Below are positions 1 to 32,639 of a DNA stretch of 32,639 bases, one piece after another. Position numbers and translations under genes: made by a program. A model generated the notes under the pieces. That model was not told the DNA's origin. It saw nothing but the letters and a program-made list of their open reading frames with translations, and made no database searches. Source of the stretch: a virus; IMG/VR virus record IMGVR_UViG_3300035698_025021, positions 1-32,639 of that record. The stretch is one strand, 5' to 3'. Each line of letters starts with the position of its first letter. The stretch's first letter is position 1.

Positions 1-2
1 CG

Positions 3-701
3 GATATCCGCGCGCAGGAAATCTTGGAGCGGCTTGATGATACGCTTGCTTCAAAAGATAGGGGCCGGGCAAGAGACATGCTGAAACTTCTCTCCGTAAA
101 AGAGGCCCCAACAGAAAAAAGAAATAAAATAAGAGGGAAAGAGCGAACGATAGAGTTCCTTGGCCAGATTCGTGATGATCTTGATGAATATGAGAGCAAG
201 GGTGGGGATACAAACCTTCTCTCAGGCTCGCTAGAAAACTTGGCACGGCGGGCCGGAACGACATTGCAACCGGAATTAAGGAAAATCGCGACAAAGATTC
301 TTTCCGCAAAGCAGAGATATCGGCGCGATGTGACGGGTCTAGCATTCGGAGTAAATGAGGGGATCGAATATGATCGGGTATTCCCCGGCATAGGAAAAAC
401 CGCATCTTTCAACTCAGCGACAATCTCTGGGTTGCTAGAAGTTTTTCAAGGCGACATTGATTTCTTTTATAGAACAGCAATGGGGCGAGACTATGATACG
501 GTTTACAAAAAACCGTCAGACGCGGCCCCTTCATCTGGTGGAGGGCAAGTCGAGCAGGGATCCGATGGATCACCTCAGATAAATCAAGATGTTGTTGCAA
601 TGATCGCGCAGCAAAAAGAAAACGGGGTCAGCCCCGAGGTTATTGCCCAGCAGTTAGAAGAGGCGAATTTTGACATTGAAAATTATCGTGAATTTTTTTA
701 A
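3..701 (+). CDS. Late-region protein, 5'-truncated by the window edge (candidate internal virion protein)
   Basis: The frame is open to the left edge, so this is the C-terminal part (about 232 residues) of a larger protein. The TTG near position 24 is not a convincing start. The visible part is highly charged and helical. A more ordered middle (FGVNEGIEYDRVFPGIGKTA) is followed by a Gly/Ser/Gln-rich linker and a C-terminal segment resembling a small helical bundle (INQDVVAMIAQQKENGVSPE). It sits 12 bases upstream of the next late gene in the same direction, with an AAGGAG site between. I do not recognise the family. Its place next to a helix-rich, glycine-rich protein suggests an injected or internal virion protein, but that is inference. 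Confidence 0.8.
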   Translation, partial: DIRAQEILERLDDTLASKDRGRARDMLKLLSVKEAPTEKRNKIRGKERTIEFLGQIRDDLDEYESKGGDTNLLSGSLENLARRAGTTLQPELRKIATKILSAKQRYRRDVTGLAFGVNEGIEYDRVFPGIGKTASFNSATISGLLEVFQGDIDFFYRTAMGRDYDTVYKKPSDAAPSSGGGQVEQGSDGSPQINQDVVAMIAQQKENGVSPEVIAQQLEEANFDIENYREFF

Positions 702-713
702 AAAGGAGACTCC

Positions 714-2294
714 GTGGCAAATCCATTTTTAGCACTTAGCGGGGATCAAGACAACACCCTGGCCCCAGGTAGAGCCGGGGAATCCGAAAACCCTTTTTTA
801 GGGATAAGCGGGGGTGCTCCTGGTGGCCAAGCAACCCAACCTCAACAACAGCGGCCGAAGCCCTTTTTCGAAGCGGTTGGGGCTGAAGTGACGGAGGACA
901 TGCGGAGGTCGCATCCTTATTTGGCAGCCACCGCCAAAACAGCACAGGAATTAATTACTCTACCTGCGGCGTTTTTTAATGAAATGCTCATGAATTATCC
1001 AAAATCGCTGTTAAGAAAAGCAGGGATCGAATTGCCACGGGCCAGTTCTAAGGTTGGCAAGGCTGGTGAATTTGTGGCAAGCGTAGCTGGTGGATTTAAA
1101 AACCCGTTGCTTAAAATGTTAGGAATTGGAAAGGGCGCGGTGTCCGTTAAGCGTGCGATCGGCGCAGGCGCGGCATTAGGTGCAGCAAGAGCCCCATCGG
1201 ATGACCTGATAGGATTAAAAGAAAGAGCAAAGGGCGGCCTAGTTGGCGCAGCTATCCCCGCCGCAACGTCAGGGCTTGGCAGGGCTGGGGCGATAGTGAA
1301 GCAATTGCCTAAATATAGGAATAAATTGGCGGGAAGGGTTGTTAATTCTTTGATTCGACCATTGAAAAAAGATTTTTCATACGGGAAGAATCCAGGAATG
1401 GCGGTTGCAACAGAAGGAATAAAGGCCAACAGTTATAGCGATCTAGCAAATAAGCTAAATGCAAGATTAACCAAGGTTCACACTGAATTGAAGTCGGTGC
1501 TGTCAAAGAATCCGAAACAGATTGAGGTGCGGTCTTCCTTTAAACTGCTAGATGACGAAATAGCGAATCTTAGTAAATATCCTCGCTCTAATAAAACAAT
1601 TATCAATCGGCTTAGAGATATCCAAGACGATTTGCTTGATAATTTTCCCGACGGGGAAGTGCCCTTAACCACCGCAGCAGACTTAAAGACATCAATAGGG
1701 AAACTTACGCGGTGGACGAGGGAGGGGTCAAGTGATGATGATATCGCAAATAAGGCGCTCAAGAAGGTCTATGGTGCCGTAAAGCAAAAAATTATTGCGG
1801 CGGAGCCTAAGGCCGAAAGGTTGAGCGAGCGACTGGCAAATCTTATCTCTGCGGAATCCGCAACAAAGTATCGAGATGTTCTTAGTCAGCGGCTAAATCT
1901 TGTTGGGCTCGGCGCGCGAATCACTGGTTACGGAACCGCTGTTCTCGCGGGGCTTCAGAGTGGTGAGCCTAAGTATTTAGCCTATGGCCTTGGGGCGGCA
2001 GCGTTAGACAAAACGTTGAGCAGTGTGGCGGTGAAGACTAGAGTTGCGGCATGGGTTGCAGCGACACCAAGGGAGACTATTAAACAATCACTGATAAAGA
2101 ATCCGCAGATAGCGCAATCGCTAATAAGGATCTACGACAAATCAAGAGTAGGGTTTGGCGGCAAAATAATGGAAATAATAAACGAGACAGAGCGGGACGA
2201 TAGGCGGGCGACCTCAGCTGCCTCGCCATCCCGGCGTAGCGAGAGTCCCGTTGCGGGCCTTTCAGGTATTGACGCGCTTGACATTGCAGATTGA
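714..2294 (+). CDS. Candidate internal virion / DNA-ejection protein (526 aa)
   Basis: The start is GTG at 714, preceded by AAAAGGAG at 701-708. The N-terminus carries two similar short motifs, NPFLALSG (residues 3-10) and NPFLGISG (about 26-33), like a recruitment or packaging peptide used twice. Then come a Gly/Pro/Gln-rich linker, a long Ala/Gly-rich helical region with weakly hydrophobic stretches (about 140-195), a lysine-rich alpha-helical middle, a second Ala/Gly hydrophobic stretch (about 390-425) and a Ser/Arg-rich tail. Amphipathic Gly/Ala-rich segments in a large late protein are typical of podovirus ejection proteins, but I see no diagnostic enzyme motif. It could also be a minor tail protein. 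The coding assignment is firm and the function is inferred. Confidence 0.85.
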   Translation: MANPFLALSGDQDNTLAPGRAGESENPFLGISGGAPGGQATQPQQQRPKPFFEAVGAEVTEDMRRSHPYLAATAKTAQELITLPAAFFNEMLMNYPKSLLRKAGIELPRASSKVGKAGEFVASVAGGFKNPLLKMLGIGKGAVSVKRAIGAGAALGAARAPSDDLIGLKERAKGGLVGAAIPAATSGLGRAGAIVKQLPKYRNKLAGRVVNSLIRPLKKDFSYGKNPGMAVATEGIKANSYSDLANKLNARLTKVHTELKSVLSKNPKQIEVRSSFKLLDDEIANLSKYPRSNKTIINRLRDIQDDLLDNFPDGEVPLTTAADLKTSIGKLTRWTREGSSDDDIANKALKKVYGAVKQKIIAAEPKAERLSERLANLISAESATKYRDVLSQRLNLVGLGARITGYGTAVLAGLQSGEPKYLAYGLGAAALDKTLSSVAVKTRVAAWVAATPRETIKQSLIKNPQIAQSLIRIYDKSRVGFGGKIMEIINETERDDRRATSAASPSRRSESPVAGLSGIDALDIAD

Positions 2295-2314
2295 AAAAGA
2301 AAGGTTGCTTGAGA

Positions 2315-2635
2315 ATGAAAATTAATAGTATTGTTTTGATGAGTTTATGTTTATTTGTTTTCGGCTGCGGAAGCACAAAAAGCTGGACAAGATTTTACCA
2401 TGACCCTGACGGGATACACCTTGTTCCTCGTGTTGGCAATGGGCTCGTTACTGGCAAGAAGGTCGCTGATTACCAGTACCCAATTGCGATAATTGAATCT
2501 AATGCGAATACTGAAGCAAAGATGACACTTGACGGCGTTGGGGCTTTTAGTCATAATGCAAAATCAGAATCGTTTGCAAGCAAGATAGCTGAGACAACCT
2601 TGGCTATTGCTACGGCGGAACGATTGAAGGATTAG
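2315..2635 (+). CDS. Small lipoprotein (about 106 aa) in the lysis-like cluster
   Basis: The frame can open at TTG 2291, overlapping the previous gene by 4 bases. ATG 2315 gives a clean lipoprotein signal: MKINS, a hydrophobic core (IVLMSLCLFVF) and a lipobox ending FGC at residue 18. The mature part is short, polar and unrecognised. Acylation at that Cys would place it in the inner or outer membrane of a Gram-negative host. It stops 4 bases before the amidase gene and is followed by a one-TM protein, so it may be a lysis accessory protein such as an outer-membrane spanin or an exclusion lipoprotein. It lacks the Pro-rich composition common in o-spanins, so the role is open. Confidence 0.8.
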   Translation: MKINSIVLMSLCLFVFGCGSTKSWTRFYHDPDGIHLVPRVGNGLVTGKKVADYQYPIAIIESNANTEAKMTLDGVGAFSHNAKSESFASKIAETTLAIATAERLKD

Positions 2636-2639
2636 TGAC

Positions 2640-3233
2640 ATGGAAGCCTCAACCTACTTTGAGTTCAGAGACAAATTAAAAACTTTCGATCTTGTTTTAT
2701 TTTCGGGCACCTCGATTACGAGTAAAATTATTCGTTTTTTTACTCGGTCAAAGATCAGTCATATTGGCGTTGTCGTTAGGGTGCCAGAGATTGACGCTGT
2801 TCTGCTTTTTGAGAGTACCGGAGGAAGCAAGTCAAAGAATGTTTTTTCAGGGGAAGTCATAAGGGGCGTAAATCTTGTTTTTTTGAGCGAACGGGTACAT
2901 TCGTATGATGGTGATGTGTATGTTCGCCAACTGGAAGATGTTGCGCTGGAAAGTTCAGATGTCATTGCCTTCAAGGATCTTCGTAAGGCTGTGATGGGAA
3001 TCCCCTACGAACGGAGATGGGGCGAGATGATTTGCGCGGCAATCCCGGGTTTAAGGGCGAGGGAAAACCTTAAATATTTTTTTTGTAGTGAGCTTGTCGC
3101 GGAGGTTTACCAGACGATTCGCGTTCTTCCGTTGAAGATACCCAGCAACTCGTACAATCCTGGATCTTTTACTTCTGCACACGTAGCGCTAACGAGGGGG
3201 CGTTTGTCAAACATGCGTCTTTTCTTAAAGTGA
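2640..3233 (+). CDS. Permuted papain-like amidase/peptidase, YiiX/YaeF (C92) type
   Basis: The 197-residue protein begins with the pattern FDLVLFSG, a basic helix (IIRFFTR) and SHIGVVV with His41. It continues to FES (Glu58) and, much later, FFCSELV with Cys149. This His-first, Cys-last order is the circularly permuted NlpC/P60 arrangement of the YaeF/YiiX family. Members hydrolyse amide or ester bonds in peptidoglycan peptides or lipids. I see no signal peptide. It lies between a lipoprotein and a one-TM protein with tight spacing and a GTGA overlap to the next gene, so it may work in lysis or cell-wall entry. It could instead be a virion component acting during DNA entry. Family assignment is good; substrate is unknown. 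Confidence 0.82.
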   Translation: MEASTYFEFRDKLKTFDLVLFSGTSITSKIIRFFTRSKISHIGVVVRVPEIDAVLLFESTGGSKSKNVFSGEVIRGVNLVFLSERVHSYDGDVYVRQLEDVALESSDVIAFKDLRKAVMGIPYERRWGEMICAAIPGLRARENLKYFFCSELVAEVYQTIRVLPLKIPSNSYNPGSFTSAHVALTRGRLSNMRLFLK

Positions 3234-3475
3234 GCGACAAATTTGATTATAATCGATTGATAGCCAGCCTTCTAGGGGTCATTGCTTTTTTGACTTTTTC
3301 ATTCAAGGGCTACCAGGCATATTGTGATGTGCAGTTGATTAAAGAAAAACAGGGATCAATTGAACAGTTATTGACGAAGCAAAGTGCGTATAATGAGGCG
3401 TTGCTTCAGTTGTTGAGGCTTAAAGGGTCTGGCGGTTTATTCCCACTTAGTGAAAAGTCTCAACCTATGGAATAA
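3230..3475 (+). CDS. One-TM protein with cytoplasmic or periplasmic helix (81 aa)
   Basis: It starts at GTG 3230, overlapping the amidase stop by 4 bases (GTGA), which suggests translational coupling. A short polar N-terminus is followed by one hydrophobic segment (LIASLLGVIAFLTFSF, about residues 10-25) and a charged helix with heptad character (KEKQGSIEQLLTKQ). The layout is that of a small holin, an inner-membrane spanin or a pinholin-like protein, but no family motif is visible. The last 39 bases overlap the end of the convergent leftward gene, so late and early transcripts are antisense here. It is the last rightward gene before strand polarity reverses. Confidence 0.7.
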   Translation: MSDKFDYNRLIASLLGVIAFLTFSFKGYQAYCDVQLIKEKQGSIEQLLTKQSAYNEALLQLLRLKGSGGLFPLSEKSQPME

Positions 3476-3892
3476 TTCAGTTTCAAGCAGTGGCTCGGTT
3501 TCCCTTGAATACTCACCTGTCTCAACCACGCCATCAATTTCGATTAGCCAGCCAACTGTGTTTTTTGCGTTAACGGCAATGCTAATTATATTATCTTTGT
3601 TTCTATACCATTCTATCGAGATTTCCCCGTCAGGCGCCGAGTTTGTACCGTACGGGGCAGGGCAGAGTTCTGGCGGTGGAGTGCCGGTCGGCAGTTCTTT
3701 TATTAATTTTTCAGCATTTATTACTGCCTTAATAGGGATGGGCGCCGCTCCATAGCCGTCCCATCCGGGCTCGCAGCATTCTGCATAAATACTCCATAGT
3801 TCCTTTATTATTGTCTCGCGCGCGATCTTGTTCATTAGTCGGAAGATACCCTTTCTTCTTGCATTTTCATCCTCTGAATGATATAGTGCCAA
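3437..3892 (-). CDS. Small conserved-type protein with WDGYGA and PDG-EW motifs (up to 151 aa)
   Basis: The recognisable body contains PGWDGYGAAPIP near residue 43, a helix and LP, then PDGEISIEWYRN and a short beta-rich end. I know this combination from small proteins of unassigned function scattered in phages and bacteria. The start is uncertain. TTG 3892 has no good RBS. ATG 3835 (MNKIARETI) is an alternative of about 132 residues and also lacks a well-spaced site. A strong AGGAGG lies upstream (complement of about 3926-3931) with only an ATA at correct spacing, so the start may have been altered. It is the last gene of the leftward block and runs 39 bases into the convergent late gene. 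Confidence 0.72.
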   Translation of the reverse strand: MALYHSEDENARRKGIFRLMNKIARETIIKELWSIYAECCEPGWDGYGAAPIPIKAVINAEKLIKELPTGTPPPELCPAPYGTNSAPDGEISIEWYRNKDNIISIAVNAKNTVGWLIEIDGVVETGEYSRETEPLLETELFHRLRLFTKWE

Positions 3893-3975
3893 CTGTCGGG
3901 CTTGTTATGGTTTTCCTCCTAGTCAACCACCTCTTAACAGTTAATATCAAGCCTGGCTTCATTTTGGCTCGATTA

Positions 3976-4089
3976 TTAACTGTGCTCAGTAAATTCACTA
4001 CCCTTTTTACAGCATTGACAGGTGTCTCTGTCAGCAGCCGCCCACTCTTTAAAGTCATCCCACCTACACGCCCCACAGAATTCTCCCAT
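3976..4089 (-). CDS. Cys-rich microprotein (37 aa), probable zinc-binding
   Basis: ATG 4089 is preceded on the minus strand by AAAGGGAGAAC at 8-base spacing, which picks this start over the longer frame running into the neighbouring repeat. The peptide has CGAC near the N-terminus and CQCC in the second half, so four or more cysteines could bind one zinc ion. The rest is Trp/Asp/Lys-rich (WDDFKEWAAADRD). The function is unknown. It follows the Gly-X repeat gene by 31 bases in the same direction and is probably co-transcribed. Confidence 0.6.
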   Translation of the reverse strand: MGEFCGACRWDDFKEWAAADRDTCQCCKKGSEFTEHS

Positions 4090-4120
4090 AATTAGTTCTC
4101 CCTTTTTTCTCTGTGTGTCA

Positions 4121-4273
4121 TCAACCAGAACCGTCACCGTAACCGTCACCGTCACCGCTACCGTCACCGGAACCGTAACCGGAACCGGAACCGTCACCGT
4201 AACCGAAACCGAAACCGGAACCGTCACCGAAACCGGAACCGTCACCACCAAACTCTTTAGCCAGCTTCGACAA
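4121..4273 (-). CDS. Gly-X dipeptide-repeat microprotein, copy 1 (50 aa)
   Basis: It starts at TTG 4273 with a strong RBS, AAGGGAGG (complement of 4280-4287), six bases upstream. The product is MSKLAKEFGG followed by 20 alternating X-Gly pairs in which X is only Asp, Ser, Phe or Tyr, ending at TGA 4121-4123. The start lies inside the last 17 bases of the DUF6948-like gene upstream, so it is probably translated by coupling. A second copy with the same head lies at 4706-4810. Low-complexity G-[DSYF] chains are disordered and can be sticky or phase-separating, but I cannot assign a function. The other two frames read as Val-Thr/Val-Pro strings and have no RBS. Confidence 0.68.
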   Translation of the reverse strand: MSKLAKEFGGDGSGFGDGSGFGFGYGDGSGSGYGSGDGSGDGDGYGDGSG

Positions 4274-4302
4274 TTTTAGCCTCCCTTAGGCTTTTGATAG
4301 CC
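4248..4302 (-). repeat. 55-bp duplicated leader/start cassette, copy 1 (partner 4785-4839)
   Basis: It matches 4785-4839 at 53 of 55 positions. The segment holds a short inverted motif (GGCT/AGCC), the AAGGGAGG RBS, the TTG start and the codons for MSKLxKEFG. Hexamer-type tandem repeats (ACCGTN, ACCGGA or ACCGAA on the plus strand) follow immediately in both copies, at about 4124-4247 and 4709-4784. Confidence 0.85.
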
Positions 4303-4643
4303 ACATCAGTCATACTCAATATCTCAATAGCCTGTAGCCATACTCTTTTTACTGGCCCACAAATTTTACTTTGGTTTTCATCGATTCCATGGGCGGCGAT
4401 ACCACTCAGCGTTATTGATACCTGCGCATGCCATCGATACATCCTGCGCGCATCCGTCAGAATTACTTCGCATCCGGCCTTTTCGGACAACTTGCCAAAC
4501 CAGACCCCGGCTGAGTAGGTTCGAATGATAACGTCTTCCCCTACTTGACCATTCAACGTTCCCCCTTTGACACTTTCCGTGCAAGTAACCATCTTTTTTA
4601 TTTCCTTAATTTGCCCTACCGTAAATTCATCTATGTTAATCAT
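4257..4643 (-). CDS. DUF6948-like phage protein (128 aa)
   Basis: ATG 4643 has AAGGAGAAG upstream. The middle reads EDVIIRTYSAGVWFGKL, then EVILTDARRMYRW, GIAAHGI and WLQAIEILSMTDVAIKS. From memory this pattern matches the phage family listed as DUF6948, whose function is not known. It is predicted mostly beta with a C-terminal helix. The stop falls 17 bases inside the Gly-X microprotein gene, whose RBS is embedded in this gene's last codons. An 11-A run (complement of about 4659-4669) lies just before its RBS. Confidence 0.75.
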   Translation of the reverse strand: MINIDEFTVGQIKEIKKMVTCTESVKGGTLNGQVGEDVIIRTYSAGVWFGKLSEKAGCEVILTDARRMYRWHAQVSITLSGIAAHGIDENQSKICGPVKRVWLQAIEILSMTDVAIKSLREAKIVEAG

Positions 4644-4705
4644 TATTTCACTTCTCCTTTTTTTTTTTAGTTAATATATTTTCATTGTTCTTGCGCCCAT
4701 TTTAT

Positions 4706-4810
4706 TCACCCGTAGCCGTCACCGTCACCGTCACCGTCACCGTAACCGTAACCGTAACCGGAACCGTAACCGGAACCGTCACCGCCAAACTCTTTATCCA
4801 GCTTCGACAA
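4706..4810 (-). CDS. Gly-X dipeptide-repeat microprotein, copy 2 (34 aa)
   Basis: It has the same arrangement as copy 1: RBS AAGGGAGG (complement of 4817-4824), six-base spacer, TTG 4810, MSKLDKEFGG, then 12 X-Gly pairs (X is Asp, Ser or Tyr) and TGA at 4706-4708. The 55 bases spanning leader and head (4785-4839) match 4248-4302 at 53 positions. The repeat body differs in both length and order, as expected for slippage-prone hexamers. No host gene overlaps it here, because the duplication carried over only the last few codons of the upstream gene. This supports the microprotein, and not its neighbour, as the duplicated unit. Confidence 0.62.
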   Translation of the reverse strand: MSKLDKEFGGDGSGYGSGYGYGYGDGDGDGDGYG

Positions 4811-4839
4811 CTTTAGCCTCCCTTAGGCTTTTGATAGCC
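4785..4839 (-). repeat. 55-bp duplicated leader/start cassette, copy 2 (partner 4248-4302)
   Basis: This is the second copy of the leader plus start codons. The sequence further upstream (beyond 4839 on the plus strand) does not match copy 1, so the duplication boundary lies at the GGCTTTTGATAGCC motif. Confidence 0.85.
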
Positions 4840-4848
4840 CCGTCATTT

Positions 4849-5430
4849 TCACGCCATTCTTTCAAGGACGTAGTGTGTGTCGTCAAACTGCTTAACTTCC
4901 GTTACAACGCTTTTCCCGTCAACCGTTATGACAATTGGCACCTTCTTGAGATTAACGTTCAGATTAAGAAGACGTGTCACAAGCTGCATGTACTTGCGTG
5001 GTTCGTTTTCAAACCAACGCATGGTAAGATTCACGCCTCGAAGCCGACCGTTCCTTACAATGAAATATCCACCACTTGCAATGTTGTATCTATTGTTGAA
5101 GTCGATCTGCCGGTCGATGAACATAAGATCACACCCATTCTTCAGGTTCGCGTACATCACCCCGTCAGTCATCATAATGAACCTTGCGTCGCTTATGTGG
5201 CGCGGGCTGTTGTAAAGAATACCTTCCTGGTAAATAAGCCCCGTTTTTTTGTCGATGTACAGTGCGCACCGTTTGAGAGTTATCGGGTGCGCAAACTTCC
5301 CGTCACGAAAGCCTCCTTTTTCGTTAAACGTTAGCTCGCTATACATAGTCGTATATTTTGATGGTATCGGCCACATTGTTGGGACTATCGACTGAAACGC
5401 TAATGCTGCTGCTAATAAAGTATTAATCAT
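4849..5430 (-). CDS. Hypothetical protein with N-terminal hydrophobic segment (193 aa)
   Basis: ATG 5430 overlaps the TGA of the RyR gene (ATGA), and GGAGG lies about eight bases upstream. The first 20 residues (MINTLLAAALAFQSIVPTMW) are hydrophobic with only weak positive charge, so they could be a signal peptide or an anchor. The rest is mixed alpha/beta with many aromatic and basic residues. It includes a stretch with SPRHISDARFIMMTDGVMYA and a C-terminal pattern KKVPIVITVDGKSVVTEV. I do not recognise the family. The overlap indicates co-translation with the RyR-domain protein. Confidence 0.7.
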   Translation of the reverse strand: MINTLLAAALAFQSIVPTMWPIPSKYTTMYSELTFNEKGGFRDGKFAHPITLKRCALYIDKKTGLIYQEGILYNSPRHISDARFIMMTDGVMYANLKNGCDLMFIDRQIDFNNRYNIASGGYFIVRNGRLRGVNLTMRWFENEPRKYMQLVTRLLNLNVNLKKVPIVITVDGKSVVTEVKQFDDTHYVLERMA

Positions 5431-5762
5431 TTATTTTTCCTCCTTTCTTCTATTTCCAGGGTGTTAATTGCCGTTAAAACGGCGACAACGGTCACTCTAT
5501 CATAATCTTTCACCTTTTCAGGCAACTCAGAATAGGGGTACATATCCGTGTGACACTTGGAGCAAAAGCGGAAGAACTTCGGAAATTCGTAATGCCCCAA
5601 AGATTTAAGATCCTGTGCCCTGGCCTCTTTTGCAGAGCAACTTTTGCACTCGAAGGGTGCGTGGAAACCTTGTTTTTTCTTTTCTTTCCACCATGCGGAA
5701 TGAACCTTTTCGGCAATTTCTTCTACTTCTGGCGAGGATACGGTCTCTTCGCGGTTAATCAT
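5427..5762 (-). CDS. RyR-domain phage protein with two CxxC pairs (111 aa)
   Basis: The start is ATG 5762 with CGGAGG upstream. The N-terminal half (EIAEKVHSAWWKEKKKQGFH) and the end (MYPYSELPEKVKDYDRVTVV) match the RyR repeat: a helix with W and K, then PY-LP-K-DR and a final helix. Small RyR proteins are common in phages, and RyR domains of the ryanodine receptor/RCK type can bind nucleotide-like ligands. Here the middle carries CKSC (39-42) and CSKC (67-70), which suggests an inserted zinc knuckle. The gene is translationally coupled to the next gene by ATGA. Domain assignment is fairly confident; ligand and role are unknown. Confidence 0.8.
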   Translation of the reverse strand: MINREETVSSPEVEEIAEKVHSAWWKEKKKQGFHAPFECKSCSAKEARAQDLKSLGHYEFPKFFRFCSKCHTDMYPYSELPEKVKDYDRVTVVAVLTAINTLEIEERRKNK

Positions 5763-5795
5763 TTTATTTTTCCTCCGTTTTTATCAAGCTGGTTT

Positions 5796-5849
5796 CTAAC
5801 TCGTTTCGAAAGTTACAATATCCCTCATGGCAATTACTTCTTTAATCAT
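5796..5849 (-). CDS. Possible 17-residue micro-ORF (MIKE-type start)
   Basis: ATG 5849 begins at the stop of the upstream 53-residue gene and reads MIKEVIAMRDIVTFETS. The first ten codons resemble the start of the 28-residue gene at 6101. It may be a decayed copy or an untranslated spacer. The interval to the next gene (5763-5795) contains only that gene's RBS. Confidence 0.25.
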   Translation of the reverse strand: MIKEVIAMRDIVTFETS

Positions 5850-6010
5850 TAATCATTTTTTCCCTCCATTTCTGCTGTTTGCACTTTGAAAATAGGTATA
5901 TCGGGGTACCAATAGACATCAGGCACGTTGGAACGTTTTTTTAACATGTTCCACGCCAACTTATCCACACGAGACATATACTCTTTCGCCTTTTTTTCGT
6001 AGTTTTCCAT
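5849..6010 (-). CDS. Small hypothetical protein (53 aa)
   Basis: ATG 6010 is preceded by GGAGGTAAAGAA, an excellent RBS. The peptide starts MENYEKKAKEYMSRVDKLAW and ends in a Tyr/Pro-rich segment (VYWYPDIPIFK) before a polar tail. It has no known motif. The first 19 bases (ATG plus the following 16) are identical to a stretch in the HTH gene at 14492, on the other strand, so the two genes share a start module. Confidence 0.6.
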   Translation of the reverse strand: MENYEKKAKEYMSRVDKLAWNMLKKRSNVPDVYWYPDIPIFKVQTAEMEGKND

Positions 6011-6014
6011 TTCT

Positions 6015-6101
6015 TTACCTCCAAATCAGTTTTTTATTCTCATGGCATAACACCATGGGGGAGTTATCGGCTGTCCGTATGGTAATTATTTCTTTAATCA
6101 T
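6015..6101 (-). CDS. Microprotein (28 aa), MIKE-type start
   Basis: ATG 6101 has GGGAGGG eight bases upstream and overlaps the end of the 146-residue gene by eight bases. The stop falls inside the RBS of the 53-residue gene. The product starts MIKEIITIRTADNSPMVL and is polar. Its start resembles the micro-ORF at 5849. The function is unknown. Confidence 0.45.
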   Translation of the reverse strand: MIKEIITIRTADNSPMVLCHENKKLIWR

Positions 6102-6534
6102 CTTGCTCGCCCTCCCTCTTGTTTTTTGTCATTTTATTGACCTTCTTTTTAACTTCAAGGTCGTTTATGCCGCGGCTAAGTCGGTACTTGCCTTTTTCAA
6201 TTGTTACTGAATTGGAGACCCCGTTTTTCAATGAAGAGCAAATCACGTTGGAATTTAGTTCTAAAAAGGAATTCCCTTCCGCGTCTTTCGAAAACCAAAC
6301 GTCCCCTAGGTTCGGGGCAAGGTGTAACTCACAGTCAGTAATTTCCGAAACACTACAGACATCTCTCGTCTCATAAAAGACTAAAGGAGACTGCTCAGCG
6401 ATATTTGAAACAACGGGCATCCCCCAACCCCCTTTCTCCGGCACAGAAAAGATGTCAAACCTCGAGCTGACAATAGCAAGAGCTACAATAACATTGAAAA
6501 TAATAATTAGGATTATTTCTCGGCGCGAACTCAT
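6094..6534 (-). CDS. Membrane-anchored hypothetical protein (146 aa)
   Basis: After MSSRREI comes one hydrophobic segment (ILIIIFNVIVALAIVSS, about 8-24). A soluble domain follows with CSVSEITDC, which could form a disulfide if exported, and then a lysine-rich tail ending KKKVNKMTKNKREGEQDD. The tail pattern KKVN-MTKNK recurs at the end of the next protein upstream (6531-6893), so these two adjacent genes share a C-terminal module. Start and preceding stop overlap as ATGA. Confidence 0.68.
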   Translation of the reverse strand: MSSRREIILIIIFNVIVALAIVSSRFDIFSVPEKGGWGMPVVSNIAEQSPLVFYETRDVCSVSEITDCELHLAPNLGDVWFSKDAEGNSFLELNSNVICSSLKNGVSNSVTIEKGKYRLSRGINDLEVKKKVNKMTKNKREGEQDD

Positions 6535-6893
6535 GTCGGTTGTCCTTTCATTATAGAAATATAGTCCTCATAAACCCTGTTCATGCTCTTGTTTTTCGTC
6601 ATTTCATTGACCTTTTTTGTCGCCGCGAGTTCGCGTTTTAAGGAATAAATCTCATGTCGCAAGTTTATGGTCTCGTTTAGGTGAATCCTCCTTGATTCAT
6701 CAAAAACCGCCTTAACTCTTTTTCCCTGAGTGACTAAATGTCCCTTTAACTCCAAAATAGTAAAAGATTGAATCCCAATCGGTATCAGAACGATAATAAT
6801 TACCATTATGTTAAAAACAATATCCGAAAATATTTCGGTTTTCTCCTGATTAATCTTCGGATATCGCTGACTATCAATTAAAATTTTGTGCAT
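6531..6893 (-). CDS. One-TM coiled-coil protein (120 aa)
   Basis: A polar N-terminus of about 23 residues precedes a hydrophobic segment (IVFNIMVIIIVLIPIGIQSF). A long charged helix with heptad spacing follows (EIYSLKRELAATKK), then the shared VNEMTKNK motif. This layout is common in small phage membrane proteins such as spanin-like or exclusion proteins. The start ATG 6893 overlaps the end of the RusA frame by 16 bases and has only a weak RBS, so it probably relies on coupling. Confidence 0.68.
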   Translation of the reverse strand: MHKILIDSQRYPKINQEKTEIFSDIVFNIMVIIIVLIPIGIQSFTILELKGHLVTQGKRVKAVFDESRRIHLNETINLRHEIYSLKRELAATKKVNEMTKNKSMNRVYEDYISIMKGQPT

Positions 6894-7197
6894 GCCCGAT
6901 CAAGCCTTTTCATTAATTCGTAATGGTCACTGTGATAAAATTTTCCGGCTTTGACTTCCCGATCATTGTCGTAAGCAACTCCTTGGAGCGCATCAGCGAC
7001 GCCTTTGAATACATTGTCTGTATCGCAACGAGTTTTTCCGGTGATAACAACTTTGAGTCCAACAGGGCCAGTAAATAACATGTCCGCACAAGCAATTTGA
7101 AATTCCGATATTTTTTGTATCCTGGATCTACCCATTTCGCCCTCTGCGTTGTTCGATAGTACGCCTTGATTATCGGGACCTTAAATGACAGTTGCAT
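6878..7197 (-). pseudogene. rusA: RusA-like Holliday junction resolvase split by a -1 frameshift
   Basis: The N-terminal part reads in one frame from ATG 7197 (MQLSFKVPIIKAYYRTTQ, then KWVDPGYKK). The diagnostic C-terminal part reads in another frame: GPVGLKVVITGK, CDTDNVFKGVADALQGV and AYDNDREV, which is the RusA signature with its acidic residues. The frames would join if the six-A run (complement of 7111-7116) were seven A. So either one base was lost, the run is a sequencing error, or the ribosome slips there. RusA cuts Holliday junctions and suits this recombination-rich phage. TTG/ATG starts further upstream (to 7230) would overlap the previous gene by 50 bases and are less likely. Confidence 0.75.
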
Positions 7198-7417
7198 TCT
7201 TATTCCGCTGAGCAGATTCGTCGTATTCATTATTAATCACTGCAAGCAAATATTTAAGTGATTTTCGTATCTGATTCCGCCCCTTCAGCCCATATTCTTC
7301 AATATACTTTTTTACAGGTGATGAGTGATACGACCCAACGGATAATGCTGCGGTTACATCCCCTGCACCCTCGCCTGGCACACTTATTCTCATCAATTCA
7401 ATGCTTTTTTTTAGCAA
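7181..7417 (-). CDS. Small hypothetical protein (78 aa)
   Basis: TTG 7417 is chosen because GGAGGTG sits seven bases upstream; the next ATG (7393 region, MRISVPGEG) has no such site. The protein has a short basic helix, a Gly/Ser-rich stretch and a helical C-terminal half (GRNQIRKSLKYLLAVINNEY), which could be a small HTH-like fold, but I see no recognised family. It overlaps the start of the RusA frame by 17 bases. Confidence 0.6.
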   Translation of the reverse strand: MLKKSIELMRISVPGEGAGDVTAALSVGSYHSSPVKKYIEEYGLKGRNQIRKSLKYLLAVINNEYDESAQRNKNATVI

Positions 7418-7419
7418 CT

Positions 7420-7605
7420 TTACACCTCCCTCAAGTCAAGTATTTTGCTCTTTGATTTCAGCGTCTTCACCGAATGTTCGAGCAGTTCGCGAGCAAATGT
7501 GCTCCAGGGACGCTCTCTTTTTTTCGCCTCTTTGTTCAACGCGGCTAATGTTTTAGGCCGCAGTCGGATATCTCCCTTTTTCATAGTTCTGCTATCGTTC
7601 ATCAT
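7420..7605 (-). CDS. Ribbon-helix-helix DNA-binding protein (61 aa)
   Basis: The core reads GDIRLRPKTLAALNKEAKKR then STFARELLEHSVKTL: one beta strand (DIRLR), helix 1, a turn with Pro-Trp-Ser, and helix 2. This is the Arc/CopG fold, which binds DNA as a dimer through the paired strands. The start overlaps the upstream stop as ATGA with GAGGAG before it. It lies in the operon driven by the promoter at 8405-8433, whose spacer holds a repeated TGTGG element, so it is a candidate autoregulator (inference). Confidence 0.75.
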   Translation of the reverse strand: MMNDSRTMKKGDIRLRPKTLAALNKEAKKRERPWSTFARELLEHSVKTLKSKSKILDLREV

Positions 7606-7922
7606 TCCGGCTCCTCTCTGAGCACCTGGTCAATCATGGCGTCATAACTATTGAATATCATTTCAGAAATCGCTACAGACATTATGCCGTCCTCCGCCTC
7701 ATCATCAAAATCAAGGCCGTTCTTTGTCTCAATCGACAACACTTTTATTTCTTTTATCCACCATCCGGTGAAGTCAGGGATATCGGTCAGCCATAATGGC
7801 ACGGGATTTTTAAAAAACTCCGGTTTAAACCTCAACTTTACAGTTATAAGCCCAAGATTCTCAGTCTCTTCCTCAATCAAAAACGTGCGCCAATGATCTG
7901 AGATTTCTTTATGCTCCACCAT
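7602..7922 (-). CDS. Tandem paralogue A, hypothetical (106 aa)
   Basis: ATG 7922 is preferred over GTG 7925, because the GGAGG site is seven bases before ATG and the aligned paralogue starts the same way (MVEHKEISDHWRTF against MIEHKDITTHWRTF). Later matches are LGLITVKLRFK, WIKEIKVLSIETKNGLDFD and the EE-rich end LREEPE. The fold looks beta-rich and similar to immunity-type or small enzyme-inhibitor proteins, but no family is recognised. The stop of the paralogue overlaps this start (TGATG). Confidence 0.72.
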   Translation of the reverse strand: MVEHKEISDHWRTFLIEEETENLGLITVKLRFKPEFFKNPVPLWLTDIPDFTGWWIKEIKVLSIETKNGLDFDDEAEDGIMSVAISEMIFNSYDAMIDQVLREEPE

Positions 7923-8197
7923 CACGACTCCTCCCTTAATGCCATTTCTACCATATTCGATTCCGCCTTAAGTATCATCACATTCATTTCGCAACCAGGA
8001 CGCCAATCTTTATCAAAATCAAGGCCATGTTCTGCCTGAAAGGACATTATTTTTATTTTAGATACGCACCATGACGGGATTTGCATGTCAAATTTTACCT
8101 TAAACTTCAATTCTATAGTTACAAGCCCAAGGACGATGTCTCTTTCCTCAATATAAAACGTGCGCCAATGAGTTGTTATGTCCTTGTGCTCTATCAT
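7922..8197 (-). CDS. Tandem paralogue B, hypothetical (91 aa)
   Basis: This is the partner of the gene at 7602-7922, with roughly 40-50% identity by eye over the aligned N-terminal two thirds (HWRTF, EHGLDFD, LREES). It is about 15 residues shorter, lacking the NPVPLWLTDIPDFTG insertion. ATG 8197 overlaps the upstream stop (ATGA). The pair results from a tandem gene duplication with later divergence. Confidence 0.72.
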   Translation of the reverse strand: MIEHKDITTHWRTFYIEERDIVLGLVTIELKFKVKFDMQIPSWCVSKIKIMSFQAEHGLDFDKDWRPGCEMNVMILKAESNMVEMALREES

Positions 8198-8376
8198 TTG
8201 CGGCCCCTTTTCCCATATGTTCCATCTTCCATCATCTGCTCTTTCCGTTCCATCAGCTTTGCCATTTTTTCCTTATAATGCTCGGGGCAATAAGTGTCGG
8301 TTACCCGTTTATCATCATACGGCGGTTTTTCTCCTAGAATTTTTCCACAAAATTTGACACAGCATCTTCTTATCAT
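8194..8376 (-). CDS. Small zinc-knuckle protein (60 aa)
   Basis: ATG 8376 has AAAGGGGG eight bases upstream. The sequence CCVKFCGKILGEKPP followed by TYCPEHYKEKM gives cysteines and a histidine that could bind one zinc, followed by a charged helix and a basic tail (GKRGRK). A GKxLGEK-P----VT---CPEH pattern occurs in small stand-alone bacterial zinc proteins. It is the first gene after the 8405-8433 promoter, so it is expressed first in that operon. Confidence 0.72.
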   Translation of the reverse strand: MIRRCCVKFCGKILGEKPPYDDKRVTDTYCPEHYKEKMAKLMERKEQMMEDGTYGKRGRK

Positions 8377-8404
8377 GGCAAGTCCCCCTTTCCCTTACAC
8401 CCAT

Positions 8405-8433
8405 AATGTACCACAAACGCCACACGCCGTCAA
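8405..8433 (-). promoter_or_regulatory. Leftward promoter with class A spacer element
   Basis: On the minus strand it reads TTGACG, a 17-base spacer and TACATT. The spacer GCGTGTGGCG-TT-TGTGG is nearly identical to that of the promoter at 13187-13215 (two differences) and repeats TGTGG with 9-base spacing. It would start transcription near 8398, ahead of the zinc-knuckle gene. The match of spacer sequence between two promoters suggests an operator rather than chance. Confidence 0.75.
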
Positions 8434-8447
8434 GTAAAAGAACAACT

Positions 8448-8900
8448 TCATATCAATACTCCTATTGCCTTTTTAGGCAAACCCCAGCAAAATCGCCAGA
8501 TCTTTTGCGGTAACGATATTTTAGGCTTCATACTAGGCAACCCACAATCGCGTGCTATTTCCTGTACTAATCCTGGCATGAGCAGGCTTTTTGTGTCTTT
8601 TTGAGTTTTTATTAGGCATTTGGGCGTTACCCTCCCTATTTTCTTGTCCAAACGTGCTATTGCTTTTTTGAATTTCTTCCACGCATGCCCCCCTCTTGCC
8701 GTTACTCCTATGACATGCCCCGAACTTTTTACGGGATGCCAGTAGGCCCATACGAGGGTAATAGGGCACCACATTAATCCCGATACAACAATCCACACCA
8801 TCAATCTTGTTTTCCATAAAGGCTTCCTTGTAAAACGATAAAGACTTAACGCTAAATACCCAACAATTCCCCAAAACACCCACGTCATTATGTTTTCCAT
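8448..8900 (-). CDS. Membrane protein with two TM segments (150 aa)
   Basis: ATG 8900 is preceded by GGGGAGGAAG. The first 55 residues hold two hydrophobic segments (WVFWGIVGYLALSLY and LMVWIVVSGLMWCPITLVWAY) separated by a basic loop. The rest is strongly basic and Lys/Trp-rich, probably cytoplasmic. No family is recognised. It ends 15 bases before the next promoter and is probably its own short unit behind the weak promoter at 8960-8988. Confidence 0.65.
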   Translation of the reverse strand: MENIMTWVFWGIVGYLALSLYRFTRKPLWKTRLMVWIVVSGLMWCPITLVWAYWHPVKSSGHVIGVTARGGHAWKKFKKAIARLDKKIGRVTPKCLIKTQKDTKSLLMPGLVQEIARDCGLPSMKPKISLPQKIWRFCWGLPKKAIGVLI

Positions 8901-8959
8901 GTCAACTTCCTCCCCACAAGTTATTGGTTGTTAGACTAAATACTTCCTCCATAGGTGTT

Positions 8960-8988
8960 TAATAGCATTTTTATTTTCTGCGTGTCAA
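8960..8988 (-). promoter_or_regulatory. Possible leftward promoter for the 150-aa membrane protein
   Basis: TTGACA (complement of 8983-8988) is followed after 17-18 bases by CTATTA/TATTAA. It lacks the conserved spacer of the other leftward promoters. Apart from this, the 190 bases between 8901 and 9090 show no gene. Confidence 0.35.
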
Positions 8989-9090
8989 ATTATTAAGTTT
9001 TCTCATCGGCTTCTCCGTTATTGGTTATCGTGTCAACTCCCCATCTCATAAGACTTTCTGGCTCAGCGTCCTAATTTGCGCCGTTATTCC

Positions 9091-9603
9091 TTACTCATCG
9101 GTAGTTATTAACTCACCGCCCGGCAGCATGTCTGCAGCAGGGAATTCGCTGCCAACCCTGGTTTGCATTGTCCTCGATGAGTCGCAACGCCTGCACTTTA
9201 TTCGCCAAATTCGATGAGGCTCTATTATTTTCACGTTACTTTGTCGATCCCTGTGAAATTTATCACAAAAGGCCTGATCGATATCAGTATGCCAGGGAAG
9301 CCCGAACTGATGAAGCTGGCGTGGTGATTGGTCGTCGCAACTTATGCGCTGCGCCCTATATAGAGTCTCCCGAAACTGAAAAAGTTCGAATTGCTTATCA
9401 CAGCTTTCGCAGGCAACAAGGCCTCCATTCTGAACGTCTGAATACCTAAAGCTAGCATTAAACAAGTATCTGCAATGTGGACAGATTATTTCAGCCGTTT
9501 TTTCCTCTAAGTCGAAGCAGTCATAGGCCATCCTTATGGTCCTGGCAACGTTTTTTGCTTTTTCCAGCAGGTCTTTTGTGGCGGCTTCAAGTTCCTTTCG
9601 CAT
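9091..9603 (-). CDS. Zinc-ribbon-like hypothetical protein (170 aa)
   Basis: ATG 9603 is chosen because AAGGAG is seven bases before it; an in-frame TTG at 9609 would sit directly on the RBS. An N-terminal helix (EAATKDLLEKAKNVARTIRM) precedes CPHC (about residue 41) and CESC (about 66), the spacing of a zinc ribbon. Further on come His-rich segments and CRRCDSS. The fold suggests nucleic-acid or protein binding. It is the last gene of the operon that starts at 13148. Confidence 0.7.
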   Translation of the reverse strand: MRKELEAATKDLLEKAKNVARTIRMAYDCFDLEEKTAEIICPHCRYLFNASFRYSDVQNGGLVACESCDKQFELFQFRETLYRAQRISCDDQSPRQLHQFGLPWHTDIDQAFCDKFHRDRQSNVKIIEPHRIWRIKCRRCDSSRTMQTRVGSEFPAADMLPGGELITTDE

Positions 9604-9605
9604 GC

Positions 9606-10046
9606 TCAATCTCCTTCCATGAATATTTTTTTACCAAGAAACCCCATGTTCCTCAGATGCAATTTTTCTACAAAAGTGTGATCCCTTTCATCATAAGTAA
9701 GATTTGCGATCACCTCCATTTTGCTCGTAAGCCAGCTGAATCCGTCTTTTGACGAATCACTCACGGAATATTCTTCTTCTGGTGACAGTTTCGCATTGCA
9801 AGAAAAAGATTCTTTAATTGAATCTTTGCCCAGCACTACGCTTCGCAGCCAAGCCGCCCCATGAAGGACATTCAGTTTATAGAACTCTCCTTCAGAATAA
9901 ATTAGACTTAGTTGAACAGGAAAATAGTGATCATCTGGATAATCACAATGCTTATAAAAGTCCAGAAGATGTTTAGCCTCAGTTTCATGCTCCTCAAGAC
10001 AATCCTTATTCTCCCAGACTTCGATCTCTCGCAGTTTTGTAAACAT
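9606..10046 (-). CDS. Hypothetical acidic protein (146 aa)
   Basis: ATG 10046 has AAGGAAG upstream. The protein is acidic, rich in Glu, His and Tyr, without membrane segments or cysteine pairs (HETEAKHLLDFYKHCDYPDD near residue 20; WLRSVVLGKDSIKESF mid-protein). No family is recognised. It lies 12 bases after the small membrane protein gene and next to the zinc-ribbon gene in the recombination operon. Confidence 0.68.
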   Translation of the reverse strand: MFTKLREIEVWENKDCLEEHETEAKHLLDFYKHCDYPDDHYFPVQLSLIYSEGEFYKLNVLHGAAWLRSVVLGKDSIKESFSCNAKLSPEEEYSVSDSSKDGFSWLTSKMEVIANLTYDERDHTFVEKLHLRNMGFLGKKIFMEGD

Positions 10047-10057
10047 TGTGGCTTCCT

Positions 10058-10249
10058 TTAGTCTTCTATTGAAATAAACCCCAGAACAAACCCGACTGGT
10101 GGCACAAATACGCCAACGGCTCTGATCACCTCCGCTTTATATGGTGATTTGAAGTCGCAATGTAATGCCCGGCCGATGTTTAATCCGTATCCGGTAAAAA
10201 ACAATAAAGAACAGATAATGAAAATAATTCCTAACTTGTATCTCTGCAT
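10058..10249 (-). CDS. Small two-TM protein (63 aa)
   Basis: The frame extends further upstream, but ATG 10249 has GAGGT eight bases before it and starts after the end of the SSB-like gene (10273), so it is the likely start. Two hydrophobic segments (LGIIFIICSLLFFTGYGL and VIRAVGVFVPPVGFVLGFI) flank a polar loop with a Cys. The size and layout fit small phage exclusion or membrane-modulating proteins, but there is no specific evidence. Confidence 0.62.
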   Translation of the reverse strand: MQRYKLGIIFIICSLLFFTGYGLNIGRALHCDFKSPYKAEVIRAVGVFVPPVGFVLGFISIED

Positions 10250-10272
10250 TCTGATACCTCTTTTTGTTTCAA

Positions 10273-10710
10273 TTAAAACGGTGGTTCGTCGTCCGTCAAT
10301 GAATCTTGCGATTGTGGTTCGTCGCAGGGAACACCTTCCTCGTATTTGCAATATTGGGCAACATTATTTTGCAATTTGCCTTTATATTCTGAATGTTTAT
10401 TTAAAATGCGCAGGTCTTTATTAACCCAGGCATTTGAATCTATCCTGAATTTGCCCTCAAACGGTTCGCCGATTACCTTTAAAAAATGTTTAATTAACCC
10501 TTGCAGCTCCGGATGGTCGGTTAATCTGTCTTTAAGGGGTTCCCCTTGATACAATCCATCTTTGACGTGGTAACCCATTTCAACCATGTCATTTCCCGCC
10601 TTAGATTTTTTGTCCGTTACTCCAGTGATGGTTACGTTAAAGTATCCCTCCGGCAGCAATTTGAACGGTTTTTGTTCCTGAACATTTGTAAAATCCTTTT
10701 TCTTGTACAT
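10273..10710 (-). CDS. SSB-like phage protein (DUF669 type), 145 aa
   Basis: The N-terminal half (LLPEGYFNVTITGVTDKKSKAGNDM, broken here across the core beta strands) and the following GLYQGEPLKDRL, then LIKHFLKVIGEPF, fit the DUF669 family of phage single-strand-binding-like proteins. The C-terminus is acidic and ends DDEPPF, mimicking the bacterial SSB tip that recruits repair proteins. It is next to the exonuclease gene (1-base gap), as expected for a recombination module. ATG 10710 has AAAAGGAG seven bases upstream. Confidence 0.8.
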   Translation of the reverse strand: MYKKKDFTNVQEQKPFKLLPEGYFNVTITGVTDKKSKAGNDMVEMGYHVKDGLYQGEPLKDRLTDHPELQGLIKHFLKVIGEPFEGKFRIDSNAWVNKDLRILNKHSEYKGKLQNNVAQYCKYEEGVPCDEPQSQDSLTDDEPPF

Positions 10711-10711
10711 G

Positions 10712-11329
10712 TCAATCTCCTTTTAGAATAGAATTAAGAATTAATTGTTTCGTCTTTATTGTTGCATTAATTTGTTCAGCCAAACAAGCAATAAACTTTT
10801 CATCTCTGTACGTCCGAATAACGAAAAGCCCGTCATTAAATTCAATGTCGGGGTGATATGAAACAAAATCGCACCATTGCCGGCCACTAACATAAAGGCC
10901 ACCCTGTGTTTGAGCGATATACTTTGTTGGCAGTTTCCCAGCCAATAAATATTTTAAATGTGTTTTTGCTATTGGCATCTTAATTTCAATCAATCCATCA
11001 TTATCAATAAGCCCATCAGGTGAATACCCATAATTTCCGCAATCACTAATTATAAAACCGACTTGATGAACAATATTTAATGAGTATTCTTGATATGCTT
11101 GCCGCGCCGATGGTTCCAACTCGATGCCGCGTGCCATGTCATAGCTCTGAAATGATTTCTCAACTGTTGACAAAAGCACCTGTGACGCTAACTCAAAGGC
11201 AACCTCCTTTTGTGATTCGCTCCTTTTCCCAGAGCTCGTAACCACTTTTGAGAAATTTGAGGCAGATAAAACTCCACGCTTTGCCTCAAACCATTCCGTA
11301 GACCCCTGTTCCATCTCAAGAATTTTCAC
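10712..11329 (-). CDS. YqaJ/lambda-exonuclease-type 5'-3' exonuclease (205 aa)
   Basis: The protein begins with QGSTEWFEAKRGVLSAS, then GIELEPSARQAY (Glu72), YSPDGLI (Asp105) and IEIKMP (Glu115, Lys117), followed by Q-TQGGLY. This is the PD-(D/E)XK arrangement of the YqaJ family, which resects double-stranded ends for phage recombination. The start is GTG 11329: GGAGG lies six bases upstream, inside the end of the 187-aa gene. Length is typical for the family. An intact active site suggests a working enzyme. Confidence 0.9.
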   Translation of the reverse strand: MKILEMEQGSTEWFEAKRGVLSASNFSKVVTSSGKRSESQKEVAFELASQVLLSTVEKSFQSYDMARGIELEPSARQAYQEYSLNIVHQVGFIISDCGNYGYSPDGLIDNDGLIEIKMPIAKTHLKYLLAGKLPTKYIAQTQGGLYVSGRQWCDFVSYHPDIEFNDGLFVIRTYRDEKFIACLAEQINATIKTKQLILNSILKGD

Positions 11330-11879
11330 GTTGCGCCTCCTGCTGCTGCGCTTTCGCCTCTATTTGCTTAATCAACTTTTGCAGTTTAAACTGTGGAAGA
11401 TCACAAATAGATTCAATTCCATATGCGGTACAAACCTTATCTATGTCAATTTCGTGCATGAATATAAGTCCTGCTACCGCTGACACCTCATCCGCAGTAA
11501 TAAGCTTTATGTTTTGCAGTGTTTCGGATTTCTCGTTTCGTACTCGCAGGCAGTCCACTTCAACGCCACTTACTTTTGTTCGCCCACAGTAGAGCTTGAT
11601 GGCCTTCCCCTGCGCATCCTCCATGAAAGACTTGCCCGTAACTCCGCATATTGTTTGGGCATTGACCTGGTTGCAAATAAACGGCTTTACCCAGGCATGC
11701 TTCTCCTTAAACCGAACAACGCGTTTTGCCTCTGATTTTAAAATAATGGGGTTTTCCACCTCCTCCCATTGGGCAGAGTCGATTGTCAAAACAACATCTT
11801 TCCCATTCGGAAGATCCCAGTGTCCTAAATAATTTTTGTTTGGATTCTGCAACCAATGTGTCTTTGTTTTATCATTCAT
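11316..11879 (-). CDS. Recombination-module protein accompanying the exonuclease (187 aa)
   Basis: The N-terminal region (WLQNPNKNYLGHWDLPNGKD, then KRVVRFKEK, WVKPFICNQVNAQTIC and GKAIKLYCGRTKV) is a pattern I know from phage genes beside YqaJ exonucleases. A C-terminal helix rich in Gln and Lys ends the protein. No RecT, Beta or ERF signature is seen, so it may be the annealing or DNA-binding partner; that is inference. It overlaps the gene before it (ATGA) and the exonuclease gene after it (14 bases). Confidence 0.75.
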   Translation of the reverse strand: MNDKTKTHWLQNPNKNYLGHWDLPNGKDVVLTIDSAQWEEVENPIILKSEAKRVVRFKEKHAWVKPFICNQVNAQTICGVTGKSFMEDAQGKAIKLYCGRTKVSGVEVDCLRVRNEKSETLQNIKLITADEVSAVAGLIFMHEIDIDKVCTAYGIESICDLPQFKLQKLIKQIEAKAQQQEAQRENS

Positions 11880-12925
11880 AACCGATCTCCCTTAATTTTA
11901 ATCCCCTTTAATTCAATTATTGCCGCGACGAGTAGGGACTGAACGCGCTCACCTTTTCGCTGATTGATACTTGACTTAAATGAGTATTTGGTCTTAAGTT
12001 CCTCAATTTCCGAAATAAAGTCTGATATTTTCTGCGAATCGCCCTTGCTTAATTCCGCTTGAATGCGCGCCTCCTGTTCCTCCTGTTTTTTCGCAGCGTC
12101 TTGCTCTATTTTAATTAAACGCTCAGCCTCAACCACCTTTTGCTTTTCTAATTCGGCGGCAATCGCTGCAGCATTTTCACGTTCCGCCCTTAACTCGGCT
12201 TCATGTTTTTCGGTTATGGCTTTATCTGCTATTGCGCGTTGTCGTTGCTCCTCTTCAATTGCTCGGTCTCGCTCTTCGCGTTCTTTTTTCAACTTCGCGT
12301 TTTCTTTATTAATTCTCTCCCGCTCTTCCTTTGCTGCAATCTCGGCAGCGGCCCTTTCCGCTTCTGCTTTTTCCTCAGCCGTAACTTTTTCCTCATAGTT
12401 TCTTTTTTTTGTTTGAAAATAAACCTCAAAAACATCATCCGGCATTAACGCAAAATCAATCCCTAACATATCATCAACGAAAAGGAATGGCGCGATTAGT
12501 TCTGATCGCTCAACCTGAAGTTTCTCTAAACGCGCCTTTTCTTGCGTCTCGAAATAACATTCTATTTCTTTTAATCTTTCTTCTTTTCTTGAAATAGCCC
12601 ACTTTAAAACATTACTTACGCCATCAATAGCCCTCCCTGCACGCAGATATTCCTCTTTTTGTGCTTTGCGTGCCTTTTCGGTTGATATTCTAACTTTTGC
12701 GATATCCAGCCGTAATCTTTTGGCCGCGATAACCACGTCATCGGCGATATTTGCTTCTGCCTCCGCTACTATTCTGTTGTATTGCTCCTCAAAGTCTTTT
12801 AGCGTATTTGCCATCGGCACAAAGATCGCTACTATTCGATCGGCCCTGCTTTTTTCGACAACTTGCAGTTCTGGCGTCATTATTATCATTTCATTCGTCG
12901 TGTTCATTAACCGTTGTTCATCCAT
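11876..12925 (-). CDS. Long coiled-coil protein of the recombination operon (349 aa)
   Basis: After MDEQRLMNTTNEM comes a helical N-terminal domain (FVPMANTLKDFEEQYNRIVA; RLRLDIAKVRISTEKARKAQ). A small central domain follows (about 145-175), then a long Glu/Lys/Arg/Ala coiled coil (about 175-285) and a C-terminal helical cap. Similar proteins sit near phage recombinases and exonucleases; from memory the N-terminal pattern is conserved but unassigned. ATG 12925 follows AAAAGGAGGCGGGGC. The RBS and first seven codons are duplicated at the next gene upstream. Confidence 0.78.
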   Translation of the reverse strand: MDEQRLMNTTNEMIIMTPELQVVEKSRADRIVAIFVPMANTLKDFEEQYNRIVAEAEANIADDVVIAAKRLRLDIAKVRISTEKARKAQKEEYLRAGRAIDGVSNVLKWAISRKEERLKEIECYFETQEKARLEKLQVERSELIAPFLFVDDMLGIDFALMPDDVFEVYFQTKKRNYEEKVTAEEKAEAERAAAEIAAKEERERINKENAKLKKEREERDRAIEEEQRQRAIADKAITEKHEAELRAERENAAAIAAELEKQKVVEAERLIKIEQDAAKKQEEQEARIQAELSKGDSQKISDFISEIEELKTKYSFKSSINQRKGERVQSLLVAAIIELKGIKIKGDRL

Positions 12926-12941
12926 GCCCCGCCTCCTTTTT
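12905..12941 (-). repeat. 37-bp duplicated start module, copy 1 (partner 13128-13164)
   Basis: It is identical to 13128-13164 at 36 of 37 positions and holds AAAAGGAGGCGGGGC, ATG and the codons for DEQRLM. The sequence on both sides is unrelated. Confidence 0.9.
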
Positions 12942-12947
12942 CATTTT

Positions 12948-13148
12948 TTAGTTACACTGCTTTCTGGATTCTTCCGCTAACTTTTTAGCCAAATCTAACA
13001 TATATTCTTTTTGGGCGCAGACCGCCAACATTCCAAACATATATTCACCCTCAACCTCAACCCACTTTTCTACTAACTCGGCATCTTTTGGCTCTGGGTA
13101 CAGATCGGCGATCACTTCCTTCGTGCCCATTAACCTTTGTTCATCCAT
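12948..13148 (-). CDS. Small protein sharing its start with the coiled-coil gene (66 aa)
   Basis: It starts MDEQRLMGTKEV, the same RBS and first seven codons as the gene at 12925, and then diverges to a short acidic helical protein with two Cys (MLAVCAQKEYMLDLAKKL, ending QCN). It is the first gene behind the promoter at 13187-13215, so it will be among the earliest products of the leftward operon. No family is recognised. Early position, small size and acidity fit a host-takeover protein or an adaptor, but this is only a guess. Confidence 0.7.
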   Translation of the reverse strand: MDEQRLMGTKEVIADLYPEPKDAELVEKWVEVEGEYMFGMLAVCAQKEYMLDLAKKLAEESRKQCN

Positions 13149-13164
13149 GCCCCGCCTCCTTTTT
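13128..13164 (-). repeat. 37-bp duplicated start module, copy 2 (partner 12905-12941)
   Basis: This is the RBS and first codons of the 66-aa gene. See the partner at 12905-12941. Confidence 0.9.
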
Positions 13165-13186
13165 TGTGTTGTTAATCAATGGCCCC

Positions 13187-13215
13187 ATTGTCCCACATCC
13201 GCCACACGCTGTCAA
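13187..13215 (-). promoter_or_regulatory. Leftward promoter of the recombination operon, class A spacer
   Basis: Minus strand: TTGACA, a 17-base spacer and GACAAT. The spacer GCGTGTGGCG-GA-TGTGG matches that of the 8405-8433 promoter except for two bases. The start point would be near 13180, about 30 bases before the first gene at 13148. Its -35 is only 11 bases from the -35 of a rightward promoter, so the two polymerases compete. Confidence 0.8.
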
Positions 13216-13226
13216 GAAGAAAATGC

Positions 13227-13255
13227 TTTAATAAAAATAGCTTATCTGCTATAAT
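13227..13255 (+). promoter_or_regulatory. Rightward promoter of the structured RNA
   Basis: It reads TTTAAT, a 17-base spacer and a perfect TATAAT (13250-13255). The predicted start is near 13262, just before the long hairpin. It is divergent from the 13187-13215 promoter. Confidence 0.65.
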
Positions 13256-13261
13256 GAATGC

Positions 13262-13343
13262 CTTGAATATCAGGCAGCCGCTCCCCACCAGTCTCTCTTA
13301 CTTGCCCAAGTACGGAGACATGTTCATCGCGGCTGCCTTTTTT
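13262..13343 (+). ncRNA. Candidate structured small RNA (about 80 nt)
   Basis: The transcript predicted from the promoter at 13227-13255 is short and strongly folded. The outer stem is AGGCAGCCGC (13272-13281) with GCGGCTGCCT (13329-13338), 10 bp. A middle stem is GTCTC (13291-13295) with GAGAC (13315-13319), and an inner stem is TACTT with AAGTA around a GCCC loop (13299-13312). The outer stem is followed at once by six U, so the RNA ends at its own terminator. It lies between the leftward recombination operon and the methylase gene. I recognise no known RNA family. A 61-codon frame also crosses it, but its ATG lies inside the -10 element. Confidence 0.65.
13272..13343 (+). terminator. Intrinsic terminator ending the small RNA
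   Basis: A 10-bp GC-rich stem (13272-13281 with 13329-13338) is followed by T6 at 13338-13343. The long apical part (47 bases, itself folded) is unusual for a simple terminator. Confidence 0.7.
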
Positions 13344-13347
13344 ATTA

Positions 13348-13390
13348 ATAGGTGTCAAGGAACCATTCATGAAACCTACATGACACCTAT
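13348..13390. repeat. 10-bp perfect inverted repeat upstream of the methylase
   Basis: ATAGGTGTCA (13348-13357) is the exact reverse complement of TGACACCTAT (13381-13390), with 23 bases between. It lies after the small-RNA terminator and about 28 bases before the methylase promoter. It could be a hairpin, an operator or the remnant of a REP-like element. There is no T-run, so it is not a terminator. Confidence 0.7.
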
Positions 13391-13417
13391 CCTCCTTTTT
13401 CTATTACTAATCTTGTG

Positions 13418-13426
13418 TGATATTAT
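13418..13426 (+). promoter_or_regulatory. Extended -10 promoter, possibly giving a leaderless methylase mRNA
   Basis: TGA-TATTAT is an extended -10 (TGn plus hexamer) ending seven bases before the methylase ATG at 13433. Transcription would begin at or next to the A of ATG. The -35 region is weak (TTTCTA at 13398-13403). No Shine-Dalgarno sequence precedes the ATG. Confidence 0.45.
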
Positions 13427-13432
13427 TATTAA

Positions 13433-14173
13433 ATGAAATATATGGGTAGTAAAAACAAGATATCTAAAGCCATCCTGCAAATCATGCTTGCGGAGAGGAC
13501 TTTTGATCAATGGTGGGTTGAGCCTTTTGTCGGCGGTGCGAATCTAATTGATAAAGTTCCTGGCCCTCGCATTGGAAACGATAGTCATGTTTATTTAATA
13601 GCAATGCTAAAGGCTGTGCAACGCGGATGGATTCCCCCCGTTGACGTAAGTCGCGATTTTTACTATAAGGTTAAGCAGAAGCCAAACAACTATGCTCCTG
13701 AGCTTGTCGGATTTGTTGGGTTTCTATGTAGTTTTGGTGGGATTTGGCAGCGCAGTTACGCACAAGACCAGAGGTTGAGAAATTATGCAAAAATCGGTGC
13801 CAGATCCTTACTTAAACAAGCTCCTAATATTAAAGGTGTTGTTTTCAAATGCGGGAATTATCTTGATTTAGAAATTCCTAAAAATAGTCTTATTTATTGC
13901 GATCCTCCGTATGCCCGCACCTCCGGATATCCTCAAGGAATTGACCATGAAGAATTTTGGCAATGGTGTAGAAAAAAAGCGGAAGAAGGACATACGTGTT
14001 TTATAAGCGAATATTGTGCCCCAGTTGATTTTAAATGCATCCTTGAAATCCAACATTTTTCAGTTCTCGGAAAAACAAAAAGAAAACCTACAATTGAGAA
14101 GCTGTTTAGCCCCAATATCCACTATCAAAGACAGTTGTCACTTCTTCCTTGTTTTGATTTTTATTATGATTGA
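13433..14173 (+). CDS. dam: D12-class DNA adenine (N6) methyltransferase (246 aa)
   Basis: The start MKYMGSKNKI is typical of the family. EPFVGGAN (30-37) is the AdoMet-binding motif I, and CDPPYA with DPPY at 157-160 is the catalytic motif IV. Length is usual for phage Dam-like enzymes. It would methylate adenine in a short target, probably to protect phage DNA from restriction or to time packaging or replication. Specificity cannot be read from the sequence. No partner endonuclease gene is visible, so it appears to be an orphan methylase. No RBS precedes the start, consistent with the possible leaderless promoter. Confidence 0.9.
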   Translation: MKYMGSKNKISKAILQIMLAERTFDQWWVEPFVGGANLIDKVPGPRIGNDSHVYLIAMLKAVQRGWIPPVDVSRDFYYKVKQKPNNYAPELVGFVGFLCSFGGIWQRSYAQDQRLRNYAKIGARSLLKQAPNIKGVVFKCGNYLDLEIPKNSLIYCDPPYARTSGYPQGIDHEEFWQWCRKKAEEGHTCFISEYCAPVDFKCILEIQHFSVLGKTKRKPTIEKLFSPNIHYQRQLSLLPCFDFYYD

Positions 14174-14217
14174 CATAATGTGGTTATGAAACCGAATTGT
14201 ATCGCCACGTTTTTTAG

Positions 14218-14394
14218 ATGTGTCGATTGCGTAACCAGGTTAATCCGTACATCGTGTTACATAAATATATCCACAGTTTTCAATGGTCTGCGCCTGAATT
14301 GATGAAAGTTTATGGGTTCCAGTTACATAAAGTCTTGCCGAAAAGCTTCACGATTAGTGAATCTGTTGCGGCTTGGCGGCACCTACCAGGTTGA
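14218..14394 (+). CDS. Possible 58-residue protein, unsupported by an RBS
   Basis: The frame reads MCRLRNQVNPYIVLHKY at the start and ESVAAWRHLPG at the end, with a protein-like composition. No Shine-Dalgarno site precedes the ATG and no homologue comes to mind. It could be a remnant of an older gene. Confidence 0.25.
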   Translation: MCRLRNQVNPYIVLHKYIHSFQWSAPELMKVYGFQLHKVLPKSFTISESVAAWRHLPG

Positions 14395-14443
14395 TATTTA
14401 TTTACCTTCCTTGAGAATAGTTGTAGCTTCTTGACTAAGAATT

Positions 14444-14452
14444 TGGTATGAT
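14444..14452 (+). promoter_or_regulatory. Extended -10 promoter before the replication operon
   Basis: TGG-TATGAT gives an extended -10 element; transcription would begin near 14459, about 18 bases before the HTH gene. A TTGACT lies too close (at 14431) to serve as its -35, but could pair with TTAAAT at 14454. Confidence 0.4.
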
Positions 14453-14476
14453 CTTAAATGTTAACTTTAATCAAAA

Positions 14477-14662
14477 ATGGAAAATGGATCTATGGAAAAC
14501 TACGAAAAAAGGTACATCCTATTAAGCGAATATGCGGCGCGCCAGGGCATAACCTACAGTGCTGCACATCTGCGATTTCAAAAAGGGTATATCCCTGTAA
14601 AAAAGATCTTCGGGAAATTACATGTAGATACTGTTAAATTTAATGACATGTTGTTTGATTGA
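14477..14662 (+). CDS. Excisionase/MerR-like HTH protein (up to 61 aa)
   Basis: YILLSEYAARQGITYSAAHL followed by FQKGYIPVKKIFGKLHVD is the short winged-helix pattern of excisionase-like phage DNA-binding proteins: a helix, a turn, the recognition helix, then the wing. Two starts are possible, ATG 14477 (MENGSMENYEK) or ATG 14492 (MENYEK), both with poor RBS. The second has the same first 19 bases as the start of the leftward gene at 6010. No integrase is present, so a regulator or replication role is more likely than excision. Confidence 0.7.
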   Translation: MENGSMENYEKRYILLSEYAARQGITYSAAHLRFQKGYIPVKKIFGKLHVDTVKFNDMLFD

Positions 14663-14674
14663 GGAGGGATGACT

Positions 14675-15481
14675 TTGGCACGAATACGATATCTTAAGCC
14701 TGATTTTTTTACAGATGAAGATTTGGGCGAAATTCCCTTTTCTGAGCGATTAGCTTTTCAGGGACTTTGGTTGCATGCTGACAAAGAAGGTCGGCTAGAG
14801 GATAGACCAAAATTCTTAAAAATCTCAATTTTCCCATATGACGATGATATTAATATGGAAAATATTCTTGATAACTTATGCTATGGCAAAAAAAAATTTA
14901 TTATTAGATATACCGTTTGCGAAAGAAGATATATTCAGATTTTAAATTTTCTGAAGCACCAAAAGCCGCACCATACTGAGAAGAAATCAGCTATACCAGC
15001 ATATGAGGGTGACAACTCAACCCTTAACGGTGAGTTAACCGTTAAGCCACCGTTCATAGACGGTAAATCACCGGCGTTAATGGAAAAGGGAATGGAGATG
15101 GAAAAGGGAATGGAAAAGGGAAGTGTTGTTAAAAATAAATTTTCTGAAAATTCATTGCCAGTGATGTTGGCTTGTTTTTTATTTAAAAAAATTGCAGAGA
15201 GAGATCCTCTCGCAAAACAACCAAATATTCAGGCATGGGCTTCCGTCATTGACAAGCTCATGCGGATTGACAAGAGATCTTTCCCTGAAATTGAAAAGGC
15301 AATCGAGTGGTCGCAACAAGATTCGTTTTGGAAAAATAATATTTTGTCTGCACATAAACTAAGAAAACACTTTCAAACTCTTAGTTTAAAGTCTAAATCC
15401 AGCAATGACGCTATTCAGGACGAATCATGGCGTGCCTTAGCGAACCTAGGAAAGGGGAAAATTATCGATGCTGTCACCTGA
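14675..15481 (+). CDS. Phage replication initiator (lambda O-like / replisome organizer), 268 aa
   Basis: TTG 14675 is preferred over ATG 14669: it gives the family's MARIRYLKPDFF start and puts GAGGAGGG at six-base spacing, whereas the ATG touches the RBS. The N-terminal winged-helix domain (FSERLAFQGLWLHADKEGRL, then KFLKISIFPYDDD) is typical of phage replication initiators. A low-complexity linker (repeated MEKGME) and a helical C-terminal domain (WASVIDKLMRID, then IEKAIEWSQQD) follow. The linker DNA contains phased repeats and a purine-rich tract, as in lambda O, where the origin lies inside the gene. It overlaps the next gene by 14 bases. Confidence 0.8.
   Translation: MARIRYLKPDFFTDEDLGEIPFSERLAFQGLWLHADKEGRLEDRPKFLKISIFPYDDDINMENILDNLCYGKKKFIIRYTVCERRYIQILNFLKHQKPHHTEKKSAIPAYEGDNSTLNGELTVKPPFIDGKSPALMEKGMEMEKGMEKGSVVKNKFSENSLPVMLACFLFKKIAERDPLAKQPNIQAWASVIDKLMRIDKRSFPEIEKAIEWSQQDSFWKNNILSAHKLRKHFQTLSLKSKSSNDAIQDESWRALANLGKGKIIDAVT
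15023..15157 (+). other. Putative replication origin inside the initiator gene
   Basis: Cores ACGGT/ACCGT occur at 15027, 15038, 15049 and 15060, exactly 11 bases apart, with a weaker ACCGG at 15070. The first two form a 9-bp perfect inverted repeat (CTTAACGGT/ACCGTTAAG, 6-base gap). They are followed by a purine-rich tract at 15080-15123 (ATGGAAAAGGGA-type repeats) and an AT-rich stretch to about 15157. The order iterons, asymmetric purine tract, AT-rich DNA, all in the linker of the initiator gene, parallels the lambda origin. Function is inferred from layout. Confidence 0.55.
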
Positions 15482-15881
15482 ACTCTTTCAATCTAAAATT
15501 GCCAGAATAAAGGCAACGTATCCCAATCACTCATCTTGGTCAGCAAAAATCAACGGTGAAATTATGATTTTTGAAATTCTTTACGAACAACTTGAAAATT
15601 GGGAAAACTGGGTGTTTTCCAGGGTTGTGAAGGAATTTCTTGAGACTCGTGAGCATTTTTACGAGGGTGATGCTTTATTTCCGTCGCTCAACCTCATCCG
15701 GGTTGAAAATGAAAAAAACTGGCGAAGGGCGGCACTTCTGCTCAAGGATGGAGTGGTGTTCGATGGTGATCCGCGACTGTATCTTTGCGGCGAGAAGGAT
15801 AACCCGGCGGTTAAAAAAATCAGCGAGATCGGCAATGAGTTTTTGCAATCCGTCAGCAAGAGAAGTGAGGAATTGACATAA
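15468..15881 (+). CDS. Replication-module protein downstream of the initiator (137 aa)
   Basis: ATG 15468 lies inside the end of the initiator gene (14-base overlap), so translation is probably coupled. The protein is helical, with WENWVFSRVVKEFLETREHF and FPSLNLIRVENEKNWRRA. Its position matches that of helicase-loader genes such as lambda P. It is much shorter than P and has no Walker motif, so it could equally be a small adaptor that recruits host helicase. No clear family is recognised. Confidence 0.7.
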   Translation: MLSPELFQSKIARIKATYPNHSSWSAKINGEIMIFEILYEQLENWENWVFSRVVKEFLETREHFYEGDALFPSLNLIRVENEKNWRRAALLLKDGVVFDGDPRLYLCGEKDNPAVKKISEIGNEFLQSVSKRSEELT

Positions 15882-16030
15882 TGGGCCATTGCCAGGCACC
15901 GCAGATGTCGTTTTTTAGAGGCTGGGACCATGCACGCGCGCACATCAATGGGCCGCAGGTGTGTTTCCATGCGCGGGTCGGCTGGGGGCCTGCACGCGGC
16001 GACTACGAGAGAAAAATGAAAGGAGATTAA
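15881..16030 (+). CDS. His/Cys-containing microprotein (49 aa)
   Basis: ATG 15881 shares its A with the stop of the previous gene (TAATG), which suggests coupled translation. The peptide is MGHCQAPQMSFFRGWDHARA followed by a Gly/Arg/His-rich part with one more Cys. Its GC content is clearly higher than its neighbours. The stop is inside the RBS of the next reading frame. The function is unknown. Confidence 0.45.
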   Translation: MGHCQAPQMSFFRGWDHARAHINGPQVCFHARVGWGPARGDYERKMKGD

Positions 16031-16033
16031 ACA

Positions 16034-16072
16034 ATGAAAGAGTTGAGCTGGAACATCAACCATGAAAAATAA
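16034..16072 (+). CDS. Possible 12-residue leader peptide
   Basis: ATG 16034 follows a strong AAAGGAG and reads MKELSWNINHEK. It overlaps the start of the 41-residue gene (16062). It probably serves to load ribosomes for the next gene, which lacks its own RBS. Confidence 0.3.
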   Translation: MKELSWNINHEK

Positions 16073-16187
16073 ACCTGAGCCAGGTGAGTTTTTAGACGCT
16101 ACCGGAACCCAGGAATGGCTACGGAAAAAGTTTTTACCTATTGCAAAAGAGGGCGAAAAGAAAAAAGACGCGGATGGTGATAATTGA
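16062..16187 (+). CDS. Small charged protein (41 aa)
   Basis: The frame from ATG 16062 reads MKNKPEPGEFLDATGTQEWL and ends in a Lys/Asp-rich tail. It lacks an RBS but starts within the leader peptide that has one. It is the last rightward gene before the polarity switch; 16188-16234 shows no clear terminator. Confidence 0.4.
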   Translation: MKNKPEPGEFLDATGTQEWLRKKFLPIAKEGEKKKDADGDN

Positions 16188-16234
16188 GTTAGTATAGTTT
16201 CGCCGCGCGGCCATGTTTGCTATCCTCTTGCTGG

Positions 16235-16537
16235 CTATTCCAAATCCTTTAGGTAACATCGTGCGCTCTCGACTATGGATAGGGGGGGGGGCATACCCAT
16301 GCGCAGTTCTTTCATTACCTCCATTTCCTCAACTTTATTTTTTGTCATGTGGTTTCGGAAAAGAATAAGAGTCCGATATGCGTGCTTTAAGAGGCGGGCA
16401 TCGGCTTTGTTCTTTGCGGTCAATGCCGCAACTTCTCGTTTTAATGACTTCTTGCCCGCGATGAGCTGTTCCTTCTCCCTTGCGATCGTAATAACTTCCT
16501 CAAAAGTGTTAAGTAATATTTTCTTTAATTCATCCAT
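16235..16537 (-). CDS. Coiled-coil protein containing a C10 tract (100 aa)
   Basis: ATG 16537 follows GAGGAG at 10-base spacing; the frame extends upstream without a good start. The protein is almost entirely helical (MDELKKILLNTFEEVITIAR, then KSLKREVAALTAKNKADARL). It contains MTKNK, a motif also seen in the proteins at 6094-6534 and 6531-6893. Near the C-terminus (GMPPPLS) the DNA has ten consecutive C (complement of 16282-16291), so slippage would change the last 20 residues. Confidence 0.65.
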   Translation of the reverse strand: MDELKKILLNTFEEVITIAREKEQLIAGKKSLKREVAALTAKNKADARLLKHAYRTLILFRNHMTKNKVEEMEVMKELRMGMPPPLSIVESARCYLKDLE

Positions 16538-16597
16538 TAAATTTATTCTCCTCTTTTTCCCGTGCAAGATAAATGGGTCGAACATCTCTCTACACGA

Positions 16598-16750
16598 TTA
16601 TCCTATTGCCGCTTCGGTCAACTTCTGTATCTCCCATATCAACTGATGTGCTGCTGCTATGTTCTCTGGTGACACGGCCTCAATCAACGCAGATTCATAT
16701 GCATCTATCAATCCGCGCATCTCCTGCATCGTCATTATCAAACTCTGCAC
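16598..16750 (-). CDS. Helical microprotein (50 aa)
   Basis: GTG 16750 follows AAAAGGGGGTGAT, a strong RBS. The peptide reads MQSLIMTMQEMRGLIDAYES and ends LIWEIQKLTEAAIG, consistent with a single amphipathic helical hairpin. It is too short for most gene callers and has no recognised family. Confidence 0.5.
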   Translation of the reverse strand: MQSLIMTMQEMRGLIDAYESALIEAVSPENIAAAHQLIWEIQKLTEAAIG

Positions 16751-16770
16751 GCAGATCACCCCCTTTTTTT

Positions 16771-16872
16771 TTATTTATCCTTATCCTCAATACATGAGTA
16801 CAACTTGCACGCTTTCGTACAGGTTTCCACGGGCTTCCTACAGTCGTCGTAATTTACGCAATCAGTTTGCAT
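16771..16872 (-). CDS. Cys-rich microprotein (33 aa)
   Basis: ATG 16872 follows GGAGGGCAAAG and overlaps the end of the zinc-ribbon gene by 11 bases. Five cysteines are spaced as DCVNYDDC, TCTKAC and SC, compatible with zinc binding or two disulfides. The function is unknown. Confidence 0.5.
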   Translation of the reverse strand: MQTDCVNYDDCRKPVETCTKACKLYSCIEDKDK

Positions 16873-17068
16873 CTTTGCCCTCCTCTATTCTGCTCCCATT
16901 GTTCGATAAAATAAATTCTTCTAGCTCTTTATTAGACATAAAAATTTCGATATAAACGCAATTTCCACAGTCAACAATATGCATCCACCCGCCATTGTCA
17001 AATATTGGGGTTCTTCCTAATTTTCTGCTTCCACATTTGGGGCAGTCTGGCTTTCTGAAACCACCCAT
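16862..17068 (-). CDS. Zinc-ribbon protein (68 aa)
   Basis: CPKCGSRKLGR near the start and CGNC about 25 residues later form a classical zinc ribbon with beta strands between (WMHIVDCGNCVYIEIF). Such small proteins are frequent in phages and may bind nucleic acid or act as adaptors. ATG 17068 follows AAGGAGGG. It overlaps the Cys-rich microprotein gene. Confidence 0.72.
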   Translation of the reverse strand: MGGFRKPDCPKCGSRKLGRTPIFDNGGWMHIVDCGNCVYIEIFMSNKELEEFILSNNGSRIEEGKDAN

Positions 17069-17071
17069 AGA

Positions 17072-17392
17072 TTAACCCTCCTTAAAAATATCGTAAAGAT
17101 AGTCAGAAGCAAACGCGCCGGCCTCTAATAAGTCAGCCTCTGTTGGCTTTTCTATCACCATGTCACTACCCAACTTATACCCGGGAAACATCTCTTTAAT
17201 CTCCTTCAGGGCATCCCTCACCACCGACGGCGCATAAGTGTGTCGGCCATCTGCATAGCGAATCGCCATCCATATGATGTCGTCGATAATCTTTAGCAGA
17301 TTAACTTCTTTCTCTGTTTCGCATTCCACACGGTATCTATTGTTTCTTAAAACGATTTTTTTTCTGTCAAATATCAAATTCCTTCTTTTCAT
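17072..17392 (-). CDS. Hypothetical protein with AIRYADGR motif (106 aa)
   Basis: The central stretch IIWMAIRYADGRHTYAPSVV is a pattern I know from phage proteins of unassigned function. The N-terminus is basic (MKRRNLIFDRKKIVLRNNRY) and the C-terminal third is acidic and helical. ATG 17392 follows GGAGGGAG. It precedes the zinc-ribbon gene by three bases and belongs to the unit started at 17592-17620. Confidence 0.72.
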   Translation of the reverse strand: MKRRNLIFDRKKIVLRNNRYRVECETEKEVNLLKIIDDIIWMAIRYADGRHTYAPSVVRDALKEIKEMFPGYKLGSDMVIEKPTEADLLEAGAFASDYLYDIFKEG

Positions 17393-17422
17393 AGGACTCC
17401 CTCCTTTTCTTGTTGGCGTCCA

Positions 17423-17536
17423 TTAGTTTATCCAATCCATCCCAAACTCATCCTCACGCGGCCCATTCATCAATCGGCTCATCTCCCTCGCATCATGCTC
17501 CTGTATCGCTGCCCATAGTTTTTCTTCTGTGCTCAT
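17423..17536 (-). CDS. Small acidic protein (37 aa), first gene of its operon
   Basis: ATG 17536 is chosen because AAAAAAGGGGAACAAG precedes it; the frame also runs upstream through the promoter, which cannot be translated from this transcript. The product reads MSTEEKLWAAIQEHDAREMS and ends FGMDWIN. It is the first gene after the cassette promoter at 17592-17620. No family is recognised. Confidence 0.6.
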   Translation of the reverse strand: MSTEEKLWAAIQEHDAREMSRLMNGPREDEFGMDWIN

Positions 17537-17620
17537 CTTGTTCCCCTTTTTTGTTGCTGTTGTTGTTGATGTTGTTCTTGCCCATGTCCAAAGCGTACCG
17601 CATTGTGCGGCACGTGTCAA
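17534..17620 (-). repeat. Promoter/operator/leader cassette, copy 2 (partner 18545-18631)
   Basis: From the -35 to the first gene's ATG, about 87 bases align with 18545-18631 at roughly 80% identity. Shared parts are TTGACA, CCGCA-N3-TGCGG, ATGGGCAAGAACA, a CAACAACAA-rich leader and GGGAACAA before ATG. Confidence 0.85.
17592..17620 (-). promoter_or_regulatory. Leftward promoter with palindromic operator (class B), copy 2
   Basis: Minus strand: TTGACA, 17-base spacer, TACGCT. The spacer holds CCGCA-CAA-TGCGG, a 5-bp perfect inverted repeat (17598-17610), extendable to GTGCCGCA/TGCGGTAC with one mismatch. Binding there would block polymerase. The downstream leader is also shared with the 18603-18631 promoter. 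Confidence 0.8.
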
Positions 17621-17638
17621 GTAAAAAAAATTATTCGC

Positions 17639-17920
17639 TTAATCCATCGTTTCGGCTAGAACTATATCGCCATTGCTGTTTTCGCGACTCCGATACTGCG
17701 ATGTGGCTGTGCAGGTACCCAGAAGGGCCCCTGTCCTGGCAAGGTTTTTTTCTATCGTCCATACCCTTCTACTTAGGGCATGTATTTCATCAGATAGATA
17801 TCGATGCCCACTTTCAAAGGCCTGAAGATCTTTTGCGGATCGATCGAATTCAATCCAGAGAAGCCAGCCGCCCACCGCAGTAAAAAACAACGAAACAATA
17901 ACTGCCACGTCCATGATCAT
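17639..17920 (-). CDS. One-TM protein with coiled coil (93 aa)
   Basis: MIMDVAVIVSLFFTAVGGWL is a hydrophobic N-terminal segment. A charged helix follows (FDRSAKDLQAFESGHRYLSD, then IHALSRRVWTIEKNL), and then a polar tail. The start overlaps the stop of the RHH gene (ATGA). The topology resembles small phage membrane proteins of unknown function. It ends just upstream of the second cassette promoter. Confidence 0.65.
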   Translation of the reverse strand: MIMDVAVIVSLFFTAVGGWLLWIEFDRSAKDLQAFESGHRYLSDEIHALSRRVWTIEKNLARTGALLGTCTATSQYRSRENSNGDIVLAETMD

Positions 17921-18093
17921 GTCTTCAGTCTCCCTCTTTGTGTCATTAACCTTCGCGTCTTATCCGCGATCATCGTTTCTAAATAATTCGTTTGGCTACG
18001 GATGGATAGCTGGACAAGTCGCAAAAAATTTTCTTTTGTTTCTTGACTCACGCGAACATTGATGTGTGCGCATTTTGATTTCGGGGTTTTCAT
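17917..18093 (-). CDS. Ribbon-helix-helix regulator (58 aa)
   Basis: ATG 18093 follows GGAGAAAAACAG and overlaps the upstream stop (ATGA). HINVRVSQETKENFLRLVQL followed by IRSQTNYLETMIADKTRRLM is an Arc-type fold: strand, helix 1, turn, helix 2. It is the only DNA-binding protein in the unit behind the palindromic promoter at 18603-18631, so it is a natural candidate to bind the CCGCA-N3-TGCGG operators. That link is inference. Confidence 0.72.
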   Translation of the reverse strand: MKTPKSKCAHINVRVSQETKENFLRLVQLSIRSQTNYLETMIADKTRRLMTQRGRLKT

Positions 18094-18548
18094 CTGTTTT
18101 TCTCCAACGTGTTTTTAACAGCGATTGTCTCTACACAAACTACGAATTTGATAACGATCCCGTTCAGCTCGTGCCAGGCGGTAGTCGTGCCGTCTGGGTA
18201 TTTGTCGGTTCCGTTGAAAAAATGATTAAAATTAATCTCAGAATTTAGTGTTTTCATCGTTTTCATATTCGTTTCGTAGTCGAGTGTTTCACAAATTTCC
18301 TGATTTTCTTGACAAAAAATTAGGTCTTTTTGTACGTTGACGAGTTCGTTCGTCAAACCGTCGAGAGCGTCTTTTGCGCGCAAAATATCTTCGTCCTCCT
18401 CAATCTCCTCAAAAAAAGTTACGGAGGCTTTTTTTGCGTGGGCCAGTACGTATCTGTAGTGGCTAGATACTGCGGCTGTTACTGTTATTTCGGTGTGATC
18501 AATATCGGTCGGCAGCTCATAATCGTTTACGAATGTTATTTTGCCCAT
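18090..18548 (-). CDS. Hypothetical acidic protein, first gene of the early leftward unit (152 aa)
   Basis: ATG 18548 is chosen by comparison with the duplicated cassette, in which GGGAACAA precedes the start. An in-frame ATG at 18596 (MGKNTTTNNNKKWEQK) would be leaderless, since it is seven bases after the -10 element. The protein is acidic, with FFEEIEEDEDILRAKDALDG and a helical middle; the C-terminus is beta-rich (GIVIKFVVCVETIAV). No family is recognised. It is expressed first from a near-perfect promoter, as expected for an early host-takeover gene. Confidence 0.68.
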   Translation of the reverse strand: MGKITFVNDYELPTDIDHTEITVTAAVSSHYRYVLAHAKKASVTFFEEIEEDEDILRAKDALDGLTNELVNVQKDLIFCQENQEICETLDYETNMKTMKTLNSEINFNHFFNGTDKYPDGTTTAWHELNGIVIKFVVCVETIAVKNTLEKNR

Positions 18549-18631
18549 TTTTTGTTCCCATTTTTTGTTGTTGTTGGTGGTGGTGTTCTTGCCCATGAGT
18601 AAATTATACCGCACTCTGCGGCACATGTCAA
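18545..18631 (-). repeat. Promoter/operator/leader cassette, copy 1 (partner 17534-17620)
   Basis: This is the first copy of the 87-base cassette. The A/C-rich leader has little capacity to fold, leaving the RBS open. Confidence 0.85.
18603..18631 (-). promoter_or_regulatory. Near-consensus leftward promoter with palindromic operator (class B), copy 1
   Basis: Minus strand: TTGACA, 17-base spacer, TATAAT, both hexamers perfect. The spacer holds CCGCA-GAG-TGCGG (18609-18621). This is the strongest promoter in the window. Its -35 is 13 bases from the -35 of the late rightward promoter. Confidence 0.88.
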
Positions 18632-18644
18632 GAACTTTTTTATC

Positions 18645-18673
18645 TTGATCGCGCTCCATTACTAGGGTATAAT
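18645..18673 (+). promoter_or_regulatory. Rightward promoter of the late operon
   Basis: TTGATC, a 17-base spacer and TATAAT (18668-18673). Transcription would begin near 18680, about 80 bases before the first late gene. The leader has no obvious gene beyond an 8-codon frame at 18722. Confidence 0.8.
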
Positions 18674-18760
18674 GGTGTATGGGCTTAAACCAAGATTTTC
18701 CAGAGGAAACAGTGAGTCTTTATGAAAAATAGGAAATTTGATCGCTGAGAGGAGTGAGTG

Positions 18761-19126
18761 ATGGGATCAGTTTCTATTTGGCTTGTGATTTTGTTGAGCT
18801 TGGGAGCCGCCTTGGCTGTATTCTCGTTGACAATTGATAAGTATGACCGCGCGTGGCTTATAATGCTTTTTTTAATATTGGTGGCACTTGGACTCACTGC
18901 ATTCACGCTAGGGGCACGGAGACCTCCCCTGAAAGTAGAAATAGAATCAACTGAAGAGGCAGAGGTCACTGTGTCCGTTGATGATTATCTCCAAGTCACC
19001 ACAGACCTCGTTATTTCCAGGTTGCAGGTGCAGCATATGTACCAGATGATAGATCGCCTCTCTAAAGTGGTTAATGCGCGGGCTCAGAGGGAGGCTCAGA
19101 GGGAGGAGCAAAGAGATGGAGAGTGA
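18761..19126 (+). CDS. Two-TM membrane protein at the head of the late operon (121 aa)
   Basis: ATG 18761 follows GAGAGGAG at seven-base spacing. Two hydrophobic segments (SIWLVILLSLGAALAVFSL and AWLIMLFLILVALGLTAFTL) are joined by a short DKYDR loop. A hydrophilic C-terminal half with a coiled-coil end follows (YQMIDRLSKVVNARAQREAQ). Size and topology fit a class II holin, but position before terminase and a long tail leave other roles open. Confidence 0.68.
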   Translation: MGSVSIWLVILLSLGAALAVFSLTIDKYDRAWLIMLFLILVALGLTAFTLGARRPPLKVEIESTEEAEVTVSVDDYLQVTTDLVISRLQVQHMYQMIDRLSKVVNARAQREAQREEQRDGE

Positions 19127-19175
19127 GTTATGTTTTTTATTGGAAGAAGCAGGGGAAATAGGGTAGGATAGCTAC

Positions 19176-19676
19176 ATGGAAAATAATAAGACGATAGGGC
19201 GACCTGGTGATTACACTGACTGTGAGTTAAAGGACACGCCAGCCCCAGCCACTTCAGTAGTTTCAGACCATCTAGACCTTGTTGTCCCTGGGTTTGAAAA
19301 TTTGACAGAAAGGCAAAAGCTGTTCCTGAAGACTTTGTGGAAAAAGGGGCCTAATATAAGTGTGGTGTGTGCTGCGATTAGAATCTCTCGTCAGACGTAT
19401 TACGACTGGAAAAAGGATCGGCCAGAGTTTGCGGCAGCTCTTATCCTTCATGAGGAGTCTCTTGTTGATTTTGCTGAGGGCAAGTTGCTATATAATATCG
19501 GTATTCATGACCAACGGGCAATAGAATTTTACTTAAAGAATAGAAGCAGCGGGAAGTACAAAGACACTCGCGACATCAACATGGGCGGCCAGCAAGATAA
19601 TCCATTTCAAATAACGATAAACAAGGCCGCTGGCGGCTCTGGATCGACTGGAGAGAGCAAGAGTGTTGAAATCTAA
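19176..19676 (+). CDS. terS: Terminase small subunit (166 aa)
   Basis: The region LTERQKLFLKTLWKKGPNIS, VVCAAIRISRQTYYDWKKDR and FAEGKLLYNIG matches phage small terminases of the HTH type, in which the helix-turn-helix (about 62-85) recognises the packaging site. It continues with AIEFYLKNR, KYKDTRDINMGG and a Gly/Ser tail. It lies 21 bases upstream of the large subunit gene, the usual order. The ATG has a weak GGATAG-type RBS. Confidence 0.85.
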   Translation: MENNKTIGRPGDYTDCELKDTPAPATSVVSDHLDLVVPGFENLTERQKLFLKTLWKKGPNISVVCAAIRISRQTYYDWKKDRPEFAAALILHEESLVDFAEGKLLYNIGIHDQRAIEFYLKNRSSGKYKDTRDINMGGQQDNPFQITINKAAGGSGSTGESKSVEI

Positions 19677-19697
19677 GATTTTAATCTATAATTAAAT

Positions 19698-21146
19698 ATG
19701 CAAAAAAACTCTTTAACGGTTGATCTAACTCCTCGACAAACCGAGGCGTGGGATGTTCTTACAAGCGTGGATCAGTGGGAAATGGACACTCCACGGGGCA
19801 AGGAGCTTGTTTATATCAAGAGAGAGGTTTTGTATGGCGGGGCAAAGGGCGGCGGCAAGTCCTTTTTATTCTGCTTATGGGCGTTTACCTGGACGAAGTT
19901 TCTTATCGGCTTATTGGGCATTAAAAATGTTGCGTATCCGGTGCCATTGGGGTTTATTGGTCGCAAGCACGCAAAAGACTTTAACGAAACAACCCTTGTT
20001 ACTTTCAAAAAAATCATCCCAGCACACTTGTTCAAAATAAACCAACAAAAGCAGCACATAACAATAATGGACGTGGCAATTATTGAATACGGGGGGCTTG
20101 ATCATAGCGATACCGTAAATAAATTTAATTCAGCAGAGCTTGCATTTGTTGGCCTTGATCAGGCTGAAGAAACTGAGAAAAAAGATATCGCCGTAATGGA
20201 GGGATCGCTGCGATTAAAGTACAATGGCATCGCTCCGCCATACAAAACGCTGTATACCGCGAATCCGGCTGAGTGCTGGCTGAAAGATGATTTTGTCTTA
20301 AAGGGGCGGAAGGATACAAAGGGGACTAAACGGTCATATATTCCGGCCCTTCCACGAGACAACGAGCACTTGCCGCATGACTACATTGAAACCTTAGAAA
20401 GCGCCTTTGGATATGACAAGAAGCTCTTAGCTGCATATCTTGATGGAGATTGGGACGCAATCCAATGCGACATGATTGTAATTACGCTAAACATGCTGGC
20501 GGCCGTAAAGGAGAAGGTGCAGGTAACAATGAGCGAGAAGCGTTACGGTGCAATGGATCCGTCGCTAGGAGGCGATGAATGTGTTCTGATGGGGTTCAAA
20601 AATTACAAGATTATTGACACTCGCATTTTGCATTTAAAAGATCCACGGAAAATAGTCGGTGAGGCCATTGAATTTTGTCACAAGAACAGATTGACGCATC
20701 TAGTGGTAGATACTAACCAAGTCGGGGCACCAATGGCGAGTTGGATAGAAGACAACTCTGACATTGAGGTGATCCCTTTTGTTGCGCAGGCCACAAGCGA
20801 AATTGACAAGGCGCGATTTCGCGACTTAACGACGGCGGCGGCATGGTATACCCGGGAAAAGCTATTTGATTTAGAACTAGATTATGTTGATTGTGAGGAA
20901 ACCCGTAGACAGTTAGCAGGATTTCGATATAATGTAATTGATAGTAGTGGGAAGATTAGTTTGGAGGTTCGTGATCGTACCCGTGAGCGGCTCGGCAAGA
21001 TAGACCGGGCAATTACGTATTTTCAGGGGATTTGGGGCAGCCAGTTTGTTCCAACAATTGATGCTAATCATACGATAAACGACTATGAATATGAGGAGGC
21101 CCAATATGAAATACAGTCTCGATCAAATGGTGGCTTCGGGGGGTAA
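19698..21146 (+). CDS. terL: Terminase large subunit, packaging ATPase-nuclease (482 aa)
   Basis: GGAKGGGKS (47-55) is the Walker A, here with a Lys and an extra Gly compared with the common GGARGGGKS style. LAFVGLDQAEE (148-158) is the Walker B with catalytic Glu. The C-terminal nuclease has GAMDPSLGGDE (Asp287) and HLVVDTNQVG (Asp338), the acidic residues of the RNase H fold. Length is normal. It pumps DNA into the prohead through the portal encoded next, six bases downstream. Both enzyme halves look intact. Confidence 0.94.
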   Translation: MQKNSLTVDLTPRQTEAWDVLTSVDQWEMDTPRGKELVYIKREVLYGGAKGGGKSFLFCLWAFTWTKFLIGLLGIKNVAYPVPLGFIGRKHAKDFNETTLVTFKKIIPAHLFKINQQKQHITIMDVAIIEYGGLDHSDTVNKFNSAELAFVGLDQAEETEKKDIAVMEGSLRLKYNGIAPPYKTLYTANPAECWLKDDFVLKGRKDTKGTKRSYIPALPRDNEHLPHDYIETLESAFGYDKKLLAAYLDGDWDAIQCDMIVITLNMLAAVKEKVQVTMSEKRYGAMDPSLGGDECVLMGFKNYKIIDTRILHLKDPRKIVGEAIEFCHKNRLTHLVVDTNQVGAPMASWIEDNSDIEVIPFVAQATSEIDKARFRDLTTAAAWYTREKLFDLELDYVDCEETRRQLAGFRYNVIDSSGKISLEVRDRTRERLGKIDRAITYFQGIWGSQFVPTIDANHTINDYEYEEAQYEIQSRSNGGFGG

Positions 21147-21151
21147 TCTGA

Positions 21152-23302
21152 ATGGAAAAACTTGAATTTGAAAAAGAAAAGCTTCCAAAGGCAAAAGGGA
21201 TTACTGAGACGTTGGAACTCCCTTCATATAAGACAAAGCTAACGCTTAGCGACGACCAAAAAGAACGTCTACTTAAGGAGTTGTCTGCGGAAAAGGAGGA
21301 AATCCTTCGCCAAATTAGTGATAATAATTTAAAAGATAAATATGAAATTGCAGAGGCTCAGTATGATAGGGTTTATCTTGAAAATCCCGCAACTGACTTT
21401 ACCCTATATGATCCAATGACAACGGAAAAAGTTGATGAGGTGCAAGGCACTATTATTGATCTGTTATTCCCAGATACAGGGCGTGTTTTTTCAATAAAGA
21501 ACCGGACGGGATCCTCTAAAGATGGGGTTGCCGAAGCAAAAGAAGAGTTTCTTGATCAAAAGATCGATGAAAAGATTCCGTTAAGGAAGGCTACAGAAAA
21601 AGCGGTGCTTAGCGCGGTGCTCAAGGGTGACGGAATTCTTAAGTTTTCTCACCGGATTGTTGTTGAAAACAAGAGACGGGAAGAGTTTTATCGGGGCAGA
21701 AAGGCGCGGGCAAGCCTTTTGACTCCAGGAGAAACCATTGAGCATCTTGATGGCGTAAATTCTTTTGATGAGAAGTATAAAGAAGCTCTTCTCGAGGCAG
21801 AGCGCGTAGGTGATACCGCTCTAGCTAAAACTCTCATCGGATATAGTAGAACGCTTAATGAGGGAACTGATTTAAAGCTGGTTGTTGAGTATAAGGACAT
21901 CGTTTACAATGATCCTTATGTGACGAGTGTTCCTATTGAGAATTTTCTTGTTCGCTCAGATGTCGATGGATATGAAGGGCTATGCTCTACAAGATTGATT
22001 TGTGAAGAAAAAAAATACACTTATTGGGAGTTGAAACACCAAGAGGAGATAGGTGAGTTTTATGATATTGACGAAGTTATTGGCCATGGCGATACGGACA
22101 CTACCGATGGCGACTTGTCAGCTGAAACCAAGGATTACACGGTCTTTGAGAATGTATTTCTATGCAAAATAAAAGAAACAGATAGCGAGTTTCAAAAGAT
22201 AGTATTATGGGTTGAGAAAGAGTCTGAAAAAATAATCGGGTCTCAACTCTACCCATGGCATAGCCTGCGATGTTACTACCTGCCACTGTATTGCAAGGAG
22301 CGCGGCGATCTTTTTTATCATGCGAATTATGCGATTTCATCTGAATTGACAATGCTAAATGTATTCAAGAATGCAATGACGAACATGATTTTGCAGGCTT
22401 ATATGCAAGCGATTACAGTGACCCCTATCGCCCCAAAGAATTCAAGCATCATTCGGCAGTTTTTGGGGCATCGGTTTTCATTGGGGCTCCCTCTGATTAA
22501 AGACAAGCCCGATGACAATATTGATTTTCTATCAAACCATATAAGACCGCCAGATGTTGGCTCTGGTCTTGCGCTAATGGCGACTATCGACCGGCGTGCT
22601 GAGGACGTTTCCGGAGTTTCAGCGTTGCTATCTGGCAGGGAAAGCCCAATTGACCCCTCAGCTCCTGCGACGAAAACGCTGGCATTAATGGGGCAGAGTG
22701 CAAAGAAGCTTAAGCGGTATATAAAAACACTTTCAACTAATTTTAATAAGATTCCGGAGATCATTTTTGCAATTTACGCTCAAATGGCCGGTGAAGGAAT
22801 TGAGTATACGCCAAAGGCAAAAGACACGGGCATTGATCGTAGAGTATTAACCTCTGGCGATTTTTCATCGTCCGTTGTTCTTGAGTCGCAGGCATACGCA
22901 TTTGATGTTGACAAGCTGAATCTTAAACGCGAGCTTGTCGCACTTTATTCATTTTTGAGGCAGGAGCCAATTCTAGCGAAGAATCCGGAGGCCGTGAATA
23001 ACTTGTTAAGAATGATTGTGACGGTCTGGTCGCCGCTGGTAGAGAACCACATAAATGACCTGCTCCCGTCACCCGCAGAGATGGATCAGAAAATTATGCA
23101 GACAATCACACAGGGAACGCTAATGTATCTTGAGGGGAAACTGCAAGAAAGCCAGTTAGGTGTTCCAATAAAATTCGATGCGGATGAATTGGTATCTTCG
23201 GTTAGAACCCTGGTTTCAGATATGGGAACAAATCCGTCAGATGAGGAAATAAAGGCCAGAGAACAGGCTGCAGAACAAAGGGAGCCCGCAACGAATGTTT
23301 AA
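21152..23302 (+). CDS. Portal protein, large podovirus-like form (716 aa)
   Basis: ATG 21152 follows GGGGGG about eight bases upstream. The N-terminal segment is charged and helical (LTLSDDQKERLLKELSAEKE). The core has AVLKGDGILKFSH, PIENFLVRSD, FYHANYAISSELTMLNVFKN and GRESPIDPSAPATKTLALMG, patterns I associate with large portals of phages with short or simple tails. The end is acidic and helical. The portal is the dodecameric gate for DNA and the docking site of terminase. The size, near that of P22 (725 aa), suggests a long barrel. Confidence 0.88.
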   Translation: MEKLEFEKEKLPKAKGITETLELPSYKTKLTLSDDQKERLLKELSAEKEEILRQISDNNLKDKYEIAEAQYDRVYLENPATDFTLYDPMTTEKVDEVQGTIIDLLFPDTGRVFSIKNRTGSSKDGVAEAKEEFLDQKIDEKIPLRKATEKAVLSAVLKGDGILKFSHRIVVENKRREEFYRGRKARASLLTPGETIEHLDGVNSFDEKYKEALLEAERVGDTALAKTLIGYSRTLNEGTDLKLVVEYKDIVYNDPYVTSVPIENFLVRSDVDGYEGLCSTRLICEEKKYTYWELKHQEEIGEFYDIDEVIGHGDTDTTDGDLSAETKDYTVFENVFLCKIKETDSEFQKIVLWVEKESEKIIGSQLYPWHSLRCYYLPLYCKERGDLFYHANYAISSELTMLNVFKNAMTNMILQAYMQAITVTPIAPKNSSIIRQFLGHRFSLGLPLIKDKPDDNIDFLSNHIRPPDVGSGLALMATIDRRAEDVSGVSALLSGRESPIDPSAPATKTLALMGQSAKKLKRYIKTLSTNFNKIPEIIFAIYAQMAGEGIEYTPKAKDTGIDRRVLTSGDFSSSVVLESQAYAFDVDKLNLKRELVALYSFLRQEPILAKNPEAVNNLLRMIVTVWSPLVENHINDLLPSPAEMDQKIMQTITQGTLMYLEGKLQESQLGVPIKFDADELVSSVRTLVSDMGTNPSDEEIKAREQAAEQREPATNV

Positions 23303-23609
23303 AAATAAGGTGAAATACCAGCAATCGACCCAGGGGGCTGAGGACGTAATGTCCCAGGCCGCAAGAGATTTGGTTTCGTCAAATAATTACAAAAGCTTTA
23401 AGTCGCAGTTTGACGATTTTAAGGACTTAATGTTAATTGCGATGATGAAACATCAGTCGATTAGCAATGAGGAACGCTTAAGGTTCCTCGAGGCATGTCT
23501 TGTAAAGGTCGGTCTATATTATGAAATTTTTGAACAGGTTGACAATTTTGATTTAACGACGAAAGTTTTCGATTTCATTGACAATGCGAAAAACCCGGAG
23601 CGAGTGTAA
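23295..23609 (+). CDS. Hypothetical helical protein (104 aa)
   Basis: It overlaps the portal stop by eight bases. The protein is helical and polar, with MSQAARDLVSSNNYKSFKSQ, MKHQSISNEERLRFLEACLV and a C-terminal acidic helix. It could be a small morphogenesis factor or head-assembly accessory. It ends directly at the start of the next gene (TAATG). Confidence 0.72.
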   Translation: MFKNKVKYQQSTQGAEDVMSQAARDLVSSNNYKSFKSQFDDFKDLMLIAMMKHQSISNEERLRFLEACLVKVGLYYEIFEQVDNFDLTTKVFDFIDNAKNPERV

Positions 23610-23989
23610 TGCTTGATACCCCTGTTGATTTTTTTCCAGATGCACCACCGCTGGTTGGAGATCTCGCAGACAACCCAAGTAAGGATAACATAACTTTAAT
23701 GCGTCAGGGAATTCTTGCACATGGACTTTTTCGCACAAAAAAAGAGCTTGGGGGCATGCCTAACAAAAGGGCTGCCAAGGGTGAGATTGTCGTGATTCGA
23801 GATTTTTTTGCGGATGGCGACCCGCACGGTGTGATGTCTTTTAGTTTAAAATGCCACTATTGTAATTTAATAGACCTTGTTTCGGTGCCTTGCGACCGAG
23901 TGGCGATTGCAAACGCATTAGAGGATATAATAATGCTCTGCCAACAGGCCAAGGTGCCGAACGAGGAGACTATTCTTAATGGGAAATGA
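23609..23989 (+). CDS. Hypothetical protein with CHYC motif (126 aa)
   Basis: An N-terminal Pro/Asp-rich part is followed by GEIVVIRDFFADGDPHGVMS. A CHYC pair lies at about residue 82 and two more Cys further on, which could make a small zinc site. It has no known family. It is coupled to its neighbours (TAATG at the start, 11-base overlap at the end). Confidence 0.7.
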   Translation: MLDTPVDFFPDAPPLVGDLADNPSKDNITLMRQGILAHGLFRTKKELGGMPNKRAAKGEIVVIRDFFADGDPHGVMSFSLKCHYCNLIDLVSVPCDRVAIANALEDIIMLCQQAKVPNEETILNGK

Positions 23990-24221
23990 CTCCGAATTAA
24001 AGAGCATTATAAATGATTTGGAACGGCTTGGGTTTGAACTTAGTCGTCTTTCTTTTGTTTTTGATAAGGATAGCAAACGCGTTGTAAAAGTTATTAAGCA
24101 CAAATGGACTGATGGTGGAACGATTGAGAAGCTTAAGCTAGTAAACGGAAGGCGGGAAATCCATTATAATAATAGTAAAATTGCAGGAGTTGAAGAAGTT
24201 TGTTACACTAGTGTAGATTAG
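23979..24221 (+). CDS. Small hypothetical protein (80 aa)
   Basis: It has an alpha helix (ELKSIINDLERLGFELSRLS) followed by beta strands (VVKVIKHKWTDGGTIEKLKL) and a short end. It has a small alpha/beta layout with no recognised family. It is the last gene before the terminator at 24263-24302. Confidence 0.65.
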   Translation: MGNDSELKSIINDLERLGFELSRLSFVFDKDSKRVVKVIKHKWTDGGTIEKLKLVNGRREIHYNNSKIAGVEEVCYTSVD

Positions 24222-24262
24222 AGTTTAATACCAGAAGATTTTCGCGCTAACTAAGAAAATAG

Positions 24263-24302
24263 AAGCCGATAGATGAAGAAATTCGTCTATCGGCTTTTTT
24301 TT
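24263..24302 (+). terminator. Intrinsic terminator between portal and scaffold genes
   Basis: An 11-bp perfect stem (AAGCCGATAGA 24263-24273 with TCTATCGGCTT 24286-24296) has a 12-base loop and an eight-T run (24295-24302). The RBS of the next gene begins three bases later, so the scaffold/capsid genes depend on read-through, processing or an unseen promoter. Confidence 0.85.
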
Positions 24303-24313
24303 ATGGAGAAACG

Positions 24314-24763
24314 ATGGATTCTGATAAAAAGGATGCCCCAGAACCGACGACCCCGAAGGTCTCAATGGGTAGGGTTCGGTATGATCCAGATAAGCCGTTA
24401 AAGGTCGAACAAGGATATCAGTATGTTGAGGATCAGTTTTCTGGGCCTCGTGAGAAAATAACCACTCAAGCAATAAAAGATAGTGGGCAGCTCATCGATA
24501 CCTCGAAGGAGAATACGTCAAAAGCACTGCTTTATTGGGCGGAAAAGACATTTGAGGTTGGCGGGTTTACGCGAGATGAGCTGGTATTGATGCAGGGGTT
24601 TATTCTAGGCGCGACACCTGCGTATCTTTTTTCCTGTTTCGGGCATATGCTTTCGGCTAAAACTCCGCAAGCGTTAAAAGATAAAGAGACGTATTTAATT
24701 AAAAAGATGCAGGCGGGGATTGCCAATGTGCAAGCAACGCAGGTCGGCGCAGGAAATGCGTAA
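24314..24763 (+). CDS. Hypothetical structural-region protein (149 aa)
   Basis: ATG 24314 follows GGAGAAACG. After a Lys/Pro-rich N-terminus comes a helical body with one weakly hydrophobic stretch (LMQGFILGATPAYLFSCFGH) and a polar end (QATQVGAGNA). It precedes the scaffold gene by about 40 bases. Similar small genes before scaffolds include head-completion or assembly factors, but no match is recognised. Confidence 0.68.
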   Translation: MDSDKKDAPEPTTPKVSMGRVRYDPDKPLKVEQGYQYVEDQFSGPREKITTQAIKDSGQLIDTSKENTSKALLYWAEKTFEVGGFTRDELVLMQGFILGATPAYLFSCFGHMLSAKTPQALKDKETYLIKKMQAGIANVQATQVGAGNA

Positions 24764-24805
24764 CAGAGACAGCCACCGAAAGATGGAACTCAAAAGGAGA
24801 GATTC

Positions 24806-25942
24806 ATGCCAGAAGTAGAAACAGTTTTAGACCCAGAAGTGTCAACCGGAGATGATTATTTAAAGTTATTCGAGAGCCAAGCTGCCGAAACAGAGAAAGC
24901 AAAGAAGCTTGATGCTGAGCCAATAGTTGAAGAGGCCGACGGGGAAGAGGAAGAGGAATCAGGGTCGGACGATGGGGGTGAAGATGGCAGTGGTGATGAA
25001 GAAGAAGACCCCGGCGAAGGCGATGTGACTAAAGATTCAGTGGCGAAGGATGAAGATGAAAAGACAGAGGGAGATGACGAGGAATCTGGCGAGGGTGACC
25101 GTTACAAGATAGAGGAATACGCCAAAGAAATCGCTAACAAAGAGAATATCTCTATTGAGAAAGCAACTGAAGAGGCTGAAAAAGATTTTAATATCGCGAA
25201 GCAGCATAATTATGATGCCGTAAAGATTGCGAAAGACTACCGGCATTTGCAGAAGGTCTCCAGCAAGAACCAGGAAGCAAACAACCTATTGCAAAAGCAA
25301 ATTAAGGATATCGGAAAAGAGCCTGATGTTCAATTTTCAGAAGAAGGAATTGTTTCCGGCGACAAAATATATCGGAAAGAAGATGTTGTCTCAGAGTATA
25401 GAAAGCAAAACCCTGACTTGACTGAGGACCTTGAAGATTCCAAAGTTTGGCAATTGGCAAAAAACGCAACAAAAGATCTTTTTGTGCAGGAAAGTCAAAG
25501 ACAGGCTCGAGAACTCATGGACAATGCGAAAGATATTCGGGGGCAAATCCTCAATGAAATTCCAGAGGAATTCCAAAAAGACAAAGATTACATTTCAAAG
25601 ATAGTAAATAACATCCCAGAGTCTCAAATTGTTTATTCAGCCGAGAGCCCAAAGGATCAATTAAGCGGGGTTCTAACCTGGGTAAAGGGGTCTAAGTATG
25701 ACGAAGATATTAAGGCAGCAAGAGAGCTTTCATATAAACGAGGAAAAGAAGACGCAAAGATTTTAGGAGTGAGGAAGCCCAGCAGCGAGGGATCCCCAGG
25801 GCCTAAATCAAAAACAAGTTACGGAGCAAAACTTTCAGATGAAGAAAAGAAAGAAGCTCTACACACTTACGGGCAGTATTTTGATAAAGCTGCCGGAGCC
25901 TACAAGGCTTATTATGAATCAATTAAGGTAAATAATGTTTAA
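24806..25942 (+). CDS. Scaffolding protein (378 aa)
   Basis: A very acidic low-complexity N-terminal third (Glu/Asp/Gly runs, about 40-100) is followed by a long helical middle (YAKEIANKENISIEKATEEA, VKIAKDYRHLQKVSSKNQEA) and a basic C-terminus (SYKRGKEDAKILGVRKP). A basic helical tail that binds the capsid and an acidic rod are typical of phage scaffolds, and the place just before decoration and capsid genes fits. RBS AAAAGGAGAG precedes ATG 24806. Confidence 0.82.
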   Translation: MPEVETVLDPEVSTGDDYLKLFESQAAETEKAKKLDAEPIVEEADGEEEEESGSDDGGEDGSGDEEEDPGEGDVTKDSVAKDEDEKTEGDDEESGEGDRYKIEEYAKEIANKENISIEKATEEAEKDFNIAKQHNYDAVKIAKDYRHLQKVSSKNQEANNLLQKQIKDIGKEPDVQFSEEGIVSGDKIYRKEDVVSEYRKQNPDLTEDLEDSKVWQLAKNATKDLFVQESQRQARELMDNAKDIRGQILNEIPEEFQKDKDYISKIVNNIPESQIVYSAESPKDQLSGVLTWVKGSKYDEDIKAARELSYKRGKEDAKILGVRKPSSEGSPGPKSKTSYGAKLSDEEKKEALHTYGQYFDKAAGAYKAYYESIKVNNV

Positions 25943-25962
25943 TAAAATTAAGGAGAAGTTTA

Positions 25963-26454
25963 ATGGCTGAACTTGTATTTCATTGCATAAATTCAGAACA
26001 ACGGGGAATTGTCCCGGGGCTTGGTGTTAGTGCCAACGCTGTTTTTAAATCTCAATCTGGGCGATTTGTTTTTAATGATGGTGGATATCTCTCACTAGTA
26101 ACGGATGGAACGGCCTCAATTCTTGGCTGGGCTATTACTGGTGATTTAACGGCGGGATCTACTGATGGCGACAACAAGCTTGCGGTAATTACCGATACTG
26201 ACGCTATTTTCATGTGTCCATTTATTTATGATGGGTCATCCTATACTGCGAACTATTCTGACGCACTCCTTGGTAAAACTTGTGATGTTGTTGTAGTAAG
26301 CAATGTTCAGTATATGAATTTGACTGAATCGGATGAGGATACCGTGATGATTGTTGGTGGAAAAGCCGCGACGGCAACTGCTGCCGGGATTAATGACGGG
26401 TACGTTCTTGTAAAAATGGTTGCAGCAAAACAGATACTTGGTGGTGTTGCTTAA
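25963..26454 (+). CDS. Candidate head decoration protein (163 aa)
   Basis: The protein is rich in Gly, Ala, Val and Thr with many short beta segments (GRFVFNDGGYLSLVTDGTAS, CDVVVVSNVQYMNL) and few helices. It fits a small trimeric decoration or cement protein encoded directly upstream of the capsid gene. RBS AAGGAG precedes ATG 25963. The downstream spacer contains a TTAA repeat (26451-26469). Family match not certain. Confidence 0.68.
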   Translation: MAELVFHCINSEQRGIVPGLGVSANAVFKSQSGRFVFNDGGYLSLVTDGTASILGWAITGDLTAGSTDGDNKLAVITDTDAIFMCPFIYDGSSYTANYSDALLGKTCDVVVVSNVQYMNLTESDEDTVMIVGGKAATATAAGINDGYVLVKMVAAKQILGGVA

Positions 26455-26469
26455 TTAATTAATTAATTT
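26451..26469 (+). repeat. TTAA tetranucleotide repeat before the capsid gene
   Basis: TTAA is repeated four and a half times, ending in a T-rich stretch, directly after the decoration gene stop and 18 bases before the capsid ATG. It may be an AT-rich spacer that keeps the RBS (GGAGGG) unpaired. Confidence 0.6.
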
Positions 26470-26486
26470 ATATGGAGGGCTAATCT

Positions 26487-27482
26487 ATGCCGGGAACAAG
26501 AGGTGACAATTCAGCGTTATACGTGCAAGACATGTACAAAGTCTTTTTTGTACATCAAAAAGAGGAGGCTCCGAAGCATGTCCACCCTGTTATTTTTAAA
26601 GTGATGGACTCAAAAGCTGCTGGGGAGAAAATAACACAAATGCTTGGAAACGGCAACGTGGTTAAGCATGATTCCGAAGGACAGCCAATCTTCTTCGGCA
26701 AGGGCATCCAGGGCTGGAGTTATTACGGGACCAATGATACCTATTCTGATGGTAAAGCAATAACTCTAGAGGCTGCGGAGGATAGTCTTAAGGTTAAAAA
26801 GCTTCTTGCGACATGGATGGATGCCACGTCGCTTGACTATTTAAATACAAAGGAAGAGCTCGGTGCATCTATTTTCAAGGAGGGTGGAAATCTTCTCGGC
26901 GATGAGGTTTTTGATGGTTCGCATGAGGACAATCCTGACCCGTCTGGGAAACTTTTTGCTGATGGCAAGCCGTGGTTCAACATTACAGAGAATGAAAGTA
27001 CTAATAAAAAAGGTGGTACTTATTTTAATTCATTTGCGGGATTGGCTTTAAGTGCAGCGAACTTGGAAACTGTGTACATTAGTCATACAGTGACCATTGC
27101 CTATACTGAGGAAAATAAGCGAATGACGAACCAGGCAGATACGCTGCTTGTTCATCCTACCGATCAATTCATGGCAAAGAGAATATTAAATCCGGGTCAG
27201 GGGATCCCTGGATTCAATCTGAACGATACAAACCCCTATGTTGGCATAGTTGATCAGGTGATTCCGTGGAGATATCTTGATGATGTAGTGGGTAGCACTT
27301 ATCCATTTTATGTAGGGAAGCGTCAGCATAAAGACATTATCTTCATGAATAGAAAAACTCCTGAAATTACGTACTTTAAAGATAACGCAACGGGTGGATT
27401 CAAGGCTTACTTTATGGCAAGGTGTGGCCTGTGGATTCGTAGCCGCAAGGCGTGGTCTCGTGGTGGCGGAACGTCAGCATAA
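26487..27482 (+). CDS. Major capsid protein (331 aa)
   Basis: The position after scaffold and decoration genes, the good RBS and the composition fit a HK97-fold capsid protein. Segments include AAGEKITQMLGNGNV in the N-terminal arm, IQGWSYYGTNDTYSD, SAANLETVYISHTVTIAYTE (spine helix and strand), ADTLLVHPTDQFMAKRIL and a C-terminal FKAYFMARCGLWIRSRKAW. LLVHP followed by a late strand is typical for phage capsids with a scaffold. No protease gene lies upstream, so the capsid may not be cleaved. The stop overlaps the next start (TAATG). Confidence 0.85.
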   Translation: MPGTRGDNSALYVQDMYKVFFVHQKEEAPKHVHPVIFKVMDSKAAGEKITQMLGNGNVVKHDSEGQPIFFGKGIQGWSYYGTNDTYSDGKAITLEAAEDSLKVKKLLATWMDATSLDYLNTKEELGASIFKEGGNLLGDEVFDGSHEDNPDPSGKLFADGKPWFNITENESTNKKGGTYFNSFAGLALSAANLETVYISHTVTIAYTEENKRMTNQADTLLVHPTDQFMAKRILNPGQGIPGFNLNDTNPYVGIVDQVIPWRYLDDVVGSTYPFYVGKRQHKDIIFMNRKTPEITYFKDNATGGFKAYFMARCGLWIRSRKAWSRGGGTSA

Positions 27483-27718
27483 TGAGCAAAGGGAGTGGTT
27501 TATTTCCTGTTTTTGGCAGGGATGAGATTAATGGGATGTCGGCGGAGGACTCAACAGGAACTCCGCCAAGTTCCGATAATTTGCCTCTTGTGAAATACAA
27601 GGGCAAGTGGGTTACTGTGTTGACCAGAGACATAGAGAATGGCAAAGAATTGACCCGGAGGGAAAACATTTCCTATAACAGAACAATAAGGCAATTTAAT
27701 CGCTTTGGGGTAAATTAG
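27482..27718 (+). CDS. Small late protein after the capsid (78 aa)
   Basis: ATG 27482 overlaps the capsid stop. It is a polar protein with DSTGTPPSSDN and a basic C-terminus (TRRENISYNRTIRQFNRFGV). It could be a small head-closure or capsid-associated protein; no family is recognised. There is no separate RBS, so it is coupled to capsid translation. Confidence 0.65.
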   Translation: MSKGSGLFPVFGRDEINGMSAEDSTGTPPSSDNLPLVKYKGKWVTVLTRDIENGKELTRRENISYNRTIRQFNRFGVN

Positions 27719-27734
27719 AAGAGGAGGTTTCAGA

Positions 27735-27962
27735 ATGGACAGGGATGGTGCAAAAACAACAAAATCGTCAAAAGATTTGCTTGATGATTTGAAGCAAAAA
27801 GAAGAGAAGACAGCGAGAGTAGTTACACTAAAAGATCTTGAACCTCCTAGGAAGTTAAGCCAAGACGAAATTGCAACGGCTGCCGGGAAGGGTCTTTTAT
27901 ATAGTGTTGATAGAGAGGGTATTTGCTTACTCATTAAGGAAAACAAGAAGGAGAAAAAATAA
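27735..27962 (+). CDS. Small charged protein (75 aa)
   Basis: GAGGAGG precedes ATG 27735. The sequence is very charged, with DDLKQKEEKTARVVTLKDLE and a Lys-rich tail that ends in the start of the next gene (TAATG). It may bind DNA or a neighbouring virion protein, but nothing specific is visible. Confidence 0.65.
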   Translation: MDRDGAKTTKSSKDLLDDLKQKEEKTARVVTLKDLEPPRKLSQDEIATAAGKGLLYSVDREGICLLIKENKKEKK

Positions 27963-30577
27963 TGAACATGAAAAGGGTTTCAATTGCAGCGATTTTGGCA
28001 GTTCTTCTCCTGCCCGTAGCTAGTGTTTTTGCGGTAAGAGCGGATGCGATGGGGGGGCAGCATTCAACTGGCGAGCCTCATTGGGAAGTTGTCACTACAA
28101 ACGGCGACATGCTTCCGGGTAAAGATTCCACGTCAGATATTGGGGCCGTCGGGCGAGAGGTGGCGGAAATCCACGTTGATGCCTTAGTCCTTAATGGGTC
28201 AACACTCACCAGTGGTGGACAACTATCAACACCCTGGGAAGATAATGGCTTAACGACAACCCTTGTTTCCGCGCCGACAAAGTTCATTTTGACGCATTCA
28301 AGCGGAGATTCTGCGGCGACTGGCTTTACAGCGGGAACCGGAGATATTACCCTTGAAAACGATCAAACCATTGATGGTGGTACAAATAACAGCGTAATTA
28401 TCGGTGACAATTCAGACACGCTTGCCGTTAATTTTGATGGTAATGACGCGCGTTTGACGTGTAACGATGGGAGTATCGAGCTTGTTCCTGAGACCAGCGT
28501 TGCGGATGGAACCATTGCATTTATGGCCGGTGGCGACGAAACTGACTTTATCGAAGCCATTTTGACTGGAGCAAATACACCCTCGCTAAACTGGAACGGA
28601 TGTGATGGGCTTATCACTTCCTCAACCGGGGAATTCTCTTTTGACGATGAAAACGTTGAAACGTCCGGAACGTTTGGCGCCGGGGCCACAACGGTAACGT
28701 CTTTAATTATGGGCGATGACACGCTTGACGTTGTTGTAGATGATGAGTTGAGGTTTGCGTCTAATGATGAATCATCAACCATTGAGGCGTACGGGTTTGA
28801 GGCAAAAGATGGCATTTTGCTTTTGACTGCGGATGAGAGTGATGATAATGGCGACGAGATTGCCTTGATTTCTCAGGCTTCTACAAATAGCCTGCTTATT
28901 CAAAGTGACACGAGTGGCTCTTTGGCGACTATTCTCACCTTGGCTAAAACAGGAATCCTTACAACAACTAACGATGTCATTGTCGTTAATGATGATGCCA
29001 CAACCAACGCTGTTGGTGATGTTCTTGTTTTAGAGCACACGACTTCTGGAACGGCTGCGGCTGGTCTGGGAACGGGTATCTCAATAAAGGTTGAAGACCT
29101 TGGCGGTTCTGAAGAGCAAGCATCAATTGATGTTGCATTGACCACTGAGACTGATGGTGCAGAAGATGCTGACGTGATTATTAGTCAAAATACGGCAGGG
29201 GCTATCGCGGAAACGCTCAGACTAGTCGCCGCATCGAGCGCAACCACGGCTGACTCTTTACAGTACACCTCTAATACCACAGAAACCAATGCAGTTACTG
29301 ACGTTCTTGTTCTTAAGCAAGTTACGGGTACGGCAGCGGCTGGCAATGGTATTGGTATTTCCTTTGAGCCTGAAGATGCTGGTGGTTCTGAACAACAAGC
29401 AAGCCTTGATGTTGTGGTGACTACGGAAACTGACGCTTCAGAAGATGCCGCGATTATTTTTAGTCAACAAACAGCCGGCGCGATTGCAGAGACGTTGAGA
29501 ATTCAGGGCGCATCGAGCGCAACCGCTGGCGACTATCTCCAGTTTACCCAAAATACGTCAGAGACCGATGCGGTTATTGACGTTCTTGTTCTTAAGCAAG
29601 TTACGGGTACGGCAGCGGCTGGCAATGGTATTGGTATTTCTTTTGAGCCGGAAGATGCAGGCGGATCAGAACAACAAGCAAGCCTTGATGTTGTGGTGAC
29701 TACGGAAACTGACGCTTCAGAAGATGCGGCGGTAGTTATTAGCCAGCAAACGGCTGGTGCAATCGCGGAAACGCTTAGGATACAAGGCGCATCAAGTGCT
29801 ACCGCTGGTGACTATCTCCAGTTTACGCAAAACACAACGGAAACGAACGCCGTTATTGATGCACTGGTTATAACCCAAGTTACCGGAACGGCTACAGACG
29901 GCTTTGGTATCGGGTTGTCTTTTCAGCCTGAAGATGCCACTGGTGCCGAAGAGCATGCAAGCATTGACATTGTTCAGACAACCGCCGCAAGGGCAACCAA
30001 TGACACTGACTTTGTGTTCACGCAGGACGTTAACGGAACGCTTACAGAGCGGGTTCGCTTTGATGCTGACGGCGCAAACGTTCTCTTATCGGGGGCACTT
30101 CCTGCAATGACAGTGGGTGATGCCGGAGAAGAGGATACGCAGATTAATTTTGACGGCGCGGCTCAAGATTATCATATAGGTCTAGATGATACTGCAGATG
30201 ATCTTGTTATTGGTTTGGGTACGGCACTGGGAACAACCCCGGCCATTTCCATTGATGAAAACCAAAATGTTGCGTTTGCTCAGAATGTTCTTATTAATGA
30301 GCTGAACTTTGCCGCAGATGGTGAGGGGAGTGATACTTATGTCATAACGCTTGCGCCAGCGCCTACGGCTTTAGCTACAGGGATGATGATCATTTTCACA
30401 GCTACGACGGCAAACACTGGCGCTTGTACTGTGAATGCGAATGGTCTTGGGGCAAAGGCACTGTTATCTTTGAACAATGTCGAACCCCCTGATGGCTACA
30501 TTGAGGCTGGGAGTGTTGTCATGGGGGTTTATGACGGCACGAGTTTTCAGATGATGCAGCCTGATGCCAATCCCTAA
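27962..30577 (+). CDS. Fibre-like protein with signal peptide and four tandem 93-aa repeats (871 aa)
   Basis: The start MNMKRVSIAAILAVLLLP then VASVFA is a textbook Sec signal peptide (cleavage after about residue 24). The body is Thr/Asp/Gly/Ala-rich with many short strands. Four repeats start at residues 348, 442, 535 and 628 (pattern TNAV-DVLVLKQVTGT, then GI-FEPEDAGGSEQQAS, then AGAIAETLR). The C-terminal domain (YVITLAPAPT, then NTGACTVNANGLGAKAL and MGVYDGTSFQMM) is known from phage tail fibre ends. Export to the periplasm or surface would be odd for a virion part. RBS AAGGAG precedes ATG. Confidence 0.82.
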   Translation: MNMKRVSIAAILAVLLLPVASVFAVRADAMGGQHSTGEPHWEVVTTNGDMLPGKDSTSDIGAVGREVAEIHVDALVLNGSTLTSGGQLSTPWEDNGLTTTLVSAPTKFILTHSSGDSAATGFTAGTGDITLENDQTIDGGTNNSVIIGDNSDTLAVNFDGNDARLTCNDGSIELVPETSVADGTIAFMAGGDETDFIEAILTGANTPSLNWNGCDGLITSSTGEFSFDDENVETSGTFGAGATTVTSLIMGDDTLDVVVDDELRFASNDESSTIEAYGFEAKDGILLLTADESDDNGDEIALISQASTNSLLIQSDTSGSLATILTLAKTGILTTTNDVIVVNDDATTNAVGDVLVLEHTTSGTAAAGLGTGISIKVEDLGGSEEQASIDVALTTETDGAEDADVIISQNTAGAIAETLRLVAASSATTADSLQYTSNTTETNAVTDVLVLKQVTGTAAAGNGIGISFEPEDAGGSEQQASLDVVVTTETDASEDAAIIFSQQTAGAIAETLRIQGASSATAGDYLQFTQNTSETDAVIDVLVLKQVTGTAAAGNGIGISFEPEDAGGSEQQASLDVVVTTETDASEDAAVVISQQTAGAIAETLRIQGASSATAGDYLQFTQNTTETNAVIDALVITQVTGTATDGFGIGLSFQPEDATGAEEHASIDIVQTTAARATNDTDFVFTQDVNGTLTERVRFDADGANVLLSGALPAMTVGDAGEEDTQINFDGAAQDYHIGLDDTADDLVIGLGTALGTTPAISIDENQNVAFAQNVLINELNFAADGEGSDTYVITLAPAPTALATGMMIIFTATTANTGACTVNANGLGAKALLSLNNVEPPDGYIEAGSVVMGVYDGTSFQMMQPDANP

Positions 30578-30595
30578 ACATAAGAATTAATTGTT

Positions 30596-30623
30596 TTGTC
30601 GGGTGCGTGATTGCGCCCGACAA
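30596..30623 (+). terminator. Hairpin after the fibre gene, weak terminator
   Basis: TTGTCGGG (30596-30603) pairs with CCCGACAA (30616-30623), with an inner GC/GC continuation across a G-U pair. The T-stretch that follows is interrupted (TTTCATTTTC), so it may attenuate or stabilise the mRNA end rather than fully stop transcription. Confidence 0.55.
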
Positions 30624-30650
30624 TTTCATTTTCTTGAATGGAGATAATCA

Positions 30651-31562
30651 ATGGATTCAGATGTAAATAAACTAATTGAAGACCAAGAGAAGAACCGCAG
30701 TCGAGGGTTAAAGCTTTTTCAAGATCAAATTATTAAGATTAAGGCAGAAATAAAGAAGCTTCTGATAAAAAAGGAGGAGACCATTGAGGAGACCGCAGCT
30801 AAGGTCAACAAGAAAAAGGCTCTTTATGATGAGGAATTCGCAGATTTAGCGAGACGCGAGGAGTTACTTGCAGTTAAAAAGAGAAAGATGGCTGAAATCG
30901 AAAAGGGTGTTTATGCCGCTCGTGACAAAATAATTAAGCAGCTTGAGGCTGAGACTGAATCAATGGGGCGGAGGAAACAGGAACTTCTATCAAGAGAAAA
31001 AGATGTGCTTGTCGCAAAAGAGAGGAATCAGCGTCGATCGGTAGAGCTGGATGGTGCCGAGGAGAAGAATAAAGACACTGAGGCTATTTTTAAAAATGCA
31101 CTTTCGGCGGTTGTTAGTCGCAACAAGGATATTTTAAAAAGGGAGAATGCGGTCGCTTCGATTGAGAGTTCCTTTGAGTCGAAGAACAAGGATGTTGAGG
31201 GAAAAAAGCTTGAGTTGCTAGACATTAAGAACCGTATCGCTGCTGATAGCAAGGCTCTTTCCAGCAGAGAGGCAGACCTTAATAAAGAAATAAGCAAATT
31301 CAGGAGCCTCAAGAAAGACATTGAGCGGCAAGCTGGCACTCTTTCTGGAAAAGAAGATTCATTGAAAAAGGACATGACCGCCTTAAAGGCAGAAAAATCG
31401 GCGATAAAGGAAAGTGCATCAGAGATTGACATCGCGCGCCGGGCGGTTAGCGTAAAGGCAAGAAGGTTGTCTGTTAAGGAAAAAGATCTTGCGGTCATTG
31501 AATCTTCAATAAAAGGAAGAGAGGCCGATCTCGCTAAAAAGGAAAAGGGGGCAAAGAAATGA
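30651..31562 (+). CDS. Long coiled-coil protein (303 aa)
   Basis: Nearly the whole protein has Lys/Glu/Arg heptads. It includes a repeated short motif of the type SREADL-K / SGKEDSLKKD / VKEKDLAVIE / GREADLAKKE. It is probably a rod-like dimer or trimer of about 40 nm. Possible roles are a chaperone or stalk for the fibre proteins on either side. It has no membrane or enzyme motif. Start ATG 30651 follows GGAGATAATCA. The stop overlaps the next start by four bases. Confidence 0.75.
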   Translation: MDSDVNKLIEDQEKNRSRGLKLFQDQIIKIKAEIKKLLIKKEETIEETAAKVNKKKALYDEEFADLARREELLAVKKRKMAEIEKGVYAARDKIIKQLEAETESMGRRKQELLSREKDVLVAKERNQRRSVELDGAEEKNKDTEAIFKNALSAVVSRNKDILKRENAVASIESSFESKNKDVEGKKLELLDIKNRIAADSKALSSREADLNKEISKFRSLKKDIERQAGTLSGKEDSLKKDMTALKAEKSAIKESASEIDIARRAVSVKARRLSVKEKDLAVIESSIKGREADLAKKEKGAKK

Positions 31563-31960
31563 GAGGCAAAGTAAATGTTAGTGACTTATTAAGAGGGACT
31601 GGCGAGGTTTTTGATATTGTGGCTGCGAGCGTGACTACAGTTTATTCAAGTGTTTTTGAAATTGGATATGCTGAAAATCTGGCTTATAACATTCAAGCAA
31701 CAAGTGCCGGCGCGGTTGATTTGAAAGTGGAGTTAGAGCAATCGTTTAGCCCCGTCGAGACAGCGTATGCGTCAGATGCAAATTTTGTTGTTCCAGAGGG
31801 GCACAGTGATATTTTTACAAATCTAACAAATGAACTTGTTCGGATCGGAACGCTTTCGCCGGTGGCTGCTCGGTATGCCAGGTTTAAGATTACTGGTGAG
31901 GGTTCGAATGCAGCAACAACGACAATCGCAATAAAAATTTCAAGGAATGAAGAATACTAA
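31559..31960 (+). CDS. Beta-rich structural protein (133 aa)
   Basis: After MRGKVNVSDLLRG the sequence is a series of short strands rich in Val, Thr and Ala (VFEIGYAENLAYNIQATSAG, VDLKVELEQSF, ARFKITGEGSNAATTTIAIK). It looks like one jelly-roll or Ig-like domain found in virion-surface proteins. It overlaps the coiled-coil gene (ATGA), which suggests equal expression and possible assembly together. Confidence 0.7.
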   Translation: MRGKVNVSDLLRGTGEVFDIVAASVTTVYSSVFEIGYAENLAYNIQATSAGAVDLKVELEQSFSPVETAYASDANFVVPEGHSDIFTNLTNELVRIGTLSPVAARYARFKITGEGSNAATTTIAIKISRNEEY

Positions 31961-31983
31961 CCTTTTGTTTTTATGGGGAATAC

Positions 31984-32639
31984 ATGAAAAGAATAGTCAT
32001 ATTTTGTCTTTTAATTGCGCTTGGTTTAGCTAGCCCGCAGGGAGCTGCCGCTTATCAATACGGAAGCTCTCTTGACGAAGCTGACATCGAGGTTCAAAAG
32101 TTCAGCATTGATGGCGATAACGAGGGTTCGGGATTGCATTTTGATCCAGACGATGACAATTATGATGATGTTGTCATGAATGCGGACAGCACCCTTACGC
32201 TTGATCAGGTCACGTACACCTCTGTCGACGGTAGTAGCGGGGAAGCCCTGGTTACAAACGGCCTGGGGGTTGCGTCTTTCGCTGGTGGCGGGAGTATCGC
32301 CGCGCCAGGGAGTGATACGCAAATAATCGTAAATACAGGTGGCCTTTTGGGGGCCGCTCCTGATTTTAACTATAATGACTCTACCCATAAGGTATTTCTT
32401 AGACCATCAACCCACTTCGCAAACATTGTTGTTGGAAGAACAAATATAAACTCTGAGGACTCGGCAGATATTGACTTAATGGAGGGTTCAAATAGCCTAT
32501 TTGGCGATGCAGGCTCTTTTGGGTTTCGGCTTAAGTATGATGGATCAGCAAACGATTTTCTTATACAGTCGGCAAATAATGGGGTGGTAGAAAATGTTTG
32601 GCAATTTGAACGAAACTCCGGCGATGTGATTTTCCCTAC
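31984..32639 (+). CDS. Second fibre-like protein with signal peptide, cut by the window end (at least 218 aa)
   Basis: ATG 31984 follows GGGGAATAC. MKRIVIFCLLIALGLA then SPQGAAA is a Sec signal peptide with cleavage after about residue 23. The mature part has an acidic start (DPDDDNYDDVVMNADSTLTL), then GSSGEALVTNGLGVASFAGG, a motif frequent in phage fibre proteins, and VWQFERNSGDVIFP at the edge. It is open to the last base. It lies 23 bases after the beta-rich gene in the same operon. Like the 871-aa protein it combines a signal peptide with fibre-type sequence. Confidence 0.78.
   Translation, partial: MKRIVIFCLLIALGLASPQGAAAYQYGSSLDEADIEVQKFSIDGDNEGSGLHFDPDDDNYDDVVMNADSTLTLDQVTYTSVDGSSGEALVTNGLGVASFAGGGSIAAPGSDTQIIVNTGGLLGAAPDFNYNDSTHKVFLRPSTHFANIVVGRTNINSEDSADIDLMEGSNSLFGDAGSFGFRLKYDGSANDFLIQSANNGVVENVWQFERNSGDVIFP

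Follow-up and report, generated by a model that had tools for sequence, protein, structure and literature searches.

We identified a candidate small RNA gene on the plus strand of an uncultured phage, at positions 13262 to 13343 of an IMG/VR virus record, and tentatively favor reading it as an independent regulatory RNA of the OOP/sar kind. Promoter match, fold, terminator, and position were computed from the sequence, and they give a good prediction of a short RNA of about 82 nt that ends at an intrinsic terminator of its own. The close rival is that the promoter serves the adjacent methylase gene and that the hairpin attenuates it. The small-RNA content of uncultured phages is poorly charted, and this element is a clean, testable candidate at the place where early transcription divides, in a phage without close relatives; the candidate alone changes nothing known about phage regulation.

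The window, that is, the whole stretch of DNA analyzed, comprises 32,639 bases and represents a phage with two early gene blocks flanking the element. The annotated neighbors are as follows:

10273-10710, leftward block, single-strand binding protein
10712-11329, leftward block, YqaJ exonuclease
11316-11879, leftward block, phrog_21613 protein
leftward block, RusA-like resolvase fragment
13433-14173, plus strand, D12 class adenine methylase, the first gene downstream of the RNA, without a Shine-Dalgarno sequence
14669-15481, rightward, replication initiation protein
rightward side, terminase and portal genes

The terminase, like the methylase, lacks a Shine-Dalgarno sequence. The RusA-like signal was found in one of two overlapping short frames on the minus strand, 6878-7135 and 6913-7230, and this region (6878-7230) looks split by a frameshift or a sequencing error. 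An AT-rich non-coding gap with short repeats separates the methylase from the replication genes (14174-14458) and is a possible origin. A low-complexity repeat frame of V-T-V-P-V type on the minus strand (3976-4251) has a counterpart of G-D-G-N-G type in the distant relative L159 (L159:1021-1314); in both phages, it comes after a related gene (4257-4643 in the window; 56% identity over 82 aa in L159), so the repeats that follow this gene differ between the two.

The element itself and its immediate surroundings have the following predicted parts:

13187-13215, minus strand, leftward promoter TTGACA-17-GACAAT of the recombination-side operon, rank 2 of 65,278
13228-13255, plus strand, RNA promoter with -35 TTAATA, a 16-bp spacer, and the extended -10 TGCTATAAT at 13247-13255
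about 13260-13264, plus strand, transcription start, placed from the -10 position
13259-13276, no strand, imperfect palindrome TGCCTTGAATATCAGGCA, present once, spanning the predicted RNA start
13262-13343, plus strand, small RNA of about 82 nt, with its start placed from the -10 position and its end from the T-run
13272-13281, plus strand, 5' arm of the 10-bp outer stem
13282-13290, plus strand, accessible loop side UCCCCACCA
13291-13318, plus strand, inner hairpin of 6 bp and 5 bp with the apical loop GCCC
13320-13328, plus strand, accessible loop side AUGUUCAUC
13329-13343, plus strand, 3' arm of the outer stem and T6, an intrinsic terminator acting rightward only
13348-13390, no strand, second inverted repeat ATAGGTGTCA-N23-TGACACCTAT, perfect over 10 bp, between the RNA and the methylase

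The rightward promoter with a perfect TATAAT, claimed in a sequence-only reading of this DNA, is present at 13250-13255, where the hexamer is preceded by TGC and forms an extended -10 element; its -35 element is weak. When 65,278 positions were scored roughly with E. coli-like sigma-70 weights, this promoter ranked 5th, and it lies 16 nt upstream of the strongest fold of the window. The motif TGNTATAAT occurs once, and 1.07 copies are expected by chance; since one is thus expected per window, the motif alone is not rare, and the weight of the argument is its position directly before that fold. The rank-2 leftward promoter is predicted to start transcription at about 13180 and to drive the recombination operon, back-to-back with the RNA promoter, which agrees with the location between divergent promoters given by the same reading. 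The palindrome TGCCTTGAATATCAGGCA, the frequency of which is at chance level for the window, could be an operator or a 5' hairpin competing weakly with the outer stem. A second strong divergent promoter-like pair is located before the terminase side at 18603-18674 (-10 at 18608 on the minus strand and at 18668 on the plus strand; ranks 1 and 3), and no terminator-like fold was found after its rightward site.

The RNA is predicted to form a single long hairpin. Above its outer stem (13272-13281/13329-13338), an internal loop holds a weak 2-bp helix, and helices of 6 bp and 5 bp then lead up to the GCCC loop. Three stems of 10, 5, and 5 bp had been proposed; the outer one was retained, while the remainder is corrected to (2), 6, and 5. 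Likewise, the description of the whole transcript as folded applies to the long hairpin and not literally to the whole, because about 10 nt at the 5' end are unpaired. The T6 run reported right after the outer stem was found at 13338-13343, but its first T also closes that stem. Together, the 10-bp stem and T6 at 13329-13343 make up the terminator that had been assigned to the RNA. Comparison of 13255-13345 with shuffled sequence, proposed along with these claims, gave a folding energy of -32 kcal/mol (z -4.7), and 0 of 200 shuffles folded as well. Among 2,716 pieces of 72 nt from both strands of the window, 13272-13343 had the lowest folding z (-7.1), and the next unrelated fold was an ordinary terminator at 24265 (z -6.2). 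Terminator-type hairpins, defined by a perfect stem no shorter than 9 bp, a loop of 25-70 nt, and a T-run, were found at one place in the window versus 0.017 expected per window in Markov sequences. The opposite strand of the element folds equally strongly but without a T-run; therefore, the terminator points right only. Pair probabilities of the outer stem were 0.85-1.0 for any plausible start. A pseudoknot between the 5' tail and AUGUUCA (7 complementary bases) was rejected, being strained by connecting loops of 1 and 2 nt, and this pairing appears only as a folding intermediate.

No family of Rfam 15 matched the window at the gathering threshold, which accords with the earlier statement that no known RNA family is recognizable here, and at E values up to 5 nothing was detected on the plus strand. 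Only sub-threshold matches were obtained on the opposite strand (c-di-GMP-II, 14.4 bits versus 53.5; Chlorobi-1, 15.2 versus 50); the c-di-GMP-II likeness was discarded, its 3' part being missing. No tRNA or tmRNA was called. Searches for the RNA in phages and plasmids by blastn (E ≤ 1) gave no match, and a stem-pattern scan of IMG/VR that allowed the 47-nt loop yielded 14 stretches, none of them like the inner part. A covariance model, insensitive because it was built from one sequence, recovered only the window itself, on both strands, from 1.05 Mb of distant relatives (next best E value, 0.08) and had no match in 7 full records. No homologue with which to compare the stems was thus found in these collections. 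Protein queries (methylase, terminase, capsid, exonuclease, and phrog_21613) retrieved only distant or mosaic relatives. The nearest relative for the recombination block was L159 (51% and 47%); its record contained no match to the methylase or the replication protein, and nothing similar to the element was found upstream of its recombination block. In L159:215-337, a tRNA-like 3' half (GGTTCGAATCCTGCCAACACTAGC) can be made out by eye, together with a 5' acceptor that matches it and a long insertion; neither ARAGORN nor Rfam called a tRNA there. In another distant relative, a 472-aa frame inside the early region (L006:3858-5276) reads, by eye, like an IS66-type transposase.

Unrelated long-loop terminator hairpins occur shortly before genes in some distant phages, for example in L193 before an ERF-like gene and in L093 and L096 before a replication-type gene. 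Long-loop hairpins with T-runs before gene starts were located at:

L193:501-561
L093:5698-5745
L005:4802-4863, minus strand
L098:2128-2171

They have no sequence in common with this element, and a systematic count of 96 terminator-like hairpins included only 5 that combined a long loop with a position no more than 60 nt from a start; for these two reasons, we claim no class. The long-loop hairpins listed are possible attenuators, and some have a second terminator-like hairpin ahead.

From the features of the locus and their improbability, we infer transcription, termination, stability, and function as follows. From the strong extended -10 promoter, which stands back-to-back with the leftward early one, a transcript of about 82 nt would arise and be terminated by the outer stem and U6. 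The product would be a stable hairpin with a free 5' tail, in which the patches UCCCCACCA and AUGUUCAUC face each other across the internal loop. Its most likely action would be in trans, on early mRNAs of the phage or on RNAs of the host, to which it would base-pair in the manner of lambda OOP or P22 sar. The candidate sites are the Shine-Dalgarno sequence of the 8448-8900 gene, where GUGGGGA is complementary to the loop UCCCCAC, and the twin starts of the leftward genes 12948-13148 and 11876-12925, where GAUGAACA, just past the start codons, is complementary to UGUUCAUC. These start regions (12900-12941 and 13123-13164) are a 42-bp direct repeat with 93% identity that spans the Shine-Dalgarno sequence, the start codon, and the first codons of both genes. 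The best predicted phage target was equalled in 13% of loop-shuffled trials (P 0.13), and the pairing to the twin leaders in 18% (P 0.18); the predicted start-region targets are therefore at chance level and serve as a lead, not as evidence. Support for the independent small RNA comes from the strongest fold of the window, its rare long-loop terminator hairpin, the rank-5 promoter nearby, the one-directional T6, the firmly paired outer stem, and a coding signal weaker than that of real genes. Moreover, without a transcript that starts there and runs rightward, divergent operons would need no rightward terminator between them. Against it stand the missing homologues, the chance-level targets, the lack of an overlapping opposite transcript (unlike OOP on cII), and a downstream methylase with no strong promoter besides this one, a situation more in keeping with a leader.

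The claim that the RNA is not a leader for a gene goes further than the evidence: no Shine-Dalgarno sequence precedes the methylase, and the best promoter candidate nearer to this gene, with a -10 at 13421, is weak (rank 72), which makes read-through from the RNA promoter a live alternative. On this reading, the RNA promoter would serve the methylase, and the hairpin plus T6 would be a promoter-proximal attenuator at which most transcripts end as long as no factor of phage or host allows the polymerase to pass, the short RNA being a by-product. We regard this as possible and rank it close behind the independent RNA. It is favored by the RNA promoter being the only strong rightward one upstream of the methylase, by the missing Shine-Dalgarno sequence, by a possible weak terminator after the methylase (14177-14215, z -1.0), and by the distant phages L093 and L193, where early genes follow long-loop terminator hairpins at a distance of 25-60 nt, which leaves little room for an intervening promoter. 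However, no convincing antiterminator pairing was found that could displace the outer stem: the only competitors are weak, namely a 5' hairpin of 4-5 bp and a helix that the 5' tail transiently forms with the 3' loop side. No known antiterminator protein was detected among the scanned proteins. In addition, an mRNA from the 13421 candidate would begin with the ATG of the methylase itself, as for a leaderless gene, so that read-through across the hairpin may occur and is not required. The inverted repeat at 13348-13390 may form a hairpin or an operator pair. A combination of both functions, in which the default small RNA would pair with the twin leftward starts via AUGUUCAUC and antitermination would turn it into the methylase leader, appears very improbable; if true, one promoter would couple two divergent early programs.

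The remaining explanations are all unlikely. The 61-codon frame 13254-13436 could be a gene translationally coupled to the methylase, with the hairpin incidental or regulating it; its stop overlaps the methylase start as ATGA, and the methylases of other phages (L021 and L022) also overlap an upstream gene. Its codon score of -0.053 per codon is within the top 3% of wrong frames (-0.428 ± 0.225) but below every real 60-codon piece (0.223 ± 0.103), and thus the clear coding signal that would have spoken against an RNA element was not detected. The frame also has no family match, runs through the terminator, and starts with an ATG inside the -10 element without a Shine-Dalgarno sequence. We consider it improbable as a gene, and the ATGA overlap leaves a small doubt on its being non-coding. 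Equally improbable is a cis-acting antitermination RNA like HK022 put, the nascent form of which would bind the polymerase so that downstream terminators are ignored. The length of about 70-80 nt, the folding, the place directly behind an early promoter, and the second hairpin after it match this model, whereas the terminator U-run at the end and the one long hairpin in place of two side-by-side stem-loops within 70 nt do not. A replication element, either in the form of a transcript serving as primer or activator of replication close to the early genes or in that of a palindrome acting as DNA, would agree with the nearby GC-skew sign change and the adjoining replication genes. This role is hardly probable: the AT-rich gap at 14174-14458 is closer to the replication gene, DnaA-box-like matches were only at chance level, and the primer role has since been withdrawn for OOP itself (PMC12197685).

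Several known phage systems can be compared with the element. At the lambda pR' terminated leader, a constitutive promoter is followed by an immediate terminator in a Q-dependent arrangement. It is similar in that the promoter is followed by a terminator at once and the short RNA is a by-product before Q acts; it differs in that late genes lie downstream in lambda and an early methylase lies here, and no Q-like protein was recognized in the window. PutRNAs of HK022 are also structured, about 70 nt long, and situated behind early promoters; they have two stem-loops and cause antitermination (PMC9378689), in contrast to one long hairpin ending in a terminator. The P22 sar RNA, listed as trans-acting, and lambda OOP RNA are 68/69 and 77 nt long, respectively (PMC12197685), and their comparable size supports an independent small RNA. 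The known pairing partner of sar is the ant mRNA; here, no predicted target exceeded chance, and no ant-like gene was recognized in the window. OOP shares with the element a short terminated transcript, its own promoter, and proximity to replication genes; no sequence relation was found between them. OOP is antisense to cII, whereas 13262-13343 has no predicted transcript on the opposite strand, since leftward transcription would begin at about 13180. The only opposite gene block begins to the left of the element, leftward ORFs of at least 50 aa do not overlap it, and the antisense-to-regulator feature is absent, so we do not file it as OOP proper. In anatomy, the predicted RNA appears most like OOP or sar.
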